Assembly (NCBI GenBank): GCA_945890485.1
Contig: CAMDCN010000009.1
Location: 186,001-250,000, forward strand
DNA: 64,000 nt
DNA from: Candidatus Sulfopaludibacter sp. SbA3
GTDB taxonomy: Bacteria > Acidobacteriota > Terriglobia > Bryobacterales > Bryobacteraceae
Direction of reading: 5' to 3'
In this document: in pieces, positions 1 to 64,000 of the stretch
Layout of the letters: every line of letters begins with the position of its first letter
Position numbering within the stretch: position 1 is the stretch's first letter
Position numbers and translations under genes: made by a program
The notes under the pieces: model-generated
The model's database searches: none
Seen by the model: the letters and a program-made list of their open reading frames with translations, nothing else
Told to the model about the DNA's origin: nothing

Positions 1-1005
1 TGGGGATCGAACGGCGGAGTCATCGGCCAACGCATCGTCACGGGCGGCAAGCTTGGCGTCGAAAAGGCACTGGCGGACCGTGAGATCGACGAGGCTCGTG
101 CCCGCCGGGATCTCGCCCGGCTTGAGCTATCTGGCCATCTGCGCCGGCTCTACTACCAGGCACTCGGCGAACAGCAACTCCTCACCGTCCGCGAGCAACT
201 CTCGAAGACGGCTGCGGAAACCGCCGGCGTCCTCCGTCAACTCCTGAACACCGGGCTCGCCGATGAGCCGGATGTTCTCTCGGCTGACGTCGAAGCGCAG
301 CGCGCCGCCGTGCGCCTCACACAAGCCCGGCAGGCGCTCGATCGAACCCGCCTTCAACTCTCGGCCGTGGTGCAACAGGAACTTGGTCCCGGTCCGTTCG
401 AAGGCGACTTCCTCGCTTTGCCTGCACTGGAGCGGGCTGTCGTCTGGTCGCTCATCGAGACGGAAAATCCCGAGTTCTCCCTCCCTGGCATCTCCATCCG
501 CCGGGCCGATCTTCAACTCGCCCAGGCTCGCAAGGCCCGCATTCCGGATATCCAGGCTCGGGGCGGCGTCCGCTACAACCGTGAATTGAGCGAAATCAGC
601 CGCTCCTCCATCGGTCCCGAAGGCATCTTCGACATCTCCGTCGAACTGCCGCTATTCAACCGCCAACAGGGAGCCATCGCCGCGGCCAAGGCGATGCAGG
701 CCCGCGCCGCTCTGGAACCGGTCCGCGTCCGGAGGTCTCTCGATAGCCGTTTCGCCGGGGTCTGGCAGGCATATGAGCAAGCCCGCACCGCGGCGGAACG
801 TTACCGTCAGGACATGCTGCCTGCCACCGAGAAGGCTCTGCAGCTGTATCGGGCCAACTATAAGGCGATGTCGGGCACCTATCCGAACGTACTGCAAACG
901 CAGCGGACTTATTTCCAATTGCAAGAAGAGTATCTCGAAGCGCTGCAGACCGCCTGGGGCGCCGTGGCTGATCTGGAAGCCCGTCTCGTCTCCTACAATC
1001 CGTAG
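1..1005 (+). CDS. TolC/CusC-type outer-membrane efflux protein, 3' part
   Basis: The frame is open from the first base, so the start lies before the window; about 334 codons remain. The protein is an almost uninterrupted run of amphipathic helix rich in Ala, Leu, Arg and Gln, with the two-fold repeat typical of outer-membrane efflux proteins: an LLNTGLADEPDVLSAD-type segment near residues 80-95 and its second-half counterpart, YRANYKAMSGTYPNVLQTQR, near residue 285. Family members form trimeric outer-membrane channels that work with an RND or ABC pump and a periplasmic adaptor. The partner genes are not visible and probably lie upstream. The 3' end overlaps the convergent gene at 993 by 13 bases. 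The substrate cannot be told from this fragment. Confidence 0.85.
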   Translation, partial: WGSNGGVIGQRIVTGGKLGVEKALADREIDEARARRDLARLELSGHLRRLYYQALGEQQLLTVREQLSKTAAETAGVLRQLLNTGLADEPDVLSADVEAQRAAVRLTQARQALDRTRLQLSAVVQQELGPGPFEGDFLALPALERAVVWSLIETENPEFSLPGISIRRADLQLAQARKARIPDIQARGGVRYNRELSEISRSSIGPEGIFDISVELPLFNRQQGAIAAAKAMQARAALEPVRVRRSLDSRFAGVWQAYEQARTAAERYRQDMLPATEKALQLYRANYKAMSGTYPNVLQTQRTYFQLQEEYLEALQTAWGAVADLEARLVSYNP

Positions 1006-1613
1006 AACTCTGCCGCCGTCCCACCCAGAATCTGTTCCCGCACCGCCATCGGCATCGGGCCCAGGCTCTGGGTGAATGCGGCCAGACGTTCTTTCCACGT
1101 CACCCCGCCGCCTGGCCAGCCGCTGGCGAACATCACCCGCTCCGGCCCAGCCAGCCGCATCGCCCGCGCCATCCGCTCCTTTTGCTCCGCTGTAACAGGC
1201 AAATGGAACCCGGTCAGCTTCAGGTAGAAGTTAGCTGGTAGTTCGTCAGTAGTTTCCGGTACCCCGTCGAGCGCCACCCGCCGGTCCCGAACATGGCTTA
1301 CCTCGCCGAACCGCTCCGCTGGCCATTCGAGCGCCAACCCAGCCGGCAACTTCTCCGGCGCGACGCCGTAGACGCTCTTCACCAGAGGATGCCGCACAAC
1401 CTCTCGCGGAATCACTGCCCGAATGTAGGGCCACTCTTCGGCTACCCGCACGGCCTCGCTAAAATCATCGATCAGCCAAACGCTCCCGGCGAACCGATTC
1501 CTTTGCAGGATGGTTCCAAGCCAACCCGCGTCCTGCGCCGGCGGGAGGAATCCATGCTGTGCGTCGATACGCAGAGGGTTTCTTTCCTTACTTGTAAGTG
1601 ATAGACTCTCCAA
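993..1613 (-). CDS. Reduced amidohydrolase-2 (COG3618-like) protein
   Basis: About 206 residues. The C-terminal half matches lactonase-type amidohydrolases (TIM-barrel, COG3618): GPERVMFASGWP corresponds to the family's metal-site strand, and LGGTAAEFYGL is the usual C-terminal helix. The N-terminal strand reads LRIDAQHGF where active members have an IDAHxHxW-type sequence, so the HxH metal ligands are not intact. At about 206 residues the protein is also shorter than the usual 270-290. Start choice: the TTG at 1613 has no visible ribosome site, whereas a CTG codon at 1574 lies 10 bases after AAGGA and sits exactly at the family's first strand, so the true start may be there. It is likely a degenerate or non-catalytic paralogue; activity is doubtful. 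Confidence 0.65.
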   Translation of the reverse strand: MESLSLTSKERNPLRIDAQHGFLPPAQDAGWLGTILQRNRFAGSVWLIDDFSEAVRVAEEWPYIRAVIPREVVRHPLVKSVYGVAPEKLPAGLALEWPAERFGEVSHVRDRRVALDGVPETTDELPANFYLKLTGFHLPVTAEQKERMARAMRLAGPERVMFASGWPGGGVTWKERLAAFTQSLGPMPMAVREQILGGTAAEFYGL

Positions 1614-1650
1614 GCTCTTGCCCGACCTTTAATTGACAAGGAGTCAATTC

Positions 1651-4600
1651 ATGCATCATCTTATTTCCCGTCTATTCATTGTAACGGCCCTCGTGGCCGG
1701 TTCCGCCTTATGCCAAGTTACCACCGGAACTATTCTTGGTAATGTCACTGATCCATCAGGCGCCGCTGTGTCGGGCGCAAGCGTCGTGGTCGTCGAAGTC
1801 AATAAGAACACCACCAGCCGCTCCGTGACCGATGAATCCGGTGCTTTCAATGTGCCCTTCCTCGTGCCCGGCGTCTACAACGTGTCTGTCGAGAAAGCAG
1901 GCTTCAAAAAAGGGGTGCAGCAGAGCCTCCCCCTGGAAGTTGACCAGAAGGCCCGGGCCGACTTCCAGCTTTCAGTCGGTAACGTCTCGGAAACCGTCGA
2001 AGTCACTGCCGCCGCCCCGCTGGTCCGATCGGAGTCGGCTGAACTCGGCGAAGTGATCGGCACCCGCGCCGTCCGCGAACTCCCCCTCAACGGCCGCAAC
2101 TTCGCCCAACTCGTCTATCTCAACCCCGGTGTCACTCCCGGCCAAGCCGGCGAAAACTTGTCCGGCGCCTCGACGTTCAACCCCCGTGGTCCATCGAACT
2201 TCAATGCGCTCGGCAGCCGCGCAAACACGAACGCCTGGCTGGTCGACGGTATCGACAATAACGAATTCACGTTCAACACCGTCATCGTCGCCCCGTCCGT
2301 CGAATCCGTCCGGGAGTTCAAAACCCTCACTGGCGTCTTCTCCGCGGAGTTCGGCCGTGGCGCGGGCGTCGTCTCCATCTCCACGCAGTCCGGCTCGAAC
2401 GACTTCCATGGCAACCTCTTTGAGTTCCATCGGAACCACGTTCTCGATGCGCGCAACGTATTTGCACCGGCGAACCAGCGCAAGCCCGTCTTCCGCCAGA
2501 ATCAATTTGGCGTCGCTATCGGCGGCCCGATCATCATTCCGAAACTCTACAACGGCAAGAACCGGTCGTTCTTCTTCTTTGACTACGCCGGACTCCGCAC
2601 CGGCCGCGGCATCGCCACGGTCAACTCCGTTCCCACTGCGCCAATGCGCAATGGCGATTTCAGCCAATTGATCGCCGCTGGCGGACCGAATCTCGTTATC
2701 TTCGATCCCCGCAGCACCCGCGCCGTCCCTGGGTCCACCACCCCCGCGCGAGATCCCTATCCCGGCAACATCATGCCGGCCTCCGCCATCAATCCGGTCG
2801 GCCGTAATGTGCTCAGCATCTATCCACTGCCGAATGCCACCGGACGCGTCAACGGGCTTTTCGACAACTTCACTTCCGTGCCGAACCGCACCGTGAGTGA
2901 CAACGTCTACACGGGCCGCTTCGATCAGGTCGTCTCCTCCAAGGACAACCTCTTCTTCCGCTACACCTACAACAACTACAACCTTCAGGCGCCGCAAGGG
3001 CAAGCCAACTGCTGTCTGCCCACCCCGGCCGACGCCGCCTCCCGCTTCACGCTTGGACCGTACGTCGCGGGCTTGCAGGATACGCTCCTGACCACCCAGG
3101 GCTCCGCCTTCAACTGGACCCACATCTTCAAGCCCAACTTACTTCACGAGTTCCGCGCCGGCTTCGCCCGGACGAACCCGCTCACCACACAGCAGGATAT
3201 CGGCATCAACGCCGCCACCTCGCTCGGCATCCGGAACATCAACCTGAATCGGCAATCCTCCGGCATTCCGAATATCAACATCGCCGACATCACCGGTCTA
3301 TCCGGCGGCCCGGGCTTCCTGCCGGTCAATCCCATGCAGACCCACTATCAGCTCGATAGCGCTTGGAATTGGACGGTCGGCAAGCACACCCTCAAGTTTG
3401 GTTGGCACATCGTCCGCCGCGACGCTCAACCCTTCGTCAACGAGGCAGTCCGCGGCGTCATGAACTTCAATCGTGCCTTCACCTCCAACCCCTCCAGCCC
3501 GGCTACCTCCGGCTTTGGTCCCGCCACCTTGCTTACCGGTTTCATGAACAGCGGCAACCGCGCGGGCCTGTTGGAGCCGTTCTACCTGCGGATCTGGGAA
3601 AACTCGCTCTATATCCAAGACGACATCCGCGTCAGCCGCCGCCTCACCCTGAACATCGGTGTCCGCCATGAAGTCTTCATGCCCGAGACCGAAAAATATG
3701 ATCGGCTTCCCAACTTCGACCCCGGATCGCTCTCCATGATCTACGCGGGAGAAAACGGAGTCTCCCGTTCCGCCAACAAGCGGACGAATTGGAAGAACTT
3801 TGGGCCTCGCATCGGTATCGCCTACGACCTTACCGGCAATGGGAAAACCATCATGCGCGCCGGCTACAGCCTCGTCTACTTCCCCGACCCCGTCACCGCG
3901 AACGGCCAGATCGGTCTCAACATTCCGATCTTCTTCACGCAGTCGCTGGCTTATCCGGATTTCCCCGTCGGCATGCAGAACGTGGCCACGATCGACAACC
4001 CGTTCCCGCTGCCCCAGGCCGTTAAGCCCCGCACCACCGCTGAGCTGAATGCTCTCTCTCCCGCTCCCCGCATCAACGGCCACTCCTTTGAAAACAGGAC
4101 GCCCTACATGCAGACCTGGACCGCGAACCTCCAGCGTCAGTTGACTCAGTCGCTGATGTTTGAGGTCGACTACGCTGGTTCCACGGGCATGAATCTGGCT
4201 CAGGCCTATAACCCAAATGAGGTACAGCCCGGCCCCGGAGCGCTCGCCCCGCGCCGGTTGATCCAGCCTTTGAACAACATCGTCAATATGTTCTTCGTCG
4301 ACTACCGGGCTCGGAGTTCCTTCCACAGCATGCAGCTCAAAGCCACCAAACGCTACGAGAACGGCCTGCAGTTCCTCGCCGCCTATACCTGGGGCAAGTC
4401 GCTCGACTACACCGGATCCGTCGGCAGCGGCGGTGGCAACTCCGGCGGGCCGCAAACCGTCACCTGTCTCGACTGCAACCGTGGTCCGTCGGGGTTTGAC
4501 GTTCGGCACCGCGCCGTTTTCAGCTACGTCTATGACCTGCCGTTCGGCAAGGGGAAGAAGATGGACGCCGGCAACCGGGTAGTCAATAGTGTCATCGGCG

Positions 4601-5037
4601 GCTGGCAGATGAGCGGCATCACCACCCTCACCACCGGCCGGCCGTTTACCCCCGGCCTCGCCGCTGGCGTCAACAACGGCGCCCCGAGCTGGCCGAACCG
4701 CTTGGCCTGCTCCGGCAAACTCGACAACCCCATTCCGGACCGCTGGTTCGATCCAGGCTGTTTCGCCGCTCCGCCGGCGTTCACGTATGGCAACGTCGGC
4801 CGCGGCATTCTGTATTCGCCCGGAAACAATAACTTCGATACGTCGTTTGTGAAGAACAACCGCTTCGGTCCCGGCGAACGCTTCAACGCCCAGTTCCGGT
4901 TTGAAGCCTACAACCTGTTCAACACGCCGTATTTCGGGTTCCCCAATGCGTCCATCGGCTCTCCCACCGCCGGCCGCATCACGTCCACCGTTGGTGAAAA
5001 CCGCAGCCTACAGCTCGCGCTCAAGTTCGAGTTCTGA
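1651..5037 (+). CDS. Oar-like TonB-dependent receptor with carboxypeptidase-regulatory domain
   Basis: 1128 residues. ATG 1651 is chosen because AAGGAG at 1638-1643 lies 7 bases upstream; a TTG at 1633 would put that ribosome site inside the gene. A signal peptide ending near ALCQ is followed by a carboxypeptidase-regulatory-like Ig fold (about residues 25-110, GxVTDPSGAAVxGA pattern), a plug domain (about 120-230, with ELPLNGRNFAQLVYLNPG and a VDGIDNNEF segment) and a long beta-barrel ending in an aromatic residue (LKFEF). Acidobacteria carry many such receptors, thought to import or bind oligosaccharides, peptides or other large ligands across the outer membrane; the ligand is unknown here. 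It appears monocistronic, with a strong hairpin terminator about 60 bases downstream. Confidence 0.93.
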   Translation: MHHLISRLFIVTALVAGSALCQVTTGTILGNVTDPSGAAVSGASVVVVEVNKNTTSRSVTDESGAFNVPFLVPGVYNVSVEKAGFKKGVQQSLPLEVDQKARADFQLSVGNVSETVEVTAAAPLVRSESAELGEVIGTRAVRELPLNGRNFAQLVYLNPGVTPGQAGENLSGASTFNPRGPSNFNALGSRANTNAWLVDGIDNNEFTFNTVIVAPSVESVREFKTLTGVFSAEFGRGAGVVSISTQSGSNDFHGNLFEFHRNHVLDARNVFAPANQRKPVFRQNQFGVAIGGPIIIPKLYNGKNRSFFFFDYAGLRTGRGIATVNSVPTAPMRNGDFSQLIAAGGPNLVIFDPRSTRAVPGSTTPARDPYPGNIMPASAINPVGRNVLSIYPLPNATGRVNGLFDNFTSVPNRTVSDNVYTGRFDQVVSSKDNLFFRYTYNNYNLQAPQGQANCCLPTPADAASRFTLGPYVAGLQDTLLTTQGSAFNWTHIFKPNLLHEFRAGFARTNPLTTQQDIGINAATSLGIRNINLNRQSSGIPNINIADITGLSGGPGFLPVNPMQTHYQLDSAWNWTVGKHTLKFGWHIVRRDAQPFVNEAVRGVMNFNRAFTSNPSSPATSGFGPATLLTGFMNSGNRAGLLEPFYLRIWENSLYIQDDIRVSRRLTLNIGVRHEVFMPETEKYDRLPNFDPGSLSMIYAGENGVSRSANKRTNWKNFGPRIGIAYDLTGNGKTIMRAGYSLVYFPDPVTANGQIGLNIPIFFTQSLAYPDFPVGMQNVATIDNPFPLPQAVKPRTTAELNALSPAPRINGHSFENRTPYMQTWTANLQRQLTQSLMFEVDYAGSTGMNLAQAYNPNEVQPGPGALAPRRLIQPLNNIVNMFFVDYRARSSFHSMQLKATKRYENGLQFLAAYTWGKSLDYTGSVGSGGGNSGGPQTVTCLDCNRGPSGFDVRHRAVFSYVYDLPFGKGKKMDAGNRVVNSVIGGWQMSGITTLTTGRPFTPGLAAGVNNGAPSWPNRLACSGKLDNPIPDRWFDPGCFAAPPAFTYGNVGRGILYSPGNNNFDTSFVKNNRFGPGERFNAQFRFEAYNLFNTPYFGFPNASIGSPTAGRITSTVGENRSLQLALKFEF

Positions 5038-5097
5038 TCGGGAACGACCTGTCGATACCCTCAATGGGTACAGACGGTTTGTCTTCCTAGGCTGCTG

Positions 5098-5132
5098 CAA
5101 GAGCCTCCCGCCCCCAAGGCGGGAGGCTCTTG
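5098..5132 (+). terminator. Rho-independent-type hairpin after the TonB-dependent receptor
   Basis: A perfect 15-bp stem: CAAGAGCCTCCCGCC (5098-5112), a 5-base loop CCCAA, and GGCGGGAGGCTCTTG (5118-5132). It is followed by only a weak T-rich stretch (TGTTTG). It lies 60 bases after the receptor stop codon, so it most likely ends that transcript. Confidence 0.8.
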
Positions 5133-5445
5133 TGTTTGACACCGGCAGCCCCTGGCGCGATGCGCTTTGCCGTTGCGGGGGGATTCGATCGCGACCAAGT
5201 TGCTGCCGCCGATCTACCGGTCTTGGATTGGCGAGGCGCGTCGAAGAGCTATATTTCGAGACGACCGTCTCTGCCGTGGTCAACGCAACTCCGCGGGCGC
5301 CTCCCGCCCCGCTCTGTCGAAATGCTTGGCCCAGCCGCTCGCGCCGATCAGCCGCAACGGAGAGTACAGCACCGGTCCGGAGTCGGTCGTTTCAAAAGGA
5401 CTATCGGAACGAAGACCAACTCTTGCATTCCTCCTGCGAATGGAG
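5133..5445. other. Intergenic stretch with no recognised gene
   Basis: About 310 bases between the terminator and the palindrome upstream of the NRAMP gene. Short frames exist on both strands but none has a ribosome site, family motif or consistent codon use. It may hold the promoter and a 5' leader for the transporter; I recognise no riboswitch. Confidence 0.4.
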
Positions 5446-5459
5446 TTAACTATAGTTAA
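5446..5459. promoter_or_regulatory. Perfect 14-bp palindrome, candidate metal-regulator operator
   Basis: TTAACTATAGTTAA is its own reverse complement and ends 17 bases before the ATG of the NRAMP-family transporter. The position and symmetry fit an operator for a dimeric repressor. MntR/DtxR or Fur-type regulators commonly control NRAMP genes, but the regulator here is inferred; none is encoded in the window. Confidence 0.5.
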
Positions 5460-5476
5460 GTCTATTCGCGGAATTT

Positions 5477-7306
5477 ATGTTTACTGATTCGCCGCGCTCC
5501 CTTGGTGAAATTCACGGCTCCGTGCCCACCGCCGCCACCTCTGCCTGGAAGCGGCTGCTGGCCTTCGGTGGCCCGGCTTACCTGATCAGTGTGGGCTACA
5601 TGGATCCCGGGAATTGGGCTACAGACCTCGAAGGTGGAGCCCGCTTCGGCTACCAGCTCCTTTGGGTGCTCGTCCTATCGAACCTGATGGCGATCCTGCT
5701 CCAGACCCTCTCGGCCCGGCTCGGGATTGTGGCTCGACGGGATCTTGCGCAAGCCTGTCGGGAAGCCTATCCCCGTCCCGTAGCGGGAATTCTATGGCTG
5801 CTCTGCGAAATCGCCATCGCCGCCTGCGATTTGGCCGAAATCCTCGGCGCCGCCATTGCGCTTCAGCTTCTCTTCAAGCTTCCCCTGTTGTGGGGGGTCC
5901 TTCTCACCGCCGTCGACACCTTCTTCATTCTTTTCCTGCTCCAACTTGGCGTGAAGCGGTTTGAGTCCATCATCCGTTGGATCATCGGCGCCATCGGAGC
6001 TTGTTTTATAGTTGAACTGTGGCTGGCTAAGCCAGTGTTAAGCGAGGTAGTTACTGGTTTGGTGCCAACGCTGACGCCGGAGAGCCTTTACGTCGCTGTG
6101 GCGATTCTCGGCGCCACTGTGATGCCCCATAATCTCTACCTGCATTCCGCTCTAGTGCAGACGCGGGACATCGACGATTCTCCCGCCGCCAAGCGCCAGG
6201 CCTGCCGATACAATTTCTTCGACTCGGCCATCGCCCTCAACGCTGCCCTGTTCATAAATGTTGCAATCCTTGTGCTGTCTGCCGCGGTTTTCTTCAAGCA
6301 GGGAGTGGTGGTCACCGAAATCCAACAGGCCCATGTCATGCTGGCCCCGCTTCTTGGTACAGCGGCCGCGAGCATCCTGTTTGCCGTTGCCCTCCTCCTC
6401 GCCGGACAATCTTCCACGCTCACCGGAACCCTTGCGGGTCAAGTAGTTATGGAAGGTTTCCTCAACATTCGCATGCAGCCCTGGATTCGGCGTGCCGTCA
6501 CCCGCGGCGTTGCCATTGTTCCAGCGGTGCTGACCATCGTCCTCTTCGGCGAGCAAGAGGTCTACCGGTTGCTGATCTTCAGTCAGGTAGTGCTTTCGCT
6601 CCAGTTGCCCTTCGCTGTAGTTCCCCTCGTCCGCTTTACGAGCGATCGGACGAGAATGGGCGAGTTCGTCAGCCCGCTTTGGCTAAAGGCGCTCGCCTAC
6701 GTTGTTTCCGCGATCATTATCAGCTTGAACTGTTGGCTGGTAAGTAGCTATATTGATGGATGGTTATTGTTCCCGGCGATTGGTTTGGGCGGCCTGCTTG
6801 CCTATCTGCTCATCGAGCCGTTCCTGGCCGCTCGTCGTCTGGCGGCGACCACCGTGATGCCTGTCGAGCCGCTCCCGTCGCTCGATATTCCCCGGTATGA
6901 GCGGATCCTGGTCCCTCTGGACCACTCGGCCAAGGATGCCATCGCGCTCCGGCACGCTGCGGCCTTCGCCCGGCAGCACGATGCCCAGTTGCTGCTGGTC
7001 CATGTTGAGGATGGCGCGACGAGTCGGGTTTATGGGGAGATGTCCTCTACGGCAGAGGTGCAGGCCGGCAGAGATTATCTTCGCTCGGTTATGCAAGCAC
7101 TGGAGAAACAATCAGTTAAGGCTGAATTGTTGATCTATCACTCGAATCGAGCGGCAGACGAGATCATCCGGGCGGCCCGCCAGTACAACGTCGATCTCAT
7201 TGTCATGGGCTCCCATGGGCACGGCCGCCTCGGTGACCTCATCTACGGCGAAACCATCGAACGCGTGCGCCACGCCGTACCCGTGCCCTTGCTCGTCGTC
7301 CAGTAA
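5477..7306 (+). CDS. NRAMP divalent-metal transporter fused to a UspA domain
   Basis: 609 residues. Residues 1-430 are an NRAMP (MntH-type) proton-coupled Mn/Fe importer with about 11 membrane segments; the metal-binding DPGN of helix 1 is at residues 43-46 and the MPHN of helix 6 at 216-219. A soluble universal-stress-protein domain follows from about residue 474 (YERILVPLDHS) to the C-terminus. Its nucleotide-binding loop GSHGHGRLGDLIYGET keeps the G-2x-G-9x-G spacing but has Glu where Ser/Thr usually follows the last Gly. The fusion suggests that metal uptake is tuned by a nucleotide or stress signal on the cytoplasmic side. A perfect palindrome lies just upstream. The ribosome site is weak. 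Manganese is the likeliest substrate by family, but this is not proven. Confidence 0.93.
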   Translation: MFTDSPRSLGEIHGSVPTAATSAWKRLLAFGGPAYLISVGYMDPGNWATDLEGGARFGYQLLWVLVLSNLMAILLQTLSARLGIVARRDLAQACREAYPRPVAGILWLLCEIAIAACDLAEILGAAIALQLLFKLPLLWGVLLTAVDTFFILFLLQLGVKRFESIIRWIIGAIGACFIVELWLAKPVLSEVVTGLVPTLTPESLYVAVAILGATVMPHNLYLHSALVQTRDIDDSPAAKRQACRYNFFDSAIALNAALFINVAILVLSAAVFFKQGVVVTEIQQAHVMLAPLLGTAAASILFAVALLLAGQSSTLTGTLAGQVVMEGFLNIRMQPWIRRAVTRGVAIVPAVLTIVLFGEQEVYRLLIFSQVVLSLQLPFAVVPLVRFTSDRTRMGEFVSPLWLKALAYVVSAIIISLNCWLVSSYIDGWLLFPAIGLGGLLAYLLIEPFLAARRLAATTVMPVEPLPSLDIPRYERILVPLDHSAKDAIALRHAAAFARQHDAQLLLVHVEDGATSRVYGEMSSTAEVQAGRDYLRSVMQALEKQSVKAELLIYHSNRAADEIIRAARQYNVDLIVMGSHGHGRLGDLIYGETIERVRHAVPVPLLVVQ

Positions 7307-7427
7307 AACTGTGCAATGAACCCACTCCATGTGTCGAACCTACCCAGTTGGTCCGGTCTTCGCCTCCGTATCCGCTTGAAAACAAAACACGGTTCAAATG
7401 GCATGGAGCATGCATCCTAAGGACAGA

Positions 7428-7955
7428 GTGAATCGTCTCGTCTTCACGCTCGCCCTGCTCTCCGTTGGCCTTCCTGGCGCGACGTTGCAGAAGCTGTCCT
7501 TTGACGAGATGGTCGGGCATTCCACCGCCATCGTTCGCGCCAAGATCGGTCCCGGTTCCGGTCGGCAGCACGGTGCGCTCGTCTATACCCATCACACGGT
7601 TACAGTGCTAGAGTCCTGGAAAGGCACGCCCGGAGTCTCCATTGATGTTGTTGTGCCCGGTGGGCAAGTCGGCCGTCTGCAGCAGTCGGTCGCGGGGGCC
7701 CCGGTGCTCACCCCCGGCAGTGAACTGGTTCTGTTTCTGTGGAAATCCCGCTCCGGTCTCACCCATGTCATTGGACTCTCGCAGGGAGTCTTTCAGCTCG
7801 AACGCGACGCCGCCGGGTCAGTAATCCTGAACCGAGCCCCTTTGGCCGCCAGCTTGGTGTCTTCGAGTGGTCGCCTCACGCACGATGACGGAATGACCAT
7901 GCCGATGAGCGAGTTCCGCACCCGCGTTTCGTCTGCTCTCGGGAGGTCCCGGTGA
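7428..7955 (+). CDS. Small secreted protein coupled to a matrixin-type protease
   Basis: About 175 residues with an N-terminal signal peptide (NRLVFTLALLSVGLPGA). GTG 7428 is preferred because AAGGA (7419-7423) lies just upstream and the signal peptide then begins at once; ATG 7398 is the alternative and adds ten residues without a ribosome site. After the signal peptide it has a beta-rich body (SFDEMVGHSTAIVRAKI, VLESWKG). I do not assign a family. Its stop codon overlaps the GTG start of the next gene (GTGA), so the two are translationally coupled, and it may be a partner, chaperone or inhibitor of the secreted metalloprotease encoded downstream. That role is inferred from position only. 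Confidence 0.7.
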   Translation: MNRLVFTLALLSVGLPGATLQKLSFDEMVGHSTAIVRAKIGPGSGRQHGALVYTHHTVTVLESWKGTPGVSIDVVVPGGQVGRLQQSVAGAPVLTPGSELVLFLWKSRSGLTHVIGLSQGVFQLERDAAGSVILNRAPLAASLVSSSGRLTHDDGMTMPMSEFRTRVSSALGRSR

Positions 7956-10453
7956 ACCTCCGGCGCTCTCTGGCCGCATTGATCCTCACGAGCAGCTTGG
8001 CATCGGGCTACTACCATTTCGTCCGATTCTCCAGCCGTAACGCTCCCTTCAACCCGATCGTCGAAAAATTCGATGTCGCGGCGCTGCCCGAAAAGACGCT
8101 GACCTATCAGATCGCCGAAAATGGCCCCGTCACCCTCGCCTCGGGAGACTCTTTTCCCGCCCTCGTCAGCCAGATCCGCGCTGCCGCCCGCGTGTGGAGT
8201 GAGGTGGAGACCTCGGAGCTGCGACTCCGTTTTGGCGGACTGTTCTCACCTGGTCAGCCTGTTCCGTCCACGCCCGGCGTCGATGTCGTGTTCGAAGAGC
8301 TTCCCCCCGGCGTGAATGGCTACGGGAGCGTCACCGTACGTGGCGAACTGCTCCCCGGATCCAATTTCGTTCCGATACAGCGCTCGCAGATCGTCCTGAG
8401 CCGTGATCTGGCCAACCGCCCCAGTTGGGGTTCTGCGTTCTTTCTCACCGCAGTTCACGAGTTCGGGCACGCGTTGGGTTTGCAGCACTCGTTTACCTCC
8501 GGCGCCATGGCCACGGAAATCACTCGCGGAACCACCAAGATCCGCCCGATCACTCCGGACGACGCTGCCGGGCTCTCCGTCCTCTATCCCACCGCCACCT
8601 TCCGCCAGCAACTTGGTTCGATCACCGGCCGGGTTACCGCGGGCAGCGATGGCATCGCCATGGCTTCCGTCGTCGCGATCGCTCCCCGCGGCGCCGCCAT
8701 CAGTGCGCTCACCAGCCCGGATGGCACCTTCAAGATTGAAGGACTGCCCCCAGGACAATACTACGTCTACGCTCACCCGCTGCCGGGAGCGTTGCAGGGG
8801 GAGCCGACTCCGGGCAACATACTGCCTCCGCTCGACCCCACCGGCCGGGCGTTCGATTTTGGATCCAGCTTCGATACGCTCTTCTTCCCCGCCTCGCGGA
8901 CCCCGTTCTTTACGGTGACGGTAACGGCCGGCGAACCATTGGAGGGCATCAATTTCTCAGTCACCCGCCGAACCTCGCCGGGCATCCACAGCGTACAGAC
9001 CTACAGCTTCCCGGCCCAATTGGCCGTGAAGCCCGCGCAGCTTTACTCGACCGATTCCCCGCGCAATTTCCTGGTCGCAACGGGTGTGGGCTTGGTGCAG
9101 AACAATCAGCCTGCCTCGGGTCTGCAGATTACTACTTTAGGTGGATTCGCCACCGTTCCGCCCAACGGCATTCGGTCTTACGCCCCCTCCCCGGCATATT
9201 ATCTGGAGGTCGGCTTCCAGTTCGCACCCTTCGCGCACGAAGGTCCGGGGCATCTGATGTTCAGCCGCGGTACGGACCTCTACGTTCTGCCCAACGCCCT
9301 TCGGCTTGCCCAACGTCCCGCCCCGCAGATCGACTCCATTACGTGGCGTCCGGAAGATGCCACGGCTGTCGTCTCTGGCCAAAACTTCGGCACGGACACT
9401 CGCATTCATTTCGATGGAGTTGCTGCGACGCATCGCGCCTTGGATGAACAGGGCCGGCTGATCATCAGCTTGCCTCCTGCGTCCCCTGGCCACCGGTCGG
9501 CTGTTGCGGCGTTCAACTCCGATGGGCAAAGCTCCCTCTTCGTGCAAGCTCCGGTTGAGTATGTATATGAAGGGTTGGTTGAGTCTTCGTTCGTCAGTGG
9601 CATCACGCTCTCGACCCCTTCGCTTCCGGCCGGAACCGAGTCATTGATCGAAATCACTGCTCCGCAACTGGGAGCCACCAGCGAAAGCGTCATCCAAGCA
9701 GGATTCAGCACCAGCGACATCCAGGTCCGCCGCCTGTGGACCGCCGCCAACGGCCGCATTCTGGCTAACGTGTGGGTCAGCCCTGCCGCGGCCGGAACCT
9801 CCGCCACTCTCACCGTTTCGAATGGTCTGCGCCTTCTGAGCCAGCCCAATGCCCTGCAGGTCACGGCCAGCCCGGCGCGTCTCATCCAAGCCACCCTGCC
9901 GCTAGGCGTCGTCGGCTTCGTTCCCGGCACTGCCGGGCAACTCCTCGTCAGTAGCCCGCAGTTGGCCGGGTCGCCGACGGTCTCTCTGAATGGTCAGCCA
10001 GTCACCGTCATCTCCTACGATGCGGGTATCCTCACCTTCGTTGTACCCGCTAACCTGCCCACCGGCCCCATCGCGGTCCGTGTCGGGATGGCTGGTGAGG
10101 TTGCCTTGCCCCTCGGCGTCCAGGTGCTGCCGCCGCCCGCGATGATCACCTCGGTCATCGCCGGCATCAACCAGAACATCAGCGAAGCCCGTCCCGCCCG
10201 GCCGGGCGAGATTCTGACGGTTACCGTCTCCGGTCTTCCGGAGTCCATCTCCGCCTTCGGTTCCACGCCCCGCCTGACGCTCTCGGTCGGCGGCATCGAG
10301 CACCGGACTATCTCGGTCACCGCCCTTGGTTCGGCGGTGCAGTTCCAGTTCATTCTGCAGAATACGGTCCCTACCGGCAATCTGCCGTTGAACGTGACGA
10401 TCGATGGCGTCTCAGCGAACCTGCCCGCCCTGCCCGTGCGCGGATTGAACTAG
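7952..10453 (+). CDS. Secreted matrixin-like metalloprotease with Solibacter-type C-terminal repeats
   Basis: 833 residues. GTG start with GGGAGG at 7941-7946, overlapping the previous stop codon. Order: signal peptide, matrixin/metzincin catalytic domain with the zinc motif HEFGHALGLQH at residues 169-179 and a Met-containing GAMATEI segment as probable Met-turn, a carboxypeptidase-regulatory-like Ig fold (about 224-285), then several beta-sandwich domains resembling IPT/TIG and TIGR03437 modules. No propeptide cysteine switch was recognised. It is probably exported, and the repeats may anchor or present the catalytic domain. The substrate is unknown. The long repeat-rich tail makes it much larger than a simple matrixin. 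Confidence 0.88.
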   Translation: MNLRRSLAALILTSSLASGYYHFVRFSSRNAPFNPIVEKFDVAALPEKTLTYQIAENGPVTLASGDSFPALVSQIRAAARVWSEVETSELRLRFGGLFSPGQPVPSTPGVDVVFEELPPGVNGYGSVTVRGELLPGSNFVPIQRSQIVLSRDLANRPSWGSAFFLTAVHEFGHALGLQHSFTSGAMATEITRGTTKIRPITPDDAAGLSVLYPTATFRQQLGSITGRVTAGSDGIAMASVVAIAPRGAAISALTSPDGTFKIEGLPPGQYYVYAHPLPGALQGEPTPGNILPPLDPTGRAFDFGSSFDTLFFPASRTPFFTVTVTAGEPLEGINFSVTRRTSPGIHSVQTYSFPAQLAVKPAQLYSTDSPRNFLVATGVGLVQNNQPASGLQITTLGGFATVPPNGIRSYAPSPAYYLEVGFQFAPFAHEGPGHLMFSRGTDLYVLPNALRLAQRPAPQIDSITWRPEDATAVVSGQNFGTDTRIHFDGVAATHRALDEQGRLIISLPPASPGHRSAVAAFNSDGQSSLFVQAPVEYVYEGLVESSFVSGITLSTPSLPAGTESLIEITAPQLGATSESVIQAGFSTSDIQVRRLWTAANGRILANVWVSPAAAGTSATLTVSNGLRLLSQPNALQVTASPARLIQATLPLGVVGFVPGTAGQLLVSSPQLAGSPTVSLNGQPVTVISYDAGILTFVVPANLPTGPIAVRVGMAGEVALPLGVQVLPPPAMITSVIAGINQNISEARPARPGEILTVTVSGLPESISAFGSTPRLTLSVGGIEHRTISVTALGSAVQFQFILQNTVPTGNLPLNVTIDGVSANLPALPVRGLN

Positions 10454-10456
10454 CGG

Positions 10457-10639
10457 CTACGGCTGCATGAGCTTACCGAGCTCCTGCTTCGCCACCGCGC
10501 CGCCACCGCCTGAGGCAAGGCCGATGGTCAGGCTGCATTTCTTGGCGATCTTGTACAGCTTGGTCCCTTGAGTCGGTGCGTAGACGTAGCCCTTCCAGCG
10601 CAGGTTTTGCAAAAAGTCGATATAGGTCCCATCTGCCAT
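10457..10639 (-). CDS. Small hypothetical protein, 60 residues
   Basis: ATG at 10639 has a good ribosome site (GAGGA, 8 bases upstream on the minus strand). The protein is compact, with aromatic and basic residues in the first half (FLQNLRWKGYVYAP), a glycine run (GLASGGGGAV) and no signal peptide or membrane segment. It ends 3 bases from the convergent protease gene. No family is recognised. The ribosome site and protein-like composition argue for a real gene, but its size leaves doubt. Confidence 0.45.
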   Translation of the reverse strand: MADGTYIDFLQNLRWKGYVYAPTQGTKLYKIAKKCSLTIGLASGGGGAVAKQELGKLMQP

Positions 10640-10770
10640 ATTCCCGTTCCTCGCTGTGTATACCGAAAATCGTGGAGATAGACGGACACCGGACCACCAA
10701 ATTATCGCGGATCGTGCCGGCAGGCTGAAACGCTTACTTCCCTCCTGTCACTCCTTCTCAGGACGAGATT

Positions 10771-11052
10771 ATGCAAACTCAAACCGTCGCCTCTTGGACC
10801 GAACCCGAAGGCCGCTACGAGCTCCTGTTCCACCCCACCGGGACATCCACCCTAGCCGAACCCCTCAGCCCTCGCGAGATCGAGGTTGCCCGACTCGTCG
10901 CCGCGGGGCTTCCCAACAAGATCATCGCCCACGAACTGGGCATCTCTAATTGGACTGTATGCACCCATCTGCGTCGCACCTTCTCGAAACTCGGCGTCAC
11001 CACCCGCGCGGCGATGGTCGCCCGGTTGCATCAAACCGGCTCCCTGCGCTAA
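10771..11052 (+). CDS. LuxR-type helix-turn-helix regulator, single domain
   Basis: 93 residues. AGGA at 10760-10763 precedes the ATG. Residues 30-90 form a GerE/LuxR DNA-binding domain: LSPREIEVARLVAAGLPNK and a recognition-helix region, ISNWTVCTHLRRTFSKLGV. There is no receiver or autoinducer domain, so any input must come from another protein or from its expression level. It lies 35 bases upstream of the ECF sigma gene on the same strand and could be the first gene of that operon or its activator. Either role is inferred from position. Confidence 0.85.
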   Translation: MQTQTVASWTEPEGRYELLFHPTGTSTLAEPLSPREIEVARLVAAGLPNKIIAHELGISNWTVCTHLRRTFSKLGVTTRAAMVARLHQTGSLR

Positions 11053-11087
11053 CTTCCCTGCACGTTTTCCCCCGGTCTGCTGATAAC

Positions 11088-11687
11088 ATGAATGCTGCCG
11101 GGACGCCTGTGGAACAATCGTCTTTCAACTTGGAGTATCTGGCTCGCCTGAAGGAACAGGAACCAGACACGGAAACCCACTTCGTGAATCACTTCACGAA
11201 CGTGCTTCAGGCGCGTCTGCGGTTTCAGCTCCGTTCCCGCCAGATGATCGACGACGTCTGCCAGGAGACCCTCCTCCGTGTCCTCATCCACGTCCGTCGC
11301 GGTACCCAAATCGAACGCCTGCCCGCCTTCGTCCACGCCGTCTCGAAAAACGTAGTCCTCGAAGCGCTTCGAGGTCAACAGAAGCACTCGACCACGGAAG
11401 AAGAGTTCCCCGATCTCCCCGACGTTCGTATTGACTTCGACGCATCGCTAATCACCAAGCAGCGCCAAGCCGCCGTCCGCCAAGTCCTCGCCGAGCTCCC
11501 GGATAAGGACCGCCGCATCCTCCAGCGCCTCTTCCTCGACGAAGCCGACCGCGAGGAACTCTGCGCTGAACTTGAAGTCGACGGTGAGTATCTCCGCGTC
11601 CTCCTCCATCGGGCCAAACTGCGGTTCCGTTCCGCCCTTGCCCGCACCCGCACGGCCGCTGTCAGCGTCCTTTCGTTTTTGGTCTAA
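11088..11687 (+). CDS. ECF-type RNA polymerase sigma factor
   Basis: 199 residues from ATG 11088. It has the sigma region 2 pattern (FRSRQ-type helix, DDVCQETLLRVLIHVRRG near residues 58-75) and a region 4 helix-turn-helix (LPDKDRRILQRLFLDEADREEL, then a VLLHRAKLRFR recognition segment). The ribosome site is poor; a GTG seven codons in is an alternative start. The next gene encodes a zinc-finger anti-sigma factor, so it is probably held inactive at the membrane until a signal releases it, and it may drive its own operon, which continues to the CHAT protein at 13108-15471. I see no promoter repeat that would name its ECF group. Confidence 0.85.
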   Translation: MNAAGTPVEQSSFNLEYLARLKEQEPDTETHFVNHFTNVLQARLRFQLRSRQMIDDVCQETLLRVLIHVRRGTQIERLPAFVHAVSKNVVLEALRGQQKHSTTEEEFPDLPDVRIDFDASLITKQRQAAVRQVLAELPDKDRRILQRLFLDEADREELCAELEVDGEYLRVLLHRAKLRFRSALARTRTAAVSVLSFLV

Positions 11688-11726
11688 TACGAAACGAATC
11701 GCCGTCATGCGTCACTCTAAAGAAAA

Positions 11727-12371
11727 ATGACAGGAATGGATCACGATCAAGCAGAGCGAACCCACGCGGCTGAACGGTACGTTCTCCGCGAAATGCCGGC
11801 CGAGGAAGCCGAAGCGTTTGAATTGCATTATTTCGGCTGCTCCGTCTGCGCCGATGAGCTGCAAACTCTCCGCGCCCTGGCCGTTAACGCTCGCGCCATC
11901 GAAGCCGCTGAATCCGGCAAAGTCCTCGCGTTCCCCTCCCGCTCAGCGCCCGCCGGCTTCCGTTGGTGGCCTGCCGCGACCGCTGCCGGTTGGTTGGTAG
12001 CTGGAATACTCGGCTGGCAGCATTACCTGCATCCTTCCGCCGCGTCCGGCCCTGAACCCATGGCCGCCTATGCCCTCCGCAGCGTTTCGCGTGGCGAACC
12101 TAACCGGGTAACCGTCGCGCCGGGGATTCCTCGCTTCGCCCTCTATCTCGATCCCGTTTGGGATAGCCGTCCCGCTTCTTACCAACTCCAGATCAGCGGG
12201 CCCGTGCAACGCACCGTCTCCGTCCCTGCTCCGGCCGGCGGACAGCCGCTCTATCTGTCCCTCGATAGATCCGCCCTGCCGCCCGGTCTCTACCAACTCA
12301 CCGTATCGGACCCCTCCGGCGCCCGCCTCGCCGGACTCGAATTCGACCTCCAATTGCCTCCGGTTCAATAA
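11727..12371 (+). CDS. Membrane anti-sigma factor with zinc-finger (ZAS-type) domain
   Basis: 214 residues. The cytoplasmic N-terminus has an H-x3-C-x2-C zinc motif (H34, C38, C41), the hallmark of ZAS anti-sigma domains. One membrane helix follows (about residues 79-97, WWPAATAAGWLVAGILGW), then a periplasmic beta-rich domain of about 115 residues. By family it binds the ECF sigma factor encoded 39 bases upstream and releases it when the periplasmic part senses a cue or is cleaved. It lies 8 bases before the next gene, consistent with one transcript. Confidence 0.85.
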   Translation: MTGMDHDQAERTHAAERYVLREMPAEEAEAFELHYFGCSVCADELQTLRALAVNARAIEAAESGKVLAFPSRSAPAGFRWWPAATAAGWLVAGILGWQHYLHPSAASGPEPMAAYALRSVSRGEPNRVTVAPGIPRFALYLDPVWDSRPASYQLQISGPVQRTVSVPAPAGGQPLYLSLDRSALPPGLYQLTVSDPSGARLAGLEFDLQLPPVQ

Positions 12372-12379
12372 CCCAACTT

Positions 12380-13108
12380 ATGGAACGCTTTCTCTTTCAC
12401 GCAGAAGCCTATGCCCTCACCGGCCGCTTCACCCTCCCTTTTGAAGAAGTAATCCCCGTACAGGCGATGGCCACCCTCCCCATCACAGGCGGCTACGGAG
12501 CCGTCGAAGTCGAGAATTTTGACTTCCGCAAGCTGGTCAGCTTCCGCCGTGCCACGGCCTACGTCTCGGGCGGGCAAAGCAAGCAGGATCGGGACGGCCG
12601 CGGCCCTTACGTCAGCCGCTCCACGATCGAAATCGAAGGATTCAACGTCCTGGGCATGGTCACTGCCGCCAAGATTTTCGCCTCGGTCAGCACCTCCATC
12701 CCTTTCACCGGCGAAGAAGCCTCCATCTATATCCAGTGCGGCTTCGAAAATCTCCGCATTGCCGGTGAGCCCGTCAACCCCCAACTCGATACCGATTTCT
12801 TCAACCGCGTCCCGCAATGGTCCGCCCTCACGGCCGAAGTCAGCAAAAACGCGCCCCGCGACATTAGCCTCCCCGTCGGCTCCTCCTTCCGGAACGACGT
12901 ACTCGGCTTCACCATGGCCCGTGGCGAAGTCCGTGGCTGCAAAGCCACCGAGATTTCGGTTCCCAACTTCGGCAAGATTTCCCTCGCGGAAATGTTCGTC
13001 ACCCCCTATTCCCGCCGCGTCAGCATGATCCGCATCCAGCTCGGTTGCCCGGAAGAAGGCGGACTCGAAGCCGGCGGCACCGGCGGCAATGGTGTCGGCT
13101 GGCCGTAA
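12380..13108 (+). CDS. Unknown protein between anti-sigma factor and CHAT lipoprotein
   Basis: 242 residues, no signal peptide and no membrane helix. The composition is beta-rich, with many Val, Phe and Ser (GYGAVEVENFDFRKLVSFR, SVSTSIPFTGEEASIYIQCG), ending in a flexible Gly-rich tail (EAGGTGGNGVGWP). I do not recognise a family. Its stop codon overlaps the start of the CHAT gene (TAATG), and it follows the anti-sigma gene by 8 bases, so it belongs to the same operon. A role as a substrate, regulator or carrier for the CHAT protein is possible but is only inference. Confidence 0.8.
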   Translation: MERFLFHAEAYALTGRFTLPFEEVIPVQAMATLPITGGYGAVEVENFDFRKLVSFRRATAYVSGGQSKQDRDGRGPYVSRSTIEIEGFNVLGMVTAAKIFASVSTSIPFTGEEASIYIQCGFENLRIAGEPVNPQLDTDFFNRVPQWSALTAEVSKNAPRDISLPVGSSFRNDVLGFTMARGEVRGCKATEISVPNFGKISLAEMFVTPYSRRVSMIRIQLGCPEEGGLEAGGTGGNGVGWP

Positions 13109-15471
13109 TGCGCCCCGCGGTTCTCCTGCTGTTGTTGCTCGCCGGCTGCCGATCCGCCGATCCCGAACAGCTCTATCAGCAGGCCGAACTCCAGTTTCAG
13201 CAGAGCCAATGGGCCGCTGCGCTCGAAACCCTCGATCGCGCACCCCGCACGCCCAGGTTTCTGCTGCTCCGCGCCGAAGTGCTCCTCGGCCAAGGCGACC
13301 GCGCCGCGGCTGAGGCGCTTCTCCCGCAAGAGCCGTATTCGGAGGCGGCTCTTGAGGGCCGGCGCCTCATGCACCTCGGCAACGCTGCCCGTCTCCGCGG
13401 CGATACCGCCGAATCGCTCCGCCTCCTCCGTGCTGCGCAGCCCCTTGCCGGCGCCCACAACGCCCTCGCCATGGGCATCGATCTCCGCCTCGCTCTCACC
13501 CTCACCCGCCTCAACGACTTTCCCGCCGCCGAATCCGCCGCCCGCCGCGCCCTCACTTACGCCGAATCGCAGGAGCTCCCTCATGCCGAACTCCAAGCCC
13601 TCGGCAACCTCGGCTACGTCGCCCTCAACGCCCATCGCTACGAAGAAGCCATCGCCTGGTTTGAACGCGTCCGCCGGCTCTCCGGCTCCCCCGGCAACGA
13701 AGAGAAGGCTCTCGGCAACCTGGCTCTCTGCTACGCCGGCCTCGGCGACCACGATCGCGCGCTCAACCTCCTCCTTCGCGCGGAACCTCTCGCCGTCGCC
13801 GCCGGCCAACAGCACGATGCCATGGTCTGGCTCGGCCAAGCCGGCTCCCTCCTCTTCGCTCGCGGCGATTTTCCCGCCGCCGCCGAACGCTTCCGCCGGG
13901 CCCTCCAAATCTCGGAGTCCCTCGGCACCGCCTTCACTCCTGCCTGGGCCTATAGCGTTGCCCGAACCCACCTCGAACGAAACGATCTCCCCGGCGCTGA
14001 ACCCTACCTCGCCCAAGCCGCTAAACTTGCCGATCCCAACGATCTCTCGCTTCGCGCGGCCCTCGCCGTCACCCGTGCCCGCATCGCCGAAGCCCAGGGC
14101 CGCCTCCCCGCTGCCGAATCCGCCTACCAGACCGTCGCCGCCGACACAACCTTCGCCCCCCCGGACCGCCAGGAGGCCCTCGGCCGCCTCGCCCGGCTCT
14201 ACGCCCGCACCGGCCGCAACAACGAGGCCGCCAACAAGTACCGCGAGCTGCTCGCCGTCGGCGAAGCCACCCGCTCCCGGCTCGAACGCGACGACTCCCG
14301 GCTCTCCTACGGTGCCAGCATCGCCGACCTCTACGCCGAGTACGTCGACTTCCTCATGGAGCGCGGCGAAACCCTCCCGGCCCTTGAAACCGCCGCCGCC
14401 ATCCGGGGCCGGCTCCTCGGAGGCGCCCCCATCCGCGCCGCCACCCTTCGGCAACTTGCCGCCGCCACCGGCCACGTCATTCTCTTCTACTCTGTCGGCC
14501 CCACCCGCTCCTGGCTCTGGACCATCACCCCTACCGCCGTCCACGCCAGCCTCCTCCCCGGCGCCGACACCCTGCGCCCCCTGCTCGCCAACTACCGTCA
14601 ACTCATCGAGGATCTCCGCGACCCCCGCCAAAGCGAAGACCCTGGCCGTCGCCGCCTCACTGAACTCCTCCTCCATCCGGCCGCCGCCGCGCTCCCGCCG
14701 GGCGCCCGCGTCTACCTTGTCCCCGATGGGCCCCTCCACTCGCTGAACTTCGAAACCCTGGCCTCCCCCCACCATCCGGACCGCTACTGGATTGAGGACG
14801 CGACCATCACCGTCGCCCCCGCTCTTGGCCTCCTCCTCGCCCCCTCCTCCCCTCCATCCGGCGCCCGCACCCTCCTCGTCGGCGACCCCGCCATCATGCC
14901 CGAGCCGTACCAACCCCTCCCCCACGCCCGCGAAGAACTCGCCGCCATCGCCGCCGCTTTCCCCCCTGGCGCCGCTCAGCGCCTCGAAGGCGTAAACTGC
15001 AGCCGCCCCCGCCTCCTCGCCGAACCCGTGGCGCCGTACCGCTACGTCCATTTCGCCGTCCACGCCGTCGCCGACACCCTAGACCCCCTCCACTCCGCCC
15101 TGCTCCTCACCCGCCGCGACGATGGCTCTGCTCTGACGGCCGCCGAACTCCGCAAAATGCCGTGGCGCGCCGAACTCGTCACCCTCTCCGCCTGCCGCAG
15201 CGCCGGCGCCCGCAACTATCGGGGCGAAGGCCTCGTTGGCCTGGCCTGGGCCTTCCTCGAAGCCGGAGCGCAAAGCGTCATCGCCGGCCTCTGGGACGTC
15301 AACGACCGCAGCACCGCCCAACTCATGGGTGCGCTCTATCAACGGATCGCGCAGGGCCAAAAGCCCGCTGAAGCCTTACGCCAGGCAAAACTCGAACTCC
15401 TCCGCTCGAACAGCCCGTACGCCAAACCCTACTATTGGGCCGCGTTCCTCTACTTCAACGGCAGCCGGTAA
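13108..15471 (+). CDS. TPR-CHAT protease-like lipoprotein
   Basis: 787 residues from ATG 13108, which overlaps the previous stop codon by one base. A lipoprotein signal with lipobox LAGC (C14) predicts attachment to a membrane on the periplasmic side. Residues about 20-430 form helical TPR-type repeats. The C-terminal third is a CHAT (caspase HetF associated with TPRs) domain with an intact-looking dyad: His652 in HFAVHA and Cys696 in TLSACRSAGA. CHAT proteins are caspase/separase-like cysteine peptidases, some of which act in regulated death or defence, most of them uncharacterised. Being the last gene of a sigma/anti-sigma operon, it may process a signalling partner. Peptidase activity is predicted, not shown. 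Confidence 0.9.
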   Translation: MRPAVLLLLLLAGCRSADPEQLYQQAELQFQQSQWAAALETLDRAPRTPRFLLLRAEVLLGQGDRAAAEALLPQEPYSEAALEGRRLMHLGNAARLRGDTAESLRLLRAAQPLAGAHNALAMGIDLRLALTLTRLNDFPAAESAARRALTYAESQELPHAELQALGNLGYVALNAHRYEEAIAWFERVRRLSGSPGNEEKALGNLALCYAGLGDHDRALNLLLRAEPLAVAAGQQHDAMVWLGQAGSLLFARGDFPAAAERFRRALQISESLGTAFTPAWAYSVARTHLERNDLPGAEPYLAQAAKLADPNDLSLRAALAVTRARIAEAQGRLPAAESAYQTVAADTTFAPPDRQEALGRLARLYARTGRNNEAANKYRELLAVGEATRSRLERDDSRLSYGASIADLYAEYVDFLMERGETLPALETAAAIRGRLLGGAPIRAATLRQLAAATGHVILFYSVGPTRSWLWTITPTAVHASLLPGADTLRPLLANYRQLIEDLRDPRQSEDPGRRRLTELLLHPAAAALPPGARVYLVPDGPLHSLNFETLASPHHPDRYWIEDATITVAPALGLLLAPSSPPSGARTLLVGDPAIMPEPYQPLPHAREELAAIAAAFPPGAAQRLEGVNCSRPRLLAEPVAPYRYVHFAVHAVADTLDPLHSALLLTRRDDGSALTAAELRKMPWRAELVTLSACRSAGARNYRGEGLVGLAWAFLEAGAQSVIAGLWDVNDRSTAQLMGALYQRIAQGQKPAEALRQAKLELLRSNSPYAKPYYWAAFLYFNGSR

Positions 15472-15489
15472 GGCCGCACCCCGAGGTGA

Positions 15490-16104
15490 CTATCCCGCCG
15501 CGAGTTTTTCGAGTGAAGAAGCCCACATCGAGTCAACGTCGTTGAGTGACTCAAACCGAAACCCTTTCACGCCCAGCGCGCGCCATGCCAACCGGAACGT
15601 CTCGGTCACCCCAATGGCGTGACTGTCTAGAGCCAGGAACACATCGTGCCCGCTCCACCCCGCTGGCGGCGAGGGCAGGCCTTGGTAAGCGTGGTAGGTT
15701 ACCCCCGGCCTCTCCCGCGTGAGGATCCGGAGATGCCTCTGCCGCGTGGGAAAGAGGCTTTCGCAGCGTCCGGTGACGGACAGAAAACAACACTCTTCTT
15801 CGTCTCGCTCCCGGGCACGAGAGACATCCTTTGCCGTGAAAGATTGCGCCGAAAACCCCGTCAGTCCGGTGGCAAGCAGGGCCTGACAGGTTGCTGTCTG
15901 AATGTAAGGGACCGGCATCCCCCGTTCGACTTGGGTAGGTTTCCCTTTGCCTCGGATCTCAGCCTGCAGAGGCTCCCGCAGGCCCCCTTCGCCTCGAAAC
16001 ACTGCGATCAGTTCCTCATATCGATCCACAGGGTACATGACGCCGCGCCGTCCAAGGGGATGAGACGTCAATTTGTAAAACTTCATCGCTTTACCAGCCC
16101 TCAT
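15490..16104 (-). CDS. Hypothetical soluble protein
   Basis: 204 residues. ATG 16104 has a good ribosome site (AAGGTGG on the minus strand); a second ATG six codons on (MKFYKL) is the alternative start. There is no signal peptide or membrane helix. The sequence begins FYKLTSHPLGRRGVMYPVDRY and contains a Cys pair in ERDEEECCFLSV. The overall look (short, one domain, aromatic N-terminal strand) resembles immunity-type proteins of contact-dependent toxin systems, but I cannot name a family, and no toxin gene is adjacent. It converges on the CHAT gene and diverges from the MscS gene. Confidence 0.65.
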   Translation of the reverse strand: MRAGKAMKFYKLTSHPLGRRGVMYPVDRYEELIAVFRGEGGLREPLQAEIRGKGKPTQVERGMPVPYIQTATCQALLATGLTGFSAQSFTAKDVSRARERDEEECCFLSVTGRCESLFPTRQRHLRILTRERPGVTYHAYQGLPSPPAGWSGHDVFLALDSHAIGVTETFRLAWRALGVKGFRFESLNDVDSMWASSLEKLAAG

Positions 16105-16157
16105 CGTGTCCCACCTTCACATTGATCCCCTTAAGTTTGATGTTACAGTGAGTCGAA

Positions 16158-17744
16158 ATGCTGGTCCGCTTAGTATCTGCCCTCCTCCTCGCCCAACTCC
16201 TCCCCGCCCAGCCCTCCGCTCCCCTCGTCATCGACAACCGGCCGCTATGGACTGTCAAAACTCCCCGCGCCGGCTTCTCCCCTGCCGAACGCGCCCAGGA
16301 GATCGCCGAAAATTTCATCCATCTGGCCGAAGATCCCCGCCGGCAACTCGACGACCTTCGCGATTTTGTCCTCGAAACCGAGACCGTCCTCCTCGTCAGC
16401 CACGTTTACCTCTTCTCCGTCACCGATGAAGACGCCCGGGCGGAAGGCCGCGGCCGCGCCGAACTCTACGCCGAGCGAAAACGCCTCCTCCTCGAAGTCC
16501 TAAGTCAGTACCGCGAGCAGCGCACCTTCGCGAGCCTTCTCCGCTCCCTCGGCCTCGCCGCCGGAGCCTTGCTCCTCGCGGTTCTCCTTCTCGCCCTGCT
16601 CCGCTTCCTCTACCGGCGCCTCTCAGCGTGGGCCGTCCGCTATGTCAGCGTCCGCTCCCGGGGCAGCCGCGTCGCCTCACTCTTTCGCATCTTTGAAGTC
16701 CCCGTCCGCCTCCTCCTCCGAGGCGGCCTCCAACTCCTGTTCCTCACTCTGGCGTTGCTCGTCGTTTTCAGCTCACTCTCCTACGTCTTCAGCCTCTTCC
16801 CAACCACCGCGGGACTCTCCGGCACGGTCGCCGCCAAAGCGTGGGAAGTTGTACTCAACGTCGCCGGCAATGTTCTCGGCTATCTCCCCAACCTCCTCGT
16901 CCTGGTTCTCGTAGCCCTGTCCACCTATGGGCTCATCCGTATCGCCCATACCCTCGCCCACGCCATCGATTCGGGCACCGTCGTTTTTCGTTCCTTCCAT
17001 CGCGAATGGGCCATGCCCACCTACGATCTGGTCAAGGTCCTCCTCCTCCTCTTCGCCATGGTCGTAGCCTTCCCGTACCTCCCCGGGGGCGAATCTCCCG
17101 CGCTCAAGGGAGCTTCCATCTTTATCGGCGTCCTCGTCTCTCTCGGTTCCGGTTCCGCCATGGGCAATGTCGTCTCCGGCGTCATCCTCACTTACATGCG
17201 CCCCTTCCGTGTCGGCGACCGCGTCCAAATCGCTGACACCACCGGCGACGTCGTCGAAAAGTCGCTTCTCGTTACCCGCATCCGCACCATCAAAAACGTG
17301 GAAGTCATCGTCCCCAATAGCGCCGTCCTCGGCGCCCATATCCTCAATTACAGCTCCCAGGCCCAGCAGCACGGCCTGATTCTCAATACCACCGTCACCC
17401 TCGGCTACGATGCCCCCTGGCGAACCGTCGAATCGCTTCTCATCGCTGCCGCGCTCCGCACCCCTGGCATCGTCGCCGAACCCGCTCCGTTTGTCCTCCA
17501 AACCAGCCTGAACGACTCCCACATCAGCTATCAACTCAACGCCCACACCCGGGACGCCAACCGCATGGCCGAACTCTATTCCAGCCTCCATCGCAACATC
17601 CAGGACCAATTCAACGAAGGCGGCGTCGAAATCATGTCTCCCATGTACCTTTCCGTCCGCGACGGCAACACCATCACCATCCCGGAAGCCAACCGTCCCC
17701 CCGACTACCAGCCCTCCTCTTTCCGCGTCCGCTCTCCATCCTGA
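16158..17744 (+). CDS. MscS-family mechanosensitive ion channel
   Basis: 528 residues. Signal peptide (about 1-18), a periplasmic helical segment of about 110 residues, then several membrane helices (first near residue 135, a cluster at 195-300). The pore-lining region GSGSAMGNVVSGVILTYMRP and the following beta domain (VGDRVQIADTTGDVVEKSLL, VIVPNSAVLGAHILNYS) are diagnostic of MscS channels. It is larger than E. coli MscS (286 residues), as in the extended subfamily. It should open under hypo-osmotic shock to release solutes. It stands alone, 39 bases before the next gene. Confidence 0.93.
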   Translation: MLVRLVSALLLAQLLPAQPSAPLVIDNRPLWTVKTPRAGFSPAERAQEIAENFIHLAEDPRRQLDDLRDFVLETETVLLVSHVYLFSVTDEDARAEGRGRAELYAERKRLLLEVLSQYREQRTFASLLRSLGLAAGALLLAVLLLALLRFLYRRLSAWAVRYVSVRSRGSRVASLFRIFEVPVRLLLRGGLQLLFLTLALLVVFSSLSYVFSLFPTTAGLSGTVAAKAWEVVLNVAGNVLGYLPNLLVLVLVALSTYGLIRIAHTLAHAIDSGTVVFRSFHREWAMPTYDLVKVLLLLFAMVVAFPYLPGGESPALKGASIFIGVLVSLGSGSAMGNVVSGVILTYMRPFRVGDRVQIADTTGDVVEKSLLVTRIRTIKNVEVIVPNSAVLGAHILNYSSQAQQHGLILNTTVTLGYDAPWRTVESLLIAAALRTPGIVAEPAPFVLQTSLNDSHISYQLNAHTRDANRMAELYSSLHRNIQDQFNEGGVEIMSPMYLSVRDGNTITIPEANRPPDYQPSSFRVRSPS

Positions 17745-17783
17745 CCTGATCGATTTCCCGCCCCGCCTGCGCCCACCCAAGCG

Positions 17784-18248
17784 ATGACCCTGCTGAATAT
17801 ACTCTTCTGGCTCGCCGTCGCCTTCGACGTCGCCGCCGTGGGCCTGCTCTTCCTCCTCGGCCTCGCCGCCGCCCCCTCCGCCAAAACCAGCGCCCTCTCT
17901 GTCGCCGCGGTTTTGCTCCTCCTTCCCGGCCTCACCCTCGCCGCCCTCGCCTTCTGGTTTCTCCGCGTCAACTCCTTCGCCGCCAAACTGGTCCCCTGCG
18001 TTCTCGTTTCCGTCCCGCTACTTGTCCTCATCGTCAGCCAACTCCGCTCCGCCGCATACCGATTCTCCCATCCCGTTGCAGCCGCCCCCGGTCGCCTTCA
18101 AGCCCGTTCCACTCACCGATCTGCAAAATGCCGTCCTGGCCAACGACGCCCCCGCCGTCGCCCAAGCCGCCGCCGCCGGCCTTCGGGGCCGTCGAGACGC
18201 GGCTGGCCTCCTGATCCTCGCCCTTCATCGCGTTCAAAAATCCCCTGA
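17784..18248 (+). CDS. Membrane N-terminal part of a probably frameshifted ankyrin protein
   Basis: ATG 17784 opens about 90 codons of convincing membrane protein with three hydrophobic helices (LFWLAVAFDVAAVGLLFLLGL, then VLLLLPGLTLAALAFWFLRV, then LVPCVLVSVPLLVLIVS). After about 18080 the frame turns into arginine-rich shadow sequence (RPGQRRPRRRPSRRRR). The neighbouring frame, offset by one base, carries the ankyrin repeats that would follow naturally. I read the two as one gene with a single-base shift near the CCCCC run at 18085-18089, by mutation, sequencing error or recoding. The true C-terminus of this segment is therefore uncertain. Confidence 0.6.
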   Translation: MTLLNILFWLAVAFDVAAVGLLFLLGLAAAPSAKTSALSVAAVLLLLPGLTLAALAFWFLRVNSFAAKLVPCVLVSVPLLVLIVSQLRSAAYRFSHPVAAAPGRLQARSTHRSAKCRPGQRRPRRRPSRRRRPSGPSRRGWPPDPRPSSRSKIP

Positions 18249-18702
18249 GCAACTCCCCGTCCTCCGCGCTCTGCTCGACGCGGGAGCCGATCCCAATGCC
18301 GCCTACGGCGACCGCCCTCTTGAAGTAGCCATCCGGACCGGTCCCGCTCCCGTCGCCCTTCTCCTCGACGCCGGCGCCGATCCCAATCGGAGCAACCCTT
18401 TCGGCGATCCCGTCTTCTTCGCCGCTACGCAAAAGCCGAGCGATCTCGAAACTCTGAAACTTCTTCTCGAACGCGGAGCCAGCCGCAACCTCCGCAGCAC
18501 TCGCGGCGAAACCGCGCTCTCCCACGCCGTTGCCGCCAGCAACTGGAAAGCGGTGCTCCTCCTGCTGGCTCAGGGCGCGGACATCCAGCAGGCCGGAACC
18601 GCCGATGGCAAATCCTTCCGCGAACTGGTGGAACGGAGCGCCACTATCCAGGGCGAACGAGGCGATCTCGCCGAAGTGCTCCGCCTCATCAGGACCAAAT
18701 GA
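18022..18702 (+). CDS. Ankyrin-repeat C-terminal part of the same frameshifted gene
   Basis: This frame holds about four ankyrin repeats: LPVLRALLDAGADPNAAYGD, then PVALLLDAGADPNRSNPFGD, then LETLKLLLERGASRNLRSTR, then WKAVLLLLAQGADIQQAG. Its only start codon is a TTG at 18022 inside the upstream coding region with no ribosome site, which supports the view that it was fused to the membrane segment encoded from 17784. Ankyrin repeats mediate protein-protein contacts; the whole protein would be a membrane-anchored cytoplasmic scaffold. The stop codon overlaps the next gene (ATGA). Confidence 0.7.
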   Translation: MSSSSANSAPPHTDSPIPLQPPPVAFKPVPLTDLQNAVLANDAPAVAQAAAAGLRGRRDAAGLLILALHRVQKSPEQLPVLRALLDAGADPNAAYGDRPLEVAIRTGPAPVALLLDAGADPNRSNPFGDPVFFAATQKPSDLETLKLLLERGASRNLRSTRGETALSHAVAASNWKAVLLLLAQGADIQQAGTADGKSFRELVERSATIQGERGDLAEVLRLIRTK

Positions 18703-19133
18703 TGTATCCGGAAACCATTGCCCTCGAAGCCCTGCGGCAGAAGATCGAAGCCGCCTTGCAGCAGTCCGGCTCCCTCGCCGACTATCTGGATCGCGGAAAG
18801 CCTGGCGCCGCTGAAGAATGGACGGCACAGCGTCAGATCGCGGAACTCGAATCCCTCGCCGCGTCTTTGAAACAACACCTCGCTCAAACTTGCGCGCAGT
18901 ACCCAGCCGCCCTGCAGCAATGGGTAGCACTACACATCGAAGCCCTCCGCCGCATCGAAGCCGAACCCCCGGGTGACGCCATCGCCCAGACCCGCCGTAT
19001 GGTCGCCGCCACGACCATCCGCGAATGGGAGCGCGTCCGAGCCGGAGAGCAGACCTACGTCGGCACCAACTGGTACTACCTCGCCGATCATCAGGAAGCC
19101 ATGCGCCGCCTCCTCTTCGTGCTACCTTGCTGA
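18699..19133 (+). CDS. Hypothetical helical protein
   Basis: 144 residues, almost entirely helical, Ala/Gln/Glu/Arg-rich, with no signal peptide or membrane segment. It starts at ATG 18699, overlapping the stop of the ankyrin gene by four bases; a second ATG directly follows. It is presumably co-translated with the ankyrin protein. Near the C-terminus it has aromatic clusters (TYVGTNWYYLADHQE). No family is recognised. Confidence 0.7.
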   Translation: MMYPETIALEALRQKIEAALQQSGSLADYLDRGKPGAAEEWTAQRQIAELESLAASLKQHLAQTCAQYPAALQQWVALHIEALRRIEAEPPGDAIAQTRRMVAATTIREWERVRAGEQTYVGTNWYYLADHQEAMRRLLFVLPC

Positions 19134-19154
19134 TTGGGGTCTGCCCCAGCCATC

Positions 19155-19625
19155 ATGAAAAACCAATACTGGCTCATCGCAGCCGCACTTTTTGCGGTAG
19201 CAGTTGCCTACTGGTACACGCAAATTCGATTCACGGGAGATGATATGGAAGCCGGAAAGAAATTCCTCGAAGAAAACGCCAAAAAGGAAGGCATCAAGAC
19301 CACCGCCTCCGGGCTGCAGTACGAAGTGATCCGCGAAGGTGAGGGCCCCAAGCCCGGCCCCACGAGCACCGTCGAGGTCCATTACGAAGGGCAGTTGATT
19401 AACGGCAATATCTTCGATTCGAGCTATCAACGCAATGAGACCATCTCGTTCCCGTTAAACCGCGTTATCCCCGGCTGGACGGAAGGTCTTCAACTCATGC
19501 CGACCGGCTCCAAGTACCGCCTCTATATCCCCTCCGAACTCGGCTACGGAGCCCGTGGGGCCGGCGGCGACATTCCGCCCCACGCGGCGCTGATCTTCGA
19601 CGTCGAACTCATCGCCATCCGCTAA
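19155..19625 (+). CDS. FKBP-type peptidyl-prolyl cis-trans isomerase
   Basis: 156 residues from ATG 19155. An N-terminal hydrophobic helix (YWLIAAALFAVAVAYWY) acts as a signal anchor, so the enzyme is extracytoplasmic. The short helical linker EAGKKFLEENAKKEGIKTT resembles that of Mip/FkpA proteins, followed by a complete FKBP domain (about 55-156) with VEVHYEGQL, a FDSSY segment, VIPGWTEGLQLMPTGSKYRLYIP and the C-terminal IPPHAALIFDVEL. It catalyses proline isomerisation during folding of exported proteins. No operon partner is evident; the preceding gene ends 21 bases upstream. Confidence 0.93.
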   Translation: MKNQYWLIAAALFAVAVAYWYTQIRFTGDDMEAGKKFLEENAKKEGIKTTASGLQYEVIREGEGPKPGPTSTVEVHYEGQLINGNIFDSSYQRNETISFPLNRVIPGWTEGLQLMPTGSKYRLYIPSELGYGARGAGGDIPPHAALIFDVELIAIR

Positions 19626-19655
19626 GCTCACCCCCTTGCGCGGCGGACGTCCGGG

Positions 19656-20621
19656 ATGTATCCTCCCGCCATGTTCCGCCGCTCTTTCCTCCTCTCCGCG
19701 CCCCTCCTCGCGCAAACCGTGCCCCCCGGCGCCCCCGCTCCCCCAGCCGCCCCCTTCATCGAGCGAGCCGTCCCCAACCAGCCCCACAAAGGCAAGGTTC
19801 TCCTCGCCATCCAGGCCCACTCCGACGACATCCCCCTCTCCGCCGCCGGCACCGTCGCCAAGCTCATCGAGGAAGGCTACACCGGCTACCTAATCCGCGC
19901 CACCAACGACGACATGGGCGACGCCCCCGGCCTTGGCACCCCCGGCACCATCGGCGAACATGTCCTCGGCAACGAACGAGACAACGCCGAAGTCGCCCGC
20001 ATCCTCGGCTGCAAGGGCAACTTCGACCTGAACTACAACAACCACCGCATGGCTGACGTCTCCCTCAACGAGGTCATCGGTCGCCTCATCTTTCTCATCC
20101 GCGCCCTCAAAGCCGACACCATCGTCTGCTGGGACCCCTGGGCCCACGATGAAGAGAACCCCGACCACTACACCATCGCCCGCGCCGTCGAAGCCGCCAG
20201 TTGGATGGCCGGCCGCGCCCACGATTTCCCGGAGCAGGTCGCCCTCGGCCACGCCCCCAGAACGATCCGCGAAAAGTATTACTACGCCCGCCGCCCCGAA
20301 ATCACCCGCGTCGTCGATATCAGCGGCCAGATCGACAAAGTCATCGACGCCAACCGTGCCAACCGCGCCAAAGGTCCCGCCGGCCATCTCGGGTCCCGCC
20401 TGAAGGCCGATCTCTCCAAGCGGAACCAGCGCCTCCCCCTTCTCGATGGCGACGATGTAGCCGCCGACCGCAACTACATCCGCGAGTTCGTCCTCGCCCG
20501 CAGCCGCTCCGTCGGCGCCCGCTACGGCCTCCCATACGCCGAAGCCTTCCACTACATCGGCCCCGGCGCCGGCCGCTCCCGCGTCGAAGAGTACCTCCGC
20601 CAGCACGCCGTGCCCAAATGA
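19656..20621 (+). CDS. PIG-L family (LmbE-like) deacetylase
   Basis: 321 residues from ATG 19656; ATG 19671 (MFRRSFLLSAP) is an equally good start and begins directly with the signal-like segment. The family zinc motif AHxDD reads AHSDD (residues 54-58; most members have AHPDD), and a second zinc ligand lies in NPDHYTIARA. PIG-L enzymes remove acetyl groups from N-acetylglucosamine-containing substrates. The hydrophobic N-terminus suggests export, as in many acidobacterial paralogues. The Pro-to-Ser change in the motif is unusual but leaves the metal ligands intact. The substrate is unknown. Confidence 0.9.
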   Translation: MYPPAMFRRSFLLSAPLLAQTVPPGAPAPPAAPFIERAVPNQPHKGKVLLAIQAHSDDIPLSAAGTVAKLIEEGYTGYLIRATNDDMGDAPGLGTPGTIGEHVLGNERDNAEVARILGCKGNFDLNYNNHRMADVSLNEVIGRLIFLIRALKADTIVCWDPWAHDEENPDHYTIARAVEAASWMAGRAHDFPEQVALGHAPRTIREKYYYARRPEITRVVDISGQIDKVIDANRANRAKGPAGHLGSRLKADLSKRNQRLPLLDGDDVAADRNYIREFVLARSRSVGARYGLPYAEAFHYIGPGAGRSRVEEYLRQHAVPK

Positions 20622-20641
20622 ATGGGCGGCTCAACGGACAG

Positions 20642-21385
20642 TTACACCTCCAGCTTCACAGTTGGCTTCGTGTTCGGGAAAACGCGCTCCACGCGCGGTT
20701 GCCCAGCCCCCGGCTTCTTCATTCCATACGCGTTCACCGGCTGCGAACGGTTCACCCACAGCGTGTAGTACAGGTGATCCGCCCGCGGATCGTCGGTATT
20801 CGGATGCAACAGCGTCGTCAAGCCCAGACTGTTCAATTGCAGCCACGGCACCAGAATCGGCAGCAGGTCGTTTGTGAATCCGAAATAGAAGGACGGCGTT
20901 ACGTGCGGCCCCCGTGGCTCCAGATTCCAATTCCCTAGCTCCACCGGAAAACGCTCAATCGACCATTTCCTCACGAGAACCGCCTTCTCGTACGTATCCT
21001 CGTCAAAATAGAAGTGCGCGTGGTAACTCTTGATATCGGTGTACGGCCGCGGCGCTTTCGGCAGCCCGTTCTCTTCGCCCGGCCGCACGCTCTTCGGTCG
21101 TGGCGTCGCCTCGTGGATCGTCTCGTAGCCCCACGGACTCTTGCCCTCGTCCTTCGGCGGAAACACCGGGACCAACCCGTCCTTATACGGCGACACGATT
21201 CGCTTCGCCTTATCCGCCTCTTCCTCTTCCGCGTTTAACGAGTCCGCCGTCGCCGCTCCCGCCACCGCCATCAAGCCGGACTGCAGGATAAACCGCCGCC
21301 GCCGCGGCGCCAAGAGATCGGCCCAATATTGGTCCACCTCTGAGTTCGGTGTCACTGATTCGTTCAGGTCGTGTTCGTGTGCCAT
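20642..21385 (-). CDS. DOPA 4,5-dioxygenase-family protein with Tat-like signal
   Basis: 247 residues. Residues about 117-220 match the DOPA 4,5-dioxygenase family (PF08883): YHAHFYF (H122, H124), RGPHVTPSF (H161), LLHPNTDDPRADH (H194, H204) supply the conserved histidines. Family enzymes cleave the DOPA ring in pigment biosynthesis or have unknown substrates in bacteria. The N-terminal 45 residues contain APRRRRFILQSGLMAVAGAA, a twin-arginine-type signal, so this copy is probably folded in the cytoplasm and exported, unlike the usual cytoplasmic members. It has a long acidic linker (NAEEEEADKA) after the signal. Confidence 0.83.
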   Translation of the reverse strand: MAHEHDLNESVTPNSEVDQYWADLLAPRRRRFILQSGLMAVAGAATADSLNAEEEEADKAKRIVSPYKDGLVPVFPPKDEGKSPWGYETIHEATPRPKSVRPGEENGLPKAPRPYTDIKSYHAHFYFDEDTYEKAVLVRKWSIERFPVELGNWNLEPRGPHVTPSFYFGFTNDLLPILVPWLQLNSLGLTTLLHPNTDDPRADHLYYTLWVNRSQPVNAYGMKKPGAGQPRVERVFPNTKPTVKLEV

Positions 21386-21454
21386 TTTTGTCCTCCCGGC
21401 AGGCTAAGCGGAGAGTATGGGATCTCGCCGGAGTTGTCAATGGCTCGGCCTCCG

Positions 21455-24133
21455 TCACTCACTCCGCAATGCCCGCGCCGGATCCATCCGCGACGCCGCC
21501 ACAATTGGAGGCAGTGCCGCCAGAATTGCCGCCGCCAGCATCACCACCAACGGCGTCGCCAAAACCGGCAACTCCCGCCCGCTCACTTCAAACAGCAAAC
21601 TCGCTACAAATTGCTCGCTCACCAATCCCATTCCCAATCCCGCCGCCGATCCCACCAGCAGCATCAAGAACAGCTCCCCGCCCACGTGCCGCGCAATGTG
21701 CCGCGTCCGCGCCCCCAGCGCCATCCGGATCCCAATCTCCCGCCGCCGCTGCAGCACGGCATAATTCAACACCCCGTACAATCCCACCGCCGCCAGCACC
21801 AGCGCCACAATTGCAAAGAACACCGACAATATCGCCAACAGCCGCTCTCGGATCAACTGGTTGCTCACCAGCTCCCCCTGCGTCCGCACGTTCGTCACGC
21901 GGAATCCGTTCCCCACGCCCGCCACCGTCTGCCGCAGCGTCGTCGCCAGTGCCCCCGGCTCCCCTGCCGTCTCCACCGCAAACGTGGCCCACTGCGCCTC
22001 CTCCATTGGGACATACACCGTCGGCGGCATCGCGTCGCGCATCCGCCGGTACCGCGCGTCCCGTACATAGCCCACAATCCGGTTCCGCACCGGAATATTC
22101 CCCTCCGCGAACGTGTCAAACGACCGGCCCACCGGGTTCTCCCCATTAAAATGCCGTCGCGCAAACGCCTCGTTCACAATCACCACTCCCTCCACGGGAC
22201 GCTTCTTTTCATCCAGCTTCGCCGCTAGATCGCCTGGCCGGAAATCCCGTCCTCCCGTCATCCCAATCCCCATCGTTCCCAACCATCCCGGCGATACCCC
22301 CAGAAAATGCGAGACCTGCGGATCAATCTCCCGGTTCGGCAGAATCACCGTCGAAGTCCATGCGCTCCCGGCCATCAATGCCCAACTCGAAAACGCCACG
22401 CTCTTCACTCCTGGCTTGTCCCGCAGTCGCTGCGCCACGTCCTCCCACACCGGCAAGGGTCGCGTTCCCGTCTCTTTCGTTCCCTTTACGCCGGTCTCCA
22501 GCAACAGCATCCGTTCCGTTTTGAATCCCGTCTGCTGCGACGAAAGCCGCTCGAACGTCCCTACAAACAACCCCGCCAGGAAGTGAACCACAAAGCAGAA
22601 CGCCACCTGCACCGCAATCAACGCATGCATCACGAGCCGCCGCCCGCGCGGATCCTCCCCACCCTTCATCGCCGCCATCGGCTTCACGCCGGAAGCCCGC
22701 AGCGCCGGGCCCATCCCGAACAGAATCGTCACCCCCAATGCCAACAGCGCCGCGAAACCGCTCACCCGCCAATCTACCGGCAGCGAGAGACGCACCGGGT
22801 TCTCCGCCGGATTGATCATCCCCACCACCATCGGCGTCCACCACCAGGCAAACACTAAGCCCACCAAAGTCGCGCCCGTCGCCAGCAGCAGGCATTCCAT
22901 CAGAAGTAACTGCACCAGCCGCCCCCGGCCCGCGCCGATGGAAACCCGCAGCGCCATCTCCTTTGCCCGCGCCGCCGTCTGCGCTGTCAATAAATTCGCC
23001 ACATTGGCGCAAGCGATAAACAGCACGAGCAGCACCACCGCTCCCAAAATCAGCAGCGGTTCCCGGTAGTTCTTCTGCGTTCCCGACACCCCCGCCGCCG
23101 CCGGCTGCAGCCGTACCGCCGAATTCAGATATTGCTCCAGTCGCGCCTTCGGGGTATTCGCGGCGAACTCCTTCGCCCGCTCCTGCCGGTGCGCCGTCAT
23201 GCTCGCCTGCAGCCGTTCCCGCACCACCGTCTCCGCTGCACCCGGACGCAGCCTGGCCCAAACACGCATCCACGACCAGTTCGACCGCCCAATCGCTTCA
23301 GCGTTCTGCATCGCCGGGATGAAGTACTCGGTCATCGTCCCGGTCTCCGTTCCCGTAAATCCCTCCGGCCCTACGCCGACAATCTCGTAAATCCTCAACC
23401 CCTCCCGGAACGTCCGACCCACTGCCTTCGGGTCCCTGCCAAACCGCCGCGTCCAATAGTCGTAGGAGATCACCGCCACCGGATGCCCCCCCGGCGTCTT
23501 GTCGTCAGCCTCGGTCAGCAAACGTCCCGCCGCCGGACGCAGCCCGAACAGCCCGAACGTGGTGCCGGAGACGTACTGCCGGTAAGCCTTCTCCATATCT
23601 TCATCGGAGCCGTATGTGATGTCCTGCCGACCCGCATAGGCCACCACGAACAGGTCTGCCGCGTCCTTCACCGCATCGCGCATCTGCGCGAACTGCGGAT
23701 AGGAGAAGGCATCCCCCTCGTCCTCTTTCCCCGTCGCCTCGTCCATTACCCCGAAAGTCACCACTCGAAGAGACTGCGGCTCCGCCACCGGCAGCGGCCG
23801 CAGCAGCACCGCATCGGTCAAACGGAATGCCGTGGTCACGGCGCCAATAGCCAACGCCAGCGACAAAATCGCCGCCCCGGTCACCGCCGGCCGCTGCCGC
23901 AGTTGCCGGAAGCCGAAGACCACATCCGCGCGCAAGCTTTCCAGCCAAACGGCCATCTTAATGTCCATCGAGTTCTCCCTGTGGCGAAACACATCGCCTA
24001 GCGCGCGTTCAGCCTCGGCCCGCGACCGGCCGGCCCGTATGGCCTCGTCGATGTGGTCCGCCAACTCCTCATCGAGTTCCCGCTGCAGCCGGCTTTTCTG
24101 GAAAACGTTGCGAATCCGCGTCAGCAGTGACAT
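21455..24133 (-). CDS. ADOP-type FtsX/MacB-like ABC permease
   Basis: 892 residues. It starts with the short cytoplasmic domain typical of acidobacterial ADOP permeases (RELDEELADHIDEAIRAGRS) and then a first membrane helix after GFRQLRQRPAVTG. MacB-type periplasmic domain with DAVLLRPLPV, a three-helix FtsX domain near residues 370-480 (FIACANVANLLTAQTAAR) and a second copy at the C-terminus (LNYAVLQRRREIGIRMALGA). The gene has no ATPase nearby, as usual for these orphan permeases. It starts 3 bases after the stop of the PadR regulator, so the two form an operon. Exported substrate unknown. Confidence 0.93.
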   Translation of the reverse strand: MSLLTRIRNVFQKSRLQRELDEELADHIDEAIRAGRSRAEAERALGDVFRHRENSMDIKMAVWLESLRADVVFGFRQLRQRPAVTGAAILSLALAIGAVTTAFRLTDAVLLRPLPVAEPQSLRVVTFGVMDEATGKEDEGDAFSYPQFAQMRDAVKDAADLFVVAYAGRQDITYGSDEDMEKAYRQYVSGTTFGLFGLRPAAGRLLTEADDKTPGGHPVAVISYDYWTRRFGRDPKAVGRTFREGLRIYEIVGVGPEGFTGTETGTMTEYFIPAMQNAEAIGRSNWSWMRVWARLRPGAAETVVRERLQASMTAHRQERAKEFAANTPKARLEQYLNSAVRLQPAAAGVSGTQKNYREPLLILGAVVLLVLFIACANVANLLTAQTAARAKEMALRVSIGAGRGRLVQLLLMECLLLATGATLVGLVFAWWWTPMVVGMINPAENPVRLSLPVDWRVSGFAALLALGVTILFGMGPALRASGVKPMAAMKGGEDPRGRRLVMHALIAVQVAFCFVVHFLAGLFVGTFERLSSQQTGFKTERMLLLETGVKGTKETGTRPLPVWEDVAQRLRDKPGVKSVAFSSWALMAGSAWTSTVILPNREIDPQVSHFLGVSPGWLGTMGIGMTGGRDFRPGDLAAKLDEKKRPVEGVVIVNEAFARRHFNGENPVGRSFDTFAEGNIPVRNRIVGYVRDARYRRMRDAMPPTVYVPMEEAQWATFAVETAGEPGALATTLRQTVAGVGNGFRVTNVRTQGELVSNQLIRERLLAILSVFFAIVALVLAAVGLYGVLNYAVLQRRREIGIRMALGARTRHIARHVGGELFLMLLVGSAAGLGMGLVSEQFVASLLFEVSGRELPVLATPLVVMLAAAILAALPPIVAASRMDPARALRSE

Positions 24134-24136
24134 CAG

Positions 24137-24466
24137 TTAGGCCCTCTCCAGAACCAGCCGGATCGCCGCCGAAATCGCGCTCCAGCGCTCTTCGGCCACC
24201 GGTAGCTGCTGCCGCCCCAAAGCCGTGAGTTCATACACGCGAGACCGCCGGCCGTTCTCTTTGGTGATCCACTGCGCCTGAATCCAACCCTGCTCTTCCA
24301 GCCGGTGCAGGGCAGGGTACAGCGACCCCTCCTCCACCCGCAGCACATCGTCCGAAGATTCGATGATGCCTGTCATCAGCGCATAGCCATGCAGCGGAGC
24401 CCGCCGCGATAGCAACTTCAAAATCAACAGATCCAAAGAACCCTGCAGTCCGTCCGGTTTCGCCAT
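24137..24466 (-). CDS. PadR-family transcriptional regulator
   Basis: 109 residues. ATG 24466 is chosen because GAGGAG lies three bases before it on the minus strand; longer versions lack a ribosome site. Winged-helix PadR domain: LQGSLDLLILKLLSRRAPLH, then VEEGSLYPALHRLEEQGWIQ and the wing NGRRSRVYELTALGR. PadR proteins repress their own operons and often respond to lipophilic compounds or membrane stress. Directly upstream of the ADOP permease gene, which it very likely regulates. An ATACT-N10-AGTAT inverted repeat sits in its promoter region. Confidence 0.93.
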   Translation of the reverse strand: MAKPDGLQGSLDLLILKLLSRRAPLHGYALMTGIIESSDDVLRVEEGSLYPALHRLEEQGWIQAQWITKENGRRSRVYELTALGRQQLPVAEERWSAISAAIRLVLERA

Positions 24467-24485
24467 CGTCTCCTCAGTTGTCTGA

Positions 24486-24505
24486 ATACTAAGCCAACTG
24501 AGTAT
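24486..24505. promoter_or_regulatory. Inverted repeat ATACT-N10-AGTAT, candidate PadR operator
   Basis: ATACT at 24486-24490 and AGTAT at 24501-24505 form a perfect inverted repeat, 20 to 39 bases before the PadR start codon, where a promoter would lie. A partly overlapping repeat, TCAGTTG/CAACTGA, is also present. PadR sites are generally spaced inverted repeats in their own promoter, so autoregulation fits. Confidence 0.5.
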
Positions 24506-24533
24506 ACGGCGCAAGCGGGAAAAAGTTTCGTCC

Positions 24534-24839
24534 CTACACCGCCGGATTCACCAGCAGGAAGACCTCTACCGTCATCCCGGCATGCACCTGCTCCTTCTGC
24601 CGCACGGCTGCCTTGATGGGGAGGACATACGAATTCGACTTCTTGTCCGGGAAAAGCGAAGTCTTCCAACGGGTCGTTCCCAAGGTTGCCGATACCTTAA
24701 CGGAGCCGAACGGCTTCGCTGTCCCAGCGATGCACTCCCGCACCTTCGCCGCCACCCCTCGGGGAAGCGTCACGAAGTACCAGGCCGCCTCGCCCTCATA
24801 GACCCAGACGGGTGCGCTGAAACTGAATTCGCCATCCAC
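24534..24839 (-). CDS. DUF1905-domain protein
   Basis: 101 residues, matching DUF1905 (PF08922) over its full length: WYFVTLPRGVA near residue 20, GSVKVSATLGTTRWKTSLFP and the conserved SYVLPIKAAVRQKE stretch. These are small beta-barrel proteins of unknown function, sometimes fused to a YdeI-type domain that is absent here. It lies upstream of, and on the same strand as, the PadR gene, with 67 bases between its stop and that gene's start; the intervening palindrome suggests a separate promoter for PadR. Confidence 0.85.
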   Translation of the reverse strand: MDGEFSFSAPVWVYEGEAAWYFVTLPRGVAAKVRECIAGTAKPFGSVKVSATLGTTRWKTSLFPDKKSNSYVLPIKAAVRQKEQVHAGMTVEVFLLVNPAV

Positions 24840-24964
24840 CCAGTTAGCCTAGCGGCTCTCCGTCTGCAATATGATGGTTCGGCGAACTCGTGCTGCCCCA
24901 GGCTCATTCCAGGATCCCCTTTCCCTCACCACCCCTGTCCCGCCAGAGCGGCCGGAAGATCCGT

Positions 24965-26254
24965 GTGTTTCGTCTCCTCCTCCTCCTCCTCCTGGCCTCC
25001 ACCACAATCGTCTGCTCCGCCGCCGACCCCGCGCAGGAACTCCACAACGCCATCCGCCGGGCCACCGGCGGCCAGCTCCAATTCAGTTTCGAAGTACGCT
25101 CGCGCCTCGAATTCCGCGGCCCCGCCGAGTTCGGCTCCGGACTCGAAACCCATGCCAATTTCGTTCGCACCCGCTTCGGGCTCTCCTACCGCCCCACCTC
25201 GTGGCTCCGCCTCTCCGCCCTCGGACAGGATTCCCGTGCCCCCATCCTCGGCCGCCCCGCGGCAGGTACTCAGCGGGACCCATTCGACGTCCAGGAGTCT
25301 TATCTCGAACTCTTCCCCTCCGCCAAAACCGGTTTCGGCGTCGACCTCGGCCGCCGGATGATCCAATACGGCGACACCCGCCTCATCGGTTCGCCCCAGT
25401 GGGCGTACACCGCCCGCACCTACGATATGGCCCGTGCGTGGTGGCGCACCGCCCGCGCCAAATTTGAAATCCTCCTGATTTCGCCCATCAAGCCCGACGG
25501 CGCCGGTTGGAACCGTCCCGTCCTCGGCGACCGAGTCTGGGGCACCTACAACACCTGGACCAGCCTCTGGCGCCAGTCCACGCTCGATCTCTACGCTCTC
25601 CGGCACGATCAGAACCGTCCCGGCGGATACACCGGACCCGGCCGCTTCCGCACGGAGTCGTTCGGCTTCCGGTGGGCCGCGCCACTTACCGCCCGCACTC
25701 GGTTCACCGGGGAAGCTATCTATCAGACCGGCCGCATCGGCAATGCGCCCCACCGCGCTTACGCCTACGTCGGACAGTTCGGCTATAAAACATCGTTCTG
25801 GTCGCGGCCCTTGGACTGGGCCACGGAGTGGAAGTACGCCTCCGGCGGCCAGTCGAACGGCCGCAGCCATACCTTCGACCAGCTCTATCCCGCCGCCCAC
25901 GACAAACTCGGGCATGTCGACGTGCTCGGCTGGCGCAACGTCCAAAACCTGCGTTCCACCGCCGTTTGGTGGCTCACTTCCAGGCTCAGTCTTACTTCGA
26001 TGTACACCGACAGTTGGCTAGCCGACCGCACCGATGCTGCCTATGGCTTGCAAGGCCGTCCCCTCGCCCGCTCAGCCGACGGTACGGCTGGTAGCCACCT
26101 CGGCCGCGAAGCCGACCTGTTCCTGACATGGAAGAAGGGCCCCTACACCTTCGCCGGCGGCGGAGGCCACTTCTTCACCGGCGAGTTCTTCCGCCGCACG
26201 ACGCCGGGCATCAGTCAGCACCTGTTCTATCTGTCTCACACTTACGCCTTTTAG
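24965..26254 (+). CDS. Alginate-export-family outer-membrane beta-barrel protein
   Basis: 429 residues from GTG 24965, with GGAAG at 24954-24958; the start at 24890 would add a proline-rich leader before the signal peptide. Signal peptide FRLLLLLLLASTTIVCSA, then a barrel of alternating aromatic strands as in the AlgE-like alginate_exp family (SFEVRSRLEFRG near the N-terminus, TRFGLSYRPTSWLRLSALGQ, GVDLGRRMIQYGDTRLIGS). It ends in aromatic FYLSHTYAF, a typical outer-membrane insertion signal. The domain is widespread in organisms without alginate, so it is best regarded as a porin or exporter of unknown substrate. Confidence 0.85.
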   Translation: MFRLLLLLLLASTTIVCSAADPAQELHNAIRRATGGQLQFSFEVRSRLEFRGPAEFGSGLETHANFVRTRFGLSYRPTSWLRLSALGQDSRAPILGRPAAGTQRDPFDVQESYLELFPSAKTGFGVDLGRRMIQYGDTRLIGSPQWAYTARTYDMARAWWRTARAKFEILLISPIKPDGAGWNRPVLGDRVWGTYNTWTSLWRQSTLDLYALRHDQNRPGGYTGPGRFRTESFGFRWAAPLTARTRFTGEAIYQTGRIGNAPHRAYAYVGQFGYKTSFWSRPLDWATEWKYASGGQSNGRSHTFDQLYPAAHDKLGHVDVLGWRNVQNLRSTAVWWLTSRLSLTSMYTDSWLADRTDAAYGLQGRPLARSADGTAGSHLGREADLFLTWKKGPYTFAGGGGHFFTGEFFRRTTPGISQHLFYLSHTYAF

Positions 26255-26444
26255 AGGTTACCATCGCCTCCAAGCCGCTCCACCCGGCGGCCAGCAACAC
26301 CGAACCAACGGCGCCTAGTAAGAACTCTGCTGCCGCTCCACCTGCGCTCGCGGAAAACCAGAAGTACTTGACCAGCGAAATAGCCAAGTCCGCCGCCAGG
26401 AAGCAGAGCAGCGTGCGCCGGAATGGGAGCATCCCTTGGTCCAT
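26211..26444 (-). CDS. Possible small two-helix membrane protein
   Basis: About 77 residues, with two hydrophobic stretches (LLCFLAADLAISLVKYFWF and FLLGAVGSVLLAAGWSGL). It overlaps the 3' end of the barrel gene by 44 bases tail to tail and follows the DUF362 gene on the same strand, 85 bases after its end. No clear ribosome site; the frame is open further upstream. It may be real or a chance frame. Confidence 0.3.
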   Translation of the reverse strand: MDQGMLPFRRTLLCFLAADLAISLVKYFWFSASAGGAAAEFLLGAVGSVLLAAGWSGLEAMVTSKRRKCETDRTGAD

Positions 26445-26528
26445 CTTCAAAGGCAGGTTCAGTACCAGCTCTTTCCAGTACAGCTCCCTCTGGAACGGAA
26501 GGTTCTATCAGCTGAGGTTCACGCGACG

Positions 26529-27794
26529 CTAGGATTTAATACGGTCATAATCGAACCGTTCGTTCACCAGATGGTACTTCGGCTCGCCGTCCCGCTGGAG
26601 ATAGTAAGTCGGCAGCGGTGTCCGCTGGAAATCCGTCAGCCGGCGGCGCACCGCCTTGCCGTCCTCCCACTCGTAAACCTCCACCTCGTGCGGATTAAAC
26701 GTATCCAGCAGTCCCCGCTCCTTCGCAATGCGGAACAGATTCACATTGCCCGGTTCGTGCCCGCCCAGATACATCCCAATCATGTCCAGCCGGAGCTTAT
26801 CCTTGCCAAACATCACCAGGTTCGTCAGATGGTCGTTGCCAATCCCAAAACCATCGCCATCGCGGCCATAAATCCCTTCAATCACAGCCAAACCCGTCTT
26901 CAAGGTCTGCGCGTTGTCACAGGTCTTGTGCGCCCAAATCTCCTGATGCACGGGACTCAACGCATCGCGGCTCTGGTACCGCGCATAACCCATTCGCACG
27001 TGCCGGTCAAAGAACGAGTTCACCCGGCGTTCCACTTCAGGATGGATGTTCTCCTTCATGAAGTCCGGCACCCCGGTCACCCCCTGCCACCCAGGGCAGA
27101 AGCGGACATACGGCTTCACCACCAGCCCCTGCTCGTTCTTCGTCGACAGCGTCATGCACATGCCGTGCGACTTCCACTTGGCGATATTAAGAAGCCAAGT
27201 GTCAGGTTCGTTCACCGGCGCATAGTGCGGGATCTTCGTGTAGACTACCGGATCCGGCACCTTCGTCCAATTCATCTCGTAACTGTCGCGGAAGTTACGC
27301 GCGCGCCGCTCCGGCTCGTTCACCTCCACCCCATGCCGGTCGTTGATATCAGCCAGCCCGCGATAGTTCCACGTATGGAAGTTGTTCGCCTCCAGGAAGT
27401 AGAACTGTTTCAGGCCGATCTCTTTCAGCCCGATAATAATCCCTTCGTAAAACTGCGGGTCAGTGCCCGTCCCCCAGTTCTCTTCATGCGGCCGGTTGTT
27501 GCGGACACTGGTGAAGTTGGGTTTCAGGATCACGCGATGGGAGATCGGGATGCCCGTGGCGTCCTCGGTCGGGACAAACACGTCGCGGGCGAATGCAATG
27601 CCCTCTTTGAGCTTCGTCGCCTCGTCCATCTTGTGCGGCACCCGCGTCCGTTTGATGAACACGGCCTTGGGGTTCGCCTCGACGAACGGATGAACGGCAA
27701 AGCGGGCCTTCGGCAGGCGCGAAGGGGCGCCGATCAGCCGGTAGGGAGTGAGAGCGGCAGCGGCAGCCAGGAAGTGACGGCGGGTATGGATCAT
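26529..27794 (-). CDS. DUF362-domain protein with Tat signal
   Basis: 421 residues. The N-terminus TRRHFLAAAAAL is a twin-arginine signal, so the protein is exported folded. The body matches the DUF362 family, with a central VILKPNFTSV strand, NIAKWKSHGMCMTLSTKN and a conserved GIYGRDGDGFG segment. DUF362 proteins are sometimes iron-sulfur proteins, but the ferredoxin cysteine motif is absent here. The function is unknown. It starts 12 bases after the stop of an unknown 364-residue protein encoded upstream on the same strand; the two form an operon. Confidence 0.88.
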   Translation of the reverse strand: MIHTRRHFLAAAAALTPYRLIGAPSRLPKARFAVHPFVEANPKAVFIKRTRVPHKMDEATKLKEGIAFARDVFVPTEDATGIPISHRVILKPNFTSVRNNRPHEENWGTGTDPQFYEGIIIGLKEIGLKQFYFLEANNFHTWNYRGLADINDRHGVEVNEPERRARNFRDSYEMNWTKVPDPVVYTKIPHYAPVNEPDTWLLNIAKWKSHGMCMTLSTKNEQGLVVKPYVRFCPGWQGVTGVPDFMKENIHPEVERRVNSFFDRHVRMGYARYQSRDALSPVHQEIWAHKTCDNAQTLKTGLAVIEGIYGRDGDGFGIGNDHLTNLVMFGKDKLRLDMIGMYLGGHEPGNVNLFRIAKERGLLDTFNPHEVEVYEWEDGKAVRRRLTDFQRTPLPTYYLQRDGEPKYHLVNERFDYDRIKS

Positions 27795-27806
27795 AGCGCG
27801 TGGTCC

Positions 27807-28901
27807 TTAAACGAACTGTACAACAGCCAGACGGTGGATGTTAGGCGGGAAGACTTCGGTCATCGAACCCCGCGTGTAAACTTTAAGCGGCAGCGGCGGC
27901 GCCTCCGGGCGCAGCAGCGTCGCCGACCGGTAGAGGCCTTGCACCCGCGCCTGAATCTCCGTCCCGATCGGAGACCCGTACTGCACAATATGCAGCAGCC
28001 CGCCGGCCTTCGCCAGGGGGATCGCGGACGTCGCGTTCCACAACCGGGCGGCCCGCCGTTTGTGGGTGACCAGGTCGATGCAGTCCAAAGCGAACTCGCT
28101 CGGGTCCTGCACCCGCTTGTGGTAGGCGACCACTTGGCCTTTGCCTAGCGAAAAAATCGTACGGTCGGTATCCTGCTTCACCACGGCCCAACTCTTTTCA
28201 GGTGCTGAGTCGATCACTACGGTCGCCCCGGCGGCGGCATGAGCAAAGGCCTGCGGCGGCACGGTCTTGAGCCCGGCGGCGACCAGCACCACGATGCGGG
28301 CCGGATCGGGGGAGGGAACCGTGGCAGCTGAGACTAGAGCCGGGCTCCCGCCCCGGCGAAAGAGAAGGTTGGCGATTTCGCCGCTAGCGTAACCCGGCTC
28401 GACAATGGCGGTGAGCGTCGGAAGAGTCGGACGCTGGAACAGACCCTCGTTTTTCCCCATCCAGGCGGCGGTAAGGGCGAGGGACGCCCACGCCGCCAGA
28501 GCCTTGGCGTCGCCGGCCAGCAGTGCGCCGCGAAAGCGGGGTTCGACGGACAGGACAAAATTCCCGCCGTTCACCCGGGCTTCGACGAAAGCGAGTTCGA
28601 GCGAATCAAACGGGACGCCCTGCTCGGGGTTCTTGTGTTGATGAGCCAGCAGGCCCGAGTGCCCGAGCGCGCGCTGCACGGCGGCGAGATAGCCGCTTGC
28701 GTCCACCCACGGTTCCCGGCTGGCGCTGGCGACATCCGCGTTGCCCCCGCGTGCGGGGCTGCGAATCCCCGGCCAGAGGCCGGAGGTCACCGCGCCTTCC
28801 ACCGGCTCTTCGCCGAGGATCTGATCGGCCTTCAATTGGGCGAGCAGTGGCTCATGGGCAGGTTCACGATTCGGCCAGCGGAGGATAAGGGGCAGCGGCA
28901 T
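27807..28901 (-). CDS. Unknown protein, operon partner of DUF362 protein
   Basis: 364 residues from ATG 28901, which has an AGG ribosome site in GCAGGTCCTTC; an upstream ATG at 28955 is less likely. No signal peptide or membrane helices. The Ala/Val-rich middle part (ASLALTAAWMGKN, ARIVVLVAAGLKTVPPQAFA) looks like a Rossmann-type or glutamine-amidotransferase-like fold, as in domains that follow beta-glycosidases, but no catalytic motif is evident. Directly followed by the DUF362 gene at a 12-base spacing. Unknown function; a shared role in handling an exported substrate is conceivable. Confidence 0.75.
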   Translation of the reverse strand: MPLPLILRWPNREPAHEPLLAQLKADQILGEEPVEGAVTSGLWPGIRSPARGGNADVASASREPWVDASGYLAAVQRALGHSGLLAHQHKNPEQGVPFDSLELAFVEARVNGGNFVLSVEPRFRGALLAGDAKALAAWASLALTAAWMGKNEGLFQRPTLPTLTAIVEPGYASGEIANLLFRRGGSPALVSAATVPSPDPARIVVLVAAGLKTVPPQAFAHAAAGATVVIDSAPEKSWAVVKQDTDRTIFSLGKGQVVAYHKRVQDPSEFALDCIDLVTHKRRAARLWNATSAIPLAKAGGLLHIVQYGSPIGTEIQARVQGLYRSATLLRPEAPPLPLKVYTRGSMTEVFPPNIHRLAVVQFV

Positions 28902-29070
28902 GAAGGACCTGCTTCCATCGTAGCGTGTAACATTTAGGGCTTGATCGAAAATCAATTCCGCAGTATTCTTCGGCTGCGTCCGTAGCGACGATTACGCGCC
29001 AGTCCGATTAGGTGCCGGGCAGAAACTGCCGGTTCTCACCAGAACCCTCACTGCAATCCGAGATGTTCGA

Positions 29071-32000
29071 ATGTCGCTCCGTCGCGCCATATTTGCGGTT
29101 GCCTGCTCGGTGATCGGCTCCCTCGCCGGGCCTGGCGTCAAAGTATCCAGAATGGATATGCCCATGGCCTTCGAGGCCAACCATGGGCAGGCCCCAGAAG
29201 CTGTACGCTTCGCCGCCAGGGGTCTCCGTTATCGCGTACACCTCTCGGCCGCTTCGGCCAAGTTGCACTTGGGGGACCCTTCCCAGGCTGAAACCTTGGA
29301 GATGACGATCCTCGGGGCTGGTCACGGAGCAATGACCCCTGACCATCTTCTGCCTGGCAAATCTCACTACCTGCTCGGGAATGATCCATCGCATTGGCGC
29401 ACAAATATTCCCCAATTCGACGGAGCCTGGGTCCGGGGCATCTACCCAGGCATCGACCTCCACTACTACGGAAACCAGCGCAACCTCGAGTACGACTTCG
29501 TCGTCGCACCGAAGATAGACCCACGGCTAATCCGACTGCGGTTCCGCGGGCAAACGGCCATCAGAACGACGCCCGAAGGCGATCTGGTCTTCGATCTCGG
29601 CGCCGCCAGCCTGCGGAAACGCCGGCCTGCAGCCTTCACCGAGCCCGGCCACACCCCAGTTACGGTTGACTTCCTACTTAACGACGACGGCTCCGTCGGG
29701 TTCACCCTGGGGCCATACGATAACGCCAGGAAACTGGTCATCGACCCCGTGATTGATTTTGCCAGCTATCTGGGCGGTACCGGAACCGACGTCGCCAATG
29801 CCGTCGCCGTCGATGGAAGCGGGAATGTCTATGTTGGCGGAAAGACCGGCAGCACTGCGTTCCCGTCCGTGGGCCCGCTCCAAGCGCTATACGGAGGCAG
29901 CAGCGAGGATGGCTTCGTCACAAAGTTCAACTCCACTGGAACGGCGGTCCTCTTCTCCACCTACCTCGGAGGAAATAGCCGTGACGCCGTCAACGGTATT
30001 GCCATCGACGCGAGCGGCAGCATCTACCTCACCGGCGAAACACTCTCCGGGAATTTCCCCAAAACCAGTCCGGTCAGCACAAGCTGTTTCGGTGATGCCT
30101 TCGTTACGAAGCTCGCACCCGCCGGCAATGCAATTACTTACTCCCTCTGCGTGGGAGGGGCCGGCACGGATCTGGGCTGGGGCATCGGCGTCGATTCGGC
30201 CAGTAATGTTTATATTTCGGGGGAATCCGGAGGCGGCCTACCCGTTGCCAATGCTGCCCAGGCAGCTTGGAAGGGATATACCGACGCCTTTGTCGGCAAG
30301 CTCAATCCGGCAGGTTCGGCCTGGTCCTATCTGACCTACCTCGGCGGCGCTCAGACCGATCGGGGCAGCGCGATCGCCGTGGACGGAGCCGGAAACGCCT
30401 GTGTGGCCGGGTCCACGTCCTCGACTGACTTCACCGTCGTGGCGCCGCTTCTGTCGCCCTCTCCCGGCTCTGCGGGCGTTGACAACGCCTTCGTCGCCAA
30501 GTTCAGCCCCTCGGGCTCCATTTTCTACTCGACCTACCTGGGGGGCAGTGGCGTCGATTCTGCCTCCAGTGTCGGGATCGACGCGCTGGGCAGTTGTTTC
30601 GTAACGGGCTACACCTGGAGCACCAACTTCCCAGTCCTCAATGCCGCACAGCCGGCCCGCGTCGGAACGCAGGAAGCCTTCGTCACCGCCTACAACCCAT
30701 CGGGCTCGGCCTACCTCTACTCCACCTATCTGGGAGGCTCGCTCAACGATATCGGTCGCGGCATCGCCGTCACTGCCGGTGGGGTCGCCCACGTCACCGG
30801 CGAGTCCTCCTCCGGCGACTTCCCGAAGCTGAATCCAGCCCAAACGGAATTAAAGGACTACGGTTCCATCTACAAATCGAGCAACGGCGGAGCCGCGTTT
30901 TCGCGGCCAGCGCCGATCGCCGGATCATTCTTCTCGATCGCTGCCCATCCAACCGATCCCCTGACCCTCTTTGCGGGAACGAGCGCCGGTGGCATCTACA
31001 AGTCGACGAACGCTGGCGCCTCCTGGACGCTCTCCAACTCGGGAATCGCGTACTTTTCCAGCTTCATCAACTCCCTGGTCTTCCATCCCCTCGACAGTTG
31101 TCTCATCTATTCCGGGAACTTCAGCCAACCCTTCCCGTTCTTGAACACGAACGAAATCCTGATGCGCAGCAACAATTGCGGAGCATCCTGGGGAATCGCG
31201 TTCAACGCACCCATCGGCAACGAAGTGAATTCGCTGGCCTTCTCTTCCGCCGCCTCTCCCGTGCTCTATTTCGGCTGGACATCGAAACCCAGTTCCTTCT
31301 CAACCCAAACCAGCGTGGGCCGAATGACCGGCAGTGGCAGCGAGTATTCCTATCCCGGCGCTGGTTACTACGTGCTCGCTGCCGATCCCTTGAACGGATG
31401 CAACATGTACGTCGGGAATGGTGTCTTCAATGGCACCGGGACCGTCCTCAAAAACACAAGCTGTTCGGTATGGAATTGGGCCCAGGTGGGGGCAACGTTC
31501 CCGTCCAGGGTTTCTGCTTTGGCCGCCCATCCCACCATTGCGGATTCGCTCCTCGCCGGAACGGGAACTGGCGAAATCTACCGGAAAGCGGACGCTGGCA
31601 GCCCTTGGGTGCAGGTTGCCACTCTCAGCGGAAATGTAAGCGCCATCCGGTTTGAGCCAGGGAATCCGGCCGTCGTCTATGCCGCCGGAAACGATCGGAA
31701 TGTCCACAAGAGCACGGACGGTGGCATCACGTGGAACCCTGTTGGGGCCGTCGCCGGAAGCCTGGTCTACCAACTGACCGTCAGCCCCGCGGCGCCCGCG
31801 ACCATCTATGCAGCGAGCTCGTCGGCCTCGGACGCGTTCTACACCCGGATCAGTGCCAACGGGGCAATCTTGGATTCGACCCATCTCGGCGGGTACGGCA
31901 CGGATGCTGGACTTGGGATTGCCCTCGACTCCGGGGGCAATGCCGTCATCGCGGGCAGCACCGCTTCAACAACGTTCCCGGTCACTCCCGGTGCAGTCTA

Positions 32001-33477
32001 TGCGAGCAACGCCGGTAGCGTCGATGGGTTCGTCGTGAAACTGAAGCCCGCGGCGCCGTGTACTTACTCGATAAACCCCGCCACGGGCTCGCCTGGCTCC
32101 GCCGGCGGAACAGGCAATACGGCGGTGACGGCGGGCACAGGGTGTCCTTGGACCGCCGTCAGCAATGCGAATTGGATTACGGTCACCTCCGGCGCCTCCG
32201 GCAGTGGTAACGGGTCGGTAGGCTATTCAGTGGCCGCGAACGCTTCGCCAGCACAACGCAGTGGGAGCATCACGATCGCTGACAAGACCCTGACGATTAC
32301 GCAGGCGGCAGCGCCGTGTACGTTTCAGATTTCCAGCTCGTCCGTTGACGTGGCCGCTGCCGGCGGCGCCGGTTCAGCCATCTCTGTGACGGCGATCGCC
32401 GGGTGCGCCTGGACGGCGGTCAGCAATGCCGCATGGATCACGGTTACCTCCGGTGCAACTGGAAATGGACCTGGGTCCGTCGGCTATACGGTCGGAGCGA
32501 ACGCGGTGGCCGCCGTCCGCTCCGGCACCATCACCCTCGCCGGATTCACGTTTACCGTGAACCAGGCAGCAGCGTCCTCGCCGCAAGTCCCGAGCGCCCG
32601 CGACGGCGGTCCGATCGCCCCCGCGGGAACCACGCAAACCATCGTCGCGCGGTTTTCGCATCCCGCTGGAGTCGCGCAGTTGGGAGTCGTAAACATCTTA
32701 ATCAACGAAGCCTTGGACGGTGCGAACGCCTGTTACATCGCCTATTCGCGGCCTGCGGGGGTCTTGTTTCTGGTCCACGACGCCGGCACCGGGAGTGGAC
32801 TTTCGGCGCCGTTGGTGCTCGGTTCCGCGGGATCAGCCAGCAATAGCCAATGCTCCATTGCGGGCCTCGGGTCGTCGGTAGTGGAAAGCGGGAACTCGCT
32901 CACGCTGACGCTCGTCGTGTCGTTTACCGGTTCTTTCACCGGAAATCGCGTGATCTATATGGCCGCCCAGTCAGTGATCAACGTGTCGTCCGGTTGGCAG
33001 ACCATGGGTACCTCCATCATTCCCGAAGCCGCCCTCACCTATCCCAGGGCCAACGGGCTCTCCTTGCCGGCCGCGACCGCAGCCAGTCAGACGATCACCG
33101 TGACTTATCAGGATGCCGCCAATGTCAACAATCTGCAGACCGCCTGGTTGCTCATCAACATGGCGTTAGACGCCAGGCAGTCCTGCTACATCGCCTACTA
33201 CCTGCCAGGGAATCTGCTCTTTCTCTACCCCGACAACGGGGACGGGGCCCAAGCGACGGCCATTGAGCTAAGCGGCACGAACACGATTGAAAACAGCTAT
33301 TGCCGGATTAGCGCCCAGGGTTCGAGCGCGGTGCGAAGCGGAAACCAACTGACCCTAACGCTGAACTACCTGGCGAAGCCCGCGTTTACTGGAGCACGAG
33401 GGATCTGGGGCGCGGTACAGACCTTGGGCGCACAGACGAGCCGATGGAAGCCGGTCGGCGCATGGCTGGTTCCCTGA
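29071..33477 (+). CDS. Giant secreted SBBP/BNR/BACON repeat protein
   Basis: 1468 residues. Signal peptide, then an N-terminal domain (about 25-225) typical of SBBP proteins (FEANHGQAPEAVRFAARG, GIYPGIDLHYYGNQRNLEYD). Six or more SBBP beta-propeller repeats follow with the pattern STYLGGxxxDxxxxIAVDxxGxxYVTG, then BNR/Asp-box-type blades (GGIYKSTNAGASWTLSNSGI), one more SBBP blade, two BACON domains (each beginning APC or CTYS, ending with TLTITQAA or TFTVNQAA), and finally two copies of a domain of about 145 residues starting near 32587 and 33030. That C-terminal module also occurs twice in the protein at 50729-54370. Probably cell-surface or extracellular; ligand unknown. Confidence 0.9.
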   Translation: MSLRRAIFAVACSVIGSLAGPGVKVSRMDMPMAFEANHGQAPEAVRFAARGLRYRVHLSAASAKLHLGDPSQAETLEMTILGAGHGAMTPDHLLPGKSHYLLGNDPSHWRTNIPQFDGAWVRGIYPGIDLHYYGNQRNLEYDFVVAPKIDPRLIRLRFRGQTAIRTTPEGDLVFDLGAASLRKRRPAAFTEPGHTPVTVDFLLNDDGSVGFTLGPYDNARKLVIDPVIDFASYLGGTGTDVANAVAVDGSGNVYVGGKTGSTAFPSVGPLQALYGGSSEDGFVTKFNSTGTAVLFSTYLGGNSRDAVNGIAIDASGSIYLTGETLSGNFPKTSPVSTSCFGDAFVTKLAPAGNAITYSLCVGGAGTDLGWGIGVDSASNVYISGESGGGLPVANAAQAAWKGYTDAFVGKLNPAGSAWSYLTYLGGAQTDRGSAIAVDGAGNACVAGSTSSTDFTVVAPLLSPSPGSAGVDNAFVAKFSPSGSIFYSTYLGGSGVDSASSVGIDALGSCFVTGYTWSTNFPVLNAAQPARVGTQEAFVTAYNPSGSAYLYSTYLGGSLNDIGRGIAVTAGGVAHVTGESSSGDFPKLNPAQTELKDYGSIYKSSNGGAAFSRPAPIAGSFFSIAAHPTDPLTLFAGTSAGGIYKSTNAGASWTLSNSGIAYFSSFINSLVFHPLDSCLIYSGNFSQPFPFLNTNEILMRSNNCGASWGIAFNAPIGNEVNSLAFSSAASPVLYFGWTSKPSSFSTQTSVGRMTGSGSEYSYPGAGYYVLAADPLNGCNMYVGNGVFNGTGTVLKNTSCSVWNWAQVGATFPSRVSALAAHPTIADSLLAGTGTGEIYRKADAGSPWVQVATLSGNVSAIRFEPGNPAVVYAAGNDRNVHKSTDGGITWNPVGAVAGSLVYQLTVSPAAPATIYAASSSASDAFYTRISANGAILDSTHLGGYGTDAGLGIALDSGGNAVIAGSTASTTFPVTPGAVYASNAGSVDGFVVKLKPAAPCTYSINPATGSPGSAGGTGNTAVTAGTGCPWTAVSNANWITVTSGASGSGNGSVGYSVAANASPAQRSGSITIADKTLTITQAAAPCTFQISSSSVDVAAAGGAGSAISVTAIAGCAWTAVSNAAWITVTSGATGNGPGSVGYTVGANAVAAVRSGTITLAGFTFTVNQAAASSPQVPSARDGGPIAPAGTTQTIVARFSHPAGVAQLGVVNILINEALDGANACYIAYSRPAGVLFLVHDAGTGSGLSAPLVLGSAGSASNSQCSIAGLGSSVVESGNSLTLTLVVSFTGSFTGNRVIYMAAQSVINVSSGWQTMGTSIIPEAALTYPRANGLSLPAATAASQTITVTYQDAANVNNLQTAWLLINMALDARQSCYIAYYLPGNLLFLYPDNGDGAQATAIELSGTNTIENSYCRISAQGSSAVRSGNQLTLTLNYLAKPAFTGARGIWGAVQTLGAQTSRWKPVGAWLVP

Positions 33478-33503
33478 GACTGCCCAGCTTGCCATTCCTT
33501 CTC

Positions 33504-33899
33504 CTACGTTAACTCCACTCTCGTCCGCCTCGCGTCCACGAAAAAGATCACCGCAATCCCTACCCCATACGCCACCAGATCCAGCCAACCAAACTGAACC
33601 CCCAACAGCCGCGCGCAAATCCGCACCGCCCAATTCCCGCTCCCCAACATCTCCGCCGGAATCCCCGTCAACTGGAACACTTCCATCCCGGTCATCACCA
33701 CCAAGGCGCACCCTGCCGCCGCCGCCCGGGCCCGCCCCACCAGCCGCAGCAACGCATACACCATCGCCGCATACAACGCATCGCCCAAGTACTTATCCAC
33801 CACCACGAACCCCGTCCGCCCAACCCGCGACAAGATACCCGCGGCGATGATGCCCAACGTGCAAAGCAACCAACCCCAGCGCAGCGCCAAGGGAGTCAC
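33504..33899 (-). CDS. DUF2809 family membrane protein
   Basis: 131 residues with four hydrophobic helices. The conserved core KYLGDALYAAMVYALLR, the MEVFQLTGIPAE segment and GVQFGWLDLVAYGVG are characteristic of DUF2809 proteins, small integral membrane proteins of unknown function that often flank regulatory genes. No neighbour is close enough to be called an operon partner. An acidic residue in helix 3 (MEVFQL) is conserved in the family. Confidence 0.85.
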   Translation of the reverse strand: MTPLALRWGWLLCTLGIIAAGILSRVGRTGFVVVDKYLGDALYAAMVYALLRLVGRARAAAAGCALVVMTGMEVFQLTGIPAEMLGSGNWAVRICARLLGVQFGWLDLVAYGVGIAVIFFVDARRTRVELT

Positions 33900-34013
33900 T
33901 TCGCCTGCTGCTGCGCCACCGGCAGCATCACGCCATCCCCGGCCCCAGGCGAAACGCCAACGCCGCTGATCAGCCCCACATGGTTCACTGTCATACGAGC
34001 GACGATAGCAAGC

Positions 34014-36272
34014 CTATGACACCTCTGTACCGAGATGCTTCGTCGTGTATCCCAATCCATAAAGCCCAAAAATCGGCAAGCCCCCATCTTGTCCCAACAG
34101 CCCTTCCGGCGTCCAGCCAATCAGGTCCAGAATCTGTCCCCAGTTCTGCCCCGTAAAGCCCGGCTCATACTGAAAGTGCCACCATTCCATATGGGCGGGG
34201 TGCCCAAGCGTCACAAACTCAATCTCGGCGCCCTGGGAAATCTGCGCCGGCCCGGTGAGAGGAGCGATGGTGCAGGCGAACTTCGGCGGGAACTCCACCT
34301 CGGGACCCAGCGTCAAAGTGCCCGCCGACGTCTCCGGTTTCGGTTCCGCATCGGCCTTCGGAAAGCCGCTGGCCCCTTTTCCGCCAGCCCAGAAACCAGC
34401 TACCGATAGGCTCACCTGAGCACCCAAAAACTGGTCGCCGCGCAGCGACCGGACCACCTGTTCGCCCTCCTTCGTCGAAGGGTCGAAGGCAAACTGCGGC
34501 GTCGGCTGGAACGCCTTTCCCGCCGTCTGCCAGTAGCTGAGAAACGTGTATAAGGCCGCGCAATCGGCCAGCATGTAGCGCTTCCCATTCACCTCCATCG
34601 CGTACGAAGCCGCCTTCTTGGCCGGAACAGGAAACTGCCGGCCAAGGTGCGCGAGAAACTCCTGAAATTGCGCACCCGTATTCAGCGCGAACTTCTGAAT
34701 GGCGGATCCCTGCCAGCCTCTGCTGTGAGCGCCAATATCCTTCACTTGGAAGTGATCGCAAACCGACGTGAAGTTGAGAAATTTGATCCCTGCCTTTGCC
34801 AATGGCGCGCCCGGAGCGCCTCCCTCCGGCGACGACGCGTCGTACTCCCAGGGAACGATCGTGTCCTCGTAAGTGGCATACCCCGGCAGCGCCGCCGGGA
34901 TGTCCGCCACCTTGGCTTCCGCGTAGACGGTCCAGATCGCACGGCCCGCCCCCGGGTTCCGGACATAGTGGTACGGCGCCGCCCGGCTCGGATCCACAAA
35001 GTCCACCATGGTCATATCGAAAGCAAAGCCGCTCTTGTGAATCGAGGTCACGATTTGGCCCGGCCCCGGATCCACGACGCTCATGCGCACATCGCGAAGC
35101 GCGTTGTTGAAGGTCAACGGGTAACCCACCCCAAGCCGCTTCAACTCCTCATCCAGGCGATTGATCGTGTCGAAGACATCCTCCTGCATCCAGGAATCGT
35201 ACGTGCCGCGGCTCACCAGAATCTTGCCCGGATTCCGCAGCCCCATCCGCAGCCACTCATGAATCGCTTCCGCCGTCGTCGACTCCACCAACGTATCCAC
35301 CTCGGCCGGAATCGCAGCGGGAGCGGCCGCGCCCCCGCTGGTTCCCAGATCAGAGAGATAGTGCGTCGATTCGTCCATCTCCAACTGCCGGTCCTCCGCC
35401 GCCGGCAACGGATCGTATGTGGCCGAGTCGATCGTCGGAGTACGGGCGATCCGCCGGTCCAACTCTATGGTGAGTCCGGCGCGCGCGTCCCGCTGAAACC
35501 GCAGCACCGCGTTCCATGTCACGTGTTCAAACACGCCCTCGTTCGGATACAGCAACGGCGATAGCTTCAACTTGGCTTTCTTCCGCGCGGCGTCCGAAAG
35601 GAATGGCTCCGGTGAGTACGGATGCCACTGATTGCCGACAATATAGCGCAGGGCTCCCAAGTGAAACTGCAGGCGGCGTACTTGGTCATATAAAACCTTA
35701 CATTGAATGTCACTATCTTTTTGGTTCGAGCCGGTGCCCGGCATGTTCCGGAATAGCGCCCAGCCGCCGTACCGCGGGCTACCGAGTTGCACGAACTTCT
35801 TGGGATCCGTGGCGAGCGAAATCACCCCTTCCAGGATCGGCCGCTTGGCTTTGTCCTTCCCGGTCTCGGTTAGGACGGCCTGGAGAAACTGCGGCTGCCC
35901 CAACCGTTCGATAGTTGGGTAGGGATCCGCATTCATATCCAGGCAGAGCTGCTCGGCCAGGGAAGAGTCGGGGTGGCGTACAAAGAAGAAGTAGTACTCC
36001 AGGCCGGGAAACAGGGGAAGCGTCGCTTCGGGCGCCGGGTCGAGCGTGTTTCGCAACGGGCAGATGTAGCCCTTCTCGTCCGTCTGCGCCACGGAGAAGG
36101 ACACGTCCGGCCCGAACTCGATCGACGTCTCGGATGGATCACACACGGAGGAAGGCGGCGCCCAAACCACGTAGAGCCGGCGCAGCCAAGGGTCCGGGAC
36201 AGCGTCCGCGCAGCGGACCCGGACCCGGACGATCGGTTTGATTTCGATGGGGAGAGCGGGGGGAACGGCCAT
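34014..36272 (-). CDS. Large protein with peptidoglycan-binding and M15-peptidase-like motifs
   Basis: 752 residues from ATG 36272, with TGAGGAG overlapping the stop codon of the upstream OmpA-like gene, so the pair is coupled. No signal peptide. Near residue 250, TWNAVLRFQRD resembles a peptidoglycan-binding-1 repeat. Near 409-417, SIHKSGFAFDMTM has the SxHxxGxAxD motif of M15/VanY D,D-peptidases, and near residue 694 EWWHFQY supplies the matching EWWH. These are the zinc ligands and catalytic base of that fold, but they are about 280 residues apart where M15 enzymes usually have 60-100, implying a large insertion. Predicted cell-wall hydrolase, perhaps delivered to other cells by an injection apparatus; activity unproven. 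Confidence 0.75.
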   Translation of the reverse strand: MAVPPALPIEIKPIVRVRVRCADAVPDPWLRRLYVVWAPPSSVCDPSETSIEFGPDVSFSVAQTDEKGYICPLRNTLDPAPEATLPLFPGLEYYFFFVRHPDSSLAEQLCLDMNADPYPTIERLGQPQFLQAVLTETGKDKAKRPILEGVISLATDPKKFVQLGSPRYGGWALFRNMPGTGSNQKDSDIQCKVLYDQVRRLQFHLGALRYIVGNQWHPYSPEPFLSDAARKKAKLKLSPLLYPNEGVFEHVTWNAVLRFQRDARAGLTIELDRRIARTPTIDSATYDPLPAAEDRQLEMDESTHYLSDLGTSGGAAAPAAIPAEVDTLVESTTAEAIHEWLRMGLRNPGKILVSRGTYDSWMQEDVFDTINRLDEELKRLGVGYPLTFNNALRDVRMSVVDPGPGQIVTSIHKSGFAFDMTMVDFVDPSRAAPYHYVRNPGAGRAIWTVYAEAKVADIPAALPGYATYEDTIVPWEYDASSPEGGAPGAPLAKAGIKFLNFTSVCDHFQVKDIGAHSRGWQGSAIQKFALNTGAQFQEFLAHLGRQFPVPAKKAASYAMEVNGKRYMLADCAALYTFLSYWQTAGKAFQPTPQFAFDPSTKEGEQVVRSLRGDQFLGAQVSLSVAGFWAGGKGASGFPKADAEPKPETSAGTLTLGPEVEFPPKFACTIAPLTGPAQISQGAEIEFVTLGHPAHMEWWHFQYEPGFTGQNWGQILDLIGWTPEGLLGQDGGLPIFGLYGLGYTTKHLGTEVS

Positions 36273-36282
36273 GCGTGGCTCC

Positions 36283-37626
36283 TCAGCAGCAGCCCAGGTC
36301 GGCGGCGGCCGTGTGTTCAATCTGATCGGCGGGATAGTAGGCGGGCGTGCCCATCTTGTCGCCGTTGGTCTCCGCTTCAAAGTTATGGCCGCGGAACGAA
36401 GCGCCCTGCAGCGAGACCTGTAACCCGATAATCACCTTTCTCCAATGACTCTTCACTTTGACCTCGACGTTGTAAAGTCCGGGCGGCACCTGATGGAAGT
36501 AGTAGTAGTTCAGCGGGTTCTCGCCGTCGGAAACCACATCCGGGCTGCCCACGGTCAACTCTGCGGAGTACGCTCCGGACTGTTCGGTCAGCCGAACGCA
36601 ATCCGGAACATCCGGATCGCCATCCAGATCGGTTTCGAGCGGGATCACCAACTCAATGAACTTTGGTTCGACCCCTTCGCAGGGAGACTGCGAGGCGAGG
36701 CGGTCATAGAAGCGGCAGGCGAACGTATCCTGCGTTTCTCCATAGTCCCGCCGCACGGCTTGGGGCGCGCGCCGCGCTGCGCCGTCGGACCAGAAGCGCT
36801 TCAGGCATCCCGCCGTGCCCTCCGTTGCCGCCGGGCAGGGCCAGCGGGTGGCGCCGACGGTGGTGCCAGGGCGGAACAGAAAAATCACCACCCGCCGATT
36901 GACGGCGTTCTGCGCGTTGCGCTCCGTGGAGTTGGAAAGGAACTCCTGCTCTTCGGCCTGCGAGAACACGAGAGACGGGTTGAACTCGCCGCAGCCCTGG
37001 TAGTCGCCTTTGCCGTTGGAGCTCAAGCCACCACCGAGAAACTCCCCCTTGCTCCAGACGCGCGGGCAAAGATAGTCCATGTAGGCGGGAAAGAGCTTGG
37101 AGCGGGTCATGGGTCCGGCCACGCCGTCGGCCGTCAGGTCGGCTTGGGCTTGGAACTCCGCCACAGTGCTGAATCCCAGTGCGGCGAGCATGTCGTCGAT
37201 GCAGCTCTGGCCCCATCCTTGCGAACCGCCGGACAGGTAGAGCGACTCCCAGGCGGCGACGTCACGGACGAGGATGGCGTAGACGGATCGGGCGCGATTG
37301 CCGGACAGGGATTTGTTGAAGGTGTCGTCGCCGACGGGGTCGGCGTGACCGAAGACGGAGAGGCGGGCTCCGGGAAACTGGGTAGCCAGTTGGGCGAGGG
37401 CGGTGAAGTCGGGTTTGGTATCGGCGGAGACGAAGGAGGACCCGAAGCGGAACCCGGTATCGCCGAGCTTCCAGCAGCCGATGGCGACCAGCTCCTCGCG
37501 GATCGTGTTTCTGGTCTTCCCATTCGACTCGCTGGTGGCGGCGTAGACGGGCAAGGTCGAGGACGGCGGATGCACGCCTGTGCAGCCACAGGTTCCGGCG
37601 GTCGAGACTGGTTTGGGAGGGGGCAC
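36283..37626 (-). CDS. OmpA-domain protein with nested peptidoglycan-binding repeat
   Basis: 447 residues, GTG start with GGGAGAG upstream on the minus strand. There is no signal peptide; the N-terminus is Pro/Cys-rich (PPPKPVSTAGTCGCTGVHPP). An OmpA-like domain begins near residue 62 (FGSSFVSADTKPDFTALAQL, then SVFGHADPVGDDTFNKSLSG) and ends near 255 (NAVNRRVVIFLF). Between its halves sits a peptidoglycan-binding-like segment with DLTADGVAGPMTRSKLF. The C-terminal 100 residues form a beta-sandwich (GLYNVEVKVKSHWRKVIIGL). OmpA domains bind the peptidoglycan stem peptide. The gene directly precedes the M15-like gene, suggesting a cell-wall-targeting pair. Confidence 0.8.
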   Translation of the reverse strand: MPPPKPVSTAGTCGCTGVHPPSSTLPVYAATSESNGKTRNTIREELVAIGCWKLGDTGFRFGSSFVSADTKPDFTALAQLATQFPGARLSVFGHADPVGDDTFNKSLSGNRARSVYAILVRDVAAWESLYLSGGSQGWGQSCIDDMLAALGFSTVAEFQAQADLTADGVAGPMTRSKLFPAYMDYLCPRVWSKGEFLGGGLSSNGKGDYQGCGEFNPSLVFSQAEEQEFLSNSTERNAQNAVNRRVVIFLFRPGTTVGATRWPCPAATEGTAGCLKRFWSDGAARRAPQAVRRDYGETQDTFACRFYDRLASQSPCEGVEPKFIELVIPLETDLDGDPDVPDCVRLTEQSGAYSAELTVGSPDVVSDGENPLNYYYFHQVPPGLYNVEVKVKSHWRKVIIGLQVSLQGASFRGHNFEAETNGDKMGTPAYYPADQIEHTAAADLGCC

Positions 37627-37760
37627 GGCAGAGGACTCTCCCGTAACCTCGCAATCCGCACGCCTGGAGTGTCAGACAAGTGCCTCCCCATTCGCCGTGC
37701 CGCGCCCCAGGGGATCCTTTGCCGCCATCGCCGGGCTGCCCCGAGTATGCCCATCGACAA

Positions 37761-38160
37761 ATGCCGCCCACGGCGCTGGACGCAGCGATGGCCCGCATAT
37801 CCGGCGAAGTGCTTTCCCGTTTTGCGCGCCAGAAAGGCCCACTCATGCTGCGCGTCCGGGACGGCGGGAAGGAACGGCCGCTGGAGCTACCGGACGGTGC
37901 CGTCGCCATGCTCATGGAGATATTGGAAGCAATAGCGGCAGGGCGTGGTGTGACACTGATCCCTGAAAATGCCGAACTGACGACAGTCCAAATCAAGCTT
38001 CCGGATTAAAGCGCCCTCCTGCACTGGAAGTTTGGTAAGCACCGCCGCATCCGAATGGAAGACGTGATGGCGTACAAAACCACGATCGACCGTGAGCGGG
38101 AAGCGGTCCTCGGCCAACTCGCCAGGGAGGCATGGGAGGGAGGGATGGGAGATGACCAGC
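37761..38160 (+). pseudogene. Broken excisionase-type HTH antitoxin
   Basis: ATG 37761 starts an 82-codon frame whose end, GRGVTLIPENAELTTVQ, is the conserved N-terminal part of HTH antitoxins that pair with PIN toxins (family pattern VTLIPxHAELTTQEAADLLNVSRP). The HTH itself is gone: a stop codon follows at 38007-38009, and after about 45 bases the same frame resumes with KFGKHRRIRMEDVMAYKTTI, the expected C-terminal part. So there was an internal deletion of roughly a dozen codons. The toxin remnant starts immediately downstream. Not expected to work. Confidence 0.7.
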
Positions 38161-38258
38161 CAGGAACCGTTACGCGGCGCTTCTCGATGCGAACGTGCTT
38201 TATCCCGCACCCTTGCGCGATGTCCTCCTGCAACTGGCCGTGATGGACATTTTCAGGG
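38152..38258 (+). pseudogene. PIN-domain toxin, N-terminal remnant
   Basis: ATG 38152 (TSQEP) is followed, after a one-base frame change near 38170, by YAALLDANVLYPAPLRDVLL and QLAVMDIFRA, the first strand and helix of a PIN-domain RNase toxin with its first catalytic Asp. The sequence then switches abruptly to transposase sequence at about 38259. Only about 35 residues of the usual 180 remain. It overlaps the end of the antitoxin remnant, as in intact pairs. Confidence 0.65.
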
Positions 38259-39159
38259 CTTCGTCGGCGCCGCCCGGCAATACTGCGGCCAAGTCGGTAA
38301 ACAGGGCAACTGCCAAGTCGCCGTTAGCCTCTCCATCAGTACGATATCTGCCAGCCTGCCCATCGCCGCCGAACAGATCCAGCGAGCCGTCGTCGATGGC
38401 GTTCCTCGTGCGCCCGTCGTCGCCGACGCTGCTTACGGCGACGACACGAAGTTCCGCCAAGCCTTGCTGGACATGGGACTGGAATACGTGGTGGGCATTC
38501 ATCCGACGCTGTCCGTGTGGCCTCCGGGCAAGGAACCACTTCCACCTAAGCCGCGCCAGTCCATTGGCCGGCCGCCCAAACTACGCCAGCGTGCGCCTAA
38601 CCACCAGCCGGTGCTGGCCAAAGATCTTGCTGCCGGACTTGGTCCAAGGACTGGCAGACCATCACTTGGCGCAACGGCACTCAGCAAAAGCGACGTTCCC
38701 GCTCTGCTGCGGTGCGAGTCCGGCCGACGAATCGGGGTTACTGGCGAAGCGAACCATTGCCGGAGCAATGGCTGTTGGTCGGATGGCCTCAGGTGGAAAC
38801 GCAACCACCAAGTATTGGTTGGGAAGCCTTGCGCCGGATACCGACTTGACGGCGTTGGTCACGACGGCCAAGCAACGATGGATCATTGAGCGGGACTACG
38901 AGGAACCGAAGAAGAAGCTGGGCTTGGGGTACTATGAGGGGCGAAGTTGGCGCGGGTTCCATCATCACGCCACACCCTGTATTGCCGCTTACGGCTTTCT
39001 GATCGCGGAGCGGAGCCGTTGTTCCGCTCCGCCCGCGCTGGACAGTTCCAACTTGTCCTACCCGAAGTTGCCACCCGGCTGGAAGCCAGGCGGGGCGAGC
39101 GCAACGTCATAACCCGCACTCGATTGCGACCTTTCGAATCCAAGTCGCCAGAGTGCTGA
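38259..39159 (+). mobile_element. Degenerate IS701-family transposase remnant
   Basis: Several frames together read as the C-terminal two thirds of an IS701-type DDE transposase: GFVGAARQYCGQVGKQGNCQ and VVADAAYGDDTKFR (a catalytic Asp) in one frame, then TTKYWLGSLAPDTDLTALV, then RWIIERDYEEPKKKLGLGYY with the catalytic Glu and GFHHHATPCIAAYGFLIAER in another. The N-terminal third is missing, an internal piece after SLSI is deleted, and at least one frameshift is present. The 5' edge abuts the PIN toxin remnant. No terminal repeats were found. Confidence 0.75.
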
Positions 39160-39182
39160 CAGGCCGGCTTCCGTGTTGCCCT

Positions 39183-39720
39183 CTATGCTGCACGCTTCGT
39201 TTGCAAAGCAGGAGTACCAGGCATGCCTGCGCTCCCGGTCAGCCGCCGAATCTGGTCCAGTGAAATCTGCGCGAGGTCGAGCTCTCCGCCCAGCGCCAGA
39301 GCCAACTTGCCTCCGGCGATATAGGGCCGGGTAGCGACTAAGTCGTAGGCGGGCGAAAGCGCCGGTGTGCGCGTGTCGGGATGAAGCAGCGACCAGTTCT
39401 TTAGGTGTAGCTCGGCGTGGCCAATCAGTACGGAGAAGGTCAGCCGCCGAATGAACTCGTACGCCCCTCTCCCCGGTTTCGGCCCACAGCACCCGCGCGA
39501 TATTGGCGTAGCCGACGGTCCCCTATTGGTCCTCGAGGAACTGACCGAAGACCTGCGCAACATCCACCATGTGCACGCGGTACCAGTTAGCCTTGCGGTC
39601 GAACCGCGCTATCGCAAGAGCACTGCCCGAATGCCGAGCCCGCCAAAGGCAAGCCCGCAATGGCAGAGACACGCACCAGTTGCGTCCGCGGCACGTCGAT
39701 ACCGCTTACCACCCTACGAT
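39183..39720 (-). pseudogene. HipA-type kinase C-terminal remnant
   Basis: The 3' part reads EFIRRLTFSVLIGHAELHLK and NWSLLHPDTRTPALSPAYDL, the HipA-like kinase C-terminal domain with its DFG-like metal site region. Upstream on the minus strand, pieces in shifted frames read GTVGYANIARVLWAETGERG, then RVHMVDVAQVFGQFLEDQ followed by a stop, then SGIDVPRTQLVRVSAIAGLP. At least two single-base deletions and a stop codon separate them, and the N-terminal half of the gene is absent. HipA kinases are toxins of HipBA modules; no HipB-like gene remains. Confidence 0.65.
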
Positions 39721-39869
39721 GCCTTCCGCAGGAATCGCGAGCTGGGCACGCCGTTGCCGGCGCGATTCGGCATTCCCTTCATGACCGGCGGCGCCATCAT
39801 TCTGCTGGCAGCGATCCGCCGGTCGGCTCAAATTGACGGAGCAAAGTTGCGGGCCTCAGCCCGGTTCGT

Positions 39870-40688
39870 TTACCGACGCAAACGACTTAGTTGGCTCAGT
39901 GCGAGCAACCCGGCGCCCATCAAAAATACGGTGCCCGGCTCCGGAACTTCGCTAGCGAGCGGAGCGGCGGAATTGGTGGCCACCAGATTCAATGTCGTCG
40001 ATTGCCCTGCGCCAAGGGTGACGCTGTATTGATAGCCCAACGTAGCGTCGATACTGGTTGCGGGGAGTCCCGAGTTGTCAAAGTTGGTCACAAGCGCGTC
40101 ATTCAAAAGTCCTGCAACGTCTGTCGCGGCGCTGAACGGCCGAACCAGAAACGCTGTGGCATTGGCGCTGCGATAGCTGGCGGCCCCGGCGGTTGCATCG
40201 GTCACCACCAGATCGCCCAGCACCCCTGTAACAGAATCGCTCCCGGCCGTCCCATTCACATCGAAATCGACAAAGCTGAACATATTGAAAGAGATCGGTG
40301 TAAGCGTTGGATTCGTCAACGTGAAGTCGGTGTTCAGGGTGACCAGCGCCCCCGATTGCACAAGAGTGTGAACGATCGTGCCGGAAACCCCGGAAAGCGT
40401 ACCGGGAAGAGCACTATAGGTCAAAGTGGTGACATTGCCTGTCTCGGTGAACGAAGTGGGAGCGCCCAGAGGTGCCTCCAGCGTTTCCCCAGGCCCACGC
40501 GACCACCAACCCCATTCGAACATGTAGTCGCCAGTACCCCAGCCAAGTGCGTTCGCCGTAGGCGTCCCGTCAAAGCCGGACACTGTGTTGAGCACGAACG
40601 TCGCCGTTCCGCTGGTAGCTGTGATTGGTGCCGCGCTAGCTGCGCTTGCGCACAAGACCAAAACACAGACGAAAATCGCACGATACAT
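39870..40688 (-). CDS. PEP-CTERM sorting-signal protein
   Basis: 272 residues, good ribosome site (GGAGGAATCCCTC) before ATG 40688. Signal peptide (FVCVLVLCASAASAAP), a beta-rich Thr/Ser-rich body of about 215 residues, and a C-terminal VPEPGTVFLMGAGLLALSQL followed by SRLRR: the PEP-CTERM tripartite sorting signal. Such proteins are cleaved by exosortase (EpsH) and usually released into an exopolysaccharide matrix. No exosortase gene lies in the window. The gene is intact although both sides are pseudogene-rich. Confidence 0.9.
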   Translation of the reverse strand: MYRAIFVCVLVLCASAASAAPITATSGTATFVLNTVSGFDGTPTANALGWGTGDYMFEWGWWSRGPGETLEAPLGAPTSFTETGNVTTLTYSALPGTLSGVSGTIVHTLVQSGALVTLNTDFTLTNPTLTPISFNMFSFVDFDVNGTAGSDSVTGVLGDLVVTDATAGAASYRSANATAFLVRPFSAATDVAGLLNDALVTNFDNSGLPATSIDATLGYQYSVTLGAGQSTTLNLVATNSAAPLASEVPEPGTVFLMGAGLLALSQLSRLRR

Positions 40689-40763
40689 GAGGGATTCCTC
40701 CGAACCAAGTGAAAATTAGGCCTTAGATTATCACAATTTACATTCGTAAGCGTTCTAGGGCCT

Positions 40764-41101
40764 TTAGACCAGTCTGACGCTCCCCTCCTCGCCGGCTGTA
40801 TGCCTGAGGAGTGGGTCAGGATCTGCCCCACACACCTTCAGGAATCGATGATCTTTCGGATGGTCCCGGGTTGGTAGCAATTCCCCAAGTTGGGTTTCCG
40901 AGGAAGGGCGGCCTTCTTTACAGAGTAGGAGGACGGCACAAGCAAAGACTGGTTTGGAAAGGGACGCGGTCTCAAACCGCGTCGCCGCTGTCATTGCGTG
41001 GTCATTGGACTTGTCCGCTACACCAACGGCGAAAGTCCATGCCGGTTTGGTGGAATCGACGAGGCAAAGCTGAGCTTCCGGAATAGCAAAGCGCTTTCTT
41101 T
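40764..41101 (-). pseudogene. N-terminal remnant of a beta-lactamase-family serine hydrolase
   Basis: A minus-strand frame without a proper start codon reads RFAIPEAQLCLVDSTKPAWT, then GVADKSNDHAMTAATRFETA and SLSKPVFACAVLLLCKEG. SLSK is the catalytic SxxK motif of class C beta-lactamase/DD-peptidase-like serine hydrolases, and the flanks match that family. About 110 residues remain of roughly 350; the frame stops soon after LLRHTAG, which corresponds to the family's LLSHTSG strand. Both ends are lost, so the gene is non-functional. Confidence 0.65.
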
Positions 41102-41706
41102 AGTGGCTGCGCGACGGTTGAAGACGTCTTGGCTCGGCCTTCATCGCCTTCTTCGGCTTTGCCGAGAATGTGCCGCTGATCATGGCTGCTGTCACAAGGG
41201 AGGCCCTTCAGCTAGGCGATTGACCGTATGGATCGATTCCTGCCATTTTCTTCCGACCTTCAGCGGGCTCCCAAAATTCGTCTTGTCGAATCCCTCGAGG
41301 CGTATCGCCTAATGGATCTAGTTCGCCTTGGATGACATACCGCGTACAAAATGATTCAGGTGAGCGCGCTCGAATGAACGCAACTCGCTAAAAAAGGTCG
41401 CAGCGTCTACGAATCGCGTGCGGTTGGTCGGCAATCCGGAAATTGGCCACAAACGGCAGATTGGCGGAGGTTTTGGGCCGGATCACCCGACTCGTCAATT
41501 GACGGATCGCCGGCAACTCATTCGTCGAAGGACCTGCCGGTCTGCTCTACAAACGAGGCGAGTTCTGCAGTACTCTGGAACCAATTGCAAACACTATGGG
41601 TGCGGTGCGTGCAGGCGGCGCTGCCGCCGGGTTGGCCCGCTGGGGAACTGCGATATCCAGGTCAGCCGAAACAAGGGTACTCCGAGACACACACTCCGCG
41701 TCCAAC
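41102..41706. other. Non-coding or decayed stretch
   Basis: About 600 bases upstream of the SnoaL-like gene. The only clear structure is repeat copy A at 41457-41514. Short frames on both strands show no family motif; one minus-strand run near 41340-41430 looks protein-like but I do not recognise it. Base composition is less GC-rich than the flanks. Confidence 0.4.
41457..41514. repeat. Diverged palindromic repeat, copy A
   Basis: CAGATTGGCGG followed by ACCCGACTCGTCAATTGACG and GATCGCCGGC. The centre GACTCGTCAATTGACGGATC (41489-41508) is a near-perfect palindrome. It pairs with copy B at 42174-42228; both begin CAGATTG, share ACCCG and the core TCGTCAATTGACG, and end ATCGCCG. The two copies flank the SnoaL-like gene in the same orientation. 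Confidence 0.6.
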
Positions 41707-42126
41707 ATGTCCGAATCGAATAAGTCGATAATTTGCTCCTTCGTCGGAGCGGTCAACGCTCAGGATTGGCCGCGACTTCTAGCACTGCTCGCTACTGACT
41801 TTAGGCGCCATAGTGCGGCTGCGGGGGAACCCTCAGTACACTCGGCGGACGATCTGGTGACCTTCTTGAAGGCAGAATTCATTACGTTTCCCGACGCTTT
41901 CGAGGCCTTACTGGACATGGTGGCCGAGGGAGACAAGGTGGCCGCCAGACATGGCTTTCGCGGCACTCAACTCGGACCGATGGGACACTTTCCACCGACT
42001 GGCAAGGTGCTCGAGGCCACCTATCTCGCCATCTACCGCATAGAGAACGGACGCATTGCGGAAGCATGGGCTGAATGGGACAACTTGGCTGGACTAAGAC
42101 AACTGGGACATGCAGGCGCTGCCTAA
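41707..42126 (+). CDS. SnoaL-like (ester cyclase type) protein
   Basis: 139 residues from ATG 41707; the frame is open further upstream but that part looks non-coding. The protein matches SnoaL-like/ester-cyclase folds (NTF2 superfamily): SIICSFVGAVNAQDWPRLLA at the N-terminus, DFRRH, a FPDAFEALLDMVAEGDKVAA strand pair and the closing GRIAEAWAEWDNLAGLRQLG. Such proteins are small alpha+beta barrels with varied or unknown roles and are frequent in gene cassettes. No ribosome site is visible. The stop codon lies inside GCCTAAC of an integron attC-like half site, and a related palindromic repeat lies on each side. Confidence 0.8.
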   Translation: MSESNKSIICSFVGAVNAQDWPRLLALLATDFRRHSAAAGEPSVHSADDLVTFLKAEFITFPDAFEALLDMVAEGDKVAARHGFRGTQLGPMGHFPPTGKVLEATYLAIYRIENGRIAEAWAEWDNLAGLRQLGHAGAA

Positions 42127-42140
42127 CCCTTCGTTCAAGC
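42121..42140 (+). other. Half attC-like (integron 59-base element) site
   Basis: GCCTAACCCTTCGTTCAAGC begins with GCCTAAC, a perfect match to the attC RYYYAAC box, and continues like well-known cassette sites (GCCTAACAATTCGTTCAAGC differs at two of 20 bases, from memory). The SnoaL gene's TAA stop lies within it, as in cassettes. The opposite half with GGCTTAAC and GTTRRRY is not found downstream, so it is at best a remnant; a chance match cannot be excluded. Confidence 0.35.
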
Positions 42141-42173
42141 CTCTGCCGCCAGCGTTGCCCGAATGCTCGGCCG

Positions 42174-42228
42174 CAGATTGCGCGGCAATGTGACTCCACC
42201 CGCGATTCGTCAATTGACGAATCGCCGA
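42174..42228. repeat. Diverged palindromic repeat, copy B
   Basis: Contains the perfect 20-bp palindrome GATTCGTCAATTGACGAATC at 42204-42223, preceded by CAGATTGCGCGG and ending in GCCGA. It is a diverged direct copy of 41457-41514, about 715 bases away, with the SnoaL-like gene between them. Confidence 0.65.
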
Positions 42229-42357
42229 CCGTCCGCCCAGAGGCGCTTGGGAACGTTCTGCAACGCCCGTTGGGGGGGCCGTCACAATGAAACCCTCCAC
42301 TATGCCGTTTTGCGCGACTCGAACTCTATTTGGGCTGTATCGTGGGAGTATCGTTAC

Positions 42358-43440
42358 GTGACCCAGCTAGCAAAGCACAGTGCGTTGCGGGTCTGCTTAT
42401 GCCTCGCCGCGATCGTGTTCCCCTCTGTGGCGCAAACGCCACGACCCGTACCAGTTTTCACGCGAGAAGGCTTTGGTGCCGTTGGTCGCAGCGCGAACGT
42501 GCTGGCCCCAGGACTGGTGATGACGCTATATGGCGGGTACTTGGCTCCCGGTGACAACGTGGCGCCCGGGTCGGCGGGCTGTGGAAAGCCCAAAGTCCAA
42601 CCAGCTCTCGAATTGCGTGGCGTTCGCGTCCTGATCGACACTACCCCTGCAGAGTTGTTGTACGTCTCCGCCGGTCAAATCAACTTCAAGATTCCACCGG
42701 GGATGCCGGAGGACGGGTTCGCGCCCTTGCGGGTATGCGTTGACGCGATATGCCGCGCGCCCGTGCGCATGTGGTTTAGCACGCGGACGGCATTGCTTTC
42801 CCTGGAGAGGCCCGCCTATGTTCACATGGCGGTCTGGCTCCACGTGGACCCGCCACCCCCACATTCTGTGTCCTATCCTTGCTGGAATGGGCTGTCGATT
42901 CCTCCCGAATACGAGTTCCAAGTGCGCCAGGGAGGCAACCTAGTCCCAGCGCGGGCCCAGCCCTCCCGTCCTCTAAACTTCGGTCGTGGTGACCCGTGCG
43001 CAGCCCTGGGTGGCCGGAGTTCGCTTCCGCTTCATCTGTTGCACCGATTCGATCAGGCGGGGACGTACTCTGTGCGGCTCACTGTCAGGAAAGAGAATCA
43101 GATTCTCTTTCGCTCCGAGTGGACCGACATTGCCGTGGAGCCGTTTTCGGAAGGGATTCGTCAAGCATGGCTTGATTCAGTCGACTCAGACACCAGGACG
43201 AATAACAGGGCCGTCGTTTCAGACGCCATTCAGTCGCTGTTAGCGTGGCCGGATGAGAAGGCCCTTGCGGCCCTCCTGAAAATCATCCCTGGGAGCGCGC
43301 CCGTGTGCACGAACTTCGACTGCATAAAACTTGTCTTCGGAACAGCTGCTCTGGCGTGGTTCGATGATGCCTTGCTACGTGAGAAAGTGCAGCCAACACG
43401 ATTACTTGGCTTATGCTCACCCGAAGGGAGTTGCCAATGA
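42358..43440 (+). CDS. Secreted protein with a TIGR03437 (Solibacter-type) domain
   Basis: 360 residues from GTG 42358 with GGGAG nine bases upstream; a long upstream open stretch overlaps repeat copy B and is unlikely to be translated. Signal peptide (RVCLCLAAIVFPSVAQ), then a domain with LAPGLVMTLYGGYLAPG, GVRVLIDTTPAELLYVSAGQ and INFKIPPGM, the pattern of TIGR03437. The remaining 230 residues form a beta-rich domain and a C-terminal helical segment with two Cys pairs (PVCTNFDC, LCSPEGSC). Function unknown; the TIGR03437 domain is a marker of this bacterial group. Codon use is less GC-biased than in most genes here. Confidence 0.8.
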   Translation: MTQLAKHSALRVCLCLAAIVFPSVAQTPRPVPVFTREGFGAVGRSANVLAPGLVMTLYGGYLAPGDNVAPGSAGCGKPKVQPALELRGVRVLIDTTPAELLYVSAGQINFKIPPGMPEDGFAPLRVCVDAICRAPVRMWFSTRTALLSLERPAYVHMAVWLHVDPPPPHSVSYPCWNGLSIPPEYEFQVRQGGNLVPARAQPSRPLNFGRGDPCAALGGRSSLPLHLLHRFDQAGTYSVRLTVRKENQILFRSEWTDIAVEPFSEGIRQAWLDSVDSDTRTNNRAVVSDAIQSLLAWPDEKALAALLKIIPGSAPVCTNFDCIKLVFGTAALAWFDDALLREKVQPTRLLGLCSPEGSCQ

Positions 43441-43652
43441 GGCGCTCATTCGAGGGCGCGCAAGCAGGCCGGCGAAATGCTGCGATGCGGACGGCCAGCA
43501 ACCAACTCGGCCGGGAAAAGTAACTATAAGTCGCGCAGGGAACCACGAACTAGACCCGGCGGGCGTCCGTAGGTCATACGATAAGAACAGGTTCCCATAT
43601 GGCAAGTCTGGATTAGTCGCAATGCCCTGTCGTTGAAAGCATTCCCGGGAAC

Positions 43653-43838
43653 GTGAGCGGTGCCTGGGTTTTTCGAGGAACCCGTGTGCCTGTTTCGGCG
43701 ATCTTCGAGAATCTGAAGTGCTCTTCTGTCGACGAGGTGCTTGAGGATTTTCACGTCACGCGGGAGCAGGTGCAGGCGGTCCTGGATTTCGCGGCCAAGA
43801 GCGCGGTGCCGCCCGCCGAGCCATCGCGGGCTGCGTGA
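43653..43838 (+). CDS. DUF433-family antitoxin, possibly 5'-damaged
   Basis: 61 residues from GTG 43653: GAWVFRGTRVPVSAIFENLK and FHVTREQVQAVLDFAAKS are the DUF433 helix-turn-helix core. In the same frame the family-like residues CPVVESIPGNV precede the GTG, but there is no start codon before the stop at 43614-43616, so the original start appears lost. The antitoxin may still be made from the GTG. Its stop overlaps the start of the DUF5615 remnant (GTGA). Confidence 0.65.
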   Translation: MSGAWVFRGTRVPVSAIFENLKCSSVDEVLEDFHVTREQVQAVLDFAAKSAVPPAEPSRAA

Positions 43839-44017
43839 AAATCATTCTCGACTAGAGCGCGCCACAGAAGCTCCGCCTTCTCATCGACAGTCGGCACGTT
43901 GTGGTGACGACGTGGTTCCAGGGGTGGTCCGGCCTCAAGAATGGGGCTCTGCTGGCGGCGGCCGACGAAGCTGGCTTTGATCTGTTCATCACCGCCGATC
44001 AAGAAATTACCTAAATC
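43835..44017 (+). pseudogene. DUF5615 PIN-like toxin, disrupted
   Basis: GTG 43835 reads KIILD and then a TAG stop at 43853. In the same frame the sequence continues with LRLLIDSRHVVVTTWFQGWS, then GLKNGALLAAADEAGFDLFI and TADQEIT, the DUF5615 family pattern (ILLDExLP, then GxKNGxLLxxAxxxFDxFVTxDxxL). A second stop follows at 44012-44014 and the sequence then changes to transposase. Together with the DUF433 gene it was a toxin-antitoxin pair of VapBC-like type. Confidence 0.65.
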
Positions 44018-44960
44018 AGCACCGCCCCTGGGAGATCTATCAGGATCTCTTCCTCGCCCTGCTGAGCCATCTCCGGGCAAGGCTTCCTATCCACGCCAAG
44101 CCCCCTTGCTGGTCTCCGGTAAACTCTACAGTTTGGGCAGCACCGTCATCGACCTCTGCGCCAAGGTCTTCGACTGGGCCAAGTACCGCACCACCAAGCG
44201 CGCCGTCAAGATCCACTTCCTCCTCGACCACGACCGCTTGTCGCCGGAATACGCCGCAATCACCGAAGGCAAGGTTGCCGAGATCAAGGTCGCCCGCAAG
44301 CTGCAGCTTCCTGTGGGCGCCATGCCCGTCTTCGATCGGGGCTGCTACGACTACGACTGGTTAGCTCATTTGTCGGCCACTGGCAGCCACTTCGTCACCC
44401 GGCTCAAGCAGAACGTTTCGTGGGTGAAGTTGAAGAACCGTCCAGCCTCGACGGACCCGAACATTCGTGCCGATGAGGTTGTCGTGTTCCCCCAGCAGGC
44501 CACGAAAGACAACCAGAGGTTTTTCCGCCGCATCGTCTGTTGGGACACGGACCATCAGCGGGAGTTCGTCTTCCTGGCCAATCACTTCGACCTCGACGCG
44601 GCGACCGTCGCCGCCGTGTATCGCCAGCGGTCGCAAATCGAGTTGTTGTTCAAGGCCTGACGCAAATTCTCAAGATCAAGACCTTCGTCGGCACGTCGGC
44701 CAACGCGCTGAGGATCCAAATTTGGACAGCACCGATCGCCTTGCTGCTGGTGCGGTATCTGCAACTGTGCAGCCGGCTGCAGTGGCGCCTGAGCCGGTTC
44801 GTGGCGCTGGTCCGGCACCAACTCTTCGTCTATCGAGATCTCTGGCGCTTCCTGGACGACCCGTTTGAAGGACCACCGCTTCTGCGCAAAGTCTATGTCG
44901 CCCCGCAGCCCAGCCTGTTCGCTCTGATCGAGGCGGGGCACACGAAACCAACTCCTCGGT
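44018..44960 (+). mobile_element. IS4-family transposase remnant, frameshifted
   Basis: Three frames in sequence give an IS4-type transposase lacking its N-terminus: HRPWEIYQDLFLALLSHLRA (from 44021), then YSLGSTVIDLCAKVFDWAKY and VFDRGCYDYDWLAHLSATGS and YRQRSQIELLFKA followed by a stop near 44660, then a shift to LKIKTFVGTSANALRIQIWT and LVRHQLFVYRDLWRFLDDPF. Catalytic D and E regions (VIDLC, FDRG, QIELLFK) are recognisable. At least two frameshifts and the missing 5' end make it inactive. Its left edge abuts the DUF5615 toxin remnant. No inverted repeats were identified. Confidence 0.75.
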
Positions 44961-45400
44961 GCCCAATGGGCAACCTCAAATCCAAACCAACGAAATTACC
45001 ACCACAAGTCCTTTGCCTTCAATGCAGGCCCAACCAGTCCCCGCCTAATTGGGACACCAGTGATTGGGGTCGTCAGAGGCCCGCAGGGCGTCTGAATGGC
45101 TTCTGGTGAGATTGTTTATCGATCTCAGATCGAAGACCAACCGCGATACCTTCGAGCCCGTCCTGAATCCGCCGGAAGATTACTCGATGATCGCCACAAC
45201 ACATCCGAAAGCATCCCTGCCAGTCGTCTCCGTGGGGTGGCGACACATCGCCGGCGCCCGACTCACCGAACCGGGCAACCTTTTCTGGCGCGGCGGAATC
45301 AGGCTTCACGAGCCATCCGCCACAATATGTCCCTTCTTTGCAGCACCGTCCTCTCCGAAGCACCCAAAATCGCTTGACACCGGGTGTACCGTGAAGTCAG
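44961..45400. other. Intergenic stretch upstream of the STGPRTPEGK gene
   Basis: No family-like coding sequence. A TTGACA hexamer at 45374-45379 may be a -35 element for the gene at 45463; no convincing -10 hexamer is seen at the expected distance. Confidence 0.35.
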
Positions 45401-45439
45401 GAAAAGCCCGCTGCACCCTCCCGGTGCCGCGGGCTTTTC
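45401..45439 (+). promoter_or_regulatory. Strong hairpin leader before the STGPRTPEGK gene
   Basis: GAAAAGCCCGC (45401-45411) pairs perfectly with GCGGGCTTTTC (45429-45439), and inside it GCACC pairs with GGTGC around a CTCCC loop, giving a nearly continuous 16-bp stem. It ends 8 bases before the AAGGAG ribosome site of the next gene. It could be an attenuator, an RNA-stability element or a terminator for upstream transcription. Confidence 0.65.
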
Positions 45440-45462
45440 TATTTCTCAAGGAGACCAAGATC

Positions 45463-46176
45463 ATGAACTTTCACCAAGCCCCTCGCGCCGCCGAAACCTG
45501 GCAGGAGCACGAAGCAGAGCAAAAACGCCAAGCCGCCGCCCAGCGCGCCGCCGCCAACCGCGAAAACGCCACCAAATCCACCGGCCCGCGGACCCCCGAA
45601 GGCAAAGCAGTTTCCAGCAAAAACCGCCTGGCCCATGGCCTCTGCTCCTCCAGCCTCATCCTCCACGGTGAAACGCAGGCCGACTTCGACGAACTCCGCC
45701 AGCAAATCCACAGGACCTTCGCCCCGGTCACTCCCGAAGAGACCCTGCTCGCCGACCAACTCGTCGAAGCCACCTGGCGGCTCAATCGCGCCCGCCGCGT
45801 CGAAAACCAGGCCCTCAATCAGATCAACGTTGGCACCGGCATGAACATCATGCGCTTCAACGGAAGCACCAATGTCCCCCCCACGGAAACCAGCCTAGCC
45901 ACCGGTCTCGCCGAGGAGTCCCACCAAAAAAACCTCGCTTGCATCCTGCGCTACGTGGCCGCCAATGAGCGCACCTACCGTGCTTCCCTGAAGTCGCTCC
46001 AGGACGCCATCAAACGCCGCCAGCCCCAGGTCGCCGTCGCCACGCCGGCTGTCAGTGAACCCGCTGTCGAAAAGCCAAAGGTTGCCGCCGTCGGCCAAAC
46101 GATTTACCCCGAAGGCGATCCAATCACCTACCCGGCTTCGCCATCCAGCGTTCCGGCCTACATCGACCGGTGCTGA
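45463..46176 (+). CDS. STGPRTPEGK-motif hypothetical protein
   Basis: 237 residues from ATG 45463 with AAGGAG at 45448-45453. The N-terminal part has NRENATKSTGPRTPEGKAVS and SKNRLAHGLCSSSLILHGET, a motif that I know as recurrent in multicopy acidobacterial proteins of unknown function. A helical middle part (TPEETLLADQLVEATWRLNR) and a Pro/Val-rich tail follow. No signal peptide. The strong hairpin directly upstream suggests that a leader element travels with the gene. The function is unknown; a nucleic-acid-related role is only a guess from the basic N-terminus. Confidence 0.8.
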   Translation: MNFHQAPRAAETWQEHEAEQKRQAAAQRAAANRENATKSTGPRTPEGKAVSSKNRLAHGLCSSSLILHGETQADFDELRQQIHRTFAPVTPEETLLADQLVEATWRLNRARRVENQALNQINVGTGMNIMRFNGSTNVPPTETSLATGLAEESHQKNLACILRYVAANERTYRASLKSLQDAIKRRQPQVAVATPAVSEPAVEKPKVAAVGQTIYPEGDPITYPASPSSVPAYIDRC

Positions 46177-46245
46177 CCAAGCCGCCATCGGGAAACCAAG
46201 CCGCCTACGAACCGCAGCTCGCTCTTTGAAAATCCCACAATTTAC

Positions 46246-46317
46246 CCGGTTCGCCCGAAGTGTGTCTCCGCGAACCATACGCCCCGCCGGTTCGTCCAAA
46301 GTGTATCTTCCCAAACC
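46246..46317. repeat. Pair of 31-base imperfect direct repeats
   Basis: Copies at 46246-46276 and 46287-46317 both begin CCGGTTCG, share AAGTGT and end AACC; 25 of 31 positions agree and five of the six changes are transitions. A shorter GGCTTCGAACC pair follows at about 46324 and 46361. The region lies between the STGPRTPEGK gene and the convergent HlyD gene. Confidence 0.6.
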
Positions 46318-46439
46318 CCCCAAATGGCTTCGAACCATAAATCGTCCTCTCTACTGGCTTCGAACCGCAGAAACGCCGATCCGCTCCTGCCGCGGCCTGC
46401 CGGGGCATCGAGCCCCGGCCAGCCGCCATCCACCAACCC

Positions 46440-47666
46440 CTAAACCTTCCCGCTCGTCACCGCCTTACCTTCCTCCACCGTCTCATCCGGATGCAGGATC
46501 ACCACCTCCCCCTCCTTCACGCCCCCTGTAATCTCCGCCGCCACCCCCGACCGGTGCCCCACGGTCACCTCCCGCCGCCGCGCCAAGCCCCCTTCCACCA
46601 CAAACACCGCCCACTTATCCCCCATCCGGAACACCGCGTTCGCCGACGCCTGCAGCACCTTTTCCCCCTCCCACAACACAAACGCCGCTTCCACCCGGTA
46701 TCCGTCTCCTAACGCCGCCCACTCCCCCTCCGGGCTTACCAAATCCGCCACGACGCGCACCCGCTGCTCCTCCACGCCCAACGCCGAAATCTTCGTAAAT
46801 CCCCCCGGCTCCACCATTCGCACCCGCGCCTCCAACACCGTCGACCCGCCCCATCGGTCCAACAGCACCTTCATCCCCGGCGCTATCTTCACCGCGTCCG
46901 CCGACAACACCTCCACCACCACCTCAATCGCCCGCGCATCGCCCAGTTCCACCAGCGCCTCCCCGGCGCTCACTACCCCCTCGCTCTCCCGGATCAGCCG
47001 GATCACCCGTCCGCCCGTCGGCGCCACCACCGGAATCCCTTCGCCCGTCGCCGCCCCCGCCGTCTGCCGCAGCGCCGCCCGCGCGCTCGCCACCTCCGCC
47101 TTGGCCGCTTCCACCTCCGCCTCCGTCGTGGCCAAGCCCCGTTCCGCGGCCGCCACCGTCGCCTCGGCCCGGCGCAAATCCGCCACCGTCCGCTCCAGCC
47201 GCGAAACCGCCACGTCGCCGCTCTTTCGCAGCCGCTCCTCCCGCTCTCGCTGCTGTGTCCAGTAGTCCAGTTCAGCCTTGGCTAACCGTACCTGTTCCCC
47301 CTGCGTCGCCACGCGGCTCTGCGCCACCTGCAGCCCCCGCTCCGCCGCCGTCACCCGTGCGTTGCCCTGTTCCAAGGTCCGCGCGTCCAGCACCAGCGGC
47401 CGGGGCGGCTCCAGCATCGCGATCACCGCTCCGGCCTTCACCGCATCCCCTGCCTTCAGTCGCAACCGCGGCATGTACCCCGCCACCGGCGCCGAAATCA
47501 CATACCGGCTCCGCAGCCGCGTCTTGCCCTCCTCTTCCACCGTCACCCGCAGTGGCTTCGCCGTCAATGCCAGCGTCTCCACCGGCACCGGTTGCGGACG
47601 CATCCCCCACCAGATGCCCACCCCGGCCACCGCCGCCAATCCGATAACCCAAAGCCAGCGCTTCAC
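46440..47666 (-). CDS. HlyD/MacA-type periplasmic adaptor
   Basis: 408 residues with an N-terminal membrane anchor (WLWVIGLAAVAGVGIWWGM). A lipoyl-like half domain (VISAPVAGYMPRLRLKAGDA) and its partner (IPVVAPTGGRVIRLI) bracket a long coiled-coil hairpin (about residues 95-215, Ala/Arg/Glu-rich). A beta-barrel and membrane-proximal domain complete the MacA/HlyD architecture. It links the inner-membrane ABC permease encoded 7 bases upstream to an outer-membrane channel; a TolC-type gene lies at 1-1005 but is far away. Last gene of the four-gene export operon. Confidence 0.93.
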   Translation of the reverse strand: MKRWLWVIGLAAVAGVGIWWGMRPQPVPVETLALTAKPLRVTVEEEGKTRLRSRYVISAPVAGYMPRLRLKAGDAVKAGAVIAMLEPPRPLVLDARTLEQGNARVTAAERGLQVAQSRVATQGEQVRLAKAELDYWTQQREREERLRKSGDVAVSRLERTVADLRRAEATVAAAERGLATTEAEVEAAKAEVASARAALRQTAGAATGEGIPVVAPTGGRVIRLIRESEGVVSAGEALVELGDARAIEVVVEVLSADAVKIAPGMKVLLDRWGGSTVLEARVRMVEPGGFTKISALGVEEQRVRVVADLVSPEGEWAALGDGYRVEAAFVLWEGEKVLQASANAVFRMGDKWAVFVVEGGLARRREVTVGHRSGVAAEITGGVKEGEVVILHPDETVEEGKAVTSGKV

Positions 47667-47673
47667 GTCGCTC

Positions 47674-50025
47674 CTACTCCCGTGCCTTCAGCACTTCCAC
47701 TAAGTCTAAATGGTTGATCTTCCGGCCCACCAGAAACGCCGATCCCGCCGTCGCCAGCGCCACCACTAAGGCCGCCATCGCATAAGTCGACGGCCGCACC
47801 ACAAACGGAATCCGGAACAGCTCCGTCTGCGCCGACATCGCCATGAAGTAAGCCAAACCATGGCCCATCACCAGCCCCACCGGAATCGCCAGGAACACTA
47901 AGACCGTTAGTTCACCCAGCAGGATGTACGACACCTCGCCCCGCGTGTACCCCAGCACCCGCAAGCTCGCCAACTCCCGGCCCCGCTCGCTCAGCGAGAT
48001 CCGCACCGTGTTGTACACCACGCCAATCGCGATCGTCGAAGCCAGCAGCGTGTTGAAGAAAGCAAAGGTCAGCATCTGCGCCGCCAGCGTCTCATAAAAG
48101 CTCTTCAACGCCTGCGCCCGCGCCGCCACCCCGGCCACCGCCGGCACCCGCTTTAAGCGCTGATACAGCTCCGGCATCGCCGGCGGGTCCACCGCCAGAT
48201 AGGCGCCCGTCGCCACGTCGCCCTCCCGCAGGAAGCGGTTCAACGCGTCCCGCCGCATGTATGCCGTCACCCCGATATACTCACTCACGACGCCCGCCAC
48301 GGCCACTTGCCGCACCGCCCGCGAGCCTTCGAGTAACTCGACCGTCACCGTATCCCCCGGCTTGACTCCTAACATCGTCGCCAGATGATCCGTAAGTAGA
48401 ATACCCTCCGGAGGCAGTTCCACCCGGCCGAGCTTCGCGTCCAACAGCCGCCGCAACTGTCCCTCCGGCTCCATCCCCTGCAACGCGGTTCGGTAGGTCC
48501 GCTGCGCAAACCGGAACCGCGCCGCCACGCTCCGCGTCGGCTCGGCATAGGTCACGCCCGGCAGGCTCCGCAGCGAGTGCAACCCCCGCGTCGAAACCGG
48601 GGTGAAGAAGGTCACCGTCAAATCGTCAAGCTGCGCCCGCCGCAACTGCGCGAACACCATATAGTCCACCGCATCGCCCCAGAATCCGCCCAGAATCAGA
48701 ATGGCCGTTGACATCGCCACCCCGCCGATCGACAGCAGCGACTTCACCGGCCGCCGCTCCAGATTCCGCACGATCATCCGCGAAGGCTGCGAGAACCACG
48801 GCATCTCCAGGAAGCTCCGCCGGTACTTCCCCGGGTTTGCCGGCTGCATCGCCACGGCCGGCGACTCCGCCGCCGACTTCAGAACCGAGAACAGCGTCCC
48901 CACCCCTGCCGCCGCCAGGCTCACCGCGAACGACATCGCGACCACGCCCCCGCCGATCGAGTACTCCAGATATGGAAACCGGTAGACGTCCATGTACAGC
49001 CGCGACATCCCCGAACCCATCCACGCGCCGCCCGCGATCCCCAGCAGCGTCCCGATGGTCACAATCACCGCCGTGAACTTCACGAAGTGCCAGACAATCG
49101 CGCCCGTCGTATATCCAAACGCCTTCAACGTCGCGATCTGCCCCCGCTGCGTCGCCATCAGCCGGCCCACCACCACGTTCAGCAGAAATCCCGCCACTGA
49201 CAGGAAAATGGCCGGGAACAGCGTCGCCATCATCTCCAACTGCTTGAACTCCTCGGCCAGGAACCGGTGCGAAATCTGGTCCTTCCGGCCATGCGCGCCC
49301 AGCCCGCCGTAGGTCCGCAGGATCGCGTCCACCGCCTGCACCGCGTCCTCCACCCGCGCGCCACGCTCCAGCGACGCCGCCAACTGGTTGAACGCGCCGG
49401 TCATGTTGAACGAGCCTTCCAGCGGCGCCGCGTTCATCCAGAGAATGCAGTAGGTCTTGAAGTCCGGCACGATTGAACCCGGCGCCAACTGATACGTGAA
49501 CTCCGGCGATGAGGCGACACCGACCACCACCAGCCGCTGCTTCCGTCCATTGATCGTCACCGCCAGCTCAAAGCCCGGCTGCAACTGATGAGCCTTCGCA
49601 AAGCCGTCGCTCACGAGTGCTTCCTTATCCCGTCCCGGCTCCGGCATGCGCCCCGCGTGCAGGTGCAGCAGGTTGAACCGTCCCGCGCCCAGCGGTAGTC
49701 CCACCACCTGTCCCGAAACCGGCTGCCCGTATCCGGCCAGCTCGATGTTCGCGGGCGCCACGACGCGCGCCTCGACGGCGGCGATCCCCGGCACCGCGGC
49801 GACCCGCGTCGCGACGCTTAACGGCGCCTGCTTCAGACCCGCGAACAGCTCCGGAAATCGGAACTCCCGGTACATCCGGCTCTGCGTTTGCTGCAGCGAC
49901 TCCAGCGTCGAAGCCGACATCACATAGGTGGCGATCCCGCCCGCCAGCACACAGGAGATGGCGATGACCTGGCCCCGAACCGCCCACAGATCGCGAAACA
50001 GCTTCCTGTCGAGCGCGCGGAGCAT
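47674..50025 (-). CDS. ABC transporter permease with two FtsX domains
   Basis: 783 residues. First membrane helix after DLWAVRGQVIAISCVLAGGI, a large periplasmic domain, then an FtsX domain of three helices (near 270-390, FLLNVVVGRLMATQRGQIAT), a second periplasmic domain and a C-terminal FtsX domain (GVVYNTVRISLSERGRELAS). Its start codon overlaps the stop of the ATPase gene (TAATG), so subunits are made in register. By family it couples ATP hydrolysis to periplasmic movement, driving export through the HlyD adaptor. Substrate unknown. Confidence 0.92.
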   Translation of the reverse strand: MLRALDRKLFRDLWAVRGQVIAISCVLAGGIATYVMSASTLESLQQTQSRMYREFRFPELFAGLKQAPLSVATRVAAVPGIAAVEARVVAPANIELAGYGQPVSGQVVGLPLGAGRFNLLHLHAGRMPEPGRDKEALVSDGFAKAHQLQPGFELAVTINGRKQRLVVVGVASSPEFTYQLAPGSIVPDFKTYCILWMNAAPLEGSFNMTGAFNQLAASLERGARVEDAVQAVDAILRTYGGLGAHGRKDQISHRFLAEEFKQLEMMATLFPAIFLSVAGFLLNVVVGRLMATQRGQIATLKAFGYTTGAIVWHFVKFTAVIVTIGTLLGIAGGAWMGSGMSRLYMDVYRFPYLEYSIGGGVVAMSFAVSLAAAGVGTLFSVLKSAAESPAVAMQPANPGKYRRSFLEMPWFSQPSRMIVRNLERRPVKSLLSIGGVAMSTAILILGGFWGDAVDYMVFAQLRRAQLDDLTVTFFTPVSTRGLHSLRSLPGVTYAEPTRSVAARFRFAQRTYRTALQGMEPEGQLRRLLDAKLGRVELPPEGILLTDHLATMLGVKPGDTVTVELLEGSRAVRQVAVAGVVSEYIGVTAYMRRDALNRFLREGDVATGAYLAVDPPAMPELYQRLKRVPAVAGVAARAQALKSFYETLAAQMLTFAFFNTLLASTIAIGVVYNTVRISLSERGRELASLRVLGYTRGEVSYILLGELTVLVFLAIPVGLVMGHGLAYFMAMSAQTELFRIPFVVRPSTYAMAALVVALATAGSAFLVGRKINHLDLVEVLKARE

Positions 50026-50729
50026 TACCAGTGCAGCTCCCGCGGGTTCCGCCGGTTCGCGTTCAATTCGACGTGAGAGACGCCTCCGTTGCTCATATGG
50101 ATAACGCGATCGGCCATCCCGGCGATATCGGCGTTGTGGGTGATGACGGCGGTCGCCGCGCCCAGCTCCCGATTCACCTTGTCAATCGCTTCGAGCACCA
50201 CAATCCCGGTCTCAGAGTCGAGCGCCCCGGTGGGCTCATCGCAGAGCAGGACGCTAGGCCGTTTGGCGATGGCGCGAGCGATAGCGACGCGTTGTTGTTG
50301 GCCGCCGGAGAGTTGGGAAGGGAAGTGGTGCATCCGGTCCGCCAATCCGACCAGCTCCAGCGCTTCGGCGGGTTTCATCGGGTTCTCTGCGATCTCGGTG
50401 ACGGCTGCGACGTTTTCGAGCGCCGTCAAGCTTGGAATCAGGTTATAGAACTGGAACACGAACCCGACGTGCCGCCGCCGGTACTGCGTGAGTTCCCGGT
50501 CTTTAGCCGCGGTGATATCGAACCCCCGGTAGAGCACGCTCCCCCCCGAAGCCCGATCGAGTCCACCCAGGATATTGAGCAGAGTGGATTTCCCACTCCC
50601 GGACGGCCCGAGGAGCACCATCATCTCCCCGGAGTACAACTCAATGTCCACCCCCCGCAAAGCATGCACCCGGACCTCGCCCATGTCATAGAACTTGGTC
50701 ACCGCCCGAGCTGCGAATACCGCTTCCAC
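50025..50729 (-). CDS. MacB/LolD-type ABC transporter ATP-binding protein
   Basis: 234 residues, start GTG overlapping the stop of the BACON gene by one base. Walker [10 protein letters not shown] (41-49), signature LSGGQ (140-144), Walker B LLCDEP (161-166) followed by TGALD, and a switch His in [10 protein letters not shown]. The [16 protein letters not shown] segment is typical of the LolD/MacB subgroup. It powers the FtsX-type permease encoded next. Confidence 0.95.
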
Positions 50730-53700
50730 TATTCGAGCTTAACCGCTTGAAGAATCTTCCACCCGGAGTTGCTTCCCGCACCTGCCTGCAACCCCCCATA
50801 GATCAATTTGGTCCCGCTGAATTGTGAGCGGAAGCGGACACTCAAAGTAAGGCGCAAAGAGGTCGGCCCGAAAGCATCTGCGCGGGAGCCGAACGAAGAT
50901 AGCTCGCATTGGCTATTGCTAACGATGATTGCAGAACTCGTAAAGTCCCGCCCCAACGGAACTCCCGGGAGCAGAAGCTGTGTTCCATCGTCCGACAGGA
51001 GATAAACCAGATTGGCTGCGCGATCAAAGCCCATGTAACAGGCATTGGCTCCATTGAGGGCATTGTTGATTAGAATTTGCGAAGTCGTAAACTCGGACTG
51101 AAGGGTTGCGTCCGAACTTTGATAGTCGAGCCGGAGGAATACCGTCGGCCCGATCGGTAGCGATGGGCTTTGGGGCTCATATAGACTCGCGTTCAGTGGC
51201 GTTGTCGCTTGGGCCGGGCGAACTACACCAGCAATCTGCCAACCGCTGTTGGCCAACGCGAGGTCACGCGCCGCGGCATAGATTGCTTGGTCACCGGTGA
51301 ACGCCGGCCGGAACAGTATAAAGACGCGCATAATCAGGGTATCCCCCGCCTTCGTCGCGCTGAACCCATTCGCAAGAACCGTACACTGGGAGTTTGAAAC
51401 GCCATTCGTCAGTCCTCCCAACGCCAGAGTGAGAAGCCCGTTGCCCGAGTCGTCGACCAGAAAGAACTGCTCAGTCGACGCGTTGTATGCCAAGTAGCAA
51501 GCGGCACGCCCGTCCAGTGCGCGGTTGATCAAAACATTCAGGACACCCAGATCATTGGCGCCGTCCGGATCCCGAAAAACAAACTCGCGCCGGCCATCAC
51601 TGAGCAGACTCGACGAAACAAACACCGGAGCTTGGTTTCCCCCGGGTCCTGTTTGGAAGGCAGACTGCAAAACTGAAACGTTTACCGAGTTCACCTGGAT
51701 CAATCCGCTACGCTGCCCTCCGGGATTTGGTGCCACTGTGTAGTTCACTGTCCCCGCCCCAGTGCCCGAAGCGCCGCCGGTGATGGTGATCCAAGGGACA
51801 TTGGCGGTTGCCGTCCAACCCGTTGTCGGCACGGCGGTAGTGACGGCGACACTACGGCTTGCCCCGGAGGCCGGAATCGTCAGCGAGACTGGTTCGACGG
51901 CGATTGGCGCTGCGCTTTGCGTAACCGTAAAGGTCGCGCCACCGTTCAGTGTGATCGTTGCCCCTCTGGGCACAGCAAAGCGGTTGGCTTCTACCGCAAA
52001 AGTGAGTTGAAGCGGGCCGAGTCCAAAGCCGCCCGATTGCAGGCGGAGCCACGGTGCCGATGATGTAGCAGTCCATGCGCAGGTCGAACCAATCGTTACC
52101 GTCGCATTGCCGGTGCCTTCGCCGAAAGAGACCGTACCAGATGGGCTCGTAAACGTACCTGAACATCCGGCAACATTTTCATTGGCTACCAGCGTGTAGA
52201 TCTCTGCGGCGGAATCAGCCAATGCGCCACTGCCTTCGGAACCAATTGCAAACACCGCCGTCGACGCCTGATTCCAAAAAACGTACCGGCCACGTCTACC
52301 CGGTGGCAGAGCCCTCTGACCACTGGGCCCCAACCGCTCTTCTCCATAGATGCGAACTTCGTCTGCGGGAGTAGACTCCAGGAAAGATGTCGTGGACCCA
52401 ACCACGGCCACGCTCTTCCGCAATTCGCTGTGGCTAGCCCCGAGCAGCGGACGTGTGGCGCCATCCAGTTGGCCAGCCGTGGAAAGCAACTCCTCCAAGA
52501 CTGCTGGTGTCCTGTAGAGAGTTCCACAACTGCCCAAGAGACTACGCCCGTTTTCAAAGAACCAATAGCGGTCTCCGCAAATGATGCTCGAACCAGCACC
52601 GGTAACGTTTCCCCCCAGCAAACCATTCGCGATGGAGTATCGTTCCGACCCGACGTACAGAACTGGCGTGCCCGGTTGCTTGCGGCTCCACGGTATGGAG
52701 TTTGGGAAGGCGTCCGAAGCTGCGGTCCACTCTCCATCGGCCACGCGCATACTGAAGAGTCCTCTCCATGGACCCTTCCCAACGATGTAGAGGTAGCCGT
52801 TGTCACCCCAGGCCGTCGAAACCGCTTGAGCGATCACCGGGTATTCGTGCGTCACTTGTGCAGTCATCAGATTCACTAGCGTCACCCAGCCAGCGTGACC
52901 AACTGCGGCCAATTGACCAGTTCCGTCGACCGAGACGCTCAATCCAGCTTGGCGCAAAGGTACGACTTGATCTGAATTCATCAATGGGTCCAGGATGTGA
53001 AGTTCGGGCGGATCCGACCCGAGCAAAATCATCCTGTCCCGGCTCTTGCTATAGGCGGCGTCAATCAAGCGAAAGCTGAGCGGCAAGAGATTGGAGGGGG
53101 CCGCCACTGCCGATTGGGAGACGCTTAAGGCCTGCCCACCGACCGAGAGCGTTCCATTGCGTGCTCCTCCAGAGTTTGGGCGGATCATGTAGCGCACCTG
53201 CCGCTGGCCGGTCCGGAGCCGTTCCTCCAATCCCACAATCCAATTGGCCGAAGAGTGCACCGTGTAAAGGCAGTCCGCAGCGCCAGTTACATTGACCGCA
53301 AAAATCCCACCCTCGCTCCCAACGTTATTGGACGTCGTGTTCAGGGTCGGGGAGCAGGGCGTCTGCGCTGCTAAAGAAAAGACACGCAGACTGAAGTCCT
53401 GCGCCAAGCCCGCTAGTGGATCCGCCTGCTGGATTACGTATAACTCCGACCCGCCGTTGCTGAAAACCCACTTCCCTTGATTTGGGCGAAATTCAGAGTT
53501 TACGGTGACGCCGCCGAGCGTGAATCGACCAGCCAAGCGATAGGACCCCGCCGAGTACAGACGGACCTCCGAGTCTGTAAAATCTGAGGAACTGGGCCCG
53601 GGATAGCCAATGGCGGCGAATTCGTTTCGGCCCACGATCTCTGCAAATGCCCTCACAAATGCCATATCCGCGATCGCCCCGCGAAACTTAGAATCCAATC

Positions 53701-54370
53701 GCGGTTCCGTTGATGCCCAGAAGGCCGAGCCGCAGCCGTTAAAGACGGTCGAGCCGTCTCGAGAGAGCCAGTTTTGGCCGCAGCTATCCAAAGCCAATAG
53801 GGGCACCTCGCTCGGATCGACGTTGATCAGTCCGCCGGTTAGCTTGACGCGCTGGAGGTAGTTGCTAAATCGACCCGTGGCGTACAGCGCGTCTCCATTG
53901 GGATGGATCAACGCGTTAATTAGGGAATAGTCTGTGGTAATGGTCTGCACGATGTTCCCATTGCCGATCCCAATCGTCAGTATTGACGTCTGGTAGCCTT
54001 GAACGGTCTCGGCGTACAGGTACACAGGTCCGAGCACCACCGCCCGTACCCGCCCGGAGACTGGATAGGTGCGCACCACGGTCCCAAGAAACACGTCGAT
54101 TACCGTAATGCTCCCGTCGTGGGCTATCGCGGCCCGCGCGCCATCCGGGCTCAATGCCAAATCGATCGGCGCGGCCGGAAGGTCTACCGGGACATCGATG
54201 CGGGTTGCTGGGTCATAAATGTGCAGTTGATTCGGTGCTGAACCCACCACTACGATCCGGTTCAGCGGAACGCTGTACTCGGCATCCAGCGGACGAAACG
54301 GAAGCGTGTAACTCGCCTGCCCCCACACCCCACCCACTACACTCAACCACAGAACCAGACTCCGCCACAT
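50729..54370 (-). CDS. Exported BACON/propeller protein at the head of the ABC operon
   Basis: 1213 residues with a signal peptide ([15 protein letters not shown]). Two large beta-propeller-like halves (about 20-350 and 440-750; IALSPDG-type blades such as [20 protein letters not shown]), each followed by a BACON-type domain ([15 protein letters not shown]; then two at about 765-930 with [14 protein letters not shown] and [14 protein letters not shown]). The C-terminus has two copies of the module also found twice in the protein at 29071-33477, each with conserved ACY and NSQC cysteines. The stop codon overlaps the ATPase start, so the protein is co-translated with an exporter; it may be its cargo or a surface partner. 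Inference only. Confidence 0.88.
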
Positions 54371-54416
54371 TTTCGCAGCGTAGCATAGGCGTCTGCCCGC
54401 CCGTCCACCCCTGCAT

Positions 54417-54446
54417 TTGACGGGCCATTCATTCTTCTGTTATCTT
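54417..54446 (+). promoter_or_regulatory. Probable sigma-70 promoter of rpoBC
   Basis: TTGACG (54417-54422) and TATCTT (54441-54446) are separated by 18 bases, or 17 if TTATCT is taken as -10. This is the best promoter in the 320-base gap between the divergent BACON gene and rpoB and would give a leader of about 240 bases. The rest of the gap has no gene. Confidence 0.55.
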
Positions 54447-54690
54447 TATCTATAAGCCGGAGTCGGGCCGGGACATCCATTCTGTGAATCTTTCCTTCCG
54501 CTGCTCTTTTCGCGGTCGTCTCCACGACTGCTACAGCACAATTTTGCCTTTCCCCAAGCGCACCCCCCACGCGCTCGCCTACACCTCTACCGACTCGTCT
54601 GTACCCGACTCATCCTGCTTTCCCTTGCGGCCCTAGCTCCCGACGCTTTGCCGCTTGCCCTTTCCTGTGCATGCCCTTTAGGAGTGAATC

Positions 54691-59022
<4,332 letters not shown>

Positions 59023-59039
59023 TTCAAGGAGACTAAGCC

Positions 59040-63275
<4,236 letters not shown>

Positions 63276-63296
63276 CAGGGTTCAAGGATAAGGATC

Positions 63297-63324
63297 AAAC
63301 GGCCAGGCATCCGCCTGGCCGTTT
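63297..63324 (+). terminator. Hairpin terminator after rpoC
   Basis: AAACGGCCAGGC (63297-63308), a 4-base loop ATCC, and GCCTGGCCGTTT (63313-63324): a perfect 12-bp stem ending in TTT. It lies 21 bases after the rpoC stop codon. Confidence 0.88.
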
Positions 63325-63330
63325 GTGTGA

Positions 63331-64000
63331 ATGGGTGGCCTGGTAGCGGTGAAGAGATACGTCAGAGGGCTTTGGAGCGATCGATCTTATCGGATCGCGG
63401 TCGCGGTGTTCGGGCTACTGGCGGTGAGCCTTCAATACTTCGGCGGCGCGTACCAGGCGGAGTACAACAGTCATCCCGATGAGGCCGCGCATTTCGTGTC
63501 CTCCCTGCTGGTGAGGGACTACCTGGCAGAGTTTCCATGGCCATCGCCGGTCCCTTGGGCGCTCGACTATTACCTTCACTATCCGAAGGTTGCGATTGGA
63601 CATTGGCCGCCGGGTTACTATGCGGTCCAAGGCGCCTGGTGGCTTGTGTTTCCTCCGGGACGCGAATCGGCCATGGTGTTGAATTTGTTGATGGGCGTCG
63701 GCGTGATGACGTTGTTCTGGGTGTTGGCAAGGCGCCTGGACCTTTCCAGGCTGTTGATCGGGGGGGCTGGGGTAGTTCTGCTGGTGTTGCCCGTGGTGCA
63801 GGAAGCGATGTCGCAAGTGATGGCGGAACTGCCGTCGCTATTGGCGGCAACGTTCTTCCTTTGGTCGTTAACGCGGTTGCAGGAGAACCCAGGGCAGCAA
63901 TCGTTAATGGTGGTGTGGTTGGCGCTATTTGCTGCGTTCGCTGTCAAGCAGACCAGTGTCGGGTTGGCGGCGGCTCCCGTACTGGCTTTAGCGATCAGTG
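63331..64000 (+). CDS. GT39-type membrane glycosyltransferase, 5' part
   Basis: Runs off the end of the window; about 223 codons seen. ATG 63331 is used; GTG 63349 is an in-frame alternative, and neither has a clear ribosome site. First membrane helix (IAVAVFGLLAVSLQYFGGAY) is followed by NSHPDEAAHFVSSLL, the acidic DE pair (D50, E51) that serves as the catalytic loop of dolichyl/undecaprenyl-phosphate-dependent glycosyltransferases of the PMT/ArnT (GT39) type. Further helices follow (LNLLMGVGVMTLFWVLA, LLIGGAGVVLLVLPVV). It would transfer a sugar from a lipid carrier to an exported acceptor. It sits just after the rpoC terminator. Confidence 0.8.
   Translation, partial: MGGLVAVKRYVRGLWSDRSYRIAVAVFGLLAVSLQYFGGAYQAEYNSHPDEAAHFVSSLLVRDYLAEFPWPSPVPWALDYYLHYPKVAIGHWPPGYYAVQGAWWLVFPPGRESAMVLNLLMGVGVMTLFWVLARRLDLSRLLIGGAGVVLLVLPVVQEAMSQVMAELPSLLAATFFLWSLTRLQENPGQQSLMVVWLALFAAFAVKQTSVGLAAAPVLALAIS

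Follow-up and report, generated by a model that had tools for sequence, protein, structure and literature searches.

A conserved sigma factor, anti-sigma factor and TPR-CHAT lipoprotein cassette in Candidatus Sulfopaludibacter sp. SbA3 as a possible envelope switch of the DdvS/DdvA type

The window analyzed in the current work (a 64-kb stretch of DNA, 64,000 nucleotides in total) contains a locus in which genes for an ECF sigma factor (named SIG), a membrane anti-sigma factor (ASF), a 242-residue protein (UNK) and a TPR-CHAT lipoprotein (CHAT) follow each other on one strand. This four-gene layout, with gaps of 39, 8 and -1 nucleotides and with His652 and Cys696 present in the last protein, had been described by a prior sequence-only reading and proved to be exact. 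The features of the locus are the following.

10726..10753, + strand: P1, ECF-type promoter TGAAACG-N16-CACTC, ending 17 nt 5' of the ATG at 10771
10771..11052, + strand: small LuxR/GerE-type HTH protein, 93 aa (Pfam GerE, 61.4 bits)
11088..11687, + strand: ECF sigma factor SIG, 199 aa (Sigma70_r2 and TIGR02937 above cut-off)
11690..11717, + strand: P2, ECF-type promoter CGAAACG-N16-CACTC, within the 39-nt gap between SIG and ASF
11727..12371, + strand: membrane anti-sigma factor ASF, 214 aa (zf-HC2 below cut-off, HxxxCxxC, hydrophobic segment)
12380..13108, + strand: UNK, 242-aa all-beta protein, relative of choice-of-anchor P proteins
13108..15471, + strand: TPR-CHAT lipoprotein, 787 aa, MRPAVLLLLLLAGC (Cys14, His652, Cys696)
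13147..13149, + strand: codon of the CHAT lipobox cysteine Cys14 (alignment, lipobox)
15061..15063, + strand: codon of the CHAT dyad residue His652 (alignment)
15193..15195, + strand: codon of the CHAT dyad residue Cys696 (alignment)

The window pair SIG and ASF displays the features of an ECF sigma factor and of an HxxxCxxC membrane anti-sigma factor, respectively. SIG matches Sigma70_r2 of Pfam with 29.7 bits (cut-off 24) and the sigma70-ECF model TIGR02937 of NCBIfam with 51.4 bits (cut-off 42.9), its region 4 scoring below the Pfam cut-off. ASF scores 19.9 bits with zf-HC2 of Pfam (cut-off 22.2) and is composed of a predicted cytoplasmic zinc-finger domain with the motif HYFGCSVC (HxxxCxxC) at residue 34, a single hydrophobic segment (approximately residues 80-97) and a predicted periplasmic part of ≈115 residues. 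The HxxxCxxC motif was retrieved in 73 of 76 ASF homologues, the three misses being cut by a contig end, and a hydrophobic 18-mer above the threshold in 65 of the 76, while zinc-site cysteines are lost in one of 22 aligned anti-sigma factors (L059). The LuxR-type HTH gene located 5' of SIG and behind P1 lies outside the wider conserved core: among 21 loci, the five of the nearest relatives (L042-L046) are the only ones with a close homologue immediately 5' of the sigma gene.

The last gene of the cassette specifies a protein with a CHAT domain (PF12770, 211 bits) and several TPR families above the Pfam cut-off, in which His652 is situated within HFAVHA and Cys696 within LSACRSA. Both residues are invariant (64/64 each) in a 64-row alignment of CHAT proteins, prior to which 17 of 80 CHAT loci had been removed by a length filter or skip list, and the lipobox Cys14 is kept in 60 of the 64, so that the previously noted intact dyad and lipid anchor are both features maintained by selection. 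The lipobox would place the protein on the periplasmic side. The genome of the window encodes nine CHAT proteins; a loss of catalytic residues in the others was ruled out by alignment, all eight retaining His and Cys. The AF2 model of the CHAT protein (pLDDT 90.5) has DdvA as its best Foldseek match (E 1.9e-16, TMq 0.55, rmsd 12.8 over 876 columns), with Csx29 next; DdvA is also the best match by sequence profile (E 1.4e-5, with His and Cys aligned). Among the 50 VIA-align 2 matches listed for the same model DdvA is absent and TPR-only proteins are on top, Csx29 chains being among the top fold matches by both Foldseek and VIA-align 2. The PDB entries 8rot and 8rw5 correspond to DdvA, titled as a transmembrane anti-sigma factor and itself a CHAT-domain protein. 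These titles name DdvA only; in Myxococcus xanthus it is the partner of the sigma factor DdvS.

UNK had been regarded as unknown, which is not wholly the case, since it scores 30.5 bits with the choice-of-anchor P model NF040603 in a protein search (NCBIfam, cut-off 27); a six-frame genome search scores the same place 21.4, below cut-off. The model is matched at E<=0.01 by 51 of 73 aligned UNK members, four of 76 UNK loci (L069, L113, L129 and L138) having been left out before alignment. Choice-of-anchor P proteins carry a signal peptide and a C-terminal anchor. UNK shares with them a score above the model cut-off, but it is without a visible signal peptide and ends in a Gly-rich tail with no recognisable anchor; inspection by eye of the UNK N-termini of 76 loci revealed no recognisable signal peptide, the start being uncertain in a few (e.g. 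L069). The AF2 model of UNK is of high confidence (pLDDT 88.9, pTM 0.88). A gasdermin, a pore or another known fold was considered and set aside, because Foldseek searches of PDB and BFVD had no match at E<=0.001 and VIA-align 2 had none above Z 5.2; no fold is therefore claimed. A hint of AdfA (15.3 bits, two of 73 members) was likewise dropped, and a Csx30-like partner was looked for with the UNK family profile against PDB chains, with no match at E<=10. Considering that no signal peptide is visible, UNK and CHAT would be separated by the inner membrane, and UNK is therefore a less likely substrate of CHAT unless it is exported or released.

The order of the four genes in relatives had been proposed as a check on the cassette, and it is conserved: of the loci of the best 80 CHAT relatives, 73 are uninterrupted by a contig end, and 68 of these show SIG-ASF-UNK-CHAT, an order far beyond chance in a cassette that recurs in many soil bacteria. 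Isolates carrying all four genes include Acidicapsa dinghuensis (L139), Acidobacterium sp. S8 (L140) and Luteimonas panaciterrae (L097). UNK is located 5' of CHAT in 76 of 77 loci having upstream sequence, and a separate anti-sigma frame lies 5' of CHAT in 75 of the 80 relative loci. Starting from UNK, the SIG-ASF-UNK order is present in 21/21 loci, with CHAT next in 20/21. Among the loci that depart from this scheme, one contains UNK-CHAT without a linked sigma/anti-sigma pair and has a box-like site, spaced by N15, 5' of UNK (L103), one contains UNK-CHAT with a sigma/anti-sigma pair of another type (L125), and one retains SIG-ASF-CHAT without UNK (L102). Across 68 loci, the four proteins show correlated pairwise distances (r 0.60-0.85, the permutation maximum being 0.13); this co-variation is not specific to the periplasmic half of ASF, since the correlation with CHAT holds for either half (r 0.77 and 0.67).

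An ECF-type motif, TGAAACG-N16-CACTA, was found de novo by word counts; bipartite Gibbs sampling of the regions 5' of sigma yielded no clear motif (best 11.1 bits vs 9.9 shuffled). Searched in its strict form, with CACTA at the end, the motif is absent from the window; the two copies there, one before 10771 and one between the sigma and anti-sigma genes, end in CACTC, and one of them starts with CGAAACG. These copies, P1 and P2, are the only YGAAACG-N16-CAC matches on either strand of the 281-kb contig. An ECF promoter had been anticipated before 10771 or 11088, and P1 is located before the former, with boxes at the same position in L042-L045. P2-type boxes scoring at least 10 of 12 are present in 49 of 83 distinct SIG-ASF junctions (50 shuffles: mean 0.4, maximum 2), the remaining 34 scoring below 10. 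The conserved boxes at P1 and P2 suggest that this sigma factor may read the motif, and the cassette seems to control its own promoters. Because P2 precedes ASF, UNK and CHAT, the sigma factor probably drives these three genes, and CHAT thus probably belongs to the output or feedback arm of the switch rather than serving solely to set it off. The coupling of a protease to transcription put forward by the sequence-only reading is partly supported by gene order, P1, the dyad and anchor, and the DdvA precedent, and is amended in that CHAT would not act as trigger alone. A position behind a sigma-type promoter is also that of a plain effector, and counts against a trigger role.

In the genome of the window the boxes show no overall enrichment (32 sites vs 34 for a reversed control, with all but two, which lacked a locus, inspected), nor do they with a relaxed pattern over 11 genomes of the genus (47 vs 53 control); all but two of the 42 sites outside module loci were fetched. 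It follows that the regulon in the genome of the window is small and that most other matches are due to chance. The boxes are kept while the spacer has changed before the gene for a 307-aa protein (G000/G009) and before a subtilase gene (G000/G001), a subtilase homologue of 37% identity in G003 having no such site before its start, and four DUF2278 genes were retrieved from 14 genomes of the genus, all four preceded by boxes. The subtilase, the 307-aa protein and, in congeners, DUF2278 are therefore probably further targets, as judged from sequence conservation. Another site (G000:C2:334982, similar in G006, G009 and G012) was set aside since it may be a housekeeping promoter (TACACT).

Taken together, we tentatively favour, at somewhat less than even confidence, an autoregulatory ECF envelope switch of DdvS/DdvA type, in which anti-sigma factor and TPR-CHAT are two proteins and CHAT disables the anti-sigma factor. 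The zinc-finger protein ASF would hold the sigma factor at the inner membrane, and the TPR-CHAT protein, attached to the periplasmic face of this membrane by a lipid or a TM segment, would sense a putative envelope signal via its TPR superhelix. Once triggered, it would cut or otherwise disable the periplasmic part of ASF, thereby releasing the sigma factor to read TGAAACG-N16-CACT-type promoters, namely P1 for the HTH and sigma genes, P2 for ASF, UNK and CHAT, and those of a small regulon. Transcription from P2 would supply more anti-sigma factor as negative feedback and reload the sensor/protease, with the 242-aa protein and the further targets acting as effectors. Cleavage of ASF by CHAT would fit topology and precedent, and the cassette thus offers a predicted protease-substrate pair. 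With a CHAT protein predicted to be anchored outside the inner membrane and provided with a defined transcriptional partner, a promoter and a target list, the function of the CHAT proteins becomes directly testable.

A quite conceivable, if doubtful, alternative is that the 242-aa protein and CHAT serve purely as outputs and that CHAT has no control over the sigma factor. ASF alone would then sense the signal via a periplasmic beta domain, the released sigma factor would drive ASF, UNK and CHAT from P2, and the substrates of CHAT would be envelope proteins, foreign proteins or, when the two share a compartment, the 242-aa protein. The position of P2 before ASF-UNK-CHAT speaks for it, as does a UNK-CHAT pairing that is tighter than the sigma link (including L103 and L125), whereas DdvA demonstrates that a CHAT domain can belong to the anti-sigma factor itself and L102 keeps CHAT with SIG and ASF in the absence of UNK. 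That CHAT would be a non-cleaving co-sensor, binding ASF and altering its hold on the sigma factor by conformation, is unlikely: DdvA as best Foldseek match and the predicted periplasmic orientation of both proteins agree with such a role, but the invariant His and Cys are hard to explain without catalysis. A CRISPR-linked Craspase-like system (Csx29/Csx30/CASP-sigma), suggested by the Csx29 chains among the top fold matches, is most implausible, given that the window CHAT scores 19.4 bits with the Csx29 model NF041237 (cut-off 300), that no CRISPR-like direct repeats are present in the 64-kb window, that CHAT is here predicted to be exported, and that the BovA matches of PADLOC are weak.

It is also rather improbable that the sigma regulon represents a signal-peptide-independent release, processing or altruistic-lysis programme upon envelope damage, employing an anchored caspase-like protease which the 242-aa protein meets after export or lysis. 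The extracellular-type proteins without signal peptides that belong to this reading are the choice-of-anchor P protein, the subtilase and the 307-aa protein, and, in a relative, an M14 peptidase, a protein glutaminase and a multicopper oxidase.

The arrangement had been called unusual, which is true of the four-gene layout, no description of it having been found in a literature search, and not of CHAT-ECF coupling as such, known from Craspase and DdvS/DdvA. In Craspase, Csx29 cleaves Csx30, reported to relieve sigma factor inhibition (PMC10028731), and the system shares with the window a TPR-CHAT protease of similar fold tied to an ECF sigma factor; it differs in being RNA-activated with Cas7-11, and the portion of that source consulted does not describe Csx30 as a zinc-finger membrane anti-sigma factor (PMC10028731). 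In CalpL/CalpT/CalpS, a protease likewise cuts an anti-sigma factor bound to an ECF sigma factor, but the protease is of Lon type with a SAVED sensor and is CRISPR-linked (PMC11417357). Metacaspase operons with sigma-70 factors in Myxococcus and others (PMC3501461) and EACC2-caspase neighbourhoods with ECF sigma factors and DUF1822 (PMC8195603) resemble the window in that caspase-like proteins adjoin sigma factors, though the sections consulted describe no four-gene unit of this kind.

The closest likeness in fold is to DdvS/DdvA, for which a literature search found no paper on the DdvA structure, and which combines an ECF sigma factor, a membrane anti-sigma factor and a CHAT-type part, as in the window. 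DdvA, however, is a single chain with anti-sigma and CHAT parts, whereas the window encodes these parts as two proteins and carries the 242-aa gene in addition, and the DdvA-type sigma factor controls antiphage genes, while none of the candidate targets here (subtilase, 307-aa protein, DUF2278) is recognised as antiphage in a regulon that is partly known. The window cassette may represent a new form of the Myxococcus switch, linking Acidobacteriota to the DdvS/DdvA logic of a CHAT protein within an envelope-to-transcription switch.

The layout proposed by the sequence-only reading, in which genes for an ECF sigma factor (SIG), a membrane anti-sigma factor (ASF), a 242-aa protein (UNK) and a 787-aa TPR-CHAT lipoprotein (CHAT) follow each other with gaps of 39, 8 and -1 nt, was recovered unchanged in position, with His652 and Cys696 present. 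The sigma and CHAT assignments are backed by Pfam and NCBIfam models, while the window's ASF, whose zf-HC2 score is slightly below the Pfam cut-off, contains HxxxCxxC. This motif is present in 73 of 76 anti-sigmas (the three misses being contig-cut proteins), and 65 of the 76 have a hydrophobic 18-mer above threshold; in another set, one of 22 (L059) lacks the zinc-site cysteines.

In a sample of 61 genomes, UNK was detected in 22 of the 37 genomes from the window's family and in none of the 24 outside it. SIG, ASF and UNK occur in this order at all 21 loci besides that of the window, and CHAT comes next in 20 of these, the remaining locus meeting a contig end. A contig scan with the CHAT alignment retrieved 356 relatives, the best 80 of which were analysed and extend to other Acidobacteriota, to one MAG from the Myxococcota and to Luteimonas panaciterrae, an isolate. 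The expected conservation of the four-gene order was borne out, since it is complete in 68 of these best 80 and contig-cut in seven; these counts cover one clade rather than CHATs in general, because the best 80 are the closest relatives. The five deviating loci comprise one without UNK (L102), one with UNK-CHAT alone (L103), two with no sigma within the available upstream sequence (L104, L142) and one with a different sigma/anti-sigma pair (L125). Where upstream sequence exists (77 loci), UNK lies 5' of CHAT in 76, and it is broken into at least two frames in L094, L113, L122 and L138. For the four proteins, pairwise distances across the 68 loci are correlated (r 0.60-0.85, vs no more than 0.13 on permutation); they travel together.

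Just 5' of the unit, 7952-10453 encodes a large protein that carries a matrixin-type metallopeptidase domain and is kept in the near relatives L042-L045; at 18270-18387, two imperfect 28-nt direct repeats lie within an ORF resembling, by eye, ankyrin repeats.

UNK is a member of the choice-of-anchor P family, scoring 30.5 bits against a cut-off of 27, and 51 of 73 aligned members match this family at E<=0.01; a six-frame genome search scored the UNK site at only 21.4 bits. Its structure model is confident and all-beta, structure searches with it gave no fold match, no recognisable signal peptide was seen by eye among the N-termini of 76 loci, and most members in one alignment finish with a Gly-rich tail.

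His652 and Cys696 are invariant in all 64 aligned CHAT proteins (the window's and those of the 63 of 80 loci passing a length filter), 60 of which have the lipobox Cys14; all three residues are invariant in the 18 full-length proteins of a first set. A heuristic found a lipobox at 64 of the 80 loci; of the rest, three are cut by a contig end and most of the other 13 have, by eye, an N-terminal hydrophobic stretch; therefore, CHAT placement outside the inner membrane seems to be under selection.

The window's genome encodes eight further CHAT proteins (nine in total; L009-L016), all retaining His and Cys. A sigma gene adjoins four of them (L011, SIG-ASF-CHAT; L013 and L014, SIG-CHAT; L016, CHAT-SIG), L015 has a weak sigma match, and none of the eight loci has a match to UNK. 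A 700-aa family with 'NPNYFGN', without a Pfam match and without a match in the window's genome, occurs at eight of the 80 loci (including L076:8509-10641 and L141:558-2726), the L141 member lying downstream of the promoter motif.

This motif was derived from word-pair counts 5' of sigma at 62 non-redundant loci, where pieces of TGAAACG-N16-CAC occur in 12-14 sequences (no word pair exceeded 10 in any of five shuffles), and was refined to TGAAACG-N16-CACTA. A looser scan gave 27 sites in 74 kb around sigma starts vs 63 in the remaining 2.33 Mb, many of the latter sitting in the SIG-ASF junction. There, of 83 distinct sequences, 49 reach a score of 10 or more out of 12 (50 shuffles: mean 0.4, maximum 2), an enrichment that is partly circular because the motif comes from the same loci. 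The sequence-only reading had suggested looking for an ECF promoter before 10771 or 11088, and an ECF-type motif was found ahead of 10771; a second putative one lies downstream of sigma:

10726-10753, P1, putative ECF-type promoter (motif)
10771-11052, small LuxR-type HTH gene, directly ahead of sigma
11690-11717, P2, putative ECF-type promoter (motif), between SIG and ASF

P1 and P2 are the sole YGAAACG-N16-CAC matches on either strand of the window's contig, and the P1 boxes are retained in L042-L045.

Genome-wide, the motif is not enriched in the window's own genome (32 sites vs 34 for the reversed control) or, relaxed, across 11 genomes of the genus (47 vs 53). A called start lies 20-25 nt past the CAC box at four of 30 own-genome sites with loci, namely P1, P2 and those before the genes for a 307-aa protein and a subtilase (Peptidase_S8). 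Orthologues of the latter two in G009 and G001, respectively, retain the boxes with an altered spacer, although their flanks are alike as well; the start of the more distantly related subtilase of G003 is not preceded by a motif site. DUF2278 occurs in four of 14 genomes of the genus, the window's not among them, each copy with the motif close 5' (one reads TGTAACG), and a 106-aa protein in two of the 14, again with the motif each time. In 16 genomes selected partly for motif presence, its strict form gave 62 sites vs 8 reversed; by coordinates, 20 lie inside module loci. Of the 42 outside sites, 40 were inspected: many have no obvious gene, and among the products that could be recognised are M14 peptidase, multicopper oxidase, glutaminase, DUF2278, GMC oxidoreductase and PilZ. 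Several products lack a signal peptide, but others apparently have one by eye (L217, L221, L223, L232, L235, L236 and L238); therefore, in the candidate regulon, leaderless products would be a tendency at most. A TGAAACG-N16-CACTC site at G000:C2:334982-335009 (own genome), with look-alikes in G006, G009 and G012 ending in GATGCTACACTC or similar, may be a housekeeping promoter.

The AF2 model of CHAT (pLDDT 90.5, pTM 0.84) has as its first structural match DdvA, a 'transmembrane anti-sigma factor' by title (E 1.9e-16, TMq 0.55), followed by Csx29, the TPR-CHAT protease of Craspase, and then separase. A profile of the CHAT half likewise placed DdvA on top (E 1.4e-5), and in that alignment the His and Cys residues coincide. 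VIA-align 2 put TPR proteins on top and Csx29/TPR-CHAT chains at Z 23-27 across ~500-570 residues, DdvA being absent from the 50 best matches listed. DdvA is the partner of the ECF sigma DdvS. On the preferred reading, to which we give nearly even chances, the unit could be a split DdvA-like switch in which the anchored CHAT protein would sense a signal and would disable the anti-sigma. Its main rival, somewhat less probable, is that CHAT and UNK are outputs only; the position of P2 is compatible with this, and equally with the split switch.

A literature search limited to open-licence papers found no description of the SIG-ASF-UNK-CHAT unit. ECF-protease coupling is already known from Craspase (PMC10028731) and from CalpL/T/S (PMC11417357), the protease of the latter being Lon, not CHAT; metacaspases adjoin sigma factors (PMC3501461), EACC2-caspase occurs together with ECF (PMC8195603), and an antiphage island is controlled by DdvS (PMC12288465). 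The record for DdvA itself gives 991 residues and a CHAT domain; therefore, anti-sigma and CHAT are joined there in a single chain, whereas in the window they are two separate proteins.
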